From Candidatus Peregrinibacteria bacterium HGW-Peregrinibacteria-1 (GTDB lineage: Bacteria > Patescibacteriota > Gracilibacteria > UBA1369 > LOWO2-01-FULL-3), in contig PGYE01000001.1 in the NCBI GenBank assembly GCA_002839505.1, positions 934,425 to 998,424 of the forward strand: a DNA stretch of 64,000 nt, in the 5' to 3' direction. The translations under genes were made by a program, and so were the position numbers. The notes beneath the pieces were generated by a model. That model did not search any database, was not told the origin of the DNA, and worked only from the letters and a program-made list of their open reading frames with translations. Shown here in pieces: positions 1-64,000 of the stretch (positions are counted from its first letter, which is position 1; the number at the start of each line of letters is the position of its first letter).

Positions 1-1813
1 CCAAAATCGTCCGCGAATCAATTCCACTACTAACAGCAAACGCAATTCTGGAAGGAATATTTGCCTTAATAAGACCCGTAATGACATCAACCGACGGTCT
101 TTGTGTAGCCACAATCAAATGAATACCCACCGCACGCGCCATCTGCGCAATACGACAAATCGATGCCTCTACCTCCTTACTTGCCACCATCATCAAGTCT
201 GCCAACTCATCAATCACCACAATAATACTAGGCATTTTACCGACCCCCTCAAGCTCATTATATTCAAAAATATTACGCACCCTATTAGTTGATAATTCCC
301 CATATCGACGAGACATTTCCGCAACCACCCACCTCAAAGAAATAGCCGCCTTCTCCGGATCCGTTATCACCGGCGTCAACAAATGCGGAATATTATTATA
401 GGAAGAAAGCTCCACCCTCTTCGGATCAATCATAATAAATTTCAAATCTTGCGGTGAATTCTGATACAACAATGAAATCAAGAAAGAATTCATACAAACC
501 GACTTACCACTACCCGTAGCACCCGCTATCAACAAATGCGGCATCGTCTCAAGATTACCAATAATTGGCTTTCCTGAAACATCACGCCCCAAAGGCAAAG
601 TCATCTTAGACACGGAATCCGTAAAGACACCACTCTCCATAATCTCCCTCAAATGCACCACCGCCCGATACTGATTTGGAACCTCAATACCAACAAGTGA
701 TTTACCGGGAATGGGAGCCTCGATACGAATACGCTCCGCCGCCAAAGCCAATGCTAAATCATTTTTCAATCCCGTAATTTTCGACAACTTCACTCCCTCC
801 GAAGGCTTCAATGTATATTGCACCACCGTCGGCCCCACATTCACCTCCTGCATCGCCACATTAATTCCAAATTGCTTCAACTTATCTTTAATTTGCTCCG
901 CACTCTTCACCAGCTGCTTCTCATCGATCGTCACATTACTATCTCCATCCTTCAACAAATCCAAAGACGGGAACTCCCAATCCAATGTCTCACTCACCTC
1001 ATGTTCAACTGCTTTATCATTAAGCTCCTCCTTCAACTCCTGCTCCACCTCTTTATTGATTTTAAGACCACCATCATCTTCCCCCTTTATCACCTCATCA
1101 ATATCTCTATCTCCACCACGAATCTTCGCCCTGTGAATCATAATCTCCGGCGCATCCCCATAATCATCAGCCTCCTCTTCAGAATCATCAAACTTAGTTC
1201 GCGAAGACAATCTCTGCCTTCCTTCTCCTCCTTTTACAATCTCAAATTTAACATTTGGAATAATTAGCCGCGCAATATCCCTCAAAGACAAATCAAACAT
1301 CAAAAGCAACGAAACCAAAAACGCCCCGAGAAAAATTGTCGTCGCCCCAATCCTTCCCATTCCCAAAACCTCAATAAAAACAAAATTGGTCACAAAACCC
1401 ACATAACCTCCATATCTCCCCGCCGCCGCATACTCATATATTTCGTCAATCGGCACCGACAAATGAATCAAACTCAAAACAGAAATCATGAAAAATATCA
1501 CCCCCAGAATCCTCGCCGGACCAAACGCCACCTTCTTGGAAAAAAACAACATTCCCGCAATAAAAAACAACATCGCCGGCACAATATTAATCCCAAACCC
1601 CAACACCGGACTCAAAGCCCCAATAAAAAAACTCCCAATCACACCAAGTGAACCATATAAACTCAAAATAACCAAAATCCCCAAACACAAAAAAACTATT
1701 CCCAAAATCTCCCGCGCAACCGTCGAACTAACCTTAATTTGAAAAGATTTTTTGCCGGCTCTTCTACGAACCACCGAACTTCTTGTGGCAGTTCGCCTTT
1801 TTCTTCTTGCCAT
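1..1813 (-). CDS. ftsK: DNA translocase FtsK, N-terminal part (runs off the window)
   Basis: Reading leftward from an ATG at 1813 gives about 604 residues without a stop, ending at the window edge. The start is basic (MARRKRRTATRS), several hydrophobic segments follow (roughly residues 25-190), then an acidic linker and the motor domain. The Walker A motif GATGSGKS lies at about residues 431-438, and a Walker B-like IIVVIDELADLMM follows. This is the FtsK/SpoIIIE layout: a septum-bound hexameric ATPase that pumps chromosomal DNA through the closing division site. The end of the motor and any gamma DNA-reading domain lie beyond the window. A 33-codon hydrophobic ORF sits just upstream. Confidence 0.93.
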   Translation of the reverse strand, partial: MARRKRRTATRSSVVRRRAGKKSFQIKVSSTVAREILGIVFLCLGILVILSLYGSLGVIGSFFIGALSPVLGFGINIVPAMLFFIAGMLFFSKKVAFGPARILGVIFFMISVLSLIHLSVPIDEIYEYAAAGRYGGYVGFVTNFVFIEVLGMGRIGATTIFLGAFLVSLLLMFDLSLRDIARLIIPNVKFEIVKGGEGRQRLSSRTKFDDSEEEADDYGDAPEIMIHRAKIRGGDRDIDEVIKGEDDGGLKINKEVEQELKEELNDKAVEHEVSETLDWEFPSLDLLKDGDSNVTIDEKQLVKSAEQIKDKLKQFGINVAMQEVNVGPTVVQYTLKPSEGVKLSKITGLKNDLALALAAERIRIEAPIPGKSLVGIEVPNQYRAVVHLREIMESGVFTDSVSKMTLPLGRDVSGKPIIGNLETMPHLLIAGATGSGKSVCMNSFLISLLYQNSPQDLKFIMIDPKRVELSSYNNIPHLLTPVITDPEKAAISLRWVVAEMSRRYGELSTNRVRNIFEYNELEGVGKMPSIIVVIDELADLMMVASKEVEASICRIAQMARAVGIHLIVATQRPSVDVITGLIKANIPSRIAFAVSSGIDSRTIL

Positions 1814-1828
1814 CTGCTAATAAATTCA

Positions 1829-1930
1829 TTAAAGAACAGAGAAAAATATAACGAAAAGCACACAAAAAAGAAACAGCAAAATCAAAAACCACCAAGCCAA
1901 TACACTAAAATTAATACCAATCTTCACCAT
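1829..1930 (-). CDS. possible 33-aa single-TM microprotein upstream of ftsK
   Basis: An ATG at 1930 opens 33 codons ending in TAA at 1829. The product begins MVKIGINFSVLAWW and is almost entirely hydrophobic, so it would be one membrane helix. Its stop is 15 nt before the ftsK ATG, compatible with one transcript. I recognise no family. A T-rich stretch read in this frame would look hydrophobic by chance, so the case rests on position and an uninterrupted frame only. Confidence 0.33.
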   Translation of the reverse strand: MVKIGINFSVLAWWFLILLFLFCVLFVIFFSVL

Positions 1931-1932
1931 AC

Positions 1933-2021
1933 TTATTTTGCGTCATCGCGATTACATTGAACCACTTATCGGCACACTCTTATTTCTCTTGGGCGTATCG
2001 GAGCCTTTGCGGGCCGGTGCC
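1933..2021. repeat. island-flanking repeat, left copy
   Basis: This 89-bp stretch is nearly identical to 13513-13602: TTATTTTGCGTCA, then GCGATTACATTGAACCAC, then GGCACACTCTTATTTCTCTT, then GGAGCCTTTGCGGGCCGGTG, with only a few substitutions. After GGTGCC it continues (TTTCACCGACTAATCAG) like the third copy at 13431-13498. It lies between ftsK and the first island gene and, with the right-hand copies, brackets the accessory genes. Only the left half of the hairpin seen at 13552-13691 is present here. Confidence 0.85.
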
Positions 2022-2129
2022 TTTCACCGACTAATCAGAATAAGATTACCACCCGTAGCCCGCCTTTTCACCGCTCCCCAAAGCGAATTTTTTGGCTAAC
2101 AATGAAAAACCGAGCCTAAGATCACAACA

Positions 2130-2159
2130 TTGACAAAATAGGCTTATATGTGATACAGT
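2130..2159 (+). promoter_or_regulatory. sigma-70-type promoter for the 372-codon ORF
   Basis: TTGACA at 2130-2135 is followed after 18 bp by TACAGT at 2154-2159, preceded by TGTGA. A start site near 2166 would fall after the farthest upstream in-frame start (2150), so translation should begin at ATG 2189 or 2210. Confidence 0.6.
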
Positions 2160-2209
2160 GTTATATTAATTTTGTAATCTTCAAAATAATGACAAAAATC
2201 TTTCAAATA

Positions 2210-3268
2210 ATGAGAAATCCTAGACCAAAAATAGCAGTCGAAACTGAAGACCGCAGAGCAGAAGGTGATGCGCTTACAAATGATGCCAAACACTTTGCAG
2301 GCACACTAATTAACAAAGGCCTAACCGTTCAGGACTTAGGAAGTGAAAAAGCTCCCCTTAGAAGAGAAGGTGATAATCGCGATGCAATGGTATCTGCCGT
2401 CAGAAAAGAATACGCAAAAGCGGCAAATTTTACAGTTGCGGAAGAATCTACAGGTGATAATCCTTTAGAAAAGCTAAATGATGTAGAAAAAGCCTGCCTT
2501 GAAGAAATGAAAAGTAATTTTTTTCGGGATGGGATTGCGCTCATTGATGAAAATTTAAATCAAAAATCGTATGAAGCTGCACTAAAAAAAGACCCATCAG
2601 CTGGACAATCATGGGAAATTATTCAGAAAAGATTATTAGACAATGAAGCTACTCTCCTGAAAAAAGCTGTCGAATTATCAAAACTCACAGGCAATCAAGA
2701 AGGTGAAGGAGTCATTTTAGTTGGAGTATATGAAAATGGCGACCTTGCAATCAGACAAAGAAGTTCAGAAATTGTAAATGCAAGGTGGACGAAAAACTGG
2801 AAAGACGGGGTGAGAGAGGAATCTGAAAAAGGTGAACTGGTGCTTCTATTCCACCCTATTGCTTATTTCGGCTCTATGGGTGGCAGCCCTATTAAATACA
2901 GGGGGCGATGGGCAAAACCTATTGAAATTATTATAGCCGTAGAGAATGCTGGTTATCATGTGCCAGCAGATGTAGAAGACAGGAATCCTTACCATCAGCC
3001 AGTACTGGGTGAGAAAAAAGGTTTGGTAGCTGCTTATGAAGCTATAACTTACGAACCCTACGTCAAGAACGACAGATTAGCATTACTTCAATGCCCTTAC
3101 TATGTACGTTATGAGTACGCTGGCGATGATTTTGATTTTGAGAGGGATGATTACTCCGACGCCGAAGTGTATGTTGTTGAGGGGAGGAATCATAAAACCT
3201 TCATCGACAGTACAACTGCTGACTCGGAAGATCCCTGTTGTGGCGCGATACTATGGCTGAGAGGCTAA
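2210..3268 (+). CDS. uncharacterised island protein (about 352 aa)
   Basis: The frame is open from 2150, but the promoter at 2130-2159 makes ATG 2189 or 2210 more likely; 2210 (MRNPRPKIAVETEDRRAEGD) is chosen because the hydrophilic, protein-like sequence begins there. The product looks cytoplasmic, with no signal peptide or membrane helix. The middle (LTGNQEGEGVILVGVYENGD) has only a faint resemblance to DUF4256-type proteins, not enough to assign. The C-terminal part is rich in aromatic and acidic residues. The gene is monocistronic, closed by a hairpin terminator, and is the first gene inside the flanking repeats. Function unknown. Confidence 0.75.
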   Translation: MRNPRPKIAVETEDRRAEGDALTNDAKHFAGTLINKGLTVQDLGSEKAPLRREGDNRDAMVSAVRKEYAKAANFTVAEESTGDNPLEKLNDVEKACLEEMKSNFFRDGIALIDENLNQKSYEAALKKDPSAGQSWEIIQKRLLDNEATLLKKAVELSKLTGNQEGEGVILVGVYENGDLAIRQRSSEIVNARWTKNWKDGVREESEKGELVLLFHPIAYFGSMGGSPIKYRGRWAKPIEIIIAVENAGYHVPADVEDRNPYHQPVLGEKKGLVAAYEAITYEPYVKNDRLALLQCPYYVRYEYAGDDFDFERDDYSDAEVYVVEGRNHKTFIDSTTADSEDPCCGAILWLRG

Positions 3269-3301
3269 GATTTAATTTTGAGCTTTAGTTCTATCTTATT
3301 T

Positions 3302-3328
3302 AGACCCCATTATGGCGGGGTCTTTTTT
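3302..3328 (+). terminator. rho-independent terminator after the 372-codon ORF
   Basis: A 7-bp stem AGACCCC/GGGGTCT (3302-3308 with 3317-3323) with an 8-nt loop is followed by five more T residues. It lies 34 nt after the stop and separates this gene from the next operon. Confidence 0.8.
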
Positions 3329-3392
3329 CATTTGAAAAATGTATCAAGCTTGAATATCAATCTCTTAAAAACGATCTGCCCCCTATTCAAAA

Positions 3393-3421
3393 TTGATCAA
3401 TTCCAAGTAATATGCTACAAT
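3393..3421 (+). promoter_or_regulatory. promoter of the island plus-strand operon
   Basis: TTGATC at 3393-3398, a 17-bp spacer and TACAAT at 3416-3421, with an upstream TG giving an extended -10 (TGCTACAAT). It lies 22 bp before the ATG at 3444. The -35 is embedded in the palindrome TTGATCAA (3393-3400). Confidence 0.65.
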
Positions 3422-3443
3422 TAGGGGATATCTAAAAATCAAA

Positions 3444-6400
3444 ATGACTATCCTATCTCCAGAAGATAACGATGCTCAGGTCCAACCAGACCAAGAAGCA
3501 AAAGTTAATGAATCAACATCACCAAAGATTGAAGGTATTTCTGATGTCATTCGAGGAAAGCTAGGCAGCGTGCTTAATGGTACAAGCCAAAATGCTGAAA
3601 GTAAGGAAGGCAGTACCCTTAATCAAAGAATTACTTCGCTCGTACAATACTTTCGCCGCTGGAGTTACTCTCAAGGTAAAGTAATCATGCCCGACATTAT
3701 TGATATAATTTCTAATATCATAAATCACAAAGCCGTTATTGATTCATTTGGTCAATATGAAGATTACGACAGGTGCCAAAATTTACTAGAAGCAGAGGCC
3801 GTACAGTTTGAATCAACTCTAAAAAAGAATGATAACACAATACGCAAACATCTCACCAGCTGGGGAGTCACACCAAAGTTGAACGGTATATTTTTAGATG
3901 CTCGCTGGCTTGATAGTGCACTCCACAAAGCTATTACAAAGTTCAATAAACCTCAGAGCGAAAGAGACCCCAGAAAGCCAGAAGATTTTAGAAAAGCCCA
4001 GTTTAAAGCCCTTGAAGAAACCTTGTCAAATGACTTTGAAGGTGATTTAACCCAGATTGCTACAGGGATCAGCGACAAAAGCTTCACACTCGAAGCAATT
4101 AGCTCTCAACTTCTAGCACACCAATCAACTCCCGCAACAACCTTTATCCTCGATAATATTCCAACAAAAGGATTTCGTAAAATACCTAAAAGAGAAGAGT
4201 TTGAAGGTGAAACATATCATATTGAAAAAGAGACAAAACTTAAAAGGAACACGGGACTTACAGTCGTCGGCCCAAATGATGATCCACGACAACTACCAAA
4301 AGGAGTTTTATTAGATAGCAACTTTGGGTACAACAAAGATGGCTCAAAAAGAATCCCCGCACACATCATGATTATTGACGACCATGAAGGCTTTGGCCAA
4401 CTTGTACACGACACCGCCACCATCCAACTGCTAAACATCATTAAGAAAACAGGCTTGGATAGCTCTTACCAAAATGAAAACGGAGAATATCAAGCCCTTG
4501 TCAAGAAGCTTGATGCCGACACGATTCTTTCATCTTGGATCATAAAAAACCTCAATCACCCACTTTTGCAAAGCTCAGAATTTCGAGAAATATTGAGAAA
4601 AATAAGCATATGTGAAGATTTTAAATTAGGCTCAACAATTTTGGCATACGGCGTAAAATCAAGAGATTATGTCTATATTATTCACGGAGTCCTAGACCAG
4701 TCTATTGAACTTGTTAAAACCAATAAAAGAGAAAAATTAAAAAAAGAAATTGAAGAGGAAGAACAAAAAGTTGCCCAGGCTGGACACAGCAACAGTGAAA
4801 AATTAGAAAAATTAAAAGAATATCTATCTTGGACAAATACCACCCCTCTTGAAAAGGAGGATTTTGAACTAGTATTGAACATTATGCATCAAGCACTTCC
4901 TTCAATAATCACAACTCCATTCGCATTTGATCATATTCTTCAGACTGCTTATCAGTCTGAGAGAGAGACCTATGATCAAATCTCGAAAGGATATGAGGCA
5001 GGAGAGTTTGAAATAGCTGGCTCAATGTATGACAAGGATTTACTAGTAATTTCAAGTGCAAGCGGCACCCCTCTCCCTGAGTTTAAAAACAGACAAGGTT
5101 TATACATATTTTTGAGAGGACAAGAACATCTTAATCGCGAACTTGTTCTTACAAAAGATGGCAACTCATATGATCTGGCCACTAATGCAGAAAACATGAA
5201 AAGTCTGCTCAAATATGACTTTGCCTCATTAGCCAACATGATTAAAACTGCTGAACAGGTGCACGTTTCACACCTAATTATGAAAAAACAAAGCGAAATC
5301 ACTGCATCTAGTGACCCCGAAAAAACAAAACTTCTAGAATATGAACTGGAACAGCTACAAAGACATTTTCAACTCAACAAGGAGGGTGAAGTTTGGAGAA
5401 GCAGAACTCAAAACATGGCCTGTGCATTCAGCTATTTGCCCGAACATGACATCATGAGAATCATCGTTGATTGGAAAAAACAATCAACAAAACAAAAAAA
5501 GAAAGGAGATTCCAAGACAAGCTCAAAATCTTCCATGCCAGCCCTTGGTGATTTGCCTGCAATTGAAGACAGAAAACTAAAAGTTACGAAAGATGATTTT
5601 AATGCACTATTCGACAACTACTCCTACACCCCTGAAAACTTAGTGAAGCTGTTTGAAGAAGATTTCGGCACCGACTTTGACAGCGATGTACAAACTGCAC
5701 AATTTGACACATTACGAGATCACGTTCTTCAAGTTTTACATCAATATGAGGTCTTCTTTTCTTACAACAATTTACCAGCACGAATTACTCCCAAGTTCAT
5801 GAGGCTTACCCTACTACTCCATGACATTGGTAAACCAACAGCTGTTAAGCAAGGTGAAAAGCATTTACAGCACGAGAAAACACTACCAATTTTGGAATCC
5901 ACCTTTGAAGCACTTGGCTTTTCCAAAGAAGAAATTGCTCTAGCCAGCGCATTAGTTGAAGAAGACCCTATCGGCAAATATATGTTAGATAAAAGCTCAT
6001 TAGACGAATGCCTTGAAACAATAAGAAAACAAGCCGGGAAAACATCGTTAGAACTAAAAGATTTTTATGATCTATTAATGATGTTTTACATGTGTGATTC
6101 TTCATCATACACAGCAAAACCAAAGCCCGGCAAACCATCCCCACTAGACAAGCTATATCTTCTAGATGATGCCAATAGAGTAATCAGCTTTGCGCCAGCT
6201 AAAGAACAAAAAGTCGATGATTTAAGTGCGGCAATCGAAACATACAGTCGACTAGATCAAATTTCCTCAGTAGACAGCTTGGAAGAGTACATCAATGCTA
6301 ACAGAGAACAAGTTGAACAGCATGCTCAGAAAATCACGAAAGGCAGTTTCAATCAACAAATGCAGCAAATGAAAAGTTTATTTGCCAAAAACCAACAACA

Positions 6401-8246
6401 AGCCAATGCAATAGCCTGGTATGTATATAATCACATGCATGACTCAATGGAAGATCCCAATAGAGAACCATCACTAGCAAACATTGAAAAGTATCTTGCA
6501 GACGACGCATTGATGAAAAAAGCTGTTGAAACAGTGACCAACATCTGTGCAGAAGAAAACATGGATTTGCAATTCAATCTAATGTCTCTTTTCTTCAACA
6601 GCAACCCTGCATTATATGTTGCAACGATGAAGAGAATGACTTTTGAGATTTCCCCAGCACTATCTAATGAGAACACCACGACAAAAATTGATAAGCTACT
6701 AATAAATTATCCCGGAAGCTCCCTTTATGTAGCACATCAACTGGCAGATCGCCTAGAAAAAGAACTAATTCCAAAGATGCTCGATACCCATGCCACCGAT
6801 TTATCAGGATTATTAAAGATGATTGCTTCGGGGGGAATTAAAAACGCTAAAGAGATTGGATATCGCTATGTAGAACGAAAAGGTGATGATTTCAAATTAG
6901 CCGGATCTCTAGCAGTTTTCACCTATCTGGGAGCATTTTTTGATGACGCAGATATTTTCATCAACATTGATTCCGACTTCTTAGAGGAACAGTATGAGAA
7001 AAATCCAGATTCGATGTGTTATTACAGCGAAGATTTTGTTGTCAAACCACGAAGAACTGCTAATTACAGAACTGCAGCACAAAGAGCAAGTTTTCGAGAA
7101 AAATTTGCTGATGTAATGAAAAGACCAGATGCAAAACACTATCTTGCATACAAGATAGCTCACAGCATCTTACAAGAAGTCATCGCTCATGGAATTGACA
7201 TTCAGAATTTAAGCTCGGCCCAATTAGAAAACTGGTTTATTCGCTATCTAGAAAACAATAGTTCCGGAACTCTTGCTCCTGTTTCAAGACTGGGAGGTAG
7301 ACCCGAAGGAAGGTTAAACCTTAGTGTCCCCCTTGATAAGTTAAAAATAAGAATTCCAAATTATTCAATTGATCAATTTATTTTGGGACTAAAAAAACAA
7401 AAACAAGAAGCAGAAAAAACACAGAACACTGATATTTTAAAACGAATAAAATACCTGACCAGCATATTGATCGGCGTTGTTGGATTCGAACCAGGACTTA
7501 CCCTAGAAGATCTAGAAGCCCGCATTACTCCAGAAATGAAGAAAACAACACTCAAAGACATAATCAAGGAAGCAGTAGAACGCTCCATAGCCTCATCTGA
7601 GGCAGAAAAAGCTGCAACAATGCAGGCATTTTTGAAAGACTTTGACACAAGAGTACAAGTTTATGATGCGGAAATGCGCAAAGCTCCAGTAAAACTATAC
7701 TACAAATCCGTACTACAGCAGTCGGTTGACAGTGATGTAAGAAGCTTCTCAAACTTAAGATTCTTAGTGGTGCCAAAAAAGAATGAATGCGAAATTATCG
7801 ATCCATTACAGACTGAAAGCGAAAGGCAAATGTTTGCGTATTACTTGCAGCAAGAACACGGCATCAAACCTGAAAACTTAGAACTCAAACAAGACCGCAT
7901 AATCATTAAAAATTGGGATGAATCCTTAGATCTTGTTAAAATCAAGATGAGCTTCATTCAAATGGACAAAGCAGGTATGCAAATTCTTAGAAATAAGGCG
8001 ACAACCTTTTTTGAAGAGTTAAAGTTAAGCAACCTCGAAATAGCCCCTGAGTTCGAATCGTTAAAAACGATAATTGATGACACCATACTACGCAAACTGA
8101 CTGATAAGATATCGTTAATTCGGGATGCAATGCAATCAGGCAATGAAAGTAAATTAAATGGTGTAAAAATAGGCTTTTTGCAAAAAAAACTTGGATTAAA
8201 TGAAGAACAAACTAATATGGTACTAAGCTTAATGACAAAACAATGA
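3444..8246 (+). CDS. 1600-aa HD-domain protein of unknown function
   Basis: A very large soluble protein, unusual in what looks like a reduced genome. The only domain I can place is a central HD phosphohydrolase-like region. Candidate metal ligands are H760/H766 (DHVLQVLHQY), H793-D794 (LLLHDIGKP) and H807/H810 (KHLQHE). An N-terminal region carries IIDDHEG at about 310-316 and LDADT at about 356-360; these recall acidic metal-binding phosphoesterase motifs but are unassigned. Residues 425-460 and 690-715 are highly charged and probably coiled or linker. HD domains typically cleave phosphoester bonds in nucleotides, dNTPs or cyclic nucleotides. The stop overlaps the next start by 4 nt (ATGA), so it is co-translated with the 161-aa protein and the ADP-ribosylglycohydrolase. 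Substrate unknown. Confidence 0.82.
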   Translation: MTILSPEDNDAQVQPDQEAKVNESTSPKIEGISDVIRGKLGSVLNGTSQNAESKEGSTLNQRITSLVQYFRRWSYSQGKVIMPDIIDIISNIINHKAVIDSFGQYEDYDRCQNLLEAEAVQFESTLKKNDNTIRKHLTSWGVTPKLNGIFLDARWLDSALHKAITKFNKPQSERDPRKPEDFRKAQFKALEETLSNDFEGDLTQIATGISDKSFTLEAISSQLLAHQSTPATTFILDNIPTKGFRKIPKREEFEGETYHIEKETKLKRNTGLTVVGPNDDPRQLPKGVLLDSNFGYNKDGSKRIPAHIMIIDDHEGFGQLVHDTATIQLLNIIKKTGLDSSYQNENGEYQALVKKLDADTILSSWIIKNLNHPLLQSSEFREILRKISICEDFKLGSTILAYGVKSRDYVYIIHGVLDQSIELVKTNKREKLKKEIEEEEQKVAQAGHSNSEKLEKLKEYLSWTNTTPLEKEDFELVLNIMHQALPSIITTPFAFDHILQTAYQSERETYDQISKGYEAGEFEIAGSMYDKDLLVISSASGTPLPEFKNRQGLYIFLRGQEHLNRELVLTKDGNSYDLATNAENMKSLLKYDFASLANMIKTAEQVHVSHLIMKKQSEITASSDPEKTKLLEYELEQLQRHFQLNKEGEVWRSRTQNMACAFSYLPEHDIMRIIVDWKKQSTKQKKKGDSKTSSKSSMPALGDLPAIEDRKLKVTKDDFNALFDNYSYTPENLVKLFEEDFGTDFDSDVQTAQFDTLRDHVLQVLHQYEVFFSYNNLPARITPKFMRLTLLLHDIGKPTAVKQGEKHLQHEKTLPILESTFEALGFSKEEIALASALVEEDPIGKYMLDKSSLDECLETIRKQAGKTSLELKDFYDLLMMFYMCDSSSYTAKPKPGKPSPLDKLYLLDDANRVISFAPAKEQKVDDLSAAIETYSRLDQISSVDSLEEYINANREQVEQHAQKITKGSFNQQMQQMKSLFAKNQQQANAIAWYVYNHMHDSMEDPNREPSLANIEKYLADDALMKKAVETVTNICAEENMDLQFNLMSLFFNSNPALYVATMKRMTFEISPALSNENTTTKIDKLLINYPGSSLYVAHQLADRLEKELIPKMLDTHATDLSGLLKMIASGGIKNAKEIGYRYVERKGDDFKLAGSLAVFTYLGAFFDDADIFINIDSDFLEEQYEKNPDSMCYYSEDFVVKPRRTANYRTAAQRASFREKFADVMKRPDAKHYLAYKIAHSILQEVIAHGIDIQNLSSAQLENWFIRYLENNSSGTLAPVSRLGGRPEGRLNLSVPLDKLKIRIPNYSIDQFILGLKKQKQEAEKTQNTDILKRIKYLTSILIGVVGFEPGLTLEDLEARITPEMKKTTLKDIIKEAVERSIASSEAEKAATMQAFLKDFDTRVQVYDAEMRKAPVKLYYKSVLQQSVDSDVRSFSNLRFLVVPKKNECEIIDPLQTESERQMFAYYLQQEHGIKPENLELKQDRIIIKNWDESLDLVKIKMSFIQMDKAGMQILRNKATTFFEELKLSNLEIAPEFESLKTIIDDTILRKLTDKISLIRDAMQSGNESKLNGVKIGFLQKKLGLNEEQTNMVLSLMTKQ

Positions 8247-8728
8247 AACAATATACTGACTTGAAGAAACAAGTACAAGAAATCATAGACGCAAATAATG
8301 AACTCAAAGACGATAAACTTAGTTTGATAATAAGAATGCTTGAAAGTACTGCGAAACGAATTGAAAAACTTAGCCAAGAAAAAATTATCAACACCCCCGA
8401 AAATAAGTTTTACCTTCACGCCTACACATTTTATGGAACCGCTGCCATGATCAGACTCAAATTACTGAACAAAACTTCTATAGATACCTACGAAATTCCA
8501 AGCTTCAACTCTTGGGAAGACATAGATAACATTTTTTATGGCTTTGCCGACAAATTGACCGTTATAGTTTACTCAAATCAATATGAACTGCCTGAAGAAT
8601 CAACAGGTAGTTACATGCTAACTGAAAATGGTCTCAAAATTATTTTTGCAAACAGCCCAGAAGAATTAGCCTCTCTTAAAAAAGATGATACTGTAGTTCT
8701 CCATGTTACTAATTCAAATTTATGGTAA
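8243..8728 (+). CDS. uncharacterised 161-aa protein, middle gene of the island operon
   Basis: The start overlaps the previous stop by 4 nt and the end overlaps the next start by 7 nt, so all three proteins should be made in a fixed ratio. The N-terminal 50 residues are a charged helix (LKKQVQEIIDANNELKDDK). The rest looks like a small alpha/beta domain with no motif I recognise. There is no signal peptide or membrane helix. It may be a partner or inhibitor of its neighbours; this is inferred from coupling only. Confidence 0.75.
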   Translation: MKQYTDLKKQVQEIIDANNELKDDKLSLIIRMLESTAKRIEKLSQEKIINTPENKFYLHAYTFYGTAAMIRLKLLNKTSIDTYEIPSFNSWEDIDNIFYGFADKLTVIVYSNQYELPEESTGSYMLTENGLKIIFANSPEELASLKKDDTVVLHVTNSNLW

Positions 8729-10413
8729 ACACTTTATCTGACTGGGAGGCAACAGATGACAACAAAAAAAACCAACCACCTTCCAAAGAAACAACACCTG
8801 ATGAAGTAGATGTCGAAGAAATAAGAAAAGTCATCAGAATATATTTGAGAGAAATTGAATTGCCTCAAGAGCAGAGAAATCTCTCGAAAGTTGTCGGCCA
8901 AAAGGATCTATTACAAAGATCTTCCACACTAGATATTTTGACTGATGAAGACATAGAAAGTCTCAAACAGAACAAAAGCTCTTTAGCTAGGAAAGTTCTA
9001 ATTGATGCAGCAATACGCAGCGAAGACCAAGATAAAAAAACCAAAATTTTAGAATGGATTCTATTATCCAAAGAATCAGGTCATGTGAATTTACAGCTGG
9101 TTCTAAACTATTTATCAATCAACTACATCAACGAAGAAATCGACGCTCATTTACTAAAAAAGGCGAAACTTTACCTTAAGAAGCAAAAGATTCAATCATG
9201 GGGAATTGGATTGATTGTCGCTAGATCTGGAAGATTTCCAGAACTTACAGATCTTCTAAAAAGTCAGTTGAAAGACCCTCTAATTCCAGATGAAATTAAA
9301 GAATTAATAATCAATAATGCCTCTCAATTATTTCCTCAAGATTGGAAAATATTACTCCAAGAAGACATAAATCTGGGGATGTCCCCAAGATTAAGGTCGA
9401 TAAGCGAAACAGCTTTAACAACTAAACCTTCACCATACCCTGCCCTTAGCGATGTTTCAGAAACTTTCGTAGTATACGAAGATAAATTCCGTGCAGCTTT
9501 AATGGGACATGCTATTGGTGACGCCTATGGAAATTCTTTGGAAATTCTAAAAAGACATGAAATGCGAGAAGATATTCTTGGTGAAGCGAACCCATATCCT
9601 CAAACAATATATTCCTACGAAGATCAAGGAACCACCACCGATGATACAGTCCTTGCGCTATTACTGCTACAAAACTTCATCAGAAACCAAGGATTTAGAC
9701 CAGAAAACTATGCTACACTCTTAGGAAAATACCAGAATAAAGTTGATTTAGGACAAGCTCCTGATAGACATTTTTCAGCAAATACTGCAGCAGTACTAAG
9801 AAGAATACACCTGGGCTATAGCTTAGACCGATCAGGTCGTGCATCGCTCGGTAATGGATCGATTCTTCGCTGCTTACCGATATCCATGATCACCATGAAC
9901 ACTGAGGAAGAAAAAAAAGCTGAAATAATAAGAGACACCGTGAGATTCTCACACAATAGTGAAAAAGCCATTAACGCTGCTAACCTAGTTGTTAAAATTC
10001 AACAACACCTCTTCAACACAAAACAACTAGATGCTGATGAATTGTTGAATTTAATAAAAGCGGAAAATACTGATGAAGAAATGACCACAAAAATTGACCT
10101 GGTTAGACAACTAATACATGACAATGAAACTGAGCATGAAGTTGTTCAAAACGCTCTCGGCACTTCTAGTAAAGTGCATGAAAGTTTACCGTTTGCCATA
10201 TATTGTTTCTTTCGATCAAAAGACTTTAATGAATTAATGAAATTATGCTGCTATGTAGATGGCGACTCTGATAGCATCGCCGCACTAGCTGGATCATTTT
10301 GGGGCGCACTCCATGGAATGAAAGGAATCCCAGTTTCATACATTGCACAATTAGATTGTCGCGAACACATTGAAAAAGCCATAGAACTTAAAGACGGAGA
10401 GTACTGGTACTAA
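8722..10413 (+). CDS. ADP-ribosylglycohydrolase-family protein with helical N-terminal extension
   Basis: Residues from about 254 to the end form an ADP-ribosylglycohydrolase (DraG/ARH) domain: KFRAALMGHAIGDAYGN (255-271), TTTDDT (304-309), GNGSILRCLP, and DGDSDSIAALAGSFWGALHG starting at D513. The metal-binding aspartates of the family (D307/D308; D515, D517) are all present, so it is probably active. Such enzymes remove ADP-ribose from proteins or nucleic acids or cleave related ADP-ribosyl compounds. The first 250 residues are mostly helical and HEAT-like and have no counterpart in compact DraG proteins; they may bind the target. It is the last gene of the coupled operon. No ADP-ribosyltransferase is obvious nearby. 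Confidence 0.9.
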   Translation: MVNTLSDWEATDDNKKNQPPSKETTPDEVDVEEIRKVIRIYLREIELPQEQRNLSKVVGQKDLLQRSSTLDILTDEDIESLKQNKSSLARKVLIDAAIRSEDQDKKTKILEWILLSKESGHVNLQLVLNYLSINYINEEIDAHLLKKAKLYLKKQKIQSWGIGLIVARSGRFPELTDLLKSQLKDPLIPDEIKELIINNASQLFPQDWKILLQEDINLGMSPRLRSISETALTTKPSPYPALSDVSETFVVYEDKFRAALMGHAIGDAYGNSLEILKRHEMREDILGEANPYPQTIYSYEDQGTTTDDTVLALLLLQNFIRNQGFRPENYATLLGKYQNKVDLGQAPDRHFSANTAAVLRRIHLGYSLDRSGRASLGNGSILRCLPISMITMNTEEEKKAEIIRDTVRFSHNSEKAINAANLVVKIQQHLFNTKQLDADELLNLIKAENTDEEMTTKIDLVRQLIHDNETEHEVVQNALGTSSKVHESLPFAIYCFFRSKDFNELMKLCCYVDGDSDSIAALAGSFWGALHGMKGIPVSYIAQLDCREHIEKAIELKDGEYWY

Positions 10414-10421
10414 AAAGGACG

Positions 10422-11714
10422 TCACTCTTGGTCCGCTCTGTTTTGAAGTTTTTCCCATATACTTCTATTCCGCATTTCATAGTAAGCATTGTAGATATTG
10501 ATATCCCTAATTACCGAAGGATCGGCAATATGTTCAGCTGTCACTAAAGGATGTTCAATGTCAGTAGAAATATTTCCGTCCTGCAAAAGATGAATAATTG
10601 ATTTATCTTTAACGGCTTCAGAGAGACCTGCAATGACACTTCTGTCTTCAACAGTAAAATCATCACTCTCATTTGCAAATTTCAAACCGTTGGCGCCGCC
10701 CTTTAATACAAAGCGATATTCTTTGCCACTTGGCAAAAGCAGACTATAAATAATCTCGACATCAGGCACAGCGCCTTTACTTGCTACATCAGAACCCATT
10801 GCCCATTTAAGAAAATCACTATCAATTCTGCCAGTAAGCTCAATAGTAGCCCCTGCAACTTTTCCTTCTTCTATAGCCCTCTGATATTTTAAGGCCTGAT
10901 TTCTTGATGATACAGACTCACCTCTGCCATGTTCACCACCATATCGTTTTCTAGTAGCAGATTTTGTTTCATACACATAAGGCTTACCACCTCTCGAAAT
11001 TCCACCGACATCAATTTGAATATCACCTTTTTCATCACCTCCTAAATGCTTATAGGGCGGCTTATCAAAAGTCCCTCCAGCATCTGCTTTTTTATCATAC
11101 CCTAGATATTCAACCACAATGGGATCGTCAAACTCTTCTATTTCCTCCAAACCTTGTCTCTCTAAAATTTCTCTCCTCGAAAGCTCAAATAAAGCTCCTC
11201 GAAAGCTAGTCAGAACAGCTACTGGATCCTTATCCCTCTTACTAAAAGCACTTTTCAACAAATTCAAATAAGACAATCGTTCCCTTTGAGGTAATCTACG
11301 CCAATAGGCTTTAAATGCCTCAGCTTCATCAGTAGGTATTTCACTGGCTTGATCCAACTTGCCAAATAATTCTTCAGCATTTTTGGCCAAATTGGCTTCT
11401 TCTGCTTTAACTATATCTGCGCTTACAAATTCCGCAAAATGTCTCAAAAACTTTGCTTTCATTTCAGCAAAAGACTTTTTTAATCGAAGCAAAGCATCCT
11501 TCTCTTGAGGCAAAACGCCTTCCCGCAATTTTGCGGAAATTCTGCTCTCCAATCCTTGATAGCGAATATGAGTTTCATCAAACAATGTACGGTTTTTTTG
11601 ATCCAAAGAGGCCAAAAGTGCATCTGATTCGTCTAAAATCTGGATGTCTTGTCTTGCCTCAGCCCCCAACAAGTTTTCGTATTCTTCCGCAAACTGGTTA
11701 AGAACAGTAGTCAT
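10422..11714 (-). CDS. PD-(D/E)XK nuclease-like island protein (430 aa)
   Basis: The N-terminal 170 residues are helical and charged. Then comes a pattern matching the PD-(D/E)XK core: E177 in a helix (GALFELSRREIL), D231/D235 (GDIQID), E249-T-K251 at the end of a strand (KPYVYETKS) and Q273 in the next helix (RNQALKYQRAI). These are the positions used by restriction-like nucleases to bind metal and cut nucleic acid. The C-terminal 150 residues are mixed strand and helix with no assignment. It is the last gene of the minus-strand operon, 12 nt after the 53-aa ORF, and converges on the ADP-ribosylglycohydrolase gene with an 8-bp gap. Nuclease activity is inferred from motif spacing, not from a family match. 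Confidence 0.75.
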   Translation of the reverse strand: MTTVLNQFAEEYENLLGAEARQDIQILDESDALLASLDQKNRTLFDETHIRYQGLESRISAKLREGVLPQEKDALLRLKKSFAEMKAKFLRHFAEFVSADIVKAEEANLAKNAEELFGKLDQASEIPTDEAEAFKAYWRRLPQRERLSYLNLLKSAFSKRDKDPVAVLTSFRGALFELSRREILERQGLEEIEEFDDPIVVEYLGYDKKADAGGTFDKPPYKHLGGDEKGDIQIDVGGISRGGKPYVYETKSATRKRYGGEHGRGESVSSRNQALKYQRAIEEGKVAGATIELTGRIDSDFLKWAMGSDVASKGAVPDVEIIYSLLLPSGKEYRFVLKGGANGLKFANESDDFTVEDRSVIAGLSEAVKDKSIIHLLQDGNISTDIEHPLVTAEHIADPSVIRDINIYNAYYEMRNRSIWEKLQNRADQE

Positions 11715-11726
11715 AGCAAGAAAAGT

Positions 11727-11888
11727 TTATTTATTAAGTTTTGATCTTATCCGCTGCATTTGCTCACGCTCCTCAATCTGGTCCAACTGCTCTTCAATAC
11801 GGTCCAGTTGGGCATTTTCATTTATTAGAGCACCTTGGACTTGTTTTGCAGCTAAGAGTCGATGATTCAAATTGGTACTGATATTCAC
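11727..11888 (-). CDS. 53-aa coiled-coil microprotein between two island genes
   Basis: A GTG at 11888 opens 53 codons ending TAA at 11727. It starts 2 nt after the stop of the upstream 466-aa gene and ends 12 nt before the next start, so it fills a gap that would otherwise be odd in a tight operon. The product begins VNISTNLNHRLLAAKQVQGA and then shows heptad-like acidic/leucine spacing (LDRIEEQLDQIEEREQ), predicting one amphipathic helix or coiled coil. No family recognised. A small regulator, antitoxin-like inhibitor or assembly factor are possibilities. Confidence 0.62.
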   Translation of the reverse strand: MNISTNLNHRLLAAKQVQGALINENAQLDRIEEQLDQIEEREQMQRIRSKLNK

Positions 11889-11890
11889 AA

Positions 11891-13291
11891 TTATGAAAGT
11901 TTAGATTTTAATTCCGTTAAACTCTCACCTCCGACAGGGGTAGTAAGTTGACCAAGCTGTTCTTGTGAAACTATACCTATACCTTGACCATCAGCTCCAG
12001 TATATAAGGTAACATGAAATGGAACATCCTTAAAAGTTCCCTCTGGCAATCCTAACAAGGTCTCAAGTTGTCTGTAAAAAGCTTCTGCACCCTCAACATC
12101 ACACATCTGAATAACACTTCTAGCCTCTCCTTTTTCGGCACGCCTAAATTCATCTTTCAAAATCACCTTAAAATTAATACCCTCAGCAGCTTTAGCCAAT
12201 GCAGCTTTAGCGGCCTCATAAGATTGCTTATTACTTGGTCCTTTCAAACGAATGCTAGCAATTGTTGCATCATCCAACACCATACCTTCTGAAATCAAGG
12301 CAATAACAGCCTCCCTGCCAGCATCATTAGCCTTTACGAGCTTTTCCAGCTTAGTTTGCGCAGAAATCAACGAGACATGCATTTCAGGTTTTCGCACATA
12401 ATTTATTCCACCAAAATCTAAATTCTCATTTGGTAAATCAACCTCCACTCCGAGCAATCCTCCCGCTCCTTTATCAATAAAGTAACGCCCTTCAAGAGGG
12501 GTTTCAAGTAACTCTTTAATCGCAGCTCTCGTAGTGTCGCTAGCCTGCTGAAGTTTGTCTTTATCATCTGATACTGGATCAGATTCAACGCTAATAAAAA
12601 TATCAGAACCAAGTTTCGCCTTAATTTCAGCAATAGTAAGCCTATCACCATAGCGCCAACCTGTTTCTTTCGGCACCATCATACGCCCATCAGAATCTTT
12701 TGAAGGAGTCCTATTATCCGCCTCCCTTTGAATTGGAATCTGGGGAGCAGGAAAACCGGCATGCATTGCCCAGATTGTTTGGCCATCTACGCCATTTCTC
12801 ACTGCTGGCCCCACAATAACAGTAGCATAATCAACATCCTGCAATGCTTTTGCAGGAGCCTCTGATTCAGTAATAACTATCGATGGTGTCCCCTTGGGAG
12901 ATGGTTTTAAAGTTACGATTTGTTCGTCAGAAAGATCATTAACGGAAACAATTCTACTTTTACCTTTAATGCCTGGAACCAAATAATACTTTGCAAATGG
13001 CAACATTGCAGATGCTGGAGCACCCTTTTCAAGAAAAACCTCCCGATCAGCCGCATCAGATTTTCCAAGCTTATCAGCAATAAGCTCTAAAGCCTCTATT
13101 GGACCCGCACAACTCTCGCTGTAAATAACGGACCCCATTGTCTTCGCTTCACCATCATCCTCCGAACGGAAATGCTGGCTGGCCATACCATCCACATAAG
13201 CTTGCTCCTGTGGAGTTTGAATTAGTTCTTTAATTGATGGATTTGCTTCTATAATATCCTGCGAATCACGCAGCTTTGGAACTAAAGTCAT
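11891..13291 (-). CDS. 2H-phosphoesterase-like two-domain protein (466 aa)
   Basis: The C-terminal part carries two H-x-[ST] motifs, H305-V-S307 (KPEMHVSLIS) and H426-V-T428 (VPFHVTLYTG), 121 residues apart. This is the signature of the 2H phosphoesterase (LigT-like) superfamily, which opens 2',3'-cyclic phosphates or acts on ADP-ribose cyclic phosphates and 2'-5' oligonucleotides. A separate N-terminal domain contains ATVIVGPAVRNGVDGQTIWA (from about residue 156), of a type I cannot name. It is first in a minus-strand operon with the 53-aa and nuclease-like genes, driven by a strong promoter. No signal peptide is seen, so it is cytoplasmic. Substrate unknown. Confidence 0.75.
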   Translation of the reverse strand: MTLVPKLRDSQDIIEANPSIKELIQTPQEQAYVDGMASQHFRSEDDGEAKTMGSVIYSESCAGPIEALELIADKLGKSDAADREVFLEKGAPASAMLPFAKYYLVPGIKGKSRIVSVNDLSDEQIVTLKPSPKGTPSIVITESEAPAKALQDVDYATVIVGPAVRNGVDGQTIWAMHAGFPAPQIPIQREADNRTPSKDSDGRMMVPKETGWRYGDRLTIAEIKAKLGSDIFISVESDPVSDDKDKLQQASDTTRAAIKELLETPLEGRYFIDKGAGGLLGVEVDLPNENLDFGGINYVRKPEMHVSLISAQTKLEKLVKANDAGREAVIALISEGMVLDDATIASIRLKGPSNKQSYEAAKAALAKAAEGINFKVILKDEFRRAEKGEARSVIQMCDVEGAEAFYRQLETLLGLPEGTFKDVPFHVTLYTGADGQGIGIVSQEQLGQLTTPVGGESLTELKSKLS

Positions 13292-13328
13292 GGCTATATA
13301 GTTAATAAATATTGATTACTTCAATAAA

Positions 13329-13357
13329 ATTATAGCATAAAACGCAAGTTGCGTCAA
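13329..13357 (-). promoter_or_regulatory. promoter with internal palindrome, island minus-strand operon
   Basis: On the minus strand TTGACG (13357-13352) and TATAAT (13334-13329) are 17 bp apart, with a TG extended -10. The palindrome ACGCAAGTTGCGT (13342-13354) lies across the spacer and the edge of the -35, a classic place for a repressor operator. The start codon at 13291 gives a leader of roughly 30 nt. Confidence 0.7.
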
Positions 13358-13430
13358 AACAACAAAAATACTACAATAAACAATACTACAGTTGAATTTG
13401 CAACTATATCCCTTTTCTACCGGGGTGCAA

Positions 13431-13498
13431 TCTTATTCCGTTTGGGCGTATCGAAGCCTTTGCGGGCCGGTGCCTTTCACAGACTTAATTCAGGATAA
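13431..13498. repeat. island-flanking repeat, partial right copy
   Basis: CTTATT, TTGGGCGTATCG and AAGCCTTTGCGGGCCGGTGC are followed by TTTCACAGACTTAATTCAGG. It matches the left copy (about 1980-2045), including the part after GGTGCC that the full right copy lacks. The upstream half of the repeat is absent. The 507-bp stretch 13292-13798 holds only this copy, the next one and the two promoters; I see no gene in it. Confidence 0.75.
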
Positions 13499-13512
13499 TC
13501 TTCGTCGATTAA

Positions 13513-13602
13513 TTATTTTGCGTCATTGCGATTACATTGAACCACCTATAAGGCACACTCTTATTTCTCTTGGGCATATCGGAGCCTTTGCGGGCCGGTG
13601 CC
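13513..13602. repeat. island-flanking repeat, full right copy
   Basis: A near-identical 90-bp counterpart of 1933-2021 in the same orientation, about 11.6 kb away. Its 3' two-thirds forms the left half of the hairpin element at 13552-13691. Confidence 0.85.
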
Positions 13603-13691
13603 GAACGAAGTGAGGCGAGCAAAGGCGAGATCTGAGACGTAATTTCCCGCTGGGGAAATTAACGGCGTCCCAAGAGAAATAAGAGTGTGCC
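13552..13691. other. 140-bp element with 23-bp perfect inverted ends (structured RNA or MITE-like)
   Basis: The first 23 bp (13552-13574, beginning GGCACACTCTTATTTC) are the exact reverse complement of 13669-13691. Inside are two further perfect stems: CCTTTGC 13585-13591 with GCAAAGG 13619-13625, and TAATTTCCC 13640-13648 with GGGAAATTA 13653-13661 closing a GCTG loop. The RNA would fold as a three-way junction with a long closing helix. ATAA flanks the element on both sides, as a short target duplication could. Because homology with the left repeat extends outside the inverted ends, a simple transposable MITE is not certain. No ORF. Confidence 0.7.
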
Positions 13692-13723
13692 ATAATTAAC
13701 CTAATCGCTGACAGCAAAATCAA

Positions 13724-13750
13724 TTGGCACTTCCCAAAACATCCTATAAA
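13724..13750 (+). promoter_or_regulatory. possible gltX promoter
   Basis: TTGGCA (13724-13729) and TATAAA (13745-13750) are separated by a short 15-bp spacer, about 50 bp before the gltX start. It is the best match between the hairpin element and gltX, but the spacing is poor. Confidence 0.35.
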
Positions 13751-13798
13751 CTGCGACTTGCAACCAATATCAAACAAATCAATTAAAATTCCCATTGA

Positions 13799-15376
13799 AT
13801 GGTAAAAACCCGTTTCGCCCCATCACCAACAGGATCCCTGCACATCGGAGGCCTCCGCACCGCCCTCTATGCCTACCTCTATGCTCGGCACAATAACGGC
13901 TCGTTCATTTTACGCATCGAGGACACCGACCAAAATCGTGAGGTGGAGGGCGCTACAAAACACATAATCCAAATACTCCAACACTTCGGATTACAGCACG
14001 ATGAAGGACCAACCCTCACAGAATCTGAAAAAGGCCCAAACGGACCATATGTGCAATCAAAACGCACTGACCTCTACCGCAAATACGCCCAACAACTTCT
14101 TGATAACGGGCACGCCTACCGCTGCTTCTGCACCAAAGAACGGCTTGAAGAAATGCGCGAACATCAAACCAAAAACAAGCTCGCTCCAATGTACGATCGC
14201 CGATGTCTTGACCTACCACAATCCGAACTGGAACAAAAACTCAAAGACAACATTCCCTTTGTAATCCGGCAAAAAATCCCCTACCAAGAAATCAAATTCC
14301 ACGACATCATACGCGGCACAACCCGATTCCACGGCAAAACAATCGACGACCAGATATTAATGAAATCTGACAACTTCCCGACCTACCACCTAGCCAATGT
14401 CGTTGACGACCACTTCATGGAAATCACCCATGTCACCCGCGCCGAAGAATGGATCTCCTCCACCCCAAAACACCTATTTTTGTACCAAGCTTTCGGCTGG
14501 GAACCACCCGAATATGCTCATCTGCCACTTTTATTAAACGAAGACCGTTCCAAATTATCAAAACGCCAAGGTGATGTTGCTGTCGAAAGCTACATCGAAA
14601 AAGGCTATTCCGTTGAATCAATACTAAACTTCATTGTCTTTATGGGATGGCACCCCGGAGCCGGAGAAGAAAGAGAAATATTCACACTCAAAGAGCTCGA
14701 AGAAGCCTTCACTCTCGAAAAAGTCCATAAATCCGGAGCCATTTTTAACCTCGAAAAACTAGACTGGTTCAACTGGAAATGGAAAAAGGAAAATCACCAC
14801 AAAAAACTTCTGGAAATCGCCAAACAAATCGATCCCAATGTCACAATATCCTCACCACGTAAAGAACAACATATCTTCACTTTCCAAGACCCCCAACTCG
14901 AAAATTCTTTCAATCAGATGCGCGGCAATGAAATATTAAAACACTGCGAAGGCTTCCTAAGCCCAAAGCACAAAGATAATTCTGACAAACTTACAAACGC
15001 ATTAATAACTGTAGAAGAGAAAATCCTGCGTTCACCAAACGAGGTAACCGACTACATCGACTTCTATTTTACCCTCCCACAATACCCCAAGGAATTATTG
15101 ACTCACGAAAAAATGGGAGTAGACTCAAATCAAGCTCTAGATTCACTGAAAGCCTGCCTTGAAGCTCTTGAAAACTGCCCGTGGACACTCGAAGAAATCA
15201 CCAAAGCTCTCATGAATAAAATCCAAGAGATTAATGTTAAAAATGGCCAGCTGTTATGGCCACTCCGATCAGCATTAAGTGGTCTACAATTTTCTCCCGG
15301 AGCATTCGAAATAGCATTTGTACTGGGAAAAGAAGAAACAATAAATCGTATCCAACAAGCTATCACAAAATTATAA
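13799..15376 (+). CDS. gltX: glutamyl-tRNA synthetase
   Basis: This class I synthetase attaches glutamate to tRNA-Glu (and perhaps tRNA-Gln for later amidation) in the cytoplasm. At 525 aa it is slightly above the usual 470-500. The N-terminal FAPSPTGSLHIGG carries the HIGH-type ATP site, LRIEDTD follows, and the KMSKS loop appears as SKLSKRQ at about 251-257, normal for bacterial GltX. The C-terminal third is the helical anticodon-binding part. It starts at ATG 13799 just right of the island repeats and heads a run of plus-strand genes that continues with only 4 bp to the next gene. Confidence 0.96.
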   Translation: MVKTRFAPSPTGSLHIGGLRTALYAYLYARHNNGSFILRIEDTDQNREVEGATKHIIQILQHFGLQHDEGPTLTESEKGPNGPYVQSKRTDLYRKYAQQLLDNGHAYRCFCTKERLEEMREHQTKNKLAPMYDRRCLDLPQSELEQKLKDNIPFVIRQKIPYQEIKFHDIIRGTTRFHGKTIDDQILMKSDNFPTYHLANVVDDHFMEITHVTRAEEWISSTPKHLFLYQAFGWEPPEYAHLPLLLNEDRSKLSKRQGDVAVESYIEKGYSVESILNFIVFMGWHPGAGEEREIFTLKELEEAFTLEKVHKSGAIFNLEKLDWFNWKWKKENHHKKLLEIAKQIDPNVTISSPRKEQHIFTFQDPQLENSFNQMRGNEILKHCEGFLSPKHKDNSDKLTNALITVEEKILRSPNEVTDYIDFYFTLPQYPKELLTHEKMGVDSNQALDSLKACLEALENCPWTLEEITKALMNKIQEINVKNGQLLWPLRSALSGLQFSPGAFEIAFVLGKEETINRIQQAITKL

Positions 15377-15380
15377 AATT

Positions 15381-15731
15381 ATGACACTACACGAATTACA
15401 ACAAACAATTAAATACATTAGGCAAAACTGTCGTTGCCCCAAATGCCAAAGCAAATACCAGATTGCCGATATCCAAGTCGTTGCCACCAATGACTCTGAA
15501 GGAGTCTTCGAGCTCGACTGCCCAAAATGTGACTGCCTGATTTTGATGAACCTATTTGTCAGTGCCGATAAACAAGAAATTATCGAAGATGTTATTGATC
15601 AAGCCTTCACCAGCCCCGATAGTCATGGTGGAATCAAGAGAATTGACCACAATGACATTCTCGACATCAAAAATTTCCTCGCCAAATTCGACGGCAACTT
15701 CAAAAAAGTAATCAAACAAAACAACAAATAG
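15381..15731 (+). CDS. zinc-ribbon-like small protein (116 aa)
   Basis: Two CxxC pairs, C19-P-K-C22 and C47-P-K-C50, with extra cysteines beside each (C17, C52), suggest one zinc-ribbon domain. The remainder is a short acidic and helical tail ending in lysine and asparagine. It begins 4 bp after gltX, so the two are probably co-transcribed. It may be a small nucleic-acid- or protein-binding factor; no named family. Confidence 0.72.
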   Translation: MTLHELQQTIKYIRQNCRCPKCQSKYQIADIQVVATNDSEGVFELDCPKCDCLILMNLFVSADKQEIIEDVIDQAFTSPDSHGGIKRIDHNDILDIKNFLAKFDGNFKKVIKQNNK

Positions 15732-15734
15732 TCC

Positions 15735-15965
15735 ATGAAGAAAACTCTTATACTGACATTAATAGCATTAATAACAGCTCTCAGCGGCTGCAGTATCCGC
15801 AATGACTTGGAAAAATCCTACGAAAATGTCTCCAAAGAAGTAAAAGAGGTGAACCAAAAAATCAAAGACACCACCACCAAAATCAAAGACATCTCAAACA
15901 AAGTAGAAGAAGCCTCCAAGAGCATAAAAGACACCGCCGAAAAGATACAAAATATAGCAGAATAA
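15735..15965 (+). CDS. small coiled-coil lipoprotein (76 aa)
   Basis: A lipoprotein signal (MKKTLILTLIALITALSGC) with lipobox LSGC places lipidated Cys19 at the outer face of the membrane. The mature part is one regular helix with repeated KD/KE spacing (VSKEVKEVNQKIKDTTTKIK), reminiscent of Lpp-like or apolipoprotein-like stalks. It lies 3 bp after the zinc-ribbon gene and 17 bp before pta. It is probably a structural envelope lipoprotein; the exact role is unknown. Confidence 0.75.
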   Translation: MKKTLILTLIALITALSGCSIRNDLEKSYENVSKEVKEVNQKIKDTTTKIKDISNKVEEASKSIKDTAEKIQNIAE

Positions 15966-15982
15966 ACCCTCATTTCCCTGCC

Positions 15983-16957
15983 ATGAAAGACTTTATAAAA
16001 AACCTTCACAACCGCGCAAGGAAATTACGCAAAACTATTGTGCTACCAGAAGGTACATCGGAAAAAATATTGAGAGCCGCCGACATCATACAACGCAAAA
16101 AAATTGCTGGCCTGATTCTATTGGGGCCTAAAAATCAAATTCAAAAAAAAGTCCAAGAATTGAAACTTAAAATCGATCTTGAACAAATTAAAATTATCGA
16201 CCCAAAGAAATCAAAAAAACTACAGGAAAAATATGCCCAAGAACTCTTTAAACTCCGAAAAGAAAAGGGCATGACACTTGAAAAAGCCCACGAAATCATT
16301 CCGAATTTCAATTACTTTGGCACCATGATGGTGCACTTTGGCGATGCCGACGGCATGGTCACCGGAGCAACCTGTTCCACTGCCGACTCCATCAGACCAG
16401 CTTTGCAAATAATCAAAACCAAAAAACAATTCCACAAAATATCCGGCGTTTACATATTAATCCTCAAAGACCGCATTTTGCTTTGTGCCGACACCGCCAT
16501 CATCATCGAACCTCATCCCCACGACCTCGCCAACATCGCAATCGACACCGCTGAAACCGCTGCCAGGCTCGGCCTCACCCCTCGCGTTGCCCTCCTGTCA
16601 TTTTCCACCAAGGGATCCGCCGACCACCCCAACATTGAAAAAATTCACGAGGCCCTCGCTATCATCAAAAGCCAAAAACCTGACCTCATCATTGATGGTG
16701 AAATACAAGCCGATGCCGCACTTGTTCCCATCGTCGCCAAAAGCAAAGCCCCCAAAAGTCCAATACAAGGCAATGCCAATGTACTGATCTTCCCAAATCT
16801 CGAGTCCGGAAACATCGCCTACAAACTAATAGAACGACTAGCAAATGCCATCGCAATCGGCCCAGTACTCCAGGGTCTCAACAAACCAATAAACGACCTC
16901 TCACGCGGTTGCAGCTATCAAGATATCGTCATATGTAGCAGCTTTCACCGTCTGTGA
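15983..16957 (+). CDS. pta: phosphate acetyltransferase
   Basis: Catalyses acetyl-CoA + phosphate to acetyl phosphate + CoA; with AckA this yields ATP and acetate. The 324-aa length fits the short catalytic Pta form without the N-terminal regulatory domains of long enterobacterial enzymes. Family landmarks include IVLPEGTSEKILRAA, HFGDADGMVTGATCSTADS, ALLSFSTKGSADHP and DGEIQADAALVP. The stop overlaps the next start (GTGA), and ackA follows one gene later, so the three genes are probably one fermentation operon. Confidence 0.95.
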   Translation: MKDFIKNLHNRARKLRKTIVLPEGTSEKILRAADIIQRKKIAGLILLGPKNQIQKKVQELKLKIDLEQIKIIDPKKSKKLQEKYAQELFKLRKEKGMTLEKAHEIIPNFNYFGTMMVHFGDADGMVTGATCSTADSIRPALQIIKTKKQFHKISGVYILILKDRILLCADTAIIIEPHPHDLANIAIDTAETAARLGLTPRVALLSFSTKGSADHPNIEKIHEALAIIKSQKPDLIIDGEIQADAALVPIVAKSKAPKSPIQGNANVLIFPNLESGNIAYKLIERLANAIAIGPVLQGLNKPINDLSRGCSYQDIVICSSFHRL

Positions 16958-17448
16958 AGGCGAAGATAACAAATCATAAAATGGAAAAACCTGACAGTCT
17001 CAACATACCGGCATTTCAAAGAAAAAAAATGCTGGAAAAGAAAATTAAAGACAGCCAAAAACCATTACGAGCCACCAGAAAAACTCGTCCAAAGACAAAG
17101 ACCGACACCATGCTGACGCTCAGTGTCAACAACACCATTCCAACCATCGAAAGAATTACTGCCAGCGCCTCCACCATCACCCCCGAAGTCACACTGCGAA
17201 ACTTCAAACCAGCCGGAACCCTCGAACGCTACTTTCAAGCATTAAAAGTTGCCATTATCTCAACCGAAACAACCATAAGAGTCGGGGACAAAATATTATT
17301 CGAACACGAAGATGGATTCTTCGAGCAAACCATTGACTCCATTCAGATCAATCGACAACCAGTCGAAAAAGCTGATAAAGGCTGTAAAATAGGTATTCAG
17401 ACACTGATCCAGCCGCTCTCCGGCCGCAAAATATATAAAGAACTTTAA
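16954..17448 (+). CDS. EF-Tu-domain-II-like protein between pta and ackA
   Basis: The GTG start at 16954 overlaps the pta stop by 4 nt; ATG 16981 is an alternative. The first 60 residues are basic and look disordered. The C-terminal 90 residues match the beta-barrel of translation factor domain II: VGDKILFEHEDGFFEQTIDS, then QINRQPVEKADKGCKIGI. Stand-alone proteins of this kind are often labelled translation elongation factor-like in CPR genomes. There is no GTPase domain, so it cannot be a translation factor itself. Its place inside the pta-ackA pair is striking and its role unknown. Confidence 0.72.
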   Translation: MKAKITNHKMEKPDSLNIPAFQRKKMLEKKIKDSQKPLRATRKTRPKTKTDTMLTLSVNNTIPTIERITASASTITPEVTLRNFKPAGTLERYFQALKVAIISTETTIRVGDKILFEHEDGFFEQTIDSIQINRQPVEKADKGCKIGIQTLIQPLSGRKIYKEL

Positions 17449-17464
17449 AAAAAGAACTACAAAA

Positions 17465-18649
17465 ATGAAAATATTAGTCATCAACTCCGGCTCATCCTCT
17501 GTGAAGTTCAAACTCTTTCAACACGGAAAAAAACTCCAAGAACTGGCCAGCGGAATGATTGACTCAATAGGAACTCCTCATTGTACTTTTATTTACAAAA
17601 CCCAAGAAAACACCAACCAACTTCCTCACAAAACACGCACCAACCGTCAAGCCATTAAGACGATTATTAGACACCTCATTAGCGAAAATTTAATCAAAAA
17701 CCACAAAGACATCGCAATAGTAGGCCATCGCGTTGTGCACGGTGGCGACAAGCTGACCGCCCCCACCTTAATAAACAAGAATGTCATCAAAGAAATCGCA
17801 AAACTAACCACCTTGGCCCCTCTCCACAACAACGCCAATCTAAAATCAATCACAAACTCCATCAAACTCATAAAACAAGCACGCCATGTTGCAATTTTCG
17901 ACACAGCCTTCCACCAAACAATGCCAGAAGTAGCTTACCGCTACGCCATCCCCACCGAGTATTTAGAAAAACACAAAATTCGACGCTACGGATTTCATGG
18001 CACAAGCCACAGTTATGTCATCAAAGAAGCAATCAAGTTACTAAAAAACAAATCCGCAAAGATAATATCCTGTCACCTAGGTAATGGCTCATCAATCACC
18101 GCCTATCACAAAAAAGTTCTCGACACCACAATGGGATTCGGCCCTCTCGAAGGCATACCCATGGGAACTCGCTCCGGAACAATTGACCCAACCATCATAC
18201 TGCATCTGTCCGAAACACTAAAAATGCCCACCTCCAAAATCAAAAACCTCCTCAACAACGAATCCGGACTAAAAGCACTATCCGAATTAAGCTCCGACAT
18301 GCGGCTCATCCATCAAGCTGCCACCAAAGGAGATCAAAAAGCCCAATTTGCCATCAAATACCTCGCCTACCGCTGCGCACTACAAATCGCCGGCTACATT
18401 GCCATCCTCGGAGGAGTCGATGCCATCACCTTCACAGCCGGAATCGGCAGAAACGCCTACTACCTGCGCCAAGAAATTTTCCAAAACCTCAAAATCTTTG
18501 GCATCACACTATCCCCCACTGCCAACAAAAACTGCCAACAACTCATATCCAAAAAAACCAGCACCGCCAAAGTCTTTATCATCCCCACCGATGAAGAACT
18601 GGAAATAGCAAATCAGAGCCTGCAACTAATCAAGTCTCTCAAAAAATAA
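17465..18649 (+). CDS. ackA: acetate kinase
   Basis: Transfers phosphate from acetyl phosphate to ADP, giving acetate and ATP. At 394 aa it is of standard length. The N-terminal phosphate-binding VINSGSSSVKFKLF, VGHRVVHGG, FHGTSHSYV, ISCHLGNGSSI and GGVDAITFTAGIG segments of the ASKHA fold are all present. It starts 16 bp after the EF-Tu-like gene and completes the Pta-AckA pathway. Confidence 0.96.
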   Translation: MKILVINSGSSSVKFKLFQHGKKLQELASGMIDSIGTPHCTFIYKTQENTNQLPHKTRTNRQAIKTIIRHLISENLIKNHKDIAIVGHRVVHGGDKLTAPTLINKNVIKEIAKLTTLAPLHNNANLKSITNSIKLIKQARHVAIFDTAFHQTMPEVAYRYAIPTEYLEKHKIRRYGFHGTSHSYVIKEAIKLLKNKSAKIISCHLGNGSSITAYHKKVLDTTMGFGPLEGIPMGTRSGTIDPTIILHLSETLKMPTSKIKNLLNNESGLKALSELSSDMRLIHQAATKGDQKAQFAIKYLAYRCALQIAGYIAILGGVDAITFTAGIGRNAYYLRQEIFQNLKIFGITLSPTANKNCQQLISKKTSTAKVFIIPTDEELEIANQSLQLIKSLKK

Positions 18650-18661
18650 CCCCGGAAAGAA

Positions 18662-20635
18662 TTACAAACTCTCCTTATAAACCTTATCCTTCGTAATCAA
18701 GTACACCTGATTGCTTTCTTGATCTACAAACATATCTCTCACCTCCCCCACACCATCAAACAAATATTGACGATCATAGTTCAAATCATTATTTCTCGTA
18801 TCCTTCTTAAATACCAATAATCGCCCGGCAAATCCATCCAACACAAATACCTCTGACATCGAATTAGTCGTAAATATCACATTTGGAGACTGCAAAGCTG
18901 TCAAAGGACGATTATTTATAGACGCCCCAGCATCTTTACCACTTAAGTATCGCTTAATTTCCCCCGTCTGATCCAAAGTCAAAATTGTTGCATCAATCAC
19001 AAAGTCCGTAACCTCCGCCAAATCAACCTCCTCTAAGAAATATGGTTCCGCTTTACTAAACCCATCCAAGGCCCCACTAAACTGATATCTCCATACTTGA
19101 TTTCCCTCATTATTCAACAAATAAATACGATTTCCCCAAGATTCTATATCTGAAGCCTGATAAAAACTTCCATCACTAGTACTCAATACCCTAAACCCAC
19201 CAGCGTTATATTCAATAATATTGCCCTTATCCGTCAAAAACATTATCGCATCTCGATCCTCAAACCCCGTCGCATCTACGATCTTATCACCTTCCGAAAT
19301 ACTGACAGGCGCTTGCAAATTATCAATCATCAACTCAAATAACAGATCATCTCCATATATAAACTCTCGATCCCCAATCTTCACAAATCCTCTAATATTT
19401 GGATTACCATAAGATAAGCTACCAAAATCCACCAACGGCACCAAATCAACCTTTCTGATCACACCATCCAAAGTATCCCTCAAATCATTGATCTTCAAAA
19501 TACTTGTCTTCGCCTCATTTCTGAAATATCCGGAATTGAGAATTTCCAAAGAATCTTCATAAGCCTGATCCAGCATAATTTTTGCCGCCTCCTTATCATA
19601 AGAAACTCTTGTCGTCGCCTCGGCTATACTGGCCTCAACACCAATCAAAACCGCCTCATATTGCTTTGCCTCCTTGCTGACAAAAAAGCCTGAACTCACC
19701 ATAACCACCAACACAATGATCGCAATCGCCCCCAAAGCCAGCGGAACCATCTTACTATTAGTAAAAATATTACTCGCCCTTCCATCCTTATTATGTCCAA
19801 CCTGCACTCGCCCTCTCACACTTCGTCCTTTTCGGTTCCGCAATTTAGCAGTCATCCCAGAAACCGCCTTACCCATAACCTCTTTTCCCTTATTTAATGC
19901 TGCTCCCCACTTGCCCGAATCCACCTCCACTCTGCCAGCAGATGCCCCGTTCTTATTTTCCATCGCAACCTCACCGTCTCCACTATCACTAAACAACACC
20001 CCTATCATCCCCACCTTGCTTAAAATCTCACTGGAAACAGCATCCTTAATATCCGCCAAAATCTCATCCGCCCTCCTCGGGACTATCACCTGCGCCAACT
20101 CCGTCTTACTGATATATCGCAACAACCTCGTTGACGACAACAAAACAAAGTCCCCTTTCTCCACATTCCCACTGGCGATACTAAAAAACACATCATCGCT
20201 ATCCTTAGCATTCTCCGACAGCCCATCGGTCACAACACTGACAAATTTTTTCCTCACCAAGTATGCCTCGGCATCTCCAGTCTGCGTCAAAAAAAGGCTA
20301 TCTCCAACTACTGCCGCAATAATAATGTTCAACTCACCAATATATCCTGACGGCTTTTCATTTTTAAACTCCGACAAAATATCATTCACTGCCTTCAAAG
20401 CATCCTCAAACCTCTCATATGAATCCTTCTCCAAATGTTTGAAAAAAACCGCCTGCATCGTCTCAAACAACACCGCACCTATCTCCTCGGCGTCCAATGG
20501 ATTATTACCAATCTCCAAATTAACAAAAAGACTACCTCCCTTCTGCTCTCCTTCATCAGGAAAACCATAATAATAATTCTCTAAAAAAGAATTGTCGCTT
20601 CGCCCAAAAAAAAGAAATTCGTGACTGGACTGCAT
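18662..20635 (-). CDS. membrane protein with degenerate PP2C-like domain and extracytoplasmic propeller-like region
   Basis: Residues 30-225 follow the PP2C/SpoIIE fold (AAVVGDSLFLTQTGDAEAYL at 108-126, VVTDGLSE, FVLLSS). However, the first metal-binding aspartate motif (DGxG) is replaced by VNLEIGN, and the last acidic motif is unclear, so it may be a pseudophosphatase. A basic linker leads to one membrane helix at about 297-319. The 340-residue outer part has repeated short blocks (GDREFIYGDDLLFEL, DKGNIIEYNAG, NRIYLLNNEGNQVWRY) like a beta-propeller. The topology suggests an outside sensor linked to an inside phosphatase-like module. It is monocistronic, convergent with ackA (12 bp) and divergent from rpmH. 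Confidence 0.75.
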   Translation of the reverse strand: MQSSHEFLFFGRSDNSFLENYYYGFPDEGEQKGGSLFVNLEIGNNPLDAEEIGAVLFETMQAVFFKHLEKDSYERFEDALKAVNDILSEFKNEKPSGYIGELNIIIAAVVGDSLFLTQTGDAEAYLVRKKFVSVVTDGLSENAKDSDDVFFSIASGNVEKGDFVLLSSTRLLRYISKTELAQVIVPRRADEILADIKDAVSSEILSKVGMIGVLFSDSGDGEVAMENKNGASAGRVEVDSGKWGAALNKGKEVMGKAVSGMTAKLRNRKGRSVRGRVQVGHNKDGRASNIFTNSKMVPLALGAIAIIVLVVMVSSGFFVSKEAKQYEAVLIGVEASIAEATTRVSYDKEAAKIMLDQAYEDSLEILNSGYFRNEAKTSILKINDLRDTLDGVIRKVDLVPLVDFGSLSYGNPNIRGFVKIGDREFIYGDDLLFELMIDNLQAPVSISEGDKIVDATGFEDRDAIMFLTDKGNIIEYNAGGFRVLSTSDGSFYQASDIESWGNRIYLLNNEGNQVWRYQFSGALDGFSKAEPYFLEEVDLAEVTDFVIDATILTLDQTGEIKRYLSGKDAGASINNRPLTALQSPNVIFTTNSMSEVFVLDGFAGRLLVFKKDTRNNDLNYDRQYLFDGVGEVRDMFVDQESNQVYLITKDKVYKESL

Positions 20636-20757
20636 ATTAATGCTCTATCATTCAAATAGGAACTAATCAGCTTGAACTAGTCAAACTATGTGAAATATAC
20701 AAAAATACACGCAACCTAGCAAGGAATTTAGCCAAAAAACACAACTCAATTTAATAT

Positions 20758-20786
20758 TTGACTTTAGAAATACTTAAATATAGAAT
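20758..20786 (+). promoter_or_regulatory. promoter of the rpmH-rnpA-yidC-jag cluster
   Basis: TTGACT (20758-20763), a 17-bp spacer and TAGAAT (20781-20786), 24 bp before the rpmH ATG. No DnaA boxes are visible in 20640-20810. Confidence 0.7.
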
Positions 20787-20810
20787 CAGCGGGCAATTTA
20801 TCACAACGAA

Positions 20811-20939
20811 ATGTTAGGAAAACTCAAAAAACGAAAGAGATTAAGAACACACGGCTTCCTAAGTCGTGCCGCTTCTGTACTTAAAGCTAGACGCCGCAAA
20901 GGAAGAAAAGCTCTAACAGTATCGATTCACTCCAAATAA
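20811..20939 (+). CDS. rpmH: 50S ribosomal protein L34
   Basis: A 42-residue, very basic protein (MLGKLKKRKRLRTHGFLSRA, ending TVSIHSK) with the L34 pattern of basic N-terminus, HGFLSR and a run of arginines and lysines. It binds 23S rRNA in the large subunit. It leads the conserved rpmH-rnpA-yidC-jag order and has a good promoter. Confidence 0.93.
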   Translation: MLGKLKKRKRLRTHGFLSRAASVLKARRRKGRKALTVSIHSK

Positions 20940-20956
20940 TCGAAGACCACTCTTTA

Positions 20957-21280
20957 ATGATACCAACAAAAAAAAGAGTACCAAGGCAGAAAATACCGTT
21001 CATTCTCAAAAAAGGGCATCAAAGGGCAAGTAACACACTCATAATCAGGTATATGGAGAATTTTGAAGTCTTCCATCGCACCAGAACGATCGTGAGTAAA
21101 AAAATCGCTAAAAAGGCCGTTACTAGAAATAGTGTTCGTCGCCAAATCCATGGAGCAATCCTTCAGCAAACAGAAGCGACCTCACAAGGCTATGATATAA
21201 TCATCATACCAAAGAAAAAAATCCTCGACGCGGACTTTTCAACAATTAAATCTGACCTCTCAACCATATGGATAAATTAA
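20957..21280 (+). CDS. rnpA: ribonuclease P protein component
   Basis: A basic protein of 107 aa that assists the RNase P RNA in trimming tRNA 5' leaders. The family signature is KKIAKKAVTRNSVRRQIHGA, containing the RNxxRR basic helix. It starts 17 nt after rpmH and overlaps yidC by 13 nt, as in many bacteria. I did not find an RNase P RNA gene in this window. Confidence 0.9.
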   Translation: MIPTKKRVPRQKIPFILKKGHQRASNTLIIRYMENFEVFHRTRTIVSKKIAKKAVTRNSVRRQIHGAILQQTEATSQGYDIIIIPKKKILDADFSTIKSDLSTIWIN

Positions 21281-22518
21281 AAAGATTCTCTCGTAGCCTA
21301 TTATTATTTGTCAGTGTCTTCATCGTGGCACAGCTTATTTTGGTAAACTGTTTCGGTCTCGGAGCTGCCCCACAACAAGTTGACGGCAATATTAATGTCG
21401 AAGTCCTCAAATCTTCATATCCCGTTGGTAAACTTGTCACAGTAAAAGTCACCAACAGCACCACCGAAACTCTCACCATCCCCCACGAATGCCCAAATCC
21501 TCCCCTACAAGTACACAAAATCCAACAAAACCAAGCCGTCCTCCAAATCCCTGAATTCGCCGATGAAATCGACTGCTCCAATGCAACTGACATCATAATA
21601 CCGTCAGGAACAAGCACTCAGGTAACTTTCAAAAACTGGAATAATCAACTATTTGGTGAAACCGGTACCTACTCCGTCACATTAGAAACTGAAATTGATG
21701 GCACCCCAACCATAGTCACCAGTAATAACTTCCAAATAAAAGAACCAGGAATCTTCCGTCAACTATGGAATGGCATTATCTACCGTCCTATATATAACGC
21801 TCTGATTCTCGCCGCATCATACTCTCCTGGTTACAACCTCGGAATCGCAATCATCCTTCTAACCCTGCTAATCCGCACCATCCTTCTCGTACCGGCCGGC
21901 AAAGCCATGAAATCTCAACGGAAAATGTCCGAGATCCAACCCCGAATCCAAGAAGTCAAAGAAAAATACAAAGGTGATCAACAACGAATCGCCATGGAAA
22001 CAATGGCCCTCTGGAAAGAAGCGAATGTAAGCCCAGTCGGCAGCTGTTTACCTATCTTACTCCAATTCCCATTCCTTATTGCCATTTTTTATGCCGTCCA
22101 AAACGGAATCAACCCCGACAATCACTTCCTCCTATACACCACCTACAACAATGTATCTCTCGCAGACATCAACACTAATTTCCTAGGCCTCAACCTCCTC
22201 ACGCCAAACATCTACATCCTACCGCTAATCGTTGGTTCACTACAATTCGTGCAGCTCAAACTCGCCACCTTTAAAACCGCCAAACAAAACAAAAAATCAT
22301 CCGCACCTGGATCCAAAGAAATGCAAACCGCCCAGAAAACAATGGTATTTATTATGCCAGCTCTTATCGCCGTCTTCACCGCCTCCCTGCCAGCAGGAGT
22401 AGGAATCTATTGGGGAACATCCACACTCTATGGCATAATACAACAGATCTTCATTAACAAGTCCTCAACAAGTGGTAGCAACAGCAATGAAGTAAAAGTA
22501 AAAGTTATCAAATCATAA
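21268..22518 (+). CDS. yidC: membrane protein insertase YidC
   Basis: Inserts and folds membrane proteins with or without SecYEG. It has an N-terminal membrane anchor (about 10-30) and a roughly 120-residue extracytoplasmic domain. The conserved five-helix insertase core starts near residue 190 (GIAIILLTLLIRTILLVPAG) with the cytoplasmic helical hairpin KAMKSQRKMSEIQPRIQEVK, then PVGSCLPILLQFPFLIAIFY and ASLPAGVGIYWGTSTLYGII. The 416-aa length lies between the short Gram-positive and long Gram-negative forms. The start overlaps rnpA. Confidence 0.95.
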   Translation: MDKLKRFSRSLLLFVSVFIVAQLILVNCFGLGAAPQQVDGNINVEVLKSSYPVGKLVTVKVTNSTTETLTIPHECPNPPLQVHKIQQNQAVLQIPEFADEIDCSNATDIIIPSGTSTQVTFKNWNNQLFGETGTYSVTLETEIDGTPTIVTSNNFQIKEPGIFRQLWNGIIYRPIYNALILAASYSPGYNLGIAIILLTLLIRTILLVPAGKAMKSQRKMSEIQPRIQEVKEKYKGDQQRIAMETMALWKEANVSPVGSCLPILLQFPFLIAIFYAVQNGINPDNHFLLYTTYNNVSLADINTNFLGLNLLTPNIYILPLIVGSLQFVQLKLATFKTAKQNKKSSAPGSKEMQTAQKTMVFIMPALIAVFTASLPAGVGIYWGTSTLYGIIQQIFINKSSTSGSNSNEVKVKVIKS

Positions 22519-22530
22519 TCCCCCGTCAAT

Positions 22531-22995
22531 ATGGATATCGAAGAAATACTCCATGCAACAATCAATGAGCTTCTTAACATGGTAGGTGTCGAATATGACC
22601 GCGTCACCATCACTCAAGATGAAAACGACGAATACCATCTAAACATCGAAAGCGAAAATCCAAGTCTCCTGATTGGTTACCATGGTGACAATATCCACGC
22701 CTTACAACACATTTTAAAAGTCCTATGTTGGAAAAAGTTACCTAACACCAATTTCAATATCCTCGTAGATGTCGACAACTACCGCAAACGACAAGAAGAA
22801 AACACCATAAAACTCGCTGAAGGTCGGATTGAAAAAGTTCGCACCACCGGCAAACCACAGAGATTACCTGCAATGTCTTCCTACTTCCGTCGCAAAATCC
22901 ACACCCTTTGTATGGGCCCAGGATATGAAGACATTGAAACGCATAGCCGTGGCGAAGGGGCCGACCGCCACATCATTCTACAACTAAAAAGATAA
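22531..22995 (+). CDS. jag: Jag/KhpB-type KH-R3H RNA-binding protein
   Basis: A protein of 154 aa with a KH domain (SLLIGYHGDNIHALQHILK, a GxxG-type loop) followed by an R3H domain (RRKIHTLCMGPGYEDIETHS, then GEGADRHI). It lacks the long N-terminal Jag domain of firmicute proteins. These proteins bind RNA and affect cell elongation and division. It lies 12 bp after yidC, the usual place. Confidence 0.9.
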   Translation: MDIEEILHATINELLNMVGVEYDRVTITQDENDEYHLNIESENPSLLIGYHGDNIHALQHILKVLCWKKLPNTNFNILVDVDNYRKRQEENTIKLAEGRIEKVRTTGKPQRLPAMSSYFRRKIHTLCMGPGYEDIETHSRGEGADRHIILQLKR

Positions 22996-22996
22996 T

Positions 22997-23950
22997 ATGA
23001 TCCTCCAAAATCTAGCGAAAAAAGTTTCAGTATCCCTTCTAGCATTAACCTTCCCTCTTACCGCTATCACAGCAATCGGATTTTCCGATGTCACACTCGG
23101 CACAAAAAACTATGTAGCAATTGAATTCCTTAAAGAAAAAGGCATCATCAGCGGATATGAAGACGGCACATTTAAACCACGCCAACTTGTGTCCCGAGCT
23201 GAAGCCATCAAAATGCTATTAATTGGTACCGGCCAATACACTGATCAATCAATCGAAGAAAAAGCCCAGGAAATCGAGACTCTCCTCTTTACCGATGTCA
23301 ACAACAACGAATGGTACATCCCCTACCTAAAAACCGCCATCCTCAAAGATATCGTCTCCGGATATGATGACAACACCTTCAAGCCCGAACAGACGGTAAA
23401 TCTCGCCGAATCCCTTAAAATCTTCCTCGAAGCTTTTGATGACCTCCAATACCCTGAAGAACAAGAACTCATAGCTGCCATCGAACACAACAAGATCAGT
23501 GATATCGATCTCGAAAGCTGGTATGCCAAATATGTCAAATACGCCGCGGCGAAAGATCTCCTCGAAATATTCAACGACTACAATGTAAACCCTGACCAAG
23601 AAATGACCCGCGGACACATCGCGGAAATCATCTACCGACACATGCTCGCGCAAGAAGGTTATCGATTTGGTAAAGCCACCTTCTATGGTAAAGCCGTCCA
23701 AGGCAATTTCACGGCTTCCGGAGAAAGATTCGACATGAACACACACACCGCCGCCCACCGCACCCTCCCCTTCGGAACAGTCGTAAAAGTCACAAACCTT
23801 GCCAACAATAAATCGGTTGATGTAAAAATAAATGATAGAGGCCCATACGGCCCGGGAAGAGTAATTGACCTATCCTCTTCAGCCTTCGCTGAAATAGCCT
23901 CTCTAGGAGCCGGTGTAATCCATGTAAACTACCAAGTAATAAGCGAATAA
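22997..23950 (+). CDS. SLH-domain protein with C-terminal RlpA-like barrel
   Basis: A signal peptide (about 1-27, ALTFPLTAITAIGF) leads to three SLH repeats (about 28-205: FSDVTLGTKNYVAIEFLKEK, GYEDGTFKPRQLVSRAEAIK and two weaker copies). The last 100 residues form a double-psi beta-barrel of the RlpA type (ATFYGKAVQGNFTASGERFD, HRTLPFGTVVKVTNLANNKS, KINDRGPYGPGRVIDLS). RlpA proteins cut or bind peptidoglycan strands; SLH repeats hold proteins on secondary wall polymers. It is an exported wall-remodelling protein, co-transcribed with jag (1-bp gap) and followed by a single-TM gene. Confidence 0.88.
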   Translation: MILQNLAKKVSVSLLALTFPLTAITAIGFSDVTLGTKNYVAIEFLKEKGIISGYEDGTFKPRQLVSRAEAIKMLLIGTGQYTDQSIEEKAQEIETLLFTDVNNNEWYIPYLKTAILKDIVSGYDDNTFKPEQTVNLAESLKIFLEAFDDLQYPEEQELIAAIEHNKISDIDLESWYAKYVKYAAAKDLLEIFNDYNVNPDQEMTRGHIAEIIYRHMLAQEGYRFGKATFYGKAVQGNFTASGERFDMNTHTAAHRTLPFGTVVKVTNLANNKSVDVKINDRGPYGPGRVIDLSSSAFAEIASLGAGVIHVNYQVISE

Positions 23951-24300
23951 TGTCCAAAAACATCGAATTAACACGACGAACTTACAAAACTCGCAAAAAA
24001 ACGAGCCTCAATATCCAAACCCAAAAAACTATTAAATCATTAATAGTAACCCTCACCTCAATAATCATCATACTAAGTGGAGTATTCCTCTTTACAACAG
24101 GGGAAATCGGCCTCAAAGGAAACCAACTCACCCAGCAAAAACTACGCAACCAAGAGCTTAAAACCGAAAGCAAAGAATTAACTCAAAAAATCACCATCTC
24201 TGCCTCAATCAAACACCAACAAGAACAACAAAATGTTCAGAAAATGGCTACCACCAATGAGCTCACCTATATCACACCTGAAGACAACAGCATCAACTGA
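23950..24300 (+). CDS. FtsL/DivIC-like single-TM protein (116 aa)
   Basis: A basic cytoplasmic N-terminus, one membrane helix at about 30-50 (SLIVTLTSIIIILSGVFLFT) and a charged coiled-coil segment outside (LTQQKLRNQELKTESKELTQ). This topology is that of FtsL/DivIC-type divisome proteins, which lack strong sequence motifs. The start overlaps the preceding stop by 1 nt. Assignment by shape only. Confidence 0.6.
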   Translation: MSKNIELTRRTYKTRKKTSLNIQTQKTIKSLIVTLTSIIIILSGVFLFTTGEIGLKGNQLTQQKLRNQELKTESKELTQKITISASIKHQQEQQNVQKMATTNELTYITPEDNSIN

Positions 24301-24318
24301 AATTCACTCCAAATCAAA

Positions 24319-24346
24319 TTGACAGAATAGAGCCAATCATTATACT
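24319..24346 (+). promoter_or_regulatory. tRNA-Glu promoter
   Basis: TTGACA (24319-24324), a 16-bp spacer and TATACT (24341-24346), 18 bp before the mature tRNA. Confidence 0.65.
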
Positions 24347-24364
24347 GGCTTAGCATAAAAACAC

Positions 24365-24439
24365 GGGGCCATCGTCTAGTGGTTAGGACATCAGGTTTTC
24401 ATCCTGGAAACAGGGGTTCAATTCCCCTTGGCCCTACCA
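24365..24439 (+). tRNA. tRNA-Glu (TTC)
   Basis: A 75-nt cloverleaf with acceptor GGGGCCA/TGGCCCT (first pair G-T), anticodon loop with TTC and T-arm GGGGTTCAATTCCCC. CCA is encoded (24437-24439). It reads GAA and GAG codons. Confidence 0.95.
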
Positions 24440-24469
24440 ACAATCCAAAATCAGTAACCTGACATTATT

Positions 24470-24829
24470 TTGCCTAATAAGAAGATTCCTCTCGCCATAG
24501 CAAAACCAATAACCAAACCAATCAATGGTTTTTTTGACTTCATACGCGAACAAGGCGTCGTCGGCCTCGCCATCGGCTTCCTGCTCGGTGGAGCCGTCAG
24601 TGACCTAGTCAAATCACTTGTAAACAACATCATCAACCCCTTCATCGGCCTCATAATCCCAAACACTGAAAAACTCGCCGAAGCCCAAATCGGCACCTTC
24701 ACCTATGGCGCCTTCGTCACCACACTCATAAACTTCATCGTCATCGCCGGCGTCGTCTACTGGATCTTCAAAGGCCTCAAAATCGAACAATTCGACAGCA
24801 AAAAAGGAACCACCAAAATCACAAAATAA
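24470..24829 (+). CDS. mscL: large-conductance mechanosensitive channel
   Basis: A 119-aa, two-helix channel protein: helix 1 VVGLAIGFLLGGAVSDLVKS with the conserved small-residue pore lining, a periplasmic loop, and helix 2 LINFIVIAGVVYWIFKGL. It opens under membrane tension to release solutes in osmotic downshock. The best start is TTG at 24470; no suitable ATG lies near the N-terminus. It lies between tRNA-Glu and tRNA-Gln, 30 nt after the first, so it may share the tRNA promoter. Confidence 0.85.
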   Translation: MPNKKIPLAIAKPITKPINGFFDFIREQGVVGLAIGFLLGGAVSDLVKSLVNNIINPFIGLIIPNTEKLAEAQIGTFTYGAFVTTLINFIVIAGVVYWIFKGLKIEQFDSKKGTTKITK

Positions 24830-24847
24830 GTCAAAACCAAACAGAAA

Positions 24848-24876
24848 TTGACTTAGTACAAACAGCTTGCTAAATT
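24848..24876 (+). promoter_or_regulatory. possible tRNA-Gln promoter
   Basis: TTGACT (24848-24853), a 17-bp spacer and TAAATT (24871-24876). A short hairpin GCTTGC/GCAAGC (24865-24884) overlaps the -10 region and could instead end the mscL transcript, though no T-run follows. Confidence 0.4.
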
Positions 24877-24895
24877 AAGCAAGCAAATTTCACAC

Positions 24896-24970
24896 TGGGG
24901 ATTGGCCAAGTGGTAAGGCACCGGGTTTTGGTCCCGGCATTCGGGGGTTCGAATCCCTCATCCCCAGCCA
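24896..24970 (+). tRNA. tRNA-Gln (TTG)
   Basis: A 75-nt cloverleaf with acceptor TGGGGAT/ATCCCCA, anticodon stem CCGGG/CCCGG with loop TTTTGGT (anticodon TTG) and T-arm GGGGGTTCGAATCCCTC. CCA is encoded at 24968-24970. The following 234 bp to 25204 hold no gene I can support. Confidence 0.95.
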
Positions 24971-25204
24971 AACGGCTTAAACAAGCAATTCTTGATACAT
25001 CTTCAAGAGGCGAAGTGCTTTTGATTAGTTGGGAAATCCCCAAGCCCCACATCCATGTGAATCCAGTCTCTTGCCGAGAAGAATCTTATTGTTTTTTATC
25101 ACTATCACCCCAATACCGACTTTTGGTTTATTTTCCATATGTAATGTCATCATGTTTTCACTTGCAAACCCCCATTTAACGCCTCCCGCACAATATCACA
25201 AACA

Positions 25205-25489
25205 CTACTTGTTGAGTAAAATATCTAGGTCTATTTCCAGATCATCAAAACGCCTTTTGAGCAACTCCTTGGCATCCTGAACGCCTCTATTGTAAATTTC
25301 CCCTCCAATGTTTTGCAAAAAGAAGTTAAGAATATCTTCGGCAGCAACTACCCCCAATATCTCACTTTTTTCTTGTTCAAAAAATGCGATTATTTCATCA
25401 ACACTGGACTTCCTCTTTGCTTTTGAAAGTAGATCCCACTTGCGTTGTACTTCTTTTTTCATAAGTTGACCAAGTTTAGTTTGTATCAC
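25205..25489 (-). CDS. DUF2164-like protein (94 aa)
   Basis: The C-terminal half has the pattern of the DUF2164 family: AAEDILNFFLQNIGGEIYNR, then GVQDAKELLKRRFDDLEIDL. The family is of unknown function, small and helical, and found in many bacteria. The N-terminal half is basic. It is monocistronic on the minus strand between tRNA-Gln and a lipoprotein gene. Confidence 0.72.
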   Translation of the reverse strand: MIQTKLGQLMKKEVQRKWDLLSKAKRKSSVDEIIAFFEQEKSEILGVVAAEDILNFFLQNIGGEIYNRGVQDAKELLKRRFDDLEIDLDILLNK

Positions 25490-25555
25490 TCTATCTACTA
25501 TAAGTGTTCAAAGTCAATCTGTTGCCATCCAACACATTTCTCTATACTTTCGCAT

Positions 25556-25584
25556 TTGTCTCATTCTCATATTTACAATATAAT
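25556..25584 (+). promoter_or_regulatory. promoter of the 196-aa lipoprotein gene
   Basis: TTGTCT (25556-25561), a 17-bp spacer and a perfect TATAAT (25579-25584). A leader of about 75 nt precedes the ATG at 25668. Confidence 0.6.
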
Positions 25585-25667
25585 CTCCTCAAAGCTAGCA
25601 CATGGGTACTAACCCCGAGTAGCCAGTCGTTTGGGAATTTCGATTATTTATTTACTAACTATTTAAT

Positions 25668-26258
25668 ATGAAAAAATTATTAACACTTCTGAGCTTTGCG
25701 CTACTTATTAGCGCCTGTAATGGAAATCTCAACGATATTGATGATGTGCGAGAAGAGGGATCAGATTCTGAAGAGGAGATTATTGTAGAAAACAGTGTAG
25801 TGCCAGCAGGATATAAGGAGGTGATGGAAGAAAATTTTTCTTTCTATTATCCTGAAAATTACACACTGAATGATGGAATTGTAAAAGATACGATTTTCAG
25901 TAAGACTTTTTACCTGACTGATGCGCAATATGATAACTGGGACAATATTGAAGGGCCTCCAGGAATACATGTATCTATTGCCGAGAAACCTGAGAACATG
26001 GACCTGGAAAGCTTTCTTAGCGAAAATTCAAATTCCACCAACTATGATAATGGTCTGAGCGGTGAAGTGAGTTACACTGAAAGTGAAAATGGATATCAAG
26101 TTTTGAACTATGGTGGAGACGGTTTGTACACTTATGAATATCATGTGTTAGAAAGCGGTTCATCGGTTTATATTGTCTCAGGATGGGCAAATGAAGACAA
26201 TGCAATGGAATTCAGGGACGCCCTGGAGATTGCCAATTCACTGAAGTTTAACCAGTAA
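25668..26258 (+). CDS. predicted lipoprotein (196 aa)
   Basis: A lipoprotein signal MKKLLTLLSFALLISAC puts the lipidated cysteine at residue 17, followed by an acidic linker. The mature domain is beta-rich (YKEVMEENFSFYYPENYTL, SGSSVYIVSGWANEDNAMEF) and recalls PsbP-like small exported domains, but I cannot assign it. It is monocistronic. It looks like a surface protein of unknown role. Confidence 0.72.
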   Translation: MKKLLTLLSFALLISACNGNLNDIDDVREEGSDSEEEIIVENSVVPAGYKEVMEENFSFYYPENYTLNDGIVKDTIFSKTFYLTDAQYDNWDNIEGPPGIHVSIAEKPENMDLESFLSENSNSTNYDNGLSGEVSYTESENGYQVLNYGGDGLYTYEYHVLESGSSVYIVSGWANEDNAMEFRDALEIANSLKFNQ

Positions 26259-26326
26259 AGCACTATCAAGCTGAGTGTTTTCTAATATATTCTTTTGGCA
26301 AACACTCTATTAAAGATGAACACGAA

Positions 26327-27001
26327 TCAAGGCCTCCTATTCAAAAAATGATTCCCGACCAGGCCCGCCGTAGTGCCCACCAGACCAATCCCAAAAAACA
26401 TTAAAACCATACCTATCAGCCTGCCCTCCCAAGTAATCGGAAATATATCACCATATCCGACAGTAGTTGCCGTCACAACCGCCCACCACACAGCATCAAA
26501 AAAATTAGCAACATTCGGATTCGGCCCAAACTCCACTGAGAAAAACGACACCGCTCCCGCCAAAATCACCGTCGCCGTTATCGACGCTATATAAATATAC
26601 TTCGAGCTATTATCCGCAATTTTATCAGCAACCACCGCAACTCTCCTGATCCTCGCAATAATGCGTACCACCCTAATCAACCTCAGCAGTCGTAGCACCC
26701 TAAACGAACGATATATTCCCCCAGTAATCGGTATTGAAGCCAGCAAATCCGGCCAATTTTGCTTAAAATAAATTTTTCTACTCTCCGACAAATACAAACC
26801 CGCCCCAAAATCCAACAAGAAAATCATCGCAATTATCAAATCCAAAGTATGAATAAAAGCCACCTGCTCAATCAACAAATCCGCACTCAACTCATAAACC
26901 AAAAGCCCCACACTCAACAAAGCCAAACCAATAATCGCCAAATTCACCCACAAATTCTCTCTCAAATACTTAAGAATATTTCTTCTTCTCTCCAAAGTCA
27001 T
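26327..27001 (-). CDS. voltage-gated-type potassium channel
   Basis: Six predicted helices in 224 aa. S1-S3 come first, then an arginine-rich S4 voltage sensor (SFRVLRLLRLIRVVRIIARI), then S5, the selectivity filter TATTVGYGD with its pore helix, and S6. It conducts K+ across the cytoplasmic membrane as a tetramer. The protein stops soon after S6, so there is no RCK or ligand-binding domain. It is divergent from the SDR gene. Confidence 0.9.
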   Translation of the reverse strand: MTLERRRNILKYLRENLWVNLAIIGLALLSVGLLVYELSADLLIEQVAFIHTLDLIIAMIFLLDFGAGLYLSESRKIYFKQNWPDLLASIPITGGIYRSFRVLRLLRLIRVVRIIARIRRVAVVADKIADNSSKYIYIASITATVILAGAVSFFSVEFGPNPNVANFFDAVWWAVVTATTVGYGDIFPITWEGRLIGMVLMFFGIGLVGTTAGLVGNHFLNRRP

Positions 27002-27100
27002 ATGTTGAATATTATTAATACATTGCGAGCAAAACCAGTATATTTTACCTTATTCAAAAAGTAAAACACTCCCGTCAAGACTAGCCGTAGCGCCAACAAA

Positions 27101-27110
27101 GTGGTATAAT
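27101..27110 (+). promoter_or_regulatory. extended -10 promoter of the SDR gene
   Basis: A perfect TATAAT (27105-27110) preceded by TG gives an extended -10; no good -35 is visible 17 bp upstream. The ATG is at 27136. Confidence 0.5.
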
Positions 27111-27135
27111 AAAACAAATCCTATAAAACAAAAAC

Positions 27136-27936
27136 ATGGATAATCTCAATAAACTTTTAGACCTCTCAGGTAAAACAGCCCTAATCACCGGCGGATCCAG
27201 AGGAATCGGGCTCGGTATTGCTTATCGCCTCGCCGAAGCCGGAGCCAATATCGTCATTGCCTCACAATCTCAAGAAGATTTAGACAATGCCGTCAAAGAA
27301 CTCTCCCAAAAAAACTTTCAAGTCAAAAGCATCAAAGCCGATGTCTCAAGTGAAAACGAAGTCAAGAACATGATAGATTTTACCGTAAAAAGCTTTGGAT
27401 CGCTTGATATTCTCGTCAACAATGCCGGGATATTCCCAAGCAATCTCGTCATGGACATGACTGAAGCTCAGTTTGAAAAAGTCATCGATGTGAACCTCAA
27501 AGGAGTCTTCCTTTGCTCAAAATATTCCGCTCAAGCAATGATCAAACAGGGTAATGGCGGCAAGATTATCAACATCACCTCCGTCGATGCCCTACACCCA
27601 TCATCTGTTGGTCTAGCCCATTATGACGCCTCAAAACATGGTGTCTGGGGATTCACCAAAAACCTTGCGCTCGAGCTCGCACCTCACAAAATTTGGGTCA
27701 ATGCTATCGCCCCCGGAGCCATCAACACCCCTGGAGTTCAAGAAATGCAACAACAGACCACCAACAAAGCCGTCGACATGAAGAAAACACTTGAAGCCTT
27801 CATGAACAAAGTGCCAATGCGACGCATGGGAGAACCAGACGACATTGGTAAAGCAACTCTTTTCCTAGCCTCTGATCTAGCTTCATATATCACTGGCGAA
27901 CAGATAGTTGTGGATGGCGGAATGCTCTTATCATAA
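27136..27936 (+). CDS. short-chain dehydrogenase/reductase, FabG-like
   Basis: A classical SDR of 266 aa. The Rossmann motif TGGSRGIGLG lies near the N-terminus, NNAG at about 95-98, the catalytic Ser in INITSVDA, and Tyr163-xxx-Lys167 (HYDASKHG). The C-terminal GEQIVVDGGMLLS is typical of FabG and glucose dehydrogenase types. It oxidises or reduces an alcohol/ketone with NAD(P). There are no neighbouring fatty-acid genes, so 3-oxoacyl-ACP reductase is only one option. It is convergent with the META lipoprotein (10-bp gap). Confidence 0.88.
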   Translation: MDNLNKLLDLSGKTALITGGSRGIGLGIAYRLAEAGANIVIASQSQEDLDNAVKELSQKNFQVKSIKADVSSENEVKNMIDFTVKSFGSLDILVNNAGIFPSNLVMDMTEAQFEKVIDVNLKGVFLCSKYSAQAMIKQGNGGKIINITSVDALHPSSVGLAHYDASKHGVWGFTKNLALELAPHKIWVNAIAPGAINTPGVQEMQQQTTNKAVDMKKTLEAFMNKVPMRRMGEPDDIGKATLFLASDLASYITGEQIVVDGGMLLS

Positions 27937-27946
27937 AAGAGTCGTC

Positions 27947-28417
27947 CTAATACACTCTCTCAAAGTGCATCACGCCTGAATCGAAGCTGATTTCAAGATA
28001 AAGAGTATCACCTTCAATGAAATAGCTTGCTACCTCAGTCAAAAAGCCCAAATACTGGGCTTCTTGGCTACCTTCACAGTACATCTTTGTCGTGGCAAAA
28101 GGCTCAAACAACAACAATCCGTTTTCAACGGTATATTTCCCCACGGCACTATTACAATCAGTCGTACTAGACACCCCATCATCAGATGATGAAAAATTCA
28201 ATACAAACCTATCCGGATACACCGCATCTGTCACCGTCCCATCATTCATTTCTGTCTTTATCCACCTCCAGCTCGTCCCCGACAAATCAGAATTAAAACC
28301 CACCTCCAAAACTTCATCAACAGGCTCATCTACTGGCACCACACCTTCTTGATTATTACAACCGACCAACACAAACAGCGCCATCAAAGAACAAATGACT
28401 AATATCTTTTTATTCAT
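27947..28417 (-). CDS. META-domain lipoprotein
   Basis: A lipoprotein signal (MNKKILVICSLMALFVLVGC) is followed by an acidic linker and a META/HslJ-type domain. This shows LSGTSWRWIKTEMNDGTVTD, FSSSDDGVSSTTDCNSAVGK and a final FDSGVMHFERV strand. The domain occurs in secreted or stress-linked small proteins of poorly known function. It is exported and membrane-anchored, 156 aa. Confidence 0.8.
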   Translation of the reverse strand: MNKKILVICSLMALFVLVGCNNQEGVVPVDEPVDEVLEVGFNSDLSGTSWRWIKTEMNDGTVTDAVYPDRFVLNFSSSDDGVSSTTDCNSAVGKYTVENGLLLFEPFATTKMYCEGSQEAQYLGFLTEVASYFIEGDTLYLEISFDSGVMHFERVY

Positions 28418-28485
28418 ATTGTTTTAATTTAAAGATAACTCTCGCAAAGAGATTCTAACACATCTTTATTAAATCAAAGCACAAA

Positions 28486-28517
28486 AATAAAAAAACCACT
28501 CCATTTTATAAGAGTGG
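28486..28517 (-). terminator. terminator of a minus-strand noncoding transcript
   Basis: Read on the minus strand: stem CCACTC/GAGTGG (28517-28512 with 28501-28496), loop TTATAAAATG, then a run of seven T residues and a T-rich tail. On the plus strand the same hairpin is followed by CTTTTT, so it could stop transcription both ways. Confidence 0.75.
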
Positions 28518-28827
28518 CTTTTTATCTCAAAGAAATGCCCTTGAGATACCCTGTTTGCAAATGTCGCGCGTGGTTAACGGACACCTGCAAGCAGGGCACC
28601 TCCATTTACCGACTAACCACATATTGCCCGATTAAAGGCGACACATGATCGGATGTCAAAAAACAAAAGAATGAACACCTCTAATTCTCTGGAGAGAAAC
28701 TAAAAATATTATCCTCGCTTACGACATACCGGCAGTAAACAAAGCAAATTCTTCAGAGAGTGCCTATTTTCGAATCCAAAAGGAATCAAAGACAGGCTCC
28801 TCAGAAGACAACTAATTGTTAAAGAAC
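28496..28827 (-). ncRNA. candidate structured ~330-nt noncoding RNA
   Basis: A strong minus-strand promoter and a terminator bracket about 330 nt with no credible ORF. The RNA can form several stems: CTTC/GAAG with GCCT/AGGC near the 5' end, TTCTCT/AGAGAA, GTGGTTA with TAACCAC enclosing a CCTG-CTTG-CAGG hairpin, and ATCTCAA/TTGAGAT before the terminator. A CCCTG inside the GTGGTTA stem can pair with CAGGG outside it, which would make a pseudoknot. I do not see the tRNA-like ends of tmRNA, the conserved RNase P core or the SRP tetraloop. The whole 28418-28863 gap is otherwise gene-free. Confidence 0.58.
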
Positions 28828-28833
28828 ACCTAT

Positions 28834-28862
28834 ATAATACAACATTGCGCCCCAAAAGTCAA
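28834..28862 (-). promoter_or_regulatory. promoter of the candidate noncoding RNA
   Basis: On the minus strand TTGACT (28862-28857), a 17-bp spacer and TATTAT (28839-28834). It starts immediately after the comEC stop codon, so it drives its own transcript rather than comEC. Confidence 0.68.
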
Positions 28863-28863
28863 A

Positions 28864-30387
28864 CTAATTCCCCAATGTTTTTTCCCCCTCCTTCAAACCA
28901 AAAATCAAATAATCCAAGAAAAAGTAAAAGTATATTACCCCTGCCCACCATGGAAAAACAAAAGACAAATACCCAAAATCCACGCCCGCCAAGACCTCAA
29001 CAATAAACACCATGAATTCTAAAATCAGATACCCGACAAATCCTATCAAGACACCCAATGGCCACCAGACAAAACTTACCAACACCGCAATAAACCCCAG
29101 AATCATCGTCCACGGAATCCAAGGCAAAATAAACAAATTTGCCACCGGCGAAATCAGACTCAATCTCTCAAAGTTCCAAACTATAACCGGCAAAACCAAG
29201 ACTTGCGCCGCCAAAGTCACCACCACTGAGTCCCTAATCTCAAAAGCCCCAGGCAACCACTGAAAATATTTTCCCACAATCTCATTAAAATAAACCACGC
29301 CCCATGTCGCCAGAAAAGAAAGCTGAAATGAAACATCATAAAACAATATTCTCGGATTTATCGCCGCCATCACAAACGCCGTAAATATCAAAGCAACCGC
29401 CACCAAATAACTCCTCCCAAACCACAGCACAATCAAGCTAAAACTCCCCATTATTCCTGCTCTCACCACCCCCGCCCCCGCTCCCACAAAAATCACAAAT
29501 AAAACAATTAAAATAATAGAAAAAATTATCTTCAATTTTTGCGAGACAAATGAAAACAACTTCGAAACAATCAAAATCAAAAGCGTAATATTATACCCGG
29601 AAATTGCAATGATATGCGTTAGCCCCGTACGATTAAAATTCTCCATTAAATCAGCCGGTATCCCTCTGCGACTCCCCACCAACAAACCCGCCATAAAACT
29701 AGCACTCGGCTCACCAAAAATAGCATTAATCCTAGCATCAAACTTACTCTTAACCTGAAAAATCAAACTCATTCCCCCACTACTACCCTGCCTCACCACC
29801 TTCATCTCATATGGTCTAATCAATGAGTAAATCCCAAACCGCACCAAATACTTCTCATAGCTAAACCCCTCAAACTCCCCCGCCAGATAATTCTCACCTC
29901 TCACAAAAAGACAATCGCCATACTTAAAACGCGGATACTTCGGCCCGTTAATCATCACTTTCCCATAACTACCGCCAAATTTATCAACCACATTCCACAA
30001 ACCCACATCTTCATCCTGCACACTCAAAACCTTATGAACATCAATCACATACTTTACATGCCCACTTCTGACATCAGGCTCCGCCACAATACACCCCTCC
30101 ACCTCAACATCCCCCAAGAAAAGAGACAAAGTCTTTTCCGGAAACTCAAAATAAAAATGCGACCGCAAAATTCCCCAGCTTAACCCCAACAAAAACATCA
30201 CAACAATCACTATCCCCACCCGAAAAGCACCACCAAACTCCCTAATAAAAAATCGCACAAACAAAATCAGCACCATCAAACTAAACCCCGCAAAAACAAA
30301 CATTTCCACCTCAATAAACAAACTATAGCCCAAAACTCCAACCAAAAAAGCCACCAAAAATAATAAAAACAACTTTCCGATATTCAT
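28864..30387 (-). CDS. comEC: ComEC/Rec2-type DNA uptake channel
   Basis: A polytopic membrane protein of 507 aa with an N-terminal helix bundle, an OB-like external domain (VEVEGCIVAEPDVRSGHVKY) and the competence core. The core motif reads AGLLVGSRRGIPADLMENFN, then RTGLTHIIAISGYNITLLIL. It translocates single-stranded DNA into the cytoplasm during natural transformation. The C-terminal metallo-beta-lactamase domain of long ComEC proteins is absent, as in shorter forms. CPR bacteria commonly keep com genes, perhaps to scavenge nucleotides. Confidence 0.9.
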   Translation of the reverse strand: MNIGKLFLLFLVAFLVGVLGYSLFIEVEMFVFAGFSLMVLILFVRFFIREFGGAFRVGIVIVVMFLLGLSWGILRSHFYFEFPEKTLSLFLGDVEVEGCIVAEPDVRSGHVKYVIDVHKVLSVQDEDVGLWNVVDKFGGSYGKVMINGPKYPRFKYGDCLFVRGENYLAGEFEGFSYEKYLVRFGIYSLIRPYEMKVVRQGSSGGMSLIFQVKSKFDARINAIFGEPSASFMAGLLVGSRRGIPADLMENFNRTGLTHIIAISGYNITLLILIVSKLFSFVSQKLKIIFSIILIVLFVIFVGAGAGVVRAGIMGSFSLIVLWFGRSYLVAVALIFTAFVMAAINPRILFYDVSFQLSFLATWGVVYFNEIVGKYFQWLPGAFEIRDSVVVTLAAQVLVLPVIVWNFERLSLISPVANLFILPWIPWTMILGFIAVLVSFVWWPLGVLIGFVGYLILEFMVFIVEVLAGVDFGYLSFVFPWWAGVIYFYFFLDYLIFGLKEGEKTLGN

Positions 30388-30477
30388 AACTTTTACTCTA
30401 AAAACAAATCATGAAAATCCTGTAAAAAATTAATAAAAAATGTGCTACCATTCCCCAGCAATAAAAGACCCCAACAT

Positions 30478-32856
30478 ATGAAAAATTTTATCGGCAAATA
30501 TTCCCTATTGCTAATAGGATTAAGCCTACAAATGCCGTTCTCTGGACTTGCATTTACCGATGTCCCCGAAACAAACACCTATTTCAATTCCATTCAATCA
30601 CTGACTGAAAAAGGAATTATCAACGGCTACCCCGACAACACCTTCCGCCCCGATTCACCAATCAATCGGGCCGAACTCCTAAAAATTGCCTTCCTTTCGG
30701 TCGATCAAGACACATATTCCGCTCCGAAAACTCCATTCTCAGACATTATTGAAAGCAGCTGGTATGAACGCTATGTCAACACCGCTTACGATCTTGGCAT
30801 CATTCAAGGCTATTCCGACAACACCTTCCGCCCAGAACAATATGTCACCAAAGCCGAAGCCATCAAAATAATTGCCGAAGTTCAAAAGTGGTCGTTCCAA
30901 ACACACCTTCAAACGCAATTCAATGATGTCCTCCCCGCTGATTGGCACTTCAACTACATCAATCAAGCAGCCATTAACCAATACATTTCACCCGCTGCCA
31001 ACTTTTATCCAAACACCAATATCACCAGAGGAGCCGCGGCGGAGATCATATCTCGAAGCCTACAACAAGAAATACTGGCAAATCATGGAACAATTCCCCG
31101 TGACACCTTCTCCGGCATCAGCCTCGACCAAGACATTCCCGACACCTACTACCGTAATGAAATTTACCAAGTACAAGGTAGCACAACAGAAAATGTCACA
31201 TCCGTCACAGCATTCATCACCACTGGCAACGAATCCCCTGAAGCTTTTGACATAGCAACCGCCACAGTTATCAACGGCCGTTTCACCCTAAACATTCCTT
31301 TTAATCGACAGGGCCAACAAAAGCTCGGCATAATCCCGGGAACCAGCGGAAAAAGCAAAATAATGCCAATATCAATCCTTACAACAATTAACAGCTCCTC
31401 ATCCAATGCCCCAATTGTCACTGATATCTCCGAATTTGCTGCCAGTTTTTCAGACGACAAAACCAGTGTCAAATTTTCATCCACAGAAAATCACCTGACA
31501 AAAATACATTTCCAACAAGGCCAACAAAAAAAGACCTATCTCACAAGACAGCCAGTCGATACCATCACTATTGATTATCGCGATTTTCAAGCCTTTCAAG
31601 AAGGCCCCACCGATTACTACATCGAAAAATACACGATTCTCAAAAGCAGCCCACTAACAATCGGCGACAATAGCCAACAAAGCTCGACCAAGAATTTTAA
31701 CGCCGTCACCCACACCTTTTCAGAAATCAAAACCAATCAAATTCAAATCCAAAACTTGCCCGAATTACTTCAATCCCCTAAAACAGCAACCATCACCGGA
31801 ACCGCCATTGACCACCTCGACACCACGACATACATCACCCTCCCCAGCGGCCAGGTGCTCACAGGCTCTTTCACCACGCAAGGAACCACCTCAGACTACC
31901 ACTCCAAAACCACACTTGATCCGGGAGGAACCTTCAGCCTCACCCATAATATTAATAGCACCGGGACCTACATTTTTGAAATCAACGATCAAAATGGCAT
32001 TCCCGTCCTCAATCACCCTGTCTATGTCGGACAAAACATCATCCCGTTAATTCCGGACTATCTCGACCTAACAAACCACTACCTCTCAAAGGATTCCATC
32101 GATCTCACGACTTCGCGAAACACCATGCTACAACTCATCAATAACGAACGCAGCAAACTAAATCTCCAACCAATCACAACAACGCCCGAATTAAACGCTC
32201 TCGCGCAGAGTCACGCCTCCGACATGGCCGATAACGATTACTTTTCTCACATCAACCTCCAAGGTCAAACACCCGATCAACGAAGAACCGAAGCCGGTAT
32301 TACCACACCCGTCAGTGAAAATATCGCATTTGACACAACTGTAACAAACGCCCACTACAGCCTTATGCGCAGTGGCTCACACCGCTCCAACATCCTCACA
32401 CCAGAGTGGTCCCTAGTCGGACTTGGAATCGCCCAAAACTCCGATGGCCAGCTCTATGTCGCTCAAGAATTTTCATCAGCACAACTCAATCAAGCCGACC
32501 TCATGACTTTGGAATCAGATATATTAGATGAAATAAACCAGCTCCGCACAGACAACAACAAACAAGCCCTCACAACCATCGAAAACCTCAGCAATGCCGC
32601 GCAAGAATTCAACAATATAGCCATCCAAAACAATGGTCAGTTAACGCAAGAGAATTTTCAAACGATCGTCTCACAATATGATATAAACGGGCAAGCAACA
32701 GCGTTGGGAGGCAATTCTTCCACCTGGCAACAAATGATCACAACAATACTGGACGCCGAAAAAGAACAACTTACATCTCAAAGCTGGCAAAAAGTCGGTT
32801 TAAACCTTCAAATGGATAATGTTGGCAATTTCAGCATTATCATAATCCTTAATTGA
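30478..32856 (+). CDS. SLH- and CAP-domain surface protein
   Basis: ATG 30478 (MKNFIGKYSLLLIGLSLQMP) is preferred over the in-frame GTG at 30442 because it begins the signal peptide. Three SLH repeats follow (about 28-205: FTDVPETNTYFNSIQSLTEK, GYSDNTFRPEQYVTKAEAIK), then a 330-residue beta-rich middle. A CAP/SCP-like domain lies at about 545-665 (MLQLINNERSKLNLQPITTT, SHASDMADNDYFSHINLQGQ, SENIAF, SGSHRSNIL). A degenerate second CAP-like half (about 675-790) starts DILDEINQLRTDNNKQALTT. YkwD-like CAP proteins are secreted and linked to the cell wall; the SLH part would anchor it. An LCP-family gene follows after 10 bp. Confidence 0.87.
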   Translation: MKNFIGKYSLLLIGLSLQMPFSGLAFTDVPETNTYFNSIQSLTEKGIINGYPDNTFRPDSPINRAELLKIAFLSVDQDTYSAPKTPFSDIIESSWYERYVNTAYDLGIIQGYSDNTFRPEQYVTKAEAIKIIAEVQKWSFQTHLQTQFNDVLPADWHFNYINQAAINQYISPAANFYPNTNITRGAAAEIISRSLQQEILANHGTIPRDTFSGISLDQDIPDTYYRNEIYQVQGSTTENVTSVTAFITTGNESPEAFDIATATVINGRFTLNIPFNRQGQQKLGIIPGTSGKSKIMPISILTTINSSSSNAPIVTDISEFAASFSDDKTSVKFSSTENHLTKIHFQQGQQKKTYLTRQPVDTITIDYRDFQAFQEGPTDYYIEKYTILKSSPLTIGDNSQQSSTKNFNAVTHTFSEIKTNQIQIQNLPELLQSPKTATITGTAIDHLDTTTYITLPSGQVLTGSFTTQGTTSDYHSKTTLDPGGTFSLTHNINSTGTYIFEINDQNGIPVLNHPVYVGQNIIPLIPDYLDLTNHYLSKDSIDLTTSRNTMLQLINNERSKLNLQPITTTPELNALAQSHASDMADNDYFSHINLQGQTPDQRRTEAGITTPVSENIAFDTTVTNAHYSLMRSGSHRSNILTPEWSLVGLGIAQNSDGQLYVAQEFSSAQLNQADLMTLESDILDEINQLRTDNNKQALTTIENLSNAAQEFNNIAIQNNGQLTQENFQTIVSQYDINGQATALGGNSSTWQQMITTILDAEKEQLTSQSWQKVGLNLQMDNVGNFSIIIILN

Positions 32857-32866
32857 AACTACCAAA

Positions 32867-34315
32867 ATGCAATTTGAAAAACGTCGTATCAATAAGAAAA
32901 AAACAGTTACCATCACCACAGGAGCATTGCTATCCACAGCAGTCATCGCCGTCCTAGTGTTCACGATTATCAAGGTTATATCATTTTTTGATGTCGGCGT
33001 TCTCCTTCAAGCTGCCGGAGACAAAATAAAAAAAGACCCCTACGGACACACCAATTTTCTAATACTAGGTACCGGTGGAGAAAATCATGATGGCGGAGAC
33101 CTTACCGACAGCATGATCATCGCCAGCATGGACACCGACAATCAATTTGTATCCATGCTATCGATACCTCGCGACCTATGGGTAAAAAGTGACACCCTCG
33201 GAAGCTTTAAAATAAACGAATTGTATTTTCAGGCCAACCGCCACTATGAAGATGAAACTCTGGCACTAAATCACACCAAAGAAGAAATAGAAAACATCAT
33301 TGGAGTACCTATTCACTACTGGATAAAGGTAGACTTCAAAGGATTTAAAGAATTCATTGATGCTATCGGTGGAATCGAGGTTGATGTTAAAGCCGACATC
33401 TACGACCCCTTCTACCCAAAAGACGGAACAATCCTCTTCGAGCCATTTACAATAAAAAAAGGGCTCCAACATATTGATGGAGAAACTGCATTAAAATATG
33501 CCCGCAGCCGAAAAACTACATCAGATTTTGATCGTGCCCGCCGCCAACAAGAGATAATCTTTGCCATCAAAGAAAAACTCCTATCCGCCAGCAGCATTTT
33601 CAATATTGATCGCATCAACAATATTATGAACACCATCCGTGATAACAGCGCCACAAACATCACAGCCGGCGAAATACTGACCCTTGCCTCATATATGAAG
33701 GGATTAACCTCAGAATCAATATCCCACCATCTCATCCACGATGACCAATACCAATGTGGCGGCTTCCTTTACACCCCCCGGCGTGATCTCTACAACAATC
33801 TATTCGTCCTCGTCCCCGCCGGCGGATTCGACTACATCCACCAATATGCCAACCTCACCTTCAACCTCCAATACATTGAGCCCGAAGCCCAAGAACTCCG
33901 AATACAAATCTTAAACGGTAGTAAAAAAGGGGGGGTCGCCGTAGAAACCAAACAAATCCTCCAACGATATTGTTTCAATATCACGCGCTTCGGCAATGCC
34001 CGAACCCAAGACCTCGAAACCACCACCTATTATTACCAACAAAAATTTGATGAGGCCGGCAAAGAAATTGATTCCCGCCCCAAAAGCCTCGACTTCATAA
34101 AACAACTAATCCCAGGTGTTGAAAGTACCGAAATACCACAAGAATACATTGACCTTGGATATTTTGAGACAAGTGACCTCATCATCGAGCTCGGGGCCAA
34201 CTACATAAATTCCCCTCAATACTGGGAGGATCCGTTTTATAATCTCCCAATATACATTGCCCCCAGCGCATCAACCGAAGAAACAACCACTACCAATGAC
34301 AATACGACTGAATAA
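32867..34315 (+). CDS. LytR-CpsA-Psr (LCP) family protein
   Basis: An N-terminal membrane helix (about 17-40) anchors an external LCP domain: NFLILGTGGENHDGGDLTDS, VSMLSIPRDLWV, FKGFKEFIDAIGGIEVDV, HIDGETALKYARSR. LCP enzymes transfer lipid-linked glycopolymers onto peptidoglycan or proteins. The part near LRIQILNGSKKGGVA is a LytR-C domain. The neighbouring SLH-CAP protein would need such wall polymers as anchors, which fits. Length 482 aa; it overlaps the next start by 20 nt. Confidence 0.9.
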   Translation: MQFEKRRINKKKTVTITTGALLSTAVIAVLVFTIIKVISFFDVGVLLQAAGDKIKKDPYGHTNFLILGTGGENHDGGDLTDSMIIASMDTDNQFVSMLSIPRDLWVKSDTLGSFKINELYFQANRHYEDETLALNHTKEEIENIIGVPIHYWIKVDFKGFKEFIDAIGGIEVDVKADIYDPFYPKDGTILFEPFTIKKGLQHIDGETALKYARSRKTTSDFDRARRQQEIIFAIKEKLLSASSIFNIDRINNIMNTIRDNSATNITAGEILTLASYMKGLTSESISHHLIHDDQYQCGGFLYTPRRDLYNNLFVLVPAGGFDYIHQYANLTFNLQYIEPEAQELRIQILNGSKKGGVAVETKQILQRYCFNITRFGNARTQDLETTTYYYQQKFDEAGKEIDSRPKSLDFIKQLIPGVESTEIPQEYIDLGYFETSDLIIELGANYINSPQYWEDPFYNLPIYIAPSASTEETTTTNDNTTE

Positions 34316-35009
34316 ATTTATCGCCAACAACTCCACTTACTCCCGACGCCAAGTTGACACCATGCTGGCCGCCGGAGAAATAAAAGTAAACAACGAAACA
34401 ATAACCGAACTCGGGACCCAAATTGATCCCGAGACCGATCAGATAACAATTAACGACACACCACTCGCTCCCACTCAAGAATACACCTATATCGCCTTAC
34501 ACAAACCCTCCGGCTACATTACAACCCGCAAAGACGAACTCGACCGCCCAACCATTCTCGATCTCCTCCCCCCAGAACTTCATCACCTCAAACCCGTCGG
34601 TCGCCTCGACAACGAAACCGAAGGACTACTAATCATGACCGACGACGGCGAATACATCAACAAAGTAACTCACCCGAAATACCAACACTCCAAAACCTAC
34701 CTCGCCATTATCAACGCCCCGATCTCACCAGAAGAAATCGAGACACTCACCCAAGGAATTGAAATTGAACCCGGAACCCTAACCTCCCCCGCCAAAATCA
34801 GAATCAACAAAATGGACCGCAAAACATTTCTTGAAATAACTATTTACGAAGGACGCAACCGACAAATTCGCAAAATGTTTCAAAAAATATACAAAAGAGT
34901 GGTATACCTTAAGCGTATTCGTTCCGGCAATATCAACCTTGGAAATCTTCCAGTCGGTAAATTTCGTTACCTAACAAAAACAGAAATCAATGATCACAAG
35001 TCTAATTAA
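34296..35009 (+). CDS. RsuA/RluB-family pseudouridine synthase
   Basis: The frame opens at TTG 34257, but ATG 34296 (MTIRLNKFIANNSTYSRRQV) starts the S4 RNA-binding domain correctly, giving 237 aa. The catalytic motif GRLDNETEGLL has Asp105 at the expected place, with KTYLAI and GRNRQIRKMF following. It isomerises uridine in rRNA, probably 23S (RluB/E type); exact target unknown. It overlaps the LCP gene by 20 nt and the dacA-like gene by 20 nt. Confidence 0.9.
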   Translation: MTIRLNKFIANNSTYSRRQVDTMLAAGEIKVNNETITELGTQIDPETDQITINDTPLAPTQEYTYIALHKPSGYITTRKDELDRPTILDLLPPELHHLKPVGRLDNETEGLLIMTDDGEYINKVTHPKYQHSKTYLAIINAPISPEEIETLTQGIEIEPGTLTSPAKIRINKMDRKTFLEITIYEGRNRQIRKMFQKIYKRVVYLKRIRSGNINLGNLPVGKFRYLTKTEINDHKSN

Positions 35010-35862
35010 CCTATACATCGCCAACACCTTTCAGCAACTACACACCCCCTCCCCCGCACTCACCAACAATATCCAAGAAGTCTTCCAAATAGAACAAGGC
35101 CCCGTCAAAAAAGCCGATAAAGTCGCTCCCGTCATCCAATCGCGCGCTTATTTGGCGCTCGACCTTGAAACCGACCGGATTTTAACAAACAAAAACATCA
35201 ATCAACGGCTCCCCATCGCCAGTATCACCAAAACCATGACCGCCCTCATCATACTCGAAGAGAATTCTCTAGATGAAGTTGTCACGGTAAGCTCCCGAGC
35301 AGCTTCCACCGGAGGATCCCGCATGAATCTTCGCGCCGGTGAAAAAATCACCGTCAAAGACCTTCTATACTCGATCATGATTCACTCCGCCAACGACGCA
35401 GCCTATGCCCTTGCCGAACACAACGCCGGCACCGTCGAAGACTTCATCGTCAAAATGAACCAAAAAGCCTCCGATATGTCACTCGTCAACACCCATTTTC
35501 AAAACCCTGCCGGCCTCGATCATCCCGACAATTATTCAACCGCCTATGAAATCACCCGCATCGCCAAAAAGCTATACGAACAACCACTCATCAAAGAAGT
35601 CGTCACCCTTGAAAACCACTCCGTATCATCCGTTGATAGCCGCATAACCCACAAATTACAAAGCACCAACAGCTTACTTGGCAGCTATCTCAACATCAAA
35701 GGACTAAAAACCGGACAAACCCCCGCAGCTGGCGCCTGCCTCGTAGCAATTGCCCAAGATACCAACAACAACGAAATCATCACAGTCGTCTTAAATAGCC
35801 CCGATCGCTTCCGCGAAAGCAAAATATTAATTGATTGGACATTCAACAGCTTCATCTGGTAA
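34990..35862 (+). CDS. D-alanyl-D-alanine carboxypeptidase (peptidase S11)
   Basis: It trims the terminal D-Ala of peptidoglycan stem peptides (penicillin-binding protein 5/DacA class). The active-site motifs are Ser78-I-T-Lys81, Ser133-A-Asn135 and Lys240-T-Gly242. At 290 aa it lacks the C-terminal beta-domain and membrane anchor of DacA. The N-terminus is only weakly signal-like, so how it is exported or retained is unclear. It is translated from an overlap with the pseudouridine synthase gene and lies 26 bp upstream of mraY. Confidence 0.9.
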   Translation: MITSLINLYIANTFQQLHTPSPALTNNIQEVFQIEQGPVKKADKVAPVIQSRAYLALDLETDRILTNKNINQRLPIASITKTMTALIILEENSLDEVVTVSSRAASTGGSRMNLRAGEKITVKDLLYSIMIHSANDAAYALAEHNAGTVEDFIVKMNQKASDMSLVNTHFQNPAGLDHPDNYSTAYEITRIAKKLYEQPLIKEVVTLENHSVSSVDSRITHKLQSTNSLLGSYLNIKGLKTGQTPAAGACLVAIAQDTNNNEIITVVLNSPDRFRESKILIDWTFNSFIW

Positions 35863-35888
35863 AAAACCTCCGTCACTAAAAACAATAA

Positions 35889-36956
35889 ATGTACATAAGC
35901 CCACAAAGCCAAATAGGAAGTGACCTAATATTGATCTTCGGACCCGGCCTACTAGCCTTTCTCGTAGCCTTTACCTTAACCCCTTGGTTTCACAGACTTT
36001 TAGTAAAACTGAAACTCGGCAAACAAATTCGTGAGCACGCACTAAGTGGCGAAAAAGCGACGATATTCAGCGAACTTCATGCAAAAAAAACCGGCACCCC
36101 CTCAATGGGCGGAATTCTTATCTGGGGCAGCATTCTTGCAGTAGTTCTCTTCTCACGGCTACTTTCGAGCGCTGGGTTATTCAATTACTCACTACTCAAC
36201 CGCAAAGAGACCTGGATTCCACTCTTTACATTAGTGACATGCGGAATTTTGGGAGCCATTGATGACTATATAAATGTCAAAGGCATCGGAAAAAACAAAG
36301 GGATGAGCGCTAAATTCAAATTTCTCTGGCTCGCAATATTCAGTGCCGTCGGCGCCTGGTGGTTTTACAGTAAATTGGGATTCGACAGCATCAACATACC
36401 AATCCCCGGAATTGAAAATCTCTATGTCGGAATATGGTACATTCCTATATTCATCTTCGTTATCATTGCCACGGCCAACGCCGTAAACTTCACCGATGGA
36501 CTGGATGGCCTTGCCAGTGGGCTCTTGATAATGAGTTTTGCAGCCTTCGGACTAATCGCCTACTTCAAAGGACTTTTGATCTTGGCAGCACTCTGTGCCG
36601 TTATATGTGGTGCCCTGACCGCCTTTCTCTGGTTCAATGTACCGCCGGCAAAATTTTACATGGGAGACACCGGATCTTTAGCCCTGGGCGCCACCCTCGG
36701 AGTCATCGCCATGTTAACCGACCAGACCATTGTACTGGCAATAATTGGCTTTATCTTCGTAGTTGAAACCCTATCAATCATCTTGCAACTGTTCTGGAAA
36801 AAAGTATTCAAACGCAAATTATTCTTAATTGCTCCAATCCACCATCACTTCGAAAAACAAGGACTAGCAGAATTTACAATCGTCATGCGCTTCTGGATCA
36901 TCGGGGCAATCATGACCGCCACCGGAACCATTCTCGCAATACTCAACCTAGAATAA
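35889..36956 (+). CDS. mraY: phospho-N-acetylmuramoyl-pentapeptide transferase
   Basis: It makes lipid I from UDP-MurNAc-pentapeptide and undecaprenyl phosphate at the inner membrane face. It is a ten-helix membrane protein of 355 aa with TGTPSMGGIL, GAIDDYINV (aspartate pair), ANAVNFTDGLDGLASG, FYMGDTGSLALGA and the histidine loop APIHHHFEKQG. It is apart from rsmH (42.9 kb), so the usual division-cell-wall cluster is split. Confidence 0.95.
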   Translation: MYISPQSQIGSDLILIFGPGLLAFLVAFTLTPWFHRLLVKLKLGKQIREHALSGEKATIFSELHAKKTGTPSMGGILIWGSILAVVLFSRLLSSAGLFNYSLLNRKETWIPLFTLVTCGILGAIDDYINVKGIGKNKGMSAKFKFLWLAIFSAVGAWWFYSKLGFDSINIPIPGIENLYVGIWYIPIFIFVIIATANAVNFTDGLDGLASGLLIMSFAAFGLIAYFKGLLILAALCAVICGALTAFLWFNVPPAKFYMGDTGSLALGATLGVIAMLTDQTIVLAIIGFIFVVETLSIILQLFWKKVFKRKLFLIAPIHHHFEKQGLAEFTIVMRFWIIGAIMTATGTILAILNLE

Positions 36957-36962
36957 AACTAT

Positions 36963-38810
36963 CTACTGCAATAATGGAGGCAAATTATTAGCTGGCTCCA
37001 CCACTTCCACTACATTCTCCTCCTCTTCTTCTAAAGCGACGCCAACAACATCATCATCCTCAGATGCAAGAGAAGTCGTCATAATCACACCCGTCTCACT
37101 ATTTTCAGGATTAGCCTCCACAGAAGCGATTGGCACTAAAGGCTTACTAGCTGCAATTTTAATTGACACAGCCGCCTCCGTTCCCAAAATACTCTTTTTG
37201 ATTTCACCCACCCTCTTTTGATCAATTCCATTCACCAAATCAATACTGTTTACAATCTCCGCCATCAATCTTTCCTTTTCCACAGAAGAAGCATCCGTCT
37301 GCGCTATCAGCTCGATAACTGAAACCACATCCCGCTGATAATCCTTTAGCAACCTTTCCGTCAAATCGACATCACCCTTTGCCGCCGCAAAATCAACATC
37401 GTTCAATCGCTCTTCAATTAAATTATTCTTCACAACTATTTTCTTATCTTTATCTTTCTCCTTAAACACCTGCAAATCAGCAACCACAATCTTGGCACTA
37501 TAAGCATCACTTTCAGGTGAAATCAAACTCAGCGCCTTCTTTTGACTCAAAACTTTTTTCGCCGCAAAATCCGACAATTCCTCAGCATATCTCAAATCCT
37601 TCACCGCAACCTCATCAACAAAATTATAAAAATCCACAAAAGCATTTTCAAAGTTTTTGATCGCCTCATCTATCTCTGTACGCTCTTCATCAGAAATATT
37701 TTCCCCAGAACTCAATTTAATTTGCGCAGCCATAAACTCCTTCTCGACAACATCAAGCTTAATTTTTTTCTTCTCCACAGCATCAAATGTCAAAGCAAAG
37801 AGCGCCCGATCCTTCGCCGCAACCTGCTTAATATCAACATTTTCTCCAGTAACTCCCAATGTCTCAGCAATCTTCACATTAATTTTAGTTTGTACCTCGG
37901 CCACATGCCTCTCATCACTCTCCAAGTTTCCACGGATCCATTCATTTGCACCACTATCCCTTATTGTATTCTCCACAACTACCTCTCCACTGTCTTTGGT
38001 AATCACAGCCTTATTTCCCTGCCCGACACGCTCAACTTTATGAGCTGAATTAATATCAACAGCATTGTTAAAAACCTCCACCTCCACCATCTCACTCTCA
38101 TTATTAACATCAAAAGCACCCGCATTAGTAGATGTCATATATCCTTGAAACTCAACCTCAAAAACATTGCTTACCGCATTCATGCCTATGACCCGGGACC
38201 ACATTCTTCCATTCAAAAGAACCACATTGACACGACTTTCTTTCAAATACTCATCCCCAACCGATAAAACATTAAATGTCAGCTCCGTATTATCTGCCAA
38301 CCGACTCACACTCTCATCAAAAAACCTCACCGTTGCCATTCCGTTAGCTCCCGTCGCCAACCTATCATTTTCAAAAATACGAATTCCGGGTTTCACCGAC
38401 ATCTCCTTACCATCACGAATCAACACCACCTCACCCTCAAAAGTCTCCAAAACCGTAAAATCTTCAGCATAGACAACCTCCGGATCCAAATTTAAAAAAT
38501 TTCCAGACGAAACAAAAAACACAAACAACGCCACCGCCGCACCAATCTTTTTCCCAAGTCCCACAAAATTACGCTCCCAGAACCCAATTTTAATCCTTTC
38601 ATCAAGCGCATCAAAAATTCGTTGCTTAATTCCCACCCTGCGAACACGAGATAACTCAACACGACTAACCTTACTTAAATCATTAACCAAATCACCATCA
38701 ATTTTCGCAAAAAGACGAGCCTTCAAAGCCGCTTTTTTCTCAACACTCAACCGTGACTCAGCCATCAAGTCCAGCATTCCCTCCAAATTGTCTTCATTAT
38801 ATTTATCCAT
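36963..38810 (-). CDS. FecR-domain membrane protein, candidate anti-sigma factor
   Basis: A cytoplasmic N-terminal helical region (1-85; LDLMAESRLSVEKKAALKAR), one membrane helix at about 89-107, a FecR domain at about 118-230 (LETFEGEVVLIRDGKEMSVK, NGMATVRFFDESVSRLADNT), then a long helical external region of about 300 residues and an acidic tail ending NNLPPLLQ. It follows an ECF sigma gene by 41 bp, so it probably holds that sigma at the membrane and releases it on an envelope signal. At 615 aa it is much longer than usual FecR anti-sigma factors (about 320 aa). Confidence 0.78.
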   Translation of the reverse strand: MDKYNEDNLEGMLDLMAESRLSVEKKAALKARLFAKIDGDLVNDLSKVSRVELSRVRRVGIKQRIFDALDERIKIGFWERNFVGLGKKIGAAVALFVFFVSSGNFLNLDPEVVYAEDFTVLETFEGEVVLIRDGKEMSVKPGIRIFENDRLATGANGMATVRFFDESVSRLADNTELTFNVLSVGDEYLKESRVNVVLLNGRMWSRVIGMNAVSNVFEVEFQGYMTSTNAGAFDVNNESEMVEVEVFNNAVDINSAHKVERVGQGNKAVITKDSGEVVVENTIRDSGANEWIRGNLESDERHVAEVQTKINVKIAETLGVTGENVDIKQVAAKDRALFALTFDAVEKKKIKLDVVEKEFMAAQIKLSSGENISDEERTEIDEAIKNFENAFVDFYNFVDEVAVKDLRYAEELSDFAAKKVLSQKKALSLISPESDAYSAKIVVADLQVFKEKDKDKKIVVKNNLIEERLNDVDFAAAKGDVDLTERLLKDYQRDVVSVIELIAQTDASSVEKERLMAEIVNSIDLVNGIDQKRVGEIKKSILGTEAAVSIKIAASKPLVPIASVEANPENSETGVIMTTSLASEDDDVVGVALEEEEENVVEVVEPANNLPPLLQ

Positions 38811-38851
38811 ACACTTTTCAAACGAGAAATTTGAGTTTTCGTTACATTAAA

Positions 38852-39430
38852 TCAAGCATAGTCCACTCCCATCTCACTCAGCTGAACCTTCAATTCCTTT
38901 AAAGCCCTAAACTGCAAGACACGGACATTGCCCTCCGAACACTTCATGATTTCAGCAATCTGAACATTCGAAAACCCATTAAAATATTTTAAAGTAATCA
39001 CCTCATTATATTTATCCGACAAAAACCCCATCGCCTTCTTCAACTTAGCCTCATCAAAAGCATGTTTCGTCATTTTGATCGGATTATGCTCCCGCTTCTG
39101 ATCCACCACGAAGTCGCTCAACACCTCGACCATATCTCTCTCGGACTTACGGTAATAATCCACCACCAGATTGTGTGCAATCCTAAAAACCCAAGAAACA
39201 AAAGAAGAATTCTTCCTCGAACGATACTTTCCAATATTCTCCCACACCTTCAAAAACAAATTCTCCACAATATCCTCCACATCTTCACCCTTAACTCGAT
39301 AAAAAACATACCTATGCACAGGATCAACCAAAATTTCATACACCTCTCCAAAAGCATCATGGCTTTGCTCCTTTTGAACAATAACCACCAATTTCTCCAA
39401 TAGCTCCTTCTTATTATTTAAATCATTCAT
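38852..39430 (-). CDS. ECF-type RNA polymerase sigma factor
   Basis: ATG 39430 (MNDLNNKKELLEKLVVIVQK) is chosen over the earlier in-frame start at 39472, which falls within the promoter. Region 2 includes YVFYRVKGEDVEDIVENLFL and SWVFRIAHNLVVDYYRK. Region 4 includes NEVITLKYFNGFSNVQIAEI and the recognition helix. It directs RNA polymerase to envelope or stress genes. Cotranscribed with the FecR-like anti-sigma candidate. Confidence 0.9.
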   Translation of the reverse strand: MNDLNNKKELLEKLVVIVQKEQSHDAFGEVYEILVDPVHRYVFYRVKGEDVEDIVENLFLKVWENIGKYRSRKNSSFVSWVFRIAHNLVVDYYRKSERDMVEVLSDFVVDQKREHNPIKMTKHAFDEAKLKKAMGFLSDKYNEVITLKYFNGFSNVQIAEIMKCSEGNVRVLQFRALKELKVQLSEMGVDYA

Positions 39431-39451
39431 AAACCAATCAAAATCACAGAG

Positions 39452-39479
39452 ATTGTATCTCAAATAGCACAAACGCCAA
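39452..39479 (-). promoter_or_regulatory. promoter of the sigma/anti-sigma pair
   Basis: On the minus strand TTGGCG (39479-39474), a 16-bp spacer and TACAAT (39457-39452); the ATG at 39430 follows. This is a housekeeping-type promoter; I do not see a separate ECF-type motif. Confidence 0.5.
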
Positions 39480-39516
39480 AACCTTATATCGCAGTTTTTA
39501 AATCTTTACAACGACT

Positions 39517-40413
39517 CTAGCCCAAATACTGTTTACATCTATCAACTTCCTCCCTACTACCAATGTAAACAATCGTCCGCTGCTCAATATTGCTGATCTT
39601 TCGATCCAAAATATCATATTCGCCATCACTAGCCGCCCCACCCGCCTGCTCAATCAAAAAAGCCATCGGAGCCGCCTCCACCAACAACCTCAACTTACCA
39701 TTCGGCGCATCATCATCAGCCGGATATGCAAAAATACCGCCACCCTTGATCAAAATCTGATAAATATCCGGCACCATTCCCCCCGAATATCTCAATTTAT
39801 ACCCCTCCCTGAACCAATAACTCAACAAATCAAAATAATCATCTCGCAACACTGAAGCCTTAGCATTTCCCGGGGCAAACATCTTAACTTGTTTCATCAC
39901 AAAATCATCTCTCACCAAGACAAAATCCCCATTACCCATCAAGATAAACTGGCTCACCCCCGCCCCAAAAGTCAAAACCAAAGTAACCCTAGGACCATAC
40001 ACCAAACACATCGCCCCCAACTGATCCCTGCCAGAACATCCGACAAAAGTACCAGTTTCATAGACACCAAAAATACTTCCTACCGCCAAATTCACATCTA
40101 ACAGAGAGGATCCGTCAATCGGATCCGCCGCTACACCAAACTTACCCTCCCCAAGGATATGTTCACCATCCAGCTCCTCAGAAGCAACCACCCCAACACT
40201 CCCATTCTCTCTCATCTTACGAACAAAAACCTCATTCGCCTCCACATCCACCTTCATCTGATCGTCCCCATATACATTCGCCGTCCCCGCCTCCTCACCC
40301 AAATCCGTTTTCAAAATATCTCTAATCTCCTTTCCCGCCTCCGCCAAATCCAAAAACACCCCCGCCAAATCATCAGCGACACCTTTTTCCCGAAGATACT
40401 CCGACAACAACAT
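39517..40413 (-). CDS. fbp: fructose-1,6-bisphosphatase, class 1
   Basis: It hydrolyses fructose 1,6-bisphosphate to fructose 6-phosphate, the committed step of gluconeogenesis. The metal-site motif VAADPIDGSSLLDVNLAVGS is diagnostic, and GGGIFAYPADDDAPNGKLRL, then LVEAAPMAFLIEQAGG, marks the C-terminal half. Length 298 aa, near the class 1 norm. It is last in the minus-strand fbaB-gap-fbp run, 5 bp after gap. Confidence 0.92.
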   Translation of the reverse strand: MLLSEYLREKGVADDLAGVFLDLAEAGKEIRDILKTDLGEEAGTANVYGDDQMKVDVEANEVFVRKMRENGSVGVVASEELDGEHILGEGKFGVAADPIDGSSLLDVNLAVGSIFGVYETGTFVGCSGRDQLGAMCLVYGPRVTLVLTFGAGVSQFILMGNGDFVLVRDDFVMKQVKMFAPGNAKASVLRDDYFDLLSYWFREGYKLRYSGGMVPDIYQILIKGGGIFAYPADDDAPNGKLRLLVEAAPMAFLIEQAGGAASDGEYDILDRKISNIEQRTIVYIGSREEVDRCKQYLG

Positions 40414-40418
40414 ATAAT

Positions 40419-41417
40419 TTAAGGGTTAATCCATTTAATCAAATCCACAATCCTCGCCACATAGCCCCACTCATTATCATACCAACCCACCACCTTCACC
40501 GTATCGTCAATCACCTTAGTACTCAAAGTGTCTATTATCGCCGACCTCTCATCACCACGAAAATCAACCGACACCAACTCCTCATGTGAAACTCCCAAAA
40601 ACGGACTCAACTCCCCATTCGCATATTTCTCATAGGTCTCATTTACATCCTTGACGCTGACCTTCGTCTTCAACTTCGCCATCAAATCAACACAAGAAAC
40701 CGTCGGCACCGGCACCCTAAAGGCCATTCCTTCCACACGCCCATCAAGCTCCGGAATCACTCGGCCAATCGCCTTCATTGCCCCCGTACTGGTAGGAATA
40801 ATTGACTCCATCGTCGCCCGAGCTCTCCGAAAATCCTCCGGATTTGAATTATCCAACAAATTCTGAGTGTAAGTAAAAGCGTGCAAAGTCGACGCAAAAG
40901 CATGCTCAACCCCCCACTCCTTATGCAAAACATACAACATCGGAGCCAGACAATTTGTCGTACAAGAAGCATTAGAAAAAACATCATATTTCGCAGGATC
41001 ATAATCTTGATCATTCACCCCCATCACAATATTTGGCACCGCCTCATCCTTACAAGGCGCCGTAATCAAAACCTTACGCGCTCCCGCCACCAAATGATCA
41101 TCCGCCTCCGCCAAAGAAGTAAACCGCCCCGTCGCCTCAATCACAATATCCACATTATCCCTTTTCCAATCCAAATCACTGGGATTTGAAATCTGATAAA
41201 CCGCTACTTTTTTACCATTGACCCTCAGATCATCTCCATCAACAGCAATATCGGCATCACACTTGCCATACAAAGAATCATACTTCAACAAATAAGCATG
41301 AGAATCAGCTCCCGCCCGACTATTAATTGCTACCACCTCCATATCATCCCGTTTCAATATTTGACGATGTAAATCTCTACCTATTCGCCCATATCCGTTA
41401 ATAGCTACCTTAATCAT
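40419..41417 (-). CDS. gap: glyceraldehyde-3-phosphate dehydrogenase, probably gluconeogenic
   Basis: The 332-aa protein has the Rossmann start INGYGRIGRDLHRQ and the catalytic Cys in SNASCTTNCLAP. At the second strand the sequence is VVAINSRAGAD: the aspartate that normally selects NAD is replaced (Ser33-Arg34), which in this family goes with NADP use and the biosynthetic direction. It sits between fbaB and fbp, both gluconeogenic, which supports that reading. A second GAPDH at 44812 keeps the aspartate. Confidence 0.93.
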   Translation of the reverse strand: MIKVAINGYGRIGRDLHRQILKRDDMEVVAINSRAGADSHAYLLKYDSLYGKCDADIAVDGDDLRVNGKKVAVYQISNPSDLDWKRDNVDIVIEATGRFTSLAEADDHLVAGARKVLITAPCKDEAVPNIVMGVNDQDYDPAKYDVFSNASCTTNCLAPMLYVLHKEWGVEHAFASTLHAFTYTQNLLDNSNPEDFRRARATMESIIPTSTGAMKAIGRVIPELDGRVEGMAFRVPVPTVSCVDLMAKLKTKVSVKDVNETYEKYANGELSPFLGVSHEELVSVDFRGDERSAIIDTLSTKVIDDTVKVVGWYDNEWGYVARIVDLIKWINP

Positions 41418-41450
41418 AGTAAATATCGGTTATTATAAATTGCTAAGAAA

Positions 41451-42407
41451 CTAAGCCTGTCCATCAAGCATACCCTGCAACTTTTTTGTAACCTCCAACG
41501 CCGCAACCTTTTCACGCTTCCACATATTGCGACCAAAAATAAATCCAAACGCCCCGGCATCCACACAAGCTTGAGCATTTTCAAATAAATCCGCATCCCC
41601 AATCTGTGAACCTCCGCTAAACAACACCGGCATCCCCTGAGCCGCCTCGACCACACGCCTAGCCCGCTCCCATTTCTGTTCTTTCGCCGGCAAAGCCAAA
41701 AGTTCTCGTTCAACATTACGGTAATAATCCGGAACCTTCGGGTTATCCAAAGAAGCCGCCTTCGCCGCCTCCGGTAAATTAGCCTTAATAACACTCGCTC
41801 CCATCTCCACCGCCATACGAACCGCCGACTCCACCGCATAGCTGGAATCACGACCTCCCTTATCATCCACATCCTTCCCTCGAGGATACGCCCAGACCAC
41901 CAACGGCATACCATAACGATCACATTCCTCTCTCACCGCCGCCAACTGCGGCAAATCATCTGACTGCAAAGGCGAACCATAATACATCGTATACCCCACA
42001 GCCACCGCTCCCAATCGCACCGCATCTTCCACATAAGAAGTATGCGCACTAAACGGCTCAACACTCTCGGGAAAAGAAGTCTTCCCATTCAATTTCAAAA
42101 GCAAAGGAACCTTCCCTGCAAATCTCGACCAATACCTCTTCGCCAAACCATAATGAATCGCCACCGCGTTATAACCTCCATCCACTGCCAAATCACAAAT
42201 ATAATTTGGATCACCCGCCAATTTATTAGGAGAAACATGCCTATTATCATGCTCAATAAACTGATCATAAGGCAGAATCATCGAATTTCCTCCCGGACGG
42301 ACAATTTGACTCAACCTAGCTATCTCGCCGGTCGAAAAATGTTTGTTTTCGAAAAATCTCATAGCTTTATCCGGCTTAGCGCCTGAAGCATTATTGTAAC
42401 CATCCAT
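41451..42407 (-). CDS. fbaB: class I fructose-bisphosphate aldolase (FbaB/DhnA type)
   Basis: The Schiff-base aldolase interconverts fructose 1,6-bisphosphate with two triose phosphates. ATG 42407 (MDGYNNASGAKPDKAMRFFE) is preferred over the in-frame TTG at 42416. FbaB-type landmarks are LPYDQFIEHD, GYNAVAIHYGLA, ASVIKANLPEAAK (catalytic Lys) and LFSGGSQIGDADLFENAQA. It is first in the fbaB-gap-fbp operon (33 bp to gap). Confidence 0.92.
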   Translation of the reverse strand: MDGYNNASGAKPDKAMRFFENKHFSTGEIARLSQIVRPGGNSMILPYDQFIEHDNRHVSPNKLAGDPNYICDLAVDGGYNAVAIHYGLAKRYWSRFAGKVPLLLKLNGKTSFPESVEPFSAHTSYVEDAVRLGAVAVGYTMYYGSPLQSDDLPQLAAVREECDRYGMPLVVWAYPRGKDVDDKGGRDSSYAVESAVRMAVEMGASVIKANLPEAAKAASLDNPKVPDYYRNVERELLALPAKEQKWERARRVVEAAQGMPVLFSGGSQIGDADLFENAQACVDAGAFGFIFGRNMWKREKVAALEVTKKLQGMLDGQA

Positions 42408-42489
42408 AGAAATCAAAGGTTAATTCTATAAGTAAAATTTATACCCCAAAAACATAACCCATCCATCCCACAAGATCAAACTCTTCTAA

Positions 42490-42849
42490 TTAATTCTTAG
42501 CTATGACCGTATCTCCATTGACATACATCACCACAGAAGGTGTTCGCATTCCCTGAACATGCCCTGAATCCTTTATGAAACTCAAAGTTCTAATTTTTGA
42601 TATTTCCGTATCGTTAATCTCATTCAATCGTATAAGCTCCTGATGATCACGCTCCAACATATTCAAAACATGCCCCTTTGTTAACTGCGTACCAGAAGAA
42701 GATAATGTGATCACAATCATAAACCCCGCCAACACGAAAAAAGAAAATATCAAACTCGCATGGTTCAACTCATAAAGCCCTGATAGCTTTGACATAAAAC
42801 CTTTCTTTAAATTACGCTGTGATCTCATTTGATAATTGAACGAGGACAT
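42490..42849 (-). CDS. FtsL-like single-TM protein after rsmH
   Basis: A protein of 119 aa with a cytoplasmic N-terminus, one helix at about 32-52 (SLIFSFFVLAGFMIVITLSS) and a short extracytoplasmic helical region (HVLNMLERDHQELIRLNEIN). It lies 22 bp after rsmH, exactly where ftsL stands in the classic division cluster. FtsL sequences diverge strongly, so the call rests on position and topology. No penicillin-binding-protein gene follows; fbaB does. Confidence 0.62.
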   Translation of the reverse strand: MSSFNYQMRSQRNLKKGFMSKLSGLYELNHASLIFSFFVLAGFMIVITLSSSGTQLTKGHVLNMLERDHQELIRLNEINDTEISKIRTLSFIKDSGHVQGMRTPSVVMYVNGDTVIAKN

Positions 42850-42871
42850 AATTTTGTGTTTATTTATTGAA

Positions 42872-43828
42872 TTAAATATTTTTTAATTTTTTGTAGATCC
42901 TTAACTTCGCACTGCGACTCCTAGGGTTTTCCTCCAGCTCCTCCATCGAAGGAACTATTGGTTTTCGGGTTAATGTTTCAAAAATAGACTCATCATAATT
43001 ACTGTAAATTGCCTTCTCCGGATCGCTCACCTTCGGCTTCACCAACTTTTTGAAGTAATGCTTCACAAATCGATCTTCTAAAGAATGGAAAGTGATAATC
43101 ATAATCATCCCCCCCACCTTCAAAATGTCGACAGCCTGATCCAATCCACTTTCCAAAGCACCAAACTCATCATTCACCTCAATCCTCAAAGCCTGAAAGA
43201 CCTGCGTAGCCGGATGGGATTTTGATTTTTTAGCACTGCGTCGATTTGGCTTAAGACCCTCTATAAATTCCGCCAACTCCGTCGTAGTAACAAAATTTTC
43301 CACCTTCCTTCTCTGGACAATTCGATCAGCAATCTTCCGCGCAAACTTCTCCTCGCCGTAACGAAAGAATATATCCACTAACTGCTCTTCCGAATATGTA
43401 TTCACGACATCCGAAGCCTGCAACGACTGCCTCTGATCAAAACGCATATCCAAAGGCCCCTCCCTCATAAAAGAAAATCCCCGATCCGCCACATCTACAT
43501 GAGGCGAAGAGATCCCCAAATCCATCAACACCAAATCCACCTTCTCAAAACCCAACTCATTAACCCTAGTTTTTAAATAACGAAAATTATCATGAACGAA
43601 TAGTATTTTTTTTCCATAATCCCCAAGCCGCTCCCGTGCCACCTTCAGATTCCGCTCATCCTGATCAAATCCGATCAAAACACTCTCCTCACCTTTCATC
43701 TTCTCCAAGACTATCTTCGCATGCCCTCCAAGTCCCAGCGTACAATCCACTACCACCGCATTTTCCGAGATCGATACACTTTTTTGAACATCGGCCGACA
43801 AGACAGAATAATGGTTTAGATCAGACAT
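42872..43828 (-). CDS. rsmH: 16S rRNA (cytosine-1402-N4)-methyltransferase
   Basis: This SAM-dependent enzyme modifies C1402 in the ribosomal P site. The N-terminal HYSVLSADV is followed by the SAM motif VVDCTLGLGGHAKIVLEKM, then VDLVLMDLGISSPHVDVADR, GFSFMREGPLDMRFDQRQ and IITFHSLEDRFVKHYF. Length 318 aa, normal. No mraZ is found upstream. It has its own promoter and is followed by the FtsL-like gene. Confidence 0.95.
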   Translation of the reverse strand: MSDLNHYSVLSADVQKSVSISENAVVVDCTLGLGGHAKIVLEKMKGEESVLIGFDQDERNLKVARERLGDYGKKILFVHDNFRYLKTRVNELGFEKVDLVLMDLGISSPHVDVADRGFSFMREGPLDMRFDQRQSLQASDVVNTYSEEQLVDIFFRYGEEKFARKIADRIVQRRKVENFVTTTELAEFIEGLKPNRRSAKKSKSHPATQVFQALRIEVNDEFGALESGLDQAVDILKVGGMIMIITFHSLEDRFVKHYFKKLVKPKVSDPEKAIYSNYDESIFETLTRKPIVPSMEELEENPRSRSAKLRIYKKLKNI

Positions 43829-43896
43829 AATAGGAGCGTATGTTCAAAACTTGTGTGCAGCTTGTGTATAATTTTTTTACACTAACGACGCATTCA

Positions 43897-43924
43897 ATAT
43901 TATCCAAAGGGAAACATTGGTCAA
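43897..43924 (-). promoter_or_regulatory. rsmH promoter
   Basis: On the minus strand TTGACC (43924-43919), a 16-bp spacer and TAATAT (43902-43897); the leader to the ATG at 43828 is about 60 nt. I see no MraZ-type GTGGG repeats here. Confidence 0.5.
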
Positions 43925-44034
43925 CAAGTAATGTTCAAAAAATATATACACAAACCCGGAAAAACCGAAAAAAACCGCTCCGGCATAAGACAAAGCATTC
44001 ATCGGGTTTAATCTTGTCAAAAGCTCTTAATATT

Positions 44035-44676
44035 TTAATGTCTCTGATCCTTACTCATATCGATCTCACCCTCCCTCAAAACCGTCAAATGTCCACTCTC
44101 ATCCACTCCCACAATGGTAGAAGGCTTTTTAAAAGGAATAACACCCCTATCAACAACCAAATCCACCAGATCTCTCACATGAAGAGGAAAAACATCCAGA
44201 TCAGCCATATATATCTCATTTTCACCCGCCACATTCGCACTCGTCGAAACTATCGGAGCACCTACCCGACCAATCACCTCCCTAAAAAAATCATCTCCTG
44301 GCACCCTAATCCCCACTCTTTGCTCACCAGGATTCAAGAATTCCGGCAAACAGTCCGCCCGCTCAACCAAGACCGTCAAAGGCCCCGGCCAATAACTTCG
44401 CGTCAAATCCAGCAATTTCACCGGAAAATCGCCATACAGCGTCGCCATCACCTCATCATACACACAAATATTCACAGGATTATGAAAGCTCCGCCCCTTA
44501 ATTTTATAAATCTTTTTCACCGCCTCACCGTTCAAAGCACTGGCCGCAAGCCCATAACAAGTCTCCGTCGGATGCAAAACCACACCGCCCATACTCAAAA
44601 CGCGTGCCATCTCACAAATCGCATTTTCCATATCCGCCGCCGAACTAAGCTCTCCCAAATTTACAAATTTTGTCAT
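44035..44676 (-). CDS. tsaC: L-threonylcarbamoyladenylate synthase
   Basis: A YrdC/Sua5-family enzyme that makes threonylcarbamoyl-AMP for the t6A37 modification of tRNAs reading ANN codons. ATG 44676 (MTKFVNLGELSSAADMENAI) is preferred over the upstream in-frame start at 44703. Motifs include GGVVLHPTETCYGLAASALN, KIKGRSFHNPVNI, RVGIRVPGDDFF and VSTSANVAGE. At 213 aa it is TsaC length with no Sua5 extension. Confidence 0.93.
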   Translation of the reverse strand: MTKFVNLGELSSAADMENAICEMARVLSMGGVVLHPTETCYGLAASALNGEAVKKIYKIKGRSFHNPVNICVYDEVMATLYGDFPVKLLDLTRSYWPGPLTVLVERADCLPEFLNPGEQRVGIRVPGDDFFREVIGRVGAPIVSTSANVAGENEIYMADLDVFPLHVRDLVDLVVDRGVIPFKKPSTIVGVDESGHLTVLREGEIDMSKDQRH

Positions 44677-44811
44677 AACAATTAAAATTACAACGCTATT
44701 CAATCCACCTCACACCTAATTTAAAAGACCACTGAAAAATATAAAACCACAAACTATTAAACAAACCAAGTTTTTTCAAGTACACTCATCACATCATATA
44801 AACTCACCACT

Positions 44812-45810
44812 ATGAAACCTCGCGTTGCTATTAACGGCTTTGGCCGGATCGGAAGACAAGTCTACCGCATCAACCTCCTTCAAAAAAAATTCAACATCGT
44901 CGCCATCAACGACCTCACCGACGCCGAAACACTCGCACACCTCCTGAAATACGACTCCACCTACGGCACAATCCCCAACGCAATTGAACACAAAAAAGAT
45001 CAAATCACCGTCGACAAACAAACATCCCTAGTTTTCAGCGAACCCAATCCCGAAAACTTACCCTGGAAAAAACTCAAAATCGATATTGTAATTGAAGCCA
45101 CCGGACATTTCACCACTCGAGCCGGAGCACAGAAACATATTGATGCCGGTGCCAAAAAAGTCATCATCACCGCCCCCGCCAAGGACCCCGTCGACCTCAA
45201 CATAGTGCTTGGTGTGAACGAAAAAGAATACAAAAAAGACCGCCATCACATTATCTCCAACGCCTCCTGCACCACCAACTGCCTCGCCCCAGTCGCCAAA
45301 ATCATCCACGACCACTTTACAATTCAAAAAGGATCAATGACCACCATCCACTCCTACACCAACGACCAGAGAATCCTCGATCTACCCCACAAAGACCTGC
45401 GCCGGGCCAGATCTGCCGGCCAATCCATGATACCCACTACCACCGGCGCCGCCAAAGCCCTTGCCGAAGTAATCCCCTCACTAAAAGACAAATTTGACGG
45501 AATATCAGTCCGCGTACCCACGCCCACCGTCTCATTAGTTGACCTAACATGCCAAACCAAAATCAAAACCTCTGCTCAAGAAATCAACGCCCTCTTCAAA
45601 AAACTCTCCCAAAGCAAACAACTGGACTCAATCATCGAATACTCCGAAATCCCACTTGTCTCAGTAGACTATAAAGGCAACAGCCACTCCGCAATCATCG
45701 ACGCCCAATCCACTCAAGTTGTCCAAGGAAATCTCGTCAAAATACTTGCCTGGTATGACAACGAATGGGGCTACTCTTGTCGCATCGTCGACCTCGTCAA
45801 TATGCTCTGA
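44812..45810 (+). CDS. gap: glyceraldehyde-3-phosphate dehydrogenase, probably NAD-dependent
   Basis: A second GAPDH of 332 aa: INGFGRIGRQVYRINL at the start, NAD-selecting Asp34 (IVAINDLTDAE), catalytic Cys in SNASCTTNCLAP, then TTIHSYTNDQRILDLPHKDL and a C-terminal WYDNEWGYSCRIVDLV. The retained Asp and the classical catalytic region suit the glycolytic, NAD-linked role. It is monocistronic and ends in TGA, which supports the standard code. Confidence 0.95.
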   Translation: MKPRVAINGFGRIGRQVYRINLLQKKFNIVAINDLTDAETLAHLLKYDSTYGTIPNAIEHKKDQITVDKQTSLVFSEPNPENLPWKKLKIDIVIEATGHFTTRAGAQKHIDAGAKKVIITAPAKDPVDLNIVLGVNEKEYKKDRHHIISNASCTTNCLAPVAKIIHDHFTIQKGSMTTIHSYTNDQRILDLPHKDLRRARSAGQSMIPTTTGAAKALAEVIPSLKDKFDGISVRVPTPTVSLVDLTCQTKIKTSAQEINALFKKLSQSKQLDSIIEYSEIPLVSVDYKGNSHSAIIDAQSTQVVQGNLVKILAWYDNEWGYSCRIVDLVNML

Positions 45811-45824
45811 CTCAAATTAAGATT

Positions 45825-45853
45825 TTGGACAAAATTATAATATCTATTATAAT
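45825..45853 (+). promoter_or_regulatory. hrcA promoter
   Basis: TTGGAC (45825-45830), a 17-bp spacer and TATAAT (45848-45853), 24 bp before the hrcA ATG. There is no CIRCE element here, so hrcA itself is not evidently autoregulated. Confidence 0.68.
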
Positions 45854-45877
45854 CCCTCTCACAAAACCTAATCACAA

Positions 45878-46603
45878 ATGACAGAAAATCGCAAAAAACA
45901 AGTTTTAGATGCCATTGTAAAGCATTTTATCGACACCGCCGAACCCGTCGGTTCCAAAACCATCATCCTCAGCTACCGCTTCAATGTTTCTCCGGCAACC
46001 ATCCGCAACGACATGGCATCCCTCGAAAAATCCGGTCTCATATACCAACCGCACACCTCCTCCGGCCGTGTTCCCACCGACAAAGGCTACCGTCTCTTTG
46101 TCGATGAAATCGCCGATTATGCCCAAGCTCGCACCGAAGCCCTCAAAAGCCTCGAAATCGCACAAAACCAGTACCAACTCCTAAAAACTCGCGAGCACCT
46201 GCACGAAGCGGTTTCCATCCTCGCCAGCACCACAAACCTCGTCAGCTTCTCCACACTTCCCGACAACCCCCGCACCTTTTTCTTAGGCATGTCCAATGTC
46301 TTACGAGAACCCGAATTCATCAAAGACTCCATCCATGCCAGTGAAGTCATGGAAGTCCTTGAAAGATCCGACAACTTCATCAACCTCCTCAACTCCCTGA
46401 ACATCGACTCCACCGCCAAAACCTTCATCGGTGAAGAAAACATTCTTTCCAAAATCCAAAGTTGCAGTATCATCGTCACCACCTACCGCCACAACGACCA
46501 CTACGGATACCTCGGCCTCCTTGGCCCAAAAAGAATGAATTACGCCTACAATATCGTCATGGTCGAAGAGGTAAAAAAATTATTGGAAACCCAAACAAAC
46601 TAA
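45878..46603 (+). CDS. hrcA: heat-inducible transcription repressor HrcA, short form
   Basis: The N-terminal winged helix is clear: [60 protein letters not shown]. The C-terminal end has the conserved [14 protein letters not shown] strand-turn. At 241 aa it is about 100 residues shorter than typical HrcA (about 340), missing much of the central inserted dimerisation part. It should bind the CIRCE box upstream of dnaK. It is followed by grpE after 12 bp. Confidence 0.9.
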
Positions 46604-46615
46604 TTCACTTTAAAT

Positions 46616-47122
46616 ATGTCTGACAAAAAAGAAAAAACCGACAAAGCACCAAAACAGGACGAACTCACAAAGATCAAAAACGAACTTCAAAAAATGACCG
46701 AACTCGCCCAAAGAACCATGGCCGACCTTCAAAACCTAAAACGCCGCCACGAAGAAGAACGCAGCACAATCTATTTATCTGCCAATTCAGCCTTAATCAA
46801 AGGCCTCCTCCCCTCCCTCGACAACCTCGAAAGAACCCTCAGTCACCAACCAAAAAGCATCCAAGATCAAGAAACCAATGCAGAATGGCTTAAAGGACTC
46901 GAAATGTCCATCAACCAAATAAAACAACTCCTACAACTAAGCGGCCTCGAAGAAATCAAATCTCTCGGCGAAACATTCGACCCCACCTTCCATGAAGCCC
47001 TCCTCCAAGGCCCCGGAAATGAAAACAGCATCATCGAAGTACTCGAAAAAGGCTATAAACTAGGGGATATCGTCATCCGCCACGCCAAAGTCAAAGTTGG
47101 CAACGGAGACACCTCAGCATAA
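46616..47122 (+). CDS. grpE: nucleotide exchange factor GrpE
   Basis: It exchanges ADP for ATP on DnaK. A protein of 168 aa with a long N-terminal coiled coil (LTKIKNELQKMTELAQRTMA, LQNLKRRHEEER) and the C-terminal beta domain (GETFDPTFHEALLQGPGNEN, VLEKGYKLGDIVIRHAKVKV). It shares a transcript with hrcA; dnaK then has its own CIRCE-controlled promoter. Confidence 0.94.
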   Translation: MSDKKEKTDKAPKQDELTKIKNELQKMTELAQRTMADLQNLKRRHEEERSTIYLSANSALIKGLLPSLDNLERTLSHQPKSIQDQETNAEWLKGLEMSINQIKQLLQLSGLEEIKSLGETFDPTFHEALLQGPGNENSIIEVLEKGYKLGDIVIRHAKVKVGNGDTSA

Positions 47123-47143
47123 TAAATAATAGCTAAAAAAATA

Positions 47144-47184
47144 TTGACCACAACTTTTTAGCACTCTATAATTCAGAGTGCTAA
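47144..47184 (+). promoter_or_regulatory. dnaK promoter with CIRCE operator
   Basis: TTGACC (47144-47149), a 17-bp spacer and a perfect TATAAT (47167-47172). The CIRCE inverted repeat TTAGCACTC-N9-GAGTGCTAA (47158-47184) is perfect and covers the -10 hexamer, so HrcA binding would block the polymerase directly. The dnaK ATG follows at 47210. Confidence 0.95.
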
Positions 47185-47209
47185 AAGAACATTTAATTAA
47201 TTGAAAATT

Positions 47210-49180
47210 ATGTCAAAAATTATTGGAATAGACCTAGGAACCACAAATTCATGTGTAGCCGTCATGGAAGGCGGAGAAGCAACCGTCATCCCAAATAGCG
47301 AAGGTGCCCGCACCACTCCATCGGTAGTTGCCGTCAAAGACAACGAACGCCGCGTCGGAGTATCCGCAAAAAACCAAGCTACCACAAATCCTCAAAACAC
47401 AATCTTCTCAGCCAAGAGATTTATCGGACGCCGATTTAAAGAGGTCAAAGAAGACGCCTCACGAATGCCCTACCAAACCAAAGAAGGCAAAAACGGCGAA
47501 GTCGAAATCGTACTTGATGGCCAAGACAAAAAGCCCGCCGAAATATCTGCCATGGTACTACAAAAAATCAAAGCTGACGCTGAAGCCTACCTTGGACACG
47601 AGGTCACAGAAGCTGTCATCACCGTACCAGCCTATTTTAACGACTCCCAAAGACAAGCCACTAAAGATGCCGGAAAAATTGCCGGACTGGAGGTCAAACG
47701 CATCATCAACGAACCAACAGCAGCCGCACTCGCCTACGGAATAAATAAACAAGATGGAGATAAAACGATTGCCGTCTTCGATCTCGGTGGCGGAACTTTC
47801 GACATATCAATCCTAGAACTCGGCGACGGGGTCTTCCAAGTCAAATCAACCAATGGAGACACCCAACTTGGTGGTGATGACTTCGACGAAATTGTCATGA
47901 AATGGATAATTGACGAATTTAAAAAAGAACAAGGAATCGATGTATCTAGCGACAAACTTGCACTTCAAAGAATCAAGGAAGCTGCCGAAAAAGCCAAAAA
48001 AGAGCTTTCCTCTCTAAATGAAACCACCATCTCACTCCCCTACCTCACCGTTGACTCTAATGGTCCAAAAAACTTTGAAACCCGCTTATCAAAATCCAAA
48101 TTTGAAGAATTAGTTTCCGACCTTATCGAACGCACCGTCGACCCATGTAAGCAGGCCATCAAAGACGCTAAAATATCACCAAAAGATATTGATGAGGTCA
48201 TCTTGGTTGGAGGGTCCACTCGAATGCCTGCCGTTCAAGCCAAAGTAAAAGAAATATTCGGTAAAGAACCTCACCGCGGAATAAACCCCGATGAAGTCGT
48301 CGCTCTCGGCGCTGCCATCCAAGGTGGAATTTTACAGGGAGATGAAAATGTAAAAGACATACTCCTCGTAGATGTCACACCTCTATCACTTGGTATTGAA
48401 ACCATGGGAGGTGTCAACACCATACTAATCGAAAGAAATTCCGCCATCCCAACATCAAAATCTCAAGTCTTTTCAACAGCTGCTGACAATCAACCATCAG
48501 TCGAAGTCCATGTTGTCCAGGGAGAACGGCCACTGGCTGGAGACAATAAGTCCCTCGGTAAATTTGTACTCGACGGTATCGCACCTTCTCCAAGAGGAAT
48601 CCCTCAAATAGAAGTCACCTTTGACATCGACTCCAACGGAATCCTTAATGTCAAAGCATCCGACAAAGGCACCGGCAAAGAACAACACATCACTATCACC
48701 GGAAGCTCCAACATGAGCGAAGCCGAGATCACAAAAATGAAAGAAGATGCCGAAAAATTCGCCGCAGAAGACAAAAAGAAAAAGGAACTTATCGAAACCC
48801 GCAACAACGCGGAATCCCTAATTTTCCAATCCGAAAAAGCCCTAAAAGACGCCGGAGATAAAGTAAGCGATGAAATCAAAAAACCGGTACAAGAAAAAAT
48901 AGACACCCTCAAGGAAGTACTCAAAGATGACAAGGCTGACAAAGACAAAATCACAACAGCCTATGAAGACCTAAACCAAGAAGTACAAAAAGTTGGTAGC
49001 GAACTCTACAAAGCAGCTCAACCTGAAACATCAGACGAAACCGCAAGCGAAGACGATGATGTAAAAGTGTACAAAAAAGACGACAAAGAAGACAATGTCG
49101 TCGAAGCTGAAGTCGTCGAAGAAGACAACAAAGACGAGAAGGATAAAAAGGAAGACAAAGACAAAAAGGACAAGAAATAA
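47210..49180 (+). CDS. dnaK: chaperone DnaK (Hsp70)
   Basis: ATG 47210 ([20 protein letters not shown]) is the true start rather than the in-frame TTG at 47201. The 656-aa protein has the phosphate loops [11 protein letters not shown] and [13 protein letters not shown], the hinge [15 protein letters not shown], the linker [13 protein letters not shown] and the substrate domain. The C-terminal tail is extremely charged ([12 protein letters not shown]). No dnaJ follows; a strong terminator does. Confidence 0.97.
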
Positions 49181-49186
49181 AACATC

Positions 49187-49216
49187 CCCTTTGGTCTCAA
49201 TCCCCTTTGGTCTCGA
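49187..49216. repeat. short tandem repeat after dnaK
   Basis: TCCCCTTTGGTCTC occurs twice in tandem just after the dnaK stop, before the terminator. No function apparent. Confidence 0.6.
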
Positions 49217-49240
49217 CCACGAGACACACTGAACACACCA

Positions 49241-49285
49241 AAAGAGCTTATGGTAAATGACAACACCATGAGCTCTTTCCTTTTT
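49241..49285 (+). terminator. dnaK terminator
   Basis: A 14-nt arm AAAGAGCTTATGGT (49241-49254) pairs with ACCATGAGCTCTTT (49265-49278) with one mismatch; CCTTTTT follows. Confidence 0.88.
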
Positions 49286-49386
49286 AAGCGCCCTAATCAA
49301 ACAACTCCCAACCAAACAGCATCTTTCTTTGTACAAAAGCCCCTAAAAATTATAGAATATCCCCAAGCTCTACTGATCACCTCAAA

Positions 49387-50673
49387 ATGATAACATTACG
49401 AACAGAAAACCTGCACGGAATACCATCTCCCCATGGCATTCAAAAGCAAGAAATGACCGACAGCAACTTCCAGATCCCCGACCTACTTCATCAAATCTCT
49501 TCCCGCAATGTTGGATTTCATGACATCGAACTACTTAAATCCCACCTCCCCAAAATTCAAAAACTCGCTGATCAACAAGAAGGGAAATTCCAAAACATCG
49601 TTATCCTTGGCATTGGCGGATCCGCCCTCGGCCCAATTTGTATAAAGCACGCCTTTTCCAATCCATTCTTACAAAACCCTCCCAATCTACACATCGTCGA
49701 CAACATCGACCCCCGGCTCATCTATGACCTCGAAAAAAGCATCCAGCTAAAAACCACTCTCTTTGTCGTAATCACCAAATCCGGGACCACCCCCGAAACC
49801 ATCTCCCAATACCTATACTTCAAAGAAAGAATTAAAAACGCCAACCTCGCCCCACAAAATCACTTCATCTTCATCACCGACCCCACCAAGGGATATCTCC
49901 GAGAAATTACCAACAGCGAAAAAATCCCCGCGCTCGAAATACCTCCAAATATCGGCGGCCGTTTTTCCGTTCTCACCGCAGTAGGCCTCTTCCCGGCCGC
50001 CCTCCTCAAAATCAACATCCAAGAAATGCTCGACGGCGCCTCCGAAGCACAAAAATCATTCACCTCCACCGACCCCACTCAAAACATCCCCTTTCAAATT
50101 GCCCTCATTCAATACCTTCTATACAAAAAAGGCAAAACCATCAATGTCATGATGCCATACCTCAATCGCCTCGAACGATTTTCCGCCTGGTATGGCCAGC
50201 TGCTCGCCGAAAGCATCGGCAAAAAATTCGACAACCACGGCAACATCGTCCACTCCGGAATAACACCCGTCAACGCCCTGGGAGCAACCGACCAACACTC
50301 CCAAACACAACTATACAACGAAGGCCCAAATGACAAATTAATAATGTTTCTCACCTGTGAAGATTATGGTCACACCCTAGAGATACCACGACTAGACCCA
50401 CCTCTCCCTTCCCTAGAATACCTCAAACACACATCTTTCAATGAACTCATCCAGCTAGAACAAAAAGGAACCGAACTCGCCTACACCCAAAATCACCGCC
50501 CAAACATCACCATCCAAATAGACAAGCTATCACCACACACCCTGGGAGAACTATTCATGACCATGGAGTCCGCCACCGCCTTTCTCGGCGAAATGCTCAA
50601 TATCAACACCTACGACCAACCTGGCGTAGAACTCTCCAAAGAACTAACAAAAACCTTTTTACTCAAAAAATAG
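49387..50673 (+). CDS. pgi: glucose-6-phosphate isomerase
   Basis: It interconverts glucose 6-phosphate and fructose 6-phosphate. Length is 428 aa, near the compact bacterial form. Sugar-phosphate-binding segments are present: NIVILGIGGSALGPICI, VVITKSGTTPETISQYLYFK, NIGGRFSVLTAVGLFPAALL, GATDQHSQTQLYNEGPNDK. It is co-transcribed with tkt (1-bp gap), linking the upper glycolytic and pentose phosphate pools. Confidence 0.95.
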   Translation: MITLRTENLHGIPSPHGIQKQEMTDSNFQIPDLLHQISSRNVGFHDIELLKSHLPKIQKLADQQEGKFQNIVILGIGGSALGPICIKHAFSNPFLQNPPNLHIVDNIDPRLIYDLEKSIQLKTTLFVVITKSGTTPETISQYLYFKERIKNANLAPQNHFIFITDPTKGYLREITNSEKIPALEIPPNIGGRFSVLTAVGLFPAALLKINIQEMLDGASEAQKSFTSTDPTQNIPFQIALIQYLLYKKGKTINVMMPYLNRLERFSAWYGQLLAESIGKKFDNHGNIVHSGITPVNALGATDQHSQTQLYNEGPNDKLIMFLTCEDYGHTLEIPRLDPPLPSLEYLKHTSFNELIQLEQKGTELAYTQNHRPNITIQIDKLSPHTLGELFMTMESATAFLGEMLNINTYDQPGVELSKELTKTFLLKK

Positions 50674-50674
50674 C

Positions 50675-52603
50675 ATGGATATCCCCTCATTTCACTCACC
50701 CCTAACAGACAACCAACTCAATCTTGCAAAGACTTTCGCAAAATCATGCCGGAAATCTATCCTTGAAATGGTCGTCAACGCCCAAAGTGGACACCCTGGT
50801 GGATCTCTCTCCACAATCGATTATCTCTCAATTTTATATCCATTCATCATCGGCCAAACCGGCGAATCGATAATCGTCTCCAACGGGCACATATCTCCCG
50901 CCATCTACAGCACCCTCGCCGAAATGAATTACATCCCGAAACAAGAAGTCATCAGCACCTTCCGTCAAATCAACAGCCCTTACGAAGGACATATTAATCG
51001 CCATGTTCCGGGAATCGAATATGGCACTGGCCCGCTCGGCATCGGCGTCTCCGTCGCCTCTGCCTTCGCTACCTCCGAAAAGCTCCAAGGCACCCACCAG
51101 AAAATATACGCCATCATGGGTGACGGCGAGTGCCAAGAAGGCCAAGTCCATGAAATGATCCATTATGCCAAACACTATAAACTGGACAATCTCATCCTCT
51201 TTGTCGATTACAACCAAGTACAATTAAGCGGAAGTATCAAAGAAATCCTGAATATTAATGTGGAAAAAATATTTGCCGCCGGTGATTGGAACATCCTCAA
51301 CATCGACGGCCACAACTACCAAGAAATTTGGGCCGCTCTCTCCACCGCCCAGCAAAGTGCCGCCCCCACAGTCATAATCGGCCACACCGTCATGGGCAAA
51401 GGCGTCCCCTTCATGGAAGAAACCGGCAAGAACCATCAAGCCGACTGGCACGGAAAAGCCCCCGCCAAAGACCACCCCCTCCTTTCACAAACGCTCGACC
51501 ACCTCACTCTCGACTCAAAAGAAACCGCCACACTTCAAGACTTTCAAAACCACAGCATCAAATGGACACCCACCCCCCACAAATCCCCTGAATTTTTATC
51601 TCAAAACCCATCTATAAACACCGGCACCCCTCGCCGCTATGACACCACCCAACTCACCGACCCCCGCACCGCCTATGGAAACGCCCTATATGATCTCGCC
51701 ACAGAAAATCCAGAAGTCATCGCATTAAGTGCCGACCTCAAAGGATCCGTCAAAACCGATATCGTCTCCCAAAATCTCCCCTCTCAACACATTGAATGCG
51801 GCATCTCCGAACAACACATGATCTCCCTAGCCGGAGGACTGAGCATCAAAGGATTTGTCCCTTTTGCCTCCACCTTCGGAGCCTTCATGACCAGCCGCGC
51901 CAAAGACCAAGCCCGCGTCAACGACATCAACCAAACAAATGTCAAAATGGTCGCAACTCATTGCGGATTATCCGTCGGCGAAGACGGCCCCACCCATCAA
52001 GCCATCGACGACAAAAGCTCCTTCGTCGGATTCTTCAACACTGCAATAATCGAACCAGCCGACCCCAACCAGACCGACAGCATCATTCGCTATATCGCCA
52101 GCCACTACGGCAACTTTTATGTTCGCATGGGCCGCCACAAATATCCCGTCATCACCAAAGAAAACGGCGAAATCTTCTTCGACGAAAATTATCAATTCCA
52201 ATATGGCAAGACCGACCTAATTCGCAACGGCCACGATCTCACTATCCTCTCAAGTGGAGCCACTCTCTATGAAGCCCTCCTTGCCCACCAAGAACTTCAA
52301 AAACTCCACCCCGCAAAATCAATTGCCCTCATCAACGCCAGCACCTTCAACATCTTTGACGAAACCCTTTTAAACTCACTCCGAGAAACCAAATCTCTCA
52401 TCACAGTCGAAGATCACAACACCAAATCCGGCATTTTCCACCAACTCGCTCCCCTCCTCATCACCCACAACATATCCCTCAAAAAAGTCTCAAATCTCGG
52501 TGTCACCGCCTACCAACTTTCCGGCACCGCCCAAGACCTCTATGCCGCCTCCGAAATAGATGCAACTGCCATCATCAAGCACGCCGCACTCCACCTAAAA
52601 TAA
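50675..52603 (+). CDS. tkt: transketolase
   Basis: A thiamine-diphosphate enzyme that moves two-carbon units between sugar phosphates. It is full-length, single-chain, 642 aa: NAQSGHPGGSLSTIDYLSIL, the TPP motif MGDGECQEGQVHEMIHYAKH with VDYNQVQ, the Pyr-domain ECGISEQHMISLAGGL and the C-terminal YVRMGRHKYPVI. Many CPR genomes carry split or archaeal-type halves, so the intact form is worth noting. It forms an operon with pgi. Confidence 0.94.
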   Translation: MDIPSFHSPLTDNQLNLAKTFAKSCRKSILEMVVNAQSGHPGGSLSTIDYLSILYPFIIGQTGESIIVSNGHISPAIYSTLAEMNYIPKQEVISTFRQINSPYEGHINRHVPGIEYGTGPLGIGVSVASAFATSEKLQGTHQKIYAIMGDGECQEGQVHEMIHYAKHYKLDNLILFVDYNQVQLSGSIKEILNINVEKIFAAGDWNILNIDGHNYQEIWAALSTAQQSAAPTVIIGHTVMGKGVPFMEETGKNHQADWHGKAPAKDHPLLSQTLDHLTLDSKETATLQDFQNHSIKWTPTPHKSPEFLSQNPSINTGTPRRYDTTQLTDPRTAYGNALYDLATENPEVIALSADLKGSVKTDIVSQNLPSQHIECGISEQHMISLAGGLSIKGFVPFASTFGAFMTSRAKDQARVNDINQTNVKMVATHCGLSVGEDGPTHQAIDDKSSFVGFFNTAIIEPADPNQTDSIIRYIASHYGNFYVRMGRHKYPVITKENGEIFFDENYQFQYGKTDLIRNGHDLTILSSGATLYEALLAHQELQKLHPAKSIALINASTFNIFDETLLNSLRETKSLITVEDHNTKSGIFHQLAPLLITHNISLKKVSNLGVTAYQLSGTAQDLYAASEIDATAIIKHAALHLK

Positions 52604-52629
52604 AAGCCCCACTCATTTCCGAGCAGGGC
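52597..52629 (-). terminator. terminator of the LOG-family gene
   Basis: The stem is GCCC and CTC against GAG and GGGC (52606-52629). On the minus strand it is followed by TTTTATTTTA. It may also slow read-through from tkt. Confidence 0.5.
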
Positions 52630-52653
52630 CCATCACACTTAACAGTATTTTTA

Positions 52654-53325
52654 TCAACGCAACTTATACCTGTTGAAATTATAATCAATATCACCAGACA
52701 CATAGCGATCATGTTCTTTACTGATTATCTTCTTCGCCTCTTCGACATCCCTCGCAATATGAATACAATCCATATCCTCCGGACTAACCAGCTTCCTTTC
52801 AACCAATTCCTCTCTCACCCACTTAATTAACTTCGGCCACATCTTGCCCACCAAAATAATTGGCATCGGCTCCACATGGCTCACCTGTACTAACTGCCAC
52901 GAATAAAACAATTCCAAACAAGTTCCAATACCACCAGGCATTACCACTACCACATTTGACAGAGCCATAAAAGTATCAAGCCTATCTGAAAATTTCTCAA
53001 AATGCTGCGTAACCTCTAGATATTCATTACCCTTATTTTCATGAGGCAACTTAATAACCAATCCGATTGAATTGGAATCACTCTCCGGATCACCCAAAGC
53101 ATGTCCAGCATTTGCCGCCTCCATAACCCCGGGACCACCTCCTGTAACCAATCCCCACTTTTTTTCTCCAATCCACCTTGCCAACTCAAAAGCATCCTCA
53201 TAAACAGTATCCTCATGGTGTGTTCTTGCTGAACCGAAAATAGAAATTCTAAAATCATTATCGCCCATAATATCCGCAACACTCAAACCCTTCTTATTAA
53301 CATGTTTTTTAGCTTTTTCTCTCAT
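52654..53325 (-). CDS. LOG-family (TIGR00730-like) nucleotide phosphoribohydrolase
   Basis: The fold and motifs are those of the LOG/lysine-decarboxylase-like family: SIFGSARTHHEDTVYEDAFE, VTGGGPGVMEAANAGHALGD and the signature MPGGIGTCLELFYSWQLV. Proven members remove ribose 5-phosphate from AMP or cytokinin nucleotides; they are not true lysine decarboxylases. Length 223 aa, cytoplasmic. The in vivo substrate is not predictable. Confidence 0.88.
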   Translation of the reverse strand: MREKAKKHVNKKGLSVADIMGDNDFRISIFGSARTHHEDTVYEDAFELARWIGEKKWGLVTGGGPGVMEAANAGHALGDPESDSNSIGLVIKLPHENKGNEYLEVTQHFEKFSDRLDTFMALSNVVVVMPGGIGTCLELFYSWQLVQVSHVEPMPIILVGKMWPKLIKWVREELVERKLVSPEDMDCIHIARDVEEAKKIISKEHDRYVSGDIDYNFNRYKLR

Positions 53326-53436
53326 GCTTTCATTAAATTTAAAGTATAAATCAAGGCATTATAGCAAATAAAAGACATTAAATCCACCCCATAAAGAGGC
53401 ATATCGTAGATCGTATGTTTGCCATCTATCCCAAAA

Positions 53437-53535
53437 TTAAAAAGAATAATCAAATTCCTCAAAAAAATCCTCGGCCTCTTCATCGTCCACTCCCATGTCT
53501 TCCATCAATTCATCAACCTCAAATTCATCGTACAT
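53437..53535 (-). CDS. 32-aa highly acidic microprotein
   Basis: ATG 53535 to TAA 53437 encodes MYDEFEVDELMEDMGVDDEE followed by AEDFFEEFDYSF, nearly half Asp/Glu. It starts 22 bp after the antiporter stop in the same direction. The regular acidic/aromatic spacing is unlike translated noise in this AT-rich gap. It may bind a basic partner or the antiporter's cytoplasmic tail. No known family. Confidence 0.5.
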   Translation of the reverse strand: MYDEFEVDELMEDMGVDDEEAEDFFEEFDYSF

Positions 53536-53557
53536 AGTATAAATAATTAGTGGATAA

Positions 53558-55375
53558 TTAGTCTAAAAAAGACAAAGGAACATTCAGGCCTTTCAACTGG
53601 TTCAATCGATAATCTAACGCTTTTCTACCAACAAACAAAGTCGAAATTGTATCACCCTTCAATGAGATCAATTCCTCGATATTATCCTGCAAAAACCCAG
53701 TTCGAATCACCGCCTTAAAGTCCACCGCCTTCTTCCCCTGCTTCATCAACTCCTGATTTTTTTCCGAAACAATCCTACAAGCCTTATGCCAAATCGCACT
53801 GGATAAATCATCCGTATAACGCCCCTCCGGACAACACAACAAAACAACCTTATACACATGATGCCTACTAGCCCAGTCCACCACATCTCCCAAGCGGCGA
53901 TCATAAGAATATCCTCTTGAAGCAATAACCACCACCGGTTCCTTATCATGAGGATCAACCACCATGTGCCCCTTATCCGCAATCGGTTCAGCCACCCCCA
54001 ACCATCTTGCAATATGCGGCAATAAAGGTGGCTCAATAACCAGTGTCATCAAAATAACCCACATACCAATCGGTAAAAGTCCTGGCACCATATCCCCCAC
54101 CATGGCCATAATCGTCACCATCAACACCGCTGGTATCGCCCCCGTCTCACGAACAGAAGAAATAAACAACAAATCCTTCAAAGACATCTTTTTCCTTCTT
54201 TTCCCCTTAAACAAAGCAAATCCTCCCAAAGAAATAAACACCGCCAACGGCCTTATAATCAACATAAATATAAAAGACGCCGCAATACCAATCGGTGCAT
54301 ATTCAAGCAAAGCTCCCAGATCCACAAGGGCCCCCAGTAAAATAAAAATCGTCGGCTTCAAAAATCCATCTACAATATGTTGGAAAAACCTTTCAGTCTC
54401 ATGCAAATGCTCGGTCAAAAGCAGTAGCAATCCCGCCAAAAAAGCCGCCAAATACCCGCTCCCTCCGGTCGCTAGTGCCATCACAAAAGCCAATAACGGC
54501 ACACACATAAAAAATGCGGCATCGACATCGTTTTCAGCATAATGCCGCCTCTTGAAATTCAATAAAAATTCCAAAAGCAAATACCCCAAGACACCAAACA
54601 AAACTCCCAAAACAATCTCCTTCATTAAAAACCCCAGCGTTTCCCGCTGAAACAAATAGCCATAAGCCTCAAGAATTGTAGTTGGCAGAGCCGTATTATC
54701 ATATAGCAAAGTCAGAAAAACCACTGTAAAAAGGGCACCAACCACATCCGTAATCGCACTCTCTGAAATCACAATATCCTTAGATGCCCGCCTCTTAAAT
54801 CGCAGTGCTCTAAGAGCCGGGATAATAGCCGCCGGATCAGTAGAAGCTAACACCGCCCCCAATAGCACCGCCACCATCACCGGTATATCAATACCAAAAA
54901 CCACCCCCAAGAATTGCAAAACATAAGACACCGCAAAAGCCGTCACGAAAAACCCAATAAATGACAACGACAAAATCGGCCCCAACAATTTCCTAAACTG
55001 CTTAAACGGAATCTCTAGCCCGCCCGCAAACAAAATCAAAGTGGCTCCCACACCAACCAAAATCGCCATCGTCCCCTCCCCATGCACGACTGGATAAAAA
55101 ATATTTTGACCCACCATTCCAAAAAATATTGCTAACACAAACGATGGCAATATCGTTCCCGCGGCCAAATAATGCACCAAAAATCCAAATAAACCCAACA
55201 CCGCAATCGTCAAAAACACCATCAGTAAACCACTATCGGCTTGATTACCGATCGCCGCATAAAGATCGGGCGCAACTCCACTTATCAAAGCTGCCAAGAC
55301 AAGAAGCACAACAATCCGTAAATATGGAATAGCCAAGCGCCAAAAAAACACAATAATATTATTAATGTGCATCAT
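53558..55375 (-). CDS. Na+/H+ (or K+/H+) antiporter, CPA family
   Basis: About 12-13 membrane helices fill residues 8-420. Conserved antiporter segments include IPFKQFRKLLGPILSLSFIG, AVLLGAVLASTDPAAIIPAL (the transport aspartates) and SESAITDVVGALFTVVFLTL. A cytoplasmic tail of about 160 residues starts near DPHDKEPVVVIASRGYSYDR and resembles a nucleotide- or USP-like regulatory domain. It exchanges cations for protons to control pH and salt. 605 aa. Confidence 0.88.
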   Translation of the reverse strand: MMHINNIIVFFWRLAIPYLRIVVLLVLAALISGVAPDLYAAIGNQADSGLLMVFLTIAVLGLFGFLVHYLAAGTILPSFVLAIFFGMVGQNIFYPVVHGEGTMAILVGVGATLILFAGGLEIPFKQFRKLLGPILSLSFIGFFVTAFAVSYVLQFLGVVFGIDIPVMVAVLLGAVLASTDPAAIIPALRALRFKRRASKDIVISESAITDVVGALFTVVFLTLLYDNTALPTTILEAYGYLFQRETLGFLMKEIVLGVLFGVLGYLLLEFLLNFKRRHYAENDVDAAFFMCVPLLAFVMALATGGSGYLAAFLAGLLLLLTEHLHETERFFQHIVDGFLKPTIFILLGALVDLGALLEYAPIGIAASFIFMLIIRPLAVFISLGGFALFKGKRRKKMSLKDLLFISSVRETGAIPAVLMVTIMAMVGDMVPGLLPIGMWVILMTLVIEPPLLPHIARWLGVAEPIADKGHMVVDPHDKEPVVVIASRGYSYDRRLGDVVDWASRHHVYKVVLLCCPEGRYTDDLSSAIWHKACRIVSEKNQELMKQGKKAVDFKAVIRTGFLQDNIEELISLKGDTISTLFVGRKALDYRLNQLKGLNVPLSFLD

Positions 55376-55593
55376 ATCTACTCCTCAACAAAACACTATG
55401 CAAGAAAATTTTTATCACACCCCAAAAGACCTCACACATCACCTTAATTTCAAACCATGAACAATAAATTAAACAACACCACATTTCATGGTACCACAAC
55501 ACAATTTTATCTCTTTAGCTATTAGGGCTGTTTTTTTTAATGTACCCTAATCTTAAATTGACCACATTCCCCAATAATAAAAATAATTTAAAA

Positions 55594-58500
55594 ATGTATA
55601 AAAAAGCAATCCCGCTACTAAAACAACTATCAGTAAAACTCCTTCTAGCAACTCTACTGTTCACCTCCATCGCTCCCCCTATCTCACACGCAATCATCAC
55701 CAATGGCAGCGACGCAATCAATCTCTTGGGCCAATATGACGACAATCTGACAGATCCAGGTCCCATCTACACTAAAGGTCCCGCAAATAATGCACCCCAC
55801 AGACTGGGTTTTGATTTTGATCATGACTCAACCAGAGGAATGGTCATTGACGAAACAAATCACCGCCTATTCGTATCCGACACCAACAACAACAGAGTTC
55901 TAGTTTATGACCTAAATCCTGACAATTCCATCTCCGACCGAATCCCCGACTATGTCCTCGGACAACCCAACTTTTACACCAACACCGCCGCGACAACTCA
56001 AGCTGGGATGAACATTCCAACAGGGGTCACTTATGACGCGACCAATAACCTTCTTTTTGTGGCACAAGCCGGCGCTCATCGTGTAACAGTCTATGATGTA
56101 GCTGAAATCACCAACGGTGAAAACGCCATCAATGTCCTTGGGCAAGCCAATTTCACGTCAAGTGGAGCCGCCACCACTCAAGCTGGGATGCACACACCCC
56201 AAGATGTCGCCTATGACCCCACCAATGACAGATTATTCGTATCTCAGGTTGGGAACCACCGAGTAACTGTTTATGATGTGTCAACTATCACCAACGGTGA
56301 AAACGCCATCAATGTCATTGGGCAATCTGCCTACGGCAATTTATCCGCACTCACCACTCAAACCGGCATGAACGCACCGCGCGGACTCGCTTTTGATGAC
56401 ACCAATCAAAGGTTATTTGTCGCTCAGACTGGTAATCATCGCGTAACTGTCTATGATGTTACAGCAATAACCAACGGAGAAGCCGCAACTCATGTCCTCG
56501 GGCAAGCAGACTTCACCTCCAGCGTCTTAGCCACAACTGCATCCAGCATGCGACGCCCCTATGGACTAGCATACGATGACACCAACGAGCGGCTTTTCAT
56601 ATCGTCATATGACAGCGCTAGGGTTACAGTTTTTGATGTGACAACAATCGATAATAATGAAAATGCCACCCATGTATTAGGCGTTGCCAACTTCACCACA
56701 AACGGAACTGGAACGACAATAGCCACCACCTATGGCCCTCGAGGTTTGGCCTACAATAGCTCCAATCAACACCTTTTTGTTGCTCAAGGCCTAAACCACC
56801 GCATATCCATTTTTGATGTAACCGCCATAGGTAATGGAGAAAATGCCGTAGATCTGCTTGGCCAGTATGATGACAACCTTGAAGATCCAAGCCCCAACTA
56901 TCTCGTAAGCCTCCCCAACAACACCGCCAATAGTCTAGGATTAAACCTCAACCACGCCTCTAATAAAGGAGTCGCGCTGGACAGTGTCAACCACCGTCTC
57001 TTCGTTGCCGACACCGAAAACCATCGCGTACTCGTTTATAACCTTAATCCTGACAACACACTTATTGACAGAATTCCTGACAAAGTACTGGGTCAGATAA
57101 ATTTCAAGAACAACGCCTCGGCCGTTAGCCAATCCAGAATGACAAGTCCTACAGGGCTAGCCTACGACCCCATCAATAACCGACTATTCGTTGCCAACGC
57201 CAATCGCGTAACTGTCTATGATGTTGCAACAATCACCAATGGCGAAGCTGCAACTCATGTCCTCGGACAACTGGATTTCAACAGTGGTGGAAGCGCCACA
57301 ACTCAAGCCAGATTAAACTCCCCTCAAGGTCTCGCACTCGGTAATAGCCGATTATATGTTACTGACACGGGAAACAATAGAGTATTACTTTTTAATATAT
57401 CTCCAGCATCCATCAGTAATGGTCAAAATGCTCTCAGCGTACTCGGACAGCCCAACTTCACAACCAGTGGAGCCGACAATACCAATGTCAAAATGAACAA
57501 TCCTCGAGATGTCGCCTACGATGTGGCCAATCAGCGGCTATTTGTCGCTCAAGCCGGAAACCATCGCGTCAGCGTTTTTGATGTTGTCAGCACAACAACC
57601 GGTGAAGCTGCCGTCAACATACTGGGACAGCCCTCATTCGCCTCAACCAGCGCCTCCAACACCGCCAGCGGTATGAGCCAACCATATGGGGTCACATATG
57701 ACAGCGATAGCGACAGACTATTCGTCGCCCAATCCGGAAATCATCGCGTCACCGTCTATGACACTACTGAAATAACCGATGGCGAAGCCGCAATTAACAT
57801 TCTAGGACAAACAAGCTTTTTAACTGCAACCTCTGGAACCACAATATCCAAATTAAACCAGCCGCGTGGAGTTGCATACGATCCCATAAATAAAAGTCTA
57901 TTCGTAGCTGAATCCGGGAATAATCGTATCATGCTTTTCGATGCTGGAGCCCCAGTAATTGACTTCTCCCTCACCGAAACCGGAGGCTCCACCGCAGTCA
58001 CAGAAAACACCACTACTGACACCTTTGACATCGTACTGACTGCTCAACCCGCCACCGATGTCGTCTTCACTATCACCTCCGACACTCCTACCGCCGCCTC
58101 CGTCTCTCACGACACCATCACCTTCACCAACGGCAACTGGAGCACTCCTCAAACCATCACCGTCTCAGCTCCCGAAGATGACAATGTCGTCTCCGAAAAT
58201 GCCGTCATCACTATCTCAATCGACACTGACCTTTCCGACAATGACTGGCTCGCAGTCGCCGATCAAACCGTCACCGTCGCAGTCACCGACACAACCGTAG
58301 CACCCCCACCATCCGGCGGCGGTTTAATACCAATACTCATTCTCGACTCCACACCTCCTACTACCGAAAACGAATCGGACGGTACTGACTCCGAACCAGA
58401 ATACGAACTAAGCGAAACCACATTCAGCGATATTATCAGCCATTGGGGCGGCCTTCACATCATCATGATCGAAAAGAAGTGCGGCGCCGAAGGATACTAT

Positions 58501-59007
58501 TACCAAGATGAAAACGGCCTATATGTCCGGGATTTCAAACCCGACCACGACATGTCCAGAGCCGAATTTGTAAAAATCATACTGGAATGTAAAGACTTCA
58601 AATTTGACCCCAATGACAAAGTAGAAACACCTTACTCGGATGTTGCAGAAACGGACTGGTTTGCACCATATCTCGCCGAAGCCCACAAAATAGGAATCAT
58701 TGATGGATACGCCGACGGCGCCTTCCGCCCCAATGCCCCAATCACGCGGGAAGAAGCACTAAAAACCGTCCTACTCATCCAGTTCGAAGAAGCGGATATA
58801 ACCGCCGACACCACCAACCAAGCATCACCCTTCTTGGATGTGCCCACCACCGAATGGTTCTCACAATATGTCATATATGCTTACATCAAAAACTTCATCA
58901 CCGGCTACACTACCTATGACGGTACCCCGACAAACATTTTTGGCGTAGGCAACAACATTACCAGAGCCGAAGGAGCAAAAATGATAACCAAGACCCTAAA
59001 TTTATAA
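55594..59007 (+). CDS. NHL-propeller, Calx-beta-like and SLH surface protein
   Basis: ATG 55594 (MYKKAIPLLKQLSVKLLLAT) begins the signal peptide; the in-frame start at 55540 does not. About 13 NHL-type repeats of roughly 50 residues follow (typical unit RLFVAQTGNHRVTVYDVTAI), interrupted by a second copy of the DDNLxDPxPxY block near 410. They probably form two beta-propellers. Next comes a Calx-beta-like domain (about 790-930), a proline-rich linker and three SLH repeats (about 960-1137: DGYADGAFRPNAPITREEAL). It is a large, wall-anchored exposed protein, likely adhesive or binding. The end overlaps the convergent YjjX gene by 6 nt. Confidence 0.87.
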   Translation: MYKKAIPLLKQLSVKLLLATLLFTSIAPPISHAIITNGSDAINLLGQYDDNLTDPGPIYTKGPANNAPHRLGFDFDHDSTRGMVIDETNHRLFVSDTNNNRVLVYDLNPDNSISDRIPDYVLGQPNFYTNTAATTQAGMNIPTGVTYDATNNLLFVAQAGAHRVTVYDVAEITNGENAINVLGQANFTSSGAATTQAGMHTPQDVAYDPTNDRLFVSQVGNHRVTVYDVSTITNGENAINVIGQSAYGNLSALTTQTGMNAPRGLAFDDTNQRLFVAQTGNHRVTVYDVTAITNGEAATHVLGQADFTSSVLATTASSMRRPYGLAYDDTNERLFISSYDSARVTVFDVTTIDNNENATHVLGVANFTTNGTGTTIATTYGPRGLAYNSSNQHLFVAQGLNHRISIFDVTAIGNGENAVDLLGQYDDNLEDPSPNYLVSLPNNTANSLGLNLNHASNKGVALDSVNHRLFVADTENHRVLVYNLNPDNTLIDRIPDKVLGQINFKNNASAVSQSRMTSPTGLAYDPINNRLFVANANRVTVYDVATITNGEAATHVLGQLDFNSGGSATTQARLNSPQGLALGNSRLYVTDTGNNRVLLFNISPASISNGQNALSVLGQPNFTTSGADNTNVKMNNPRDVAYDVANQRLFVAQAGNHRVSVFDVVSTTTGEAAVNILGQPSFASTSASNTASGMSQPYGVTYDSDSDRLFVAQSGNHRVTVYDTTEITDGEAAINILGQTSFLTATSGTTISKLNQPRGVAYDPINKSLFVAESGNNRIMLFDAGAPVIDFSLTETGGSTAVTENTTTDTFDIVLTAQPATDVVFTITSDTPTAASVSHDTITFTNGNWSTPQTITVSAPEDDNVVSENAVITISIDTDLSDNDWLAVADQTVTVAVTDTTVAPPPSGGGLIPILILDSTPPTTENESDGTDSEPEYELSETTFSDIISHWGGLHIIMIEKKCGAEGYYYQDENGLYVRDFKPDHDMSRAEFVKIILECKDFKFDPNDKVETPYSDVAETDWFAPYLAEAHKIGIIDGYADGAFRPNAPITREEALKTVLLIQFEEADITADTTNQASPFLDVPTTEWFSQYVIYAYIKNFITGYTTYDGTPTNIFGVGNNITRAEGAKMITKTLNL

Positions 59008-59559
59008 CTCTTCTTCGGAATAAAGCGTGCCATTCACCAAGTGAATCATCGCCATCCACACCGCCTGCTCAGAAAAAGTTACACGACTCACCACACCCTT
59101 CGTCAAAATCCCCACCATACCACTATTCTCACGAAAATCTCGACTCTCTGAAAACCCCATATCCAAAGCCACATCTGTAATCTCCTTCCCTTCCTTAAGC
59201 ACCCGCTTAATCATCTCCCTCGGATACTCAAAACAACTCGAAAGCCCCAGATGAAAATTCGCACCATCATAAATCGCGCACGCCGTCGTATCCATATAGT
59301 CGCTTTTGGTATACGGAACCAAAAAAATTCCCGACTCCAACCCAAAACCCAAATCCCCCTCTCCACTTTCATAAGCAAGCTTCGCTCGATTAATTGCCCC
59401 TTTCACAATTTCATCCAGCCCCATCGGCTGACTTCCAACTCCTGACTCCACCTCCACACCCTCCACCACCGCACCCTCAAAAACATCCCCATACCTCGCA
59501 ATTCCCCTCCTCACCGCCTCAATTTTCCCCTTATTCGCACTTCCAACAAAAATTTTCAT
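59002..59559 (-). CDS. YjjX/DUF84-family inosine/xanthosine triphosphatase
   Basis: A house-cleaning NTPase that removes deaminated purine nucleotides. Motifs MKIFVGSANKGKIEAVRRG, VESGVGSQPMGLDEIVKGAI, FGLESGIFLV and ENSGMVGILTKGVVSR fit DUF84 proteins. Length 185 aa. The start overlaps the end of the nucleotidase gene upstream by 4 nt, a coupled pair of nucleotide-cleaning enzymes. Confidence 0.88.
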   Translation of the reverse strand: MKIFVGSANKGKIEAVRRGIARYGDVFEGAVVEGVEVESGVGSQPMGLDEIVKGAINRAKLAYESGEGDLGFGLESGIFLVPYTKSDYMDTTACAIYDGANFHLGLSSCFEYPREMIKRVLKEGKEITDVALDMGFSESRDFRENSGMVGILTKGVVSRVTFSEQAVWMAMIHLVNGTLYSEEEL

Positions 59560-60380
59560 AACAACTCCTTAATTATCTTATTAATTTTTTGATAACTCAC
59601 CTCGACATGATCAAATGCCCCACTCAACTCACCATACTTCGAATCCTCCACCTCATCAACAAAACCAATCGAAACAAGCGCATCAGTCTCAAATCCTTTC
59701 ACCATTCCCAAATCACCAATATTATTCCCCAACAAAAGCACCCTTCTTCGGCCCTCTACCACACTCTCCACCTCCTCAAAATCCGAAAGCACTGTCTCAT
59801 CCTTATTCAAAGTATGAATAACAGGCCTACAAAAATCCACCGCCCTCCCCTCAGCATCCCAAACAAACCTATTTACCACATAATACATATTTGAAAAATT
59901 CACCCCCCCATTTTCACAATACATCGGAATCACCTCCCCCAGTCCCGAAGCCGAAAAAACAACAACCGGCACCCCGATCTCCGACATCACCCTCAAAAAA
60001 TCCTCAACCCCTTCTCTAAAAACAATAGAATCAGTTTTTGCAACACCCTCAAGATATTCGCGCTTAAGCCCAAATCGAATCAACAACCTCTTATGAAGCT
60101 CCCACCACTCCGCCATTTTCGCCTTCCTCTCAACCAAACTCAACGAATGATCCCTCTCCAGTCCAGCATATTTTTCATACAATTCATAAGCCTCCTTTCG
60201 ATATTCTTCCGGCAAAAACCCTGGCTGATCTCTCAAAACAGCAATGATCGAAGACACCTTCTGTCCATCCACATATTCCCTCGTTAAAGTCCCATCAAAA
60301 TCCGCCAAAACATGCACCTTATCCACACCATCCGAAAAAACCTCTTTCAAACTACCACCTAGCTCATCAAAATTTTCCAT
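59556..60380 (-). CDS. UMPH-1-type pyrimidine 5'-nucleotidase (HAD family)
   Basis: A HAD phosphatase with the nucleophile motif VLADFDGTLT (D27, D29) and a large cap region. Later motifs VVVFSASGLGEVIPMYCENG and LLLGNNIGDLGMVKGF follow the cytosolic 5'-nucleotidase III pattern. It probably dephosphorylates nucleoside monophosphates. The start codon ATG at 60380 lies inside the 27-bp direct repeat shared with the tRNA-Pro end. It is translationally coupled to the YjjX gene. Confidence 0.85.
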   Translation of the reverse strand: MENFDELGGSLKEVFSDGVDKVHVLADFDGTLTREYVDGQKVSSIIAVLRDQPGFLPEEYRKEAYELYEKYAGLERDHSLSLVERKAKMAEWWELHKRLLIRFGLKREYLEGVAKTDSIVFREGVEDFLRVMSEIGVPVVVFSASGLGEVIPMYCENGGVNFSNMYYVVNRFVWDAEGRAVDFCRPVIHTLNKDETVLSDFEEVESVVEGRRRVLLLGNNIGDLGMVKGFETDALVSIGFVDEVEDSKYGELSGAFDHVEVSYQKINKIIKELL

Positions 60381-60402
60381 ATCAACATTTTTTTATCTGG
60401 TC
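60376..60402. repeat. 27-bp direct repeat, left copy
   Basis: Identical over 27 bp to 63766-63792; begins TCCATATCAACATTTTTTTA and ends TCTGGTC. It includes the start codon of the nucleotidase gene and, on the minus strand, the sequence GACCAGA that normally ends the tRNA-Pro. It marks the left edge of the glycosyltransferase module. Confidence 0.9.
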
Positions 60403-60436
60403 CTAGTAAGTAGTTAGAAAGCAAAATCAAGTATAC

Positions 60437-61594
60437 TCAATCTGAATAGTATCGACCACTCCAAAGATTAAGCTTTATATAAACCAAATCTCTCAGAGTC
60501 CTTAAAGAATCTTTTATCGGCCGCACACGGCTTTCAGAAGAATTAAACCAGCTAACAGGAACCTCTACTATTTTATAATCCATATTGTGGGCAATAACTA
60601 GAGCCTCCATGTCAAAAGCAAAGCGTTTCACCTTTTGCAAAGAAAATATTTCCTTTGCAGCTCGATGTTCAAATAGTTTAAATCCACATTGAGTATCCTT
60701 AATACCATCAATTAAAAACAACCGGATTAAAAAATTTCCGACTCTACCTATAATTATTCTGTATGTAGGCTGCTTGATTTGTATATTACTACCATGAAGA
60801 TAGCGAGAACCTATAGCTATTTTTGCCGAAGTTTCCTTCATTTTTTCAAGTAATTTTCCAAATTCCTCAATTGGCGTTGAATTATCCGCGTCCGCAAAGA
60901 GAATTAGCTTTCCATTGCTTGCCTCGACTCCTCTCTTGACCGCAAAGCCTTTTCCAGAGTTTTTATTCAAATTTATAAGTTTTAAATTTGATATTTTTTT
61001 CTTAAAATTTTCAATAACTTCCGCCGTCTTATCTGTACTCCCATCGTTTACAACAATAATCTCGGCATTAATAACTTGCTCTTCCAGAAAATCACGAATT
61101 ATAAGAAGAGTACTTTTTATCCGATTGGCTTCATTGAAAGCGGGTATGATAATTGACAACTCAAAAGGGAATTGATCGAGAACCGTGATTGATTTTTCAG
61201 TCAATCTAAAAGTCCATATTTTATTTGCCAAAAAATTCCATGTCAGCACAATTAATGAGGTGATAGCCTTCGCAAACATATACCAAATACCAGCAAGATT
61301 AACCATCACATGCATACTGGTGATAGTCAGCCCAAGTCCGATAATCGAAACTATTAAAAATTTTATAAACAATTTCCGGTAATTTCGCGATTTGCTCTTG
61401 AAAGTCCAAATTTTATTGAAAATGAAATTGTTAGTCACAGCCAACAGAAATGAAAGAATCGTTGCCGGAATCACCGGGATCAAGAGGTATTCAACAAACA
61501 CATATAGGGAGGCAAGGTCAATAAATGTTCCGCTTGCCCCAACAATGCAATACTTCAAAAATGGACTGAAATTTTTAAACAATTTATCAATCAT
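60437..61594 (-). CDS. fusion of GtrA-like membrane domain and family 2 glycosyltransferase
   Basis: ATG 61594 (MIDKLFKNFSPFLKYCIVGA) is preferred to the start at 61621. Residues about 10-135 are a four-helix GtrA-like domain (flippase-like). The rest is a GT2 catalytic domain of the dolichyl-phosphate-glucosyltransferase kind: LSIIIPAFNEANRIKSTLLI, FADADNSTPIEEFGKLLEKM (DxD) and DTQCGFKLFEHRAA. The fusion would make and flip a polyprenyl-phosphate sugar. It overlaps the upstream gene by 8 nt. Confidence 0.88.
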   Translation of the reverse strand: MIDKLFKNFSPFLKYCIVGASGTFIDLASLYVFVEYLLIPVIPATILSFLLAVTNNFIFNKIWTFKSKSRNYRKLFIKFLIVSIIGLGLTITSMHVMVNLAGIWYMFAKAITSLIVLTWNFLANKIWTFRLTEKSITVLDQFPFELSIIIPAFNEANRIKSTLLIIRDFLEEQVINAEIIVVNDGSTDKTAEVIENFKKKISNLKLINLNKNSGKGFAVKRGVEASNGKLILFADADNSTPIEEFGKLLEKMKETSAKIAIGSRYLHGSNIQIKQPTYRIIIGRVGNFLIRLFLIDGIKDTQCGFKLFEHRAAKEIFSLQKVKRFAFDMEALVIAHNMDYKIVEVPVSWFNSSESRVRPIKDSLRTLRDLVYIKLNLWSGRYYSD

Positions 61595-63770
61595 ACGAAA
61601 CCTTATAAATATAGATATCATTTACATTAAAAACCTTCTCAAAATTCTCAGGATTTTCCTGAGCCCACTCCAATTCATAGCTTCGAACTCCCGGCGTACT
61701 AATAGGATTAACGACTAAATATTCTTTTTCATGTTCTGCTAAATTTTGTAACCAATTCTGGTAAGCAGGATCTCTTCTTATTGAATTTTCTGAATCCCTA
61801 TAATCGAAGTAGCGACAATCCGTACACTCATTGATGTTCACATAGTCAACCTCTCTCGAAAAATTCCGTCCATATAGGTAATAATGAAAATTAAATCCGC
61901 TATAAGCAATCTTGCTTTGCGGTGCATTTTGATTCAGCCACTCAGATGCATGAATAATGTCCATCAATGTTTGATCCTCGCCAAAATACTTTGATGCCGC
62001 ATATTCTCGTGACACCTCTCTTTCTTTGTATCCAAAATCAAAAAATCTATATGTACCGACAAAGGACGCTACAATAAGAAGAGCTGTAATCGTGTGTCTC
62101 AAGGTTATATCTTTGCTTTTCAAACAACCCACTTGGCAGGCATACAAAAATGCCAATAATGCAATAATAAAAGAGGCTAAAATACCTTTATGTTTTACCA
62201 AGACGGAATAATCGATCAGAATTCTATCTGTATAAGATATGCTCGCTGGCGGGTCAAAAATTAAAAACAAAAAAGAAAGAACAAAAGTAATTACTGTAAA
62301 AAGATAAAAGGTTTTTTTAAAAAACTTCAATTTGTTTACCACATAGCCGGTCACAATGGTTCCTAAAATTAAAAATGGCATTGCATATCGTATGTTTGGA
62401 AAGAAATCTCTAAATGTGTAAGGGGCCTTTAAATATAAATAAAAGTAAATCAACAAGGTGGCTCCAAGTACTGCTGGGACGGCGAGAGACGACCTACTGA
62501 CAGGAATTCCCCTGATAATTTTCTTATAAAAACCTGTAATTATCAGTTCTAAAAAAATCACTAGAGGTAAGACAATCGAGATTAACCCATATGGACCTGT
62601 GATATAGAAAAATTTCACTATTTTATCTTTTATCGCGGAAAAGGAGTCAAGATTATGAATCAGAGAAGTATTCACAAGCATTTCATTAACACCAGCCCCC
62701 TTGTATCCTTCTAATATGTTCATTCCGAACAAAGTTATGTCGACAGGAAAAAGCGGATTGCCGGAATCAATCCAGTTCCGTATGTAGAAAAAACTACCTG
62801 TCAGCAAAACACCTGTAATGGCAATAGAGCCAGCTTTCAACAATTTAATCTCTTTGCGTTTGAACCTGTACAAACTGACTAAAATCAATAGAACTACCAC
62901 CAAAGCACCATAAACAAGCCCTAAATATTTTGTTCCGATAAATAACCCCATACTTAAACCGAAAAATAAAAAGTCTGAATATTTTTCTTCTTTGCTGTTG
63001 TAAATCTCTTGTAGGAAAAAGATCGACATTGCGAAAGTTAGCGCAAAAAACAAGTCCACCAATGGAAGCCCAGCCTGATGCAAAAATATTGGCATGTAAA
63101 AAGGAATTGCCGTGGCAATAATTGCCGTATTTTGATCAATGCCCAAATTTCTCAAAATACGCCAAATAACTATTCCCAAAACAACAAAAAGAGGAAAATT
63201 CAAAAGATTAGCAAAAAAATCATTTCCAAAAGGCAAAAAAGTCCATAAATCTAACAACTCATAGTTACTCGGATAGTATGAAATTGGTCCCGCAAAAGCA
63301 CTGTAATACAACTCATTTAAACTACCAGACTGTAGCCACTCGGCAATAAATGGCAGATGATATGCCACGCTGTCGTACTCTAATGGAATTTGTAAAGCAG
63401 CATTAAAAAATTTTGCAAACAGTAAAAAAAGAATTGGTCCAAATATAAGAGAAATCAAAAGGAAACTTGGCCTATCCTTAAGTACCAATTCAATCTTTAA
63501 ATTTCGCACTACCCCTTTACCTAGCAACATAACCAAAACTACAAATAGTGAATAAGTAGCGATTGCAATATTGGTGTATGTTAGCACCTCAAAGACACCC
63601 AATAGTATTTGAATAAGAATTATCTGACTACAGAACAGTATAAATAATGATATCAGCAATTTTGAAAGCGATTGAACCCTATAGTTATTGATCCAAAAAA
63701 AGATTAATAAAGAGCTGCCCAAAGCAGCAATATTTAACCCCGTAAAATTTAAAAAACTCCCAAGCTCCAT
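61587..63770 (-). CDS. polytopic membrane protein, GT39-like glycosyltransferase
   Basis: About 12 membrane helices over 727 aa, with an extracytoplasmic domain at the C-terminus (about 590-727: ASEWLNQNAPQSKIAYSGFN). An acidic pair in an early loop (PLEYDSVAYHLPFIAEWLQS) resembles the catalytic DE region of C-family (GT39/ArnT-like) transferases using lipid-linked sugars. Paired with the GtrA-GT2 gene it fits surface glycosylation: one makes and flips the donor, the other uses it outside. The start ATG lies in the 27-bp repeat. Confidence 0.78.
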   Translation of the reverse strand: MELGSFLNFTGLNIAALGSSLLIFFWINNYRVQSLSKLLISLFILFCSQIILIQILLGVFEVLTYTNIAIATYSLFVVLVMLLGKGVVRNLKIELVLKDRPSFLLISLIFGPILFLLFAKFFNAALQIPLEYDSVAYHLPFIAEWLQSGSLNELYYSAFAGPISYYPSNYELLDLWTFLPFGNDFFANLLNFPLFVVLGIVIWRILRNLGIDQNTAIIATAIPFYMPIFLHQAGLPLVDLFFALTFAMSIFFLQEIYNSKEEKYSDFLFFGLSMGLFIGTKYLGLVYGALVVVLLILVSLYRFKRKEIKLLKAGSIAITGVLLTGSFFYIRNWIDSGNPLFPVDITLFGMNILEGYKGAGVNEMLVNTSLIHNLDSFSAIKDKIVKFFYITGPYGLISIVLPLVIFLELIITGFYKKIIRGIPVSRSSLAVPAVLGATLLIYFYLYLKAPYTFRDFFPNIRYAMPFLILGTIVTGYVVNKLKFFKKTFYLFTVITFVLSFLFLIFDPPASISYTDRILIDYSVLVKHKGILASFIIALLAFLYACQVGCLKSKDITLRHTITALLIVASFVGTYRFFDFGYKEREVSREYAASKYFGEDQTLMDIIHASEWLNQNAPQSKIAYSGFNFHYYLYGRNFSREVDYVNINECTDCRYFDYRDSENSIRRDPAYQNWLQNLAEHEKEYLVVNPISTPGVRSYELEWAQENPENFEKVFNVNDIYIYKVSYD

Positions 63771-63792
63771 ATCAACATTTTTTTATCTGGTC
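63766..63792. repeat. 27-bp direct repeat, right copy overlapping tRNA-Pro 3' end
   Basis: The second perfect copy; it covers the CCA end of tRNA-Pro (63788-63792 side) and the leader and start of the 727-aa gene. Confidence 0.9.
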
Positions 63793-63864
63793 GGGGTGAC
63801 AGGACTTGAACCTGCGACCTCACGCACCCCATGCGTACGCGCTAGCCAACTGCGCCACACCCCG
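63788..63864 (-). tRNA. tRNA-Pro (GGG)
   Basis: A 77-nt cloverleaf on the minus strand: acceptor CGGGGTG/CACCCCG, D-arm GCGC/GCGC, anticodon stem TACGC/GCGTG with loop ATGGGGT (anticodon GGG), T-arm GCAGGTTCAAGTCCTGT, discriminator A and encoded CCA. Its 3' end is shared with the direct repeat. The 136 bp from 63865 to the window end hold no gene I can support. Confidence 0.93.
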
Positions 63865-64000
63865 AGAACGCCACCACTATATATGAATTACTTTTTTATA
63901 AGCAAGATCATTGGAAAAAAGCCTCGCCCCATGCCGCTCTCCTGTTTACAAACAACCTTCGATATGCAATAAATTCAACCGCAAAAAATCATCAACCCAC

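Follow-up and report, generated by a model that had tools for sequence, protein, structure and literature searches.

The window analysed here is a 64 kb stretch of a Peregrinibacteria genome that consists of a single contig of 998 kb. Seven ORFs, termed A to G, form an island between ftsK (PF01580, 6.7e-63 in a Pfam scan) and gltX, which encodes a glutamyl-tRNA synthetase-type protein (PF00749, 1.2e-104, same scan). The ORF list contained all seven at the places assigned by the original prediction. Gene A is followed by two convergent trios, B-C-D on the plus strand and G-F-E on the minus strand. The island sits in a patch of foreign composition. GC3 is 0.29–0.33 in its genes and 0.38 in F, compared with means of 0.50 for 20 plus-strand and 0.44 for 13 minus-strand genes, which were hand-picked and all lie downstream of the island. 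GC skew per kb ranges from -0.09 to +0.08 at 2–10 kb of the window and from -0.13 to -0.23 at 10–13 kb, whereas the adjoining 2 kb on the left show -0.40 and -0.51 and values to the right lie mostly between -0.2 and -0.5. Given this foreign GC3 and skew, together with patchy presence in other genomes, the island is likely an acquired gene cassette.

Both sides of the island carry copies of an intergenic repeat, a partial one on the left (1917..2032, +) and further copies on the right (13427..13720, +), the latter containing a 26-nt inverted repeat (13549–13574/13669–13694). The copies are real (three within 64 kb against zero expected), but the repeat is not specific to the island: a 308-nt stretch of G000 (G000:C1:83,728–84,035) is 80% identical to 13427–13720. 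We therefore dropped the idea of island-specific brackets and consider the repeat a dispersed element. Promoter-like sites lie before G-F-E (13329..13357, -; 11/12 matches, the best in the window) and before A (2130..2159, +; one of four sites with 10/12 matches), although the total of 33 sites shows no excess over shuffled sequence (30.9 +/- 5.0).

Gene A (2150..3268, +) encodes 372 aa as its longest frame, whose GTG start overlaps the promoter-like site. Because that site ends at 2159, ATG 2192 or 2210 is the more likely start. Described before as a DUF-like protein of unfamiliar type, A indeed showed no domain in the Pfam scan, but its kinship to targets of diversity-generating retroelements (DGRs) had been missed. 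A is 40–49% identical to proteins at three loci (L032, L033 and L034). At L034, in genome G048, the relative adjoins a TR, a bAvd-type ORF and a piece of reverse transcriptase (RT), and the 37 TR adenines account for all 23 TR-VR differences, the other 77 positions for none. Judged by these alignments, A is a member of a DGR target family with a C-terminal variable region, the VR-equivalent end lying at about 3161–3268 (+). DGRs keep a hairpin behind the VR, and the GC hairpin with T run found 3' of A (3302..3323, +) may be either such a hairpin or terminator-like. Neither a PF00078 scan nor a search with the RT of G019 revealed an RT in the host genome, and a search there for a second DNA copy of A's end matched only A itself, though a diverged template could escape it. 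Since the RT and TR of an active DGR were thus not found together with A, we predict that A is frozen. Five of the 147 other genomes encode relatives of A, and the six A-type neighbourhoods (these five and a second place in its own genome) gave no blastp match to B–G. A further ORF of the same genome (L032, 14119–15213), taken by eye as DGR-type, had no supporting match and was not counted. Most likely, A arrived independently of the other genes, as an orphan DGR target whose past role was at best that of a variable sensor.

The coupling predicted for B, C and D was confirmed by overlaps of 4 nt (B/C) and 7 nt (C/D). B (3444..8246, +; 1600 aa) comprises a DHH-like N-part, an HD motif and a last stretch of about 700 aa without assignment, with DDHEGF at residue 312, LDADTILS at 356 and HDIGK at 793. 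The DHH-like region was absent from the original prediction. The B N-part in the window has DDH in place of DHH and did not match DUF6687, a putative DHH family, while the G019 relative has DHH and LDSDSILS and scores 33.2 bits against a cut-off of 27. A separate genome search with DUF6687 matched nothing in any control genome and is thus uninformative. PF01966 reached 14.1 bits on B, under the cut-off of 22 for the HD family, and Cas3 models (E 0.018–0.022) were the sole PADLOC match among the seven window proteins. Searches of a protein database with B and with its N-part returned no further relatives among the best ~7990 candidates scored in each. A candidate in G073 (8.5e-4) was rejected, as the match falls in an ORF that we take to be DnaA-like. 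Structure prediction performed poorly (mean pLDDT 55 and 41) and gave an unusable model for the B N-part.

C (8243..8728, +; 161 aa), which overlaps both neighbours, has relatives in none of the 147 other genomes. A 127-aa ORF of G100 is likewise flanked by a large protein and an ADP-ribosylglycohydrolase (ARH), but alignment showed no homology. D (8722..10413, +; 563 aa) contains the ARH domain that had been predicted (PF03747, 4.7e-52, 177.9 bits against a cut-off of 26.2), preceded by an N-part of some 250 aa whose counterparts in relatives are HEAT-like. It carries TTDDT (305) and GDSDS (514), which we take to be the acidic metal motifs, and its relatives in the PDB are MJ1187, ARH3 and DraG. 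D also resembles Tri1 (E 1.2e-20), although its 73.6 bits fall far short of the cut-off of 490. An ADP-ribosylating partner was not recognised, outside any dedicated search.

On the opposite strand, G (11891..13291, -; 466 aa) combines a conserved N-domain (residues 1–236, 55–60% identical among three sequences) with a 2H-type phosphoesterase domain carrying both H-x-(S/T) motifs (HVSL at 305, HVTL at 426); the corresponding motifs are HMTL and HVTL in P0004 and HVTL twice in P0006. F (11727..11888, -) is a coiled-coil-like microgene of 53 aa with a GTG start, directly upstream of E. E (10422..11714, -; 430 aa) is a predicted PD-(D/E)XK nuclease. Its E177, D235, E249-x-K251 and Q273-xxx-Y277 occur in order, are invariant in 4/4 sequences and make up the RecB-like motif set. 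E gave no relevant match to Pfam models or PDB sequences, and searching PDB sequences with alignments of B, E and G found no relatives (best E 0.049, taken as chance). The HD, 2H and PD-(D/E)XK assignments originally proposed for B, G and E are thus motif-based, with some backing from relatives; none of the three reaches a Pfam cut-off for them. Searching plasmids with E and G added no relatives to those described here, and none came from viral contigs. Two candidates for the G N-domain were set aside: G112 (1.3e-5, 1e-6) dropped to E 0.033 with a profile, and a 228-aa ORF of G100, similar by eye, scored E 0.47 and was not used as evidence. In the phylum search, G204 and G388 matched short pieces of E at about 1e-4.

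Among the 147 other genomes, strong matches were obtained for B in one, G in two, E in three and D in three, plus one weak match each for B and G. In G084, the order is a G homologue (58% over the N-domain), a 53-aa ORF, an E homologue (42%) and an HD-type protein, with gaps of 23–25 nt. In G008, a 55-aa ORF is followed by an E homologue (48%) and an HD-type protein, so that an F-type ORF lies directly upstream of E in all three loci that have one. G019 encodes a DHH-like B' (33%), G' (55%) and an HD protein, with gaps of 63 and 25 nt; B' is the sole convincing relative of B and covers its N-terminal part only. The separate HD protein of G019 passes PF01966 (25.2 bits, cut-off 22) and matches Cas3 models (best 1.3e-9), while those of G084 and G008 stay under the cut-off (16.5 and 14.5 bits). 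Parts are swapped between members: the effector part of G is one of two 2H types or missing, HD is fused or separate, and the nuclease comes with or without a 440-aa tail. 2H-SAK (PF22547) was matched by the G084 protein (1.3e-12) and by a G100 protein (2.5e-16), in a locus where this 2H protein, a PNP_UDP_1 protein (5.4e-8) and HEAT repeats accompany a D-like ARH. In G008, a 1644-aa PNP-type protein directly precedes a HEAT-ARH protein, on a different contig from the E-type locus. An ARH match was also obtained in a third genome, G080. No two loci have an identical gene set, C is unique to the window, B-C-D and G-F-E were found together nowhere else, and the E homologue of G025 stands alone near a contig end. 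The proposal of one functional unit is consequently supported for G-F-E(-HD) and B'-G'-HD, which are conserved neighbours in other genomes, as ARH, 2H and nucleoside-phosphorylase genes are in G100, but not for A, C or the repeats; relatives of A and the E of G025 occur apart.

These data could reflect an insertion hot spot, where A, B-C-D and G-F-E are three unrelated acquisitions with separate jobs between housekeeping genes. The recurrence of A relatives without the other genes, the union of the two trios in the window only, their facing orientation and the separate contigs in G008 all agree with this. We nevertheless consider it somewhat unlikely, as G019 has B' and G' side by side in an operon, and in G100 a single operon encodes both 2H and ARH. 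Alternatively, in a host-dependent cell the enzymes may serve nucleotide and RNA economy, salvaging nucleotides or mending RNA ends left by cleavage. 2H domains open 2',3'-cyclic phosphates, and phosphorylase and HD/DHH enzymes recycle. The PNP-type proteins of sister loci fit such a role, as does the cleaning of RNA ends by 2H domains, described in PMC9503650. Housekeeping genes, however, would hardly show such patchy presence, foreign composition and swapped domains, and reading the ORF lists by eye turned up neither an RNA ligase nor a kinase. We find this explanation improbable. Finally, the large modular proteins could be effectors sent into the host or a rival bacterium, with D or F shielding the producer. 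Toxin repertoires contain modular nucleic-acid-cutting parts, which the island recalls; D resembles Tri1, though far under cut-off, and a hydrophobic segment (2.23 on a 19-residue hydropathy scale) occurs at residue 581 of the 1644-aa protein from G008. Against this, A–G lack a strongly hydrophobic segment (maximum 1.48, simple hydropathy) and, short of a dedicated search, no secretion gene was noticed adjoining the island; we regard secretion as quite improbable.

The conserved G-F-E(-HD) and B'-G'-HD order, swapping of enzyme parts, foreign composition and patchy presence suggest instead, with close to an even chance, that the core of this acquired cassette (G, F, E and B) works as one modular defence system. 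It would degrade nucleic acid and nucleotides of the invader or of the invaded cell. E would be the cutting enzyme, F may hold E in check or couple it to partners, and the G N-domain may form a hub to which 2H phosphoesterases have been attached. The 2H, HD and DHH parts would act on phosphodiesters, hydrolysing either products or signals, and D could remove ADP-ribose, resetting or countering ADP-ribosylation. We counted against this reading that PADLOC recognised no system except Cas3-type HD, that viral contigs held no relatives, that assignments are motif-based, that structure models are poor, that gene sets differ, that C is unique and that the E of G025 stands alone. A broader reading, which we find unlikely, is that of an undescribed Peregrinibacteria immune family with a G hub, a microprotein-controlled nuclease, interchangeable enzymes (2H, HD, DHH, nucleoside-phosphorylase, ADP-ribosylglycohydrolase) and retroelement-diversified sensors like A. 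If true, nearly minimal cells would have a cut-down adaptive defence. To our knowledge, little is known of antiviral defence in near-minimal, probably host-dependent bacteria. A recurring cassette of unrecognised nucleases and phosphoesterases outside PADLOC models would be a concrete defence candidate, and in one genome it adjoins a DGR reverse transcriptase. The orphan domain of G (1–236) and the 53–55-aa microgene with its conserved position offer experimental handles.

The original prediction knew of no described system with this gene set. In agreement, a PADLOC run on the seven window proteins and eight relatives assigned no window protein to an anti-phage system, Cas3-type HD being the exception among matches; the G100 HEAT-ARH protein matched PDC-M57A at E 0.0064. 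B shares the HD motif with Cas3-type nucleases, whose models match the separate HD protein of G019, but B has no helicase match and reaches E 0.018 at best. D has PF03747 and both acidic motifs in common with DraG, ARH3 and Tri1, and differs by its extra N-part, the lack of a recognised partner transferase and scores far under NCBIfam cut-offs. While the G084 and G100 proteins match 2H-SAK, the 2H of window G matched no Pfam 2H model and is another branch, nearer P0006. The family of A resembles Patescibacteria DGR targets, described in PMC8144416, in that the variable region is C-terminal and Pfam domains are absent, although A's host genome yielded neither RT nor TR. NTP-dependent ternary and STAND conflict systems combine DGR-diversified sensors with many nucleotide-processing effectors, according to PMC7159879 and PMC10907252. 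Although A is an orphan and the Pfam scan of the seven window proteins detected no NTPase domain, be it MoxR, vWA, STAND or another, the loci share with those systems the nucleoside-phosphorylase and phosphodiesterase domains, the swapping of modules and a DGR target in the locus.

The window forms the terminal 64 kb of a 998,424-bp genome assembled as one contig. Seven ORFs, flanked by FtsK and a glutamyl-tRNA synthetase-type gene, occupy positions 2150-13291: genes A, B, C and D read rightward, with overlaps between B and C and between C and D, while E, F and G read leftward. GC3 is low in the island genes, and the strong strand skew seen around the island does not extend into them; these two features together suggest that the island may have been acquired recently. 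The original prediction pointed to one repeat on both sides of the island. Copies are present to the left and right, but they belong to a dispersed intergenic element (window 13427-13720, containing a 26-nt inverted repeat): a 308-nt stretch elsewhere in the genome is 80% identical to the right copy, so the flanking copies are no proof of a single insertion. Two more core copies lie at 13756 and 13896 of L032, a stretch of the same genome. The window holds a second low-GC3, weak-skew patch by tRNA-Pro (60437-63770), with GtrA-glycosyltransferase and PMT-type mannosyltransferase genes.

The leftward genes recur as a set. Residues 1-236 of G, its N-domain, are 55-60% identical in the genomes G019 and G084 and the database protein P0005, and a further database protein, P0004, is 49% identical to G over 450 residues. 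The window order is G, the 53-aa F, then E; in G084, G is followed by a 53-aa ORF, E and an HD-type protein, and in G008 a 55-aa ORF precedes E and an HD-type protein. The three microgenes are charged, near-equal in size and identically placed, with too few letters for homology to be provable from these alone. E177, D235, E249-x-K251 and Q273-xxx-Y277 are kept in all four E homologues, a motif set that we take to be that of RecB-like PD-(D/E)XK nucleases. The E homologues of G084 and G008 carry about 440 extra residues, which are 46.6% identical between the two and end in a conserved SELAQGRNIY..GSGHYRP region (L010 2328-4952 and L018 10840-13485). The G084 protein had no Pfam match above cut-off, and neither long homologue had a clear PDB match. 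The E homologue of G025, close to the end of its contig, is solitary, and the 150 nt before it contain no F-like ORF.

For B, the sole convincing relative among 147 other genomes came from G019, a member of the same family as the window genome. This 801-aa protein, B', is 33% identical to B and spans its residues 38-692; its DHH and LDSDSILS motifs are accompanied by a match to DUF6687. B' is without the HD half, and a separate HD protein is encoded two genes on in the same operon. In the window, the HD motif sits within B, at residue 793, with a match below the Pfam cut-off. A single-sequence hhalign comparison of B with the HD protein of G019 was only suggestive (probability 12%, with P 0.0024 for 68 columns). 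The last 700 residues of B found no relative among the best 7990 or so protein-database candidates scored or in the 147 other genomes.

The ADP-ribosylglycohydrolase (ARH) domain of D matched in 3 of the 147 other genomes, and we read two of these three places. In G100, an operon encodes a 2H-SAK protein, a 662-aa protein with PNP_UDP_1, a 127-aa ORF and a HEAT plus ARH protein. On contig C67 of G008, the gene directly before a HEAT-ARH gene encodes a 1644-aa protein with the same PNP-type region at its end; besides its nucleoside-phosphorylase-type C-end, this protein (L056 1966-6900) has a hydrophobic middle. B, C and D share the G100-type layout of a large protein, a small protein and an ARH with an N-part. 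No similarity of B to the PNP proteins was found, and C was not demonstrably similar to the 127-aa ORF by alignment. The resemblance to these sister loci is a likeness of plan, not proof of descent.

Gene A belongs to a different kind of family, with relatives in 5 of the 147 other genomes searched. It is 40-49% identical to three related proteins (in L032, L033 and L034, the first of these in its own genome), and all share a GA(I/V)LWLRG end. When the variable end (VR) of the G048 relative is compared with a nearby template repeat (TR), 23 of 114 positions differ, each of them falling on one of the 37 adenines of the TR. Such adenine-only differences are the mark of a diversity-generating retroelement (DGR). 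Beside this target lie the TR, a bAvd-type ORF, 63% identical to a G019 ORF matching the bAvd family, and only a 97-aa piece of reverse transcriptase (RT) (L034 1170-1943); this DGR looks decayed. The window's own genome has two further A-matching, DGR-target-type ORFs at C1:77,442-79,250 (L032 7443-8333 and 8409-9251). The latter belongs to DUF4256 (1.3e-24), and in G084 and G025 ORFs that resemble it occur close to RTs. This genome yielded no match to Pfam RVT_1 or the G019 RT, and the end of A turned up in it only once; we therefore predict that A is frozen.

By blastp, B-G were absent from the ORFs of six A-type neighbourhoods (one in the window's own genome), three of which were read gene by gene. 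A DGR link to island-type loci was seen in two of seven. On one contig of G019, the operon of B', the G counterpart G' and HD adjoins a TR-like stretch, a bAvd gene and an RT (L005 1-1816); 14 nt separate the RT gene from the HD gene, and an apparent VR end lies at the contig edge. In the window, the orphan A precedes B. The other five loci (G084:C95, G008:C57, G025:C22, G008:C67 and G100:C5), several of them short contigs, had no ORF matching RT, bAvd or target queries. We regard the link as a lead. DGR targets described in other bacteria sit in conflict systems as proposed sensors (PMC10907252, PMC7159879), and Patescibacteria possess their own DGR clade (PMC8144416).

A four-row profile of E, run on 379 genomes of the phylum, recovered the window's own genome, G025 and two weak matches; G008 and G084 were missing, presumably as they fell outside the draw. 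G matched in G019, G084 and, weakly, one more of the 147 genomes, at two loci in a pattern scan of species-genome contigs, both Peregrinibacteria, and in five database proteins including the window's own. C matched in none of the 147. Queries with B, G and E found no relatives in viral contigs. Judged from these draws, the families seem to be restricted to this lineage.

E is predicted to be the cutter, F a check on E or a coupler, and the N-domain of G a hub; the 2H, HD and DHH domains may hydrolyse products or signals, and D could remove ADP-ribose. PADLOC assigned no system to the window proteins and their relatives beyond Cas3-type HD matches and a weak candidate, PDC-M57A (E 0.0064, in a relative). 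The parts of the literature seen on 2H phosphoesterase/Swiss Army Knife, DUF6687, ADP-ribosylglycohydrolase, Peregrinibacteria/Patescibacteria defence and CPR DGRs do not describe this set, which may be described elsewhere. Enzymes that process nucleic acids and nucleotides, grouped in modular sets that are patchy, foreign and fast-changing, are typical of conflict systems, and by analogy with these systems we give an anti-invader role for the island roughly even chances.
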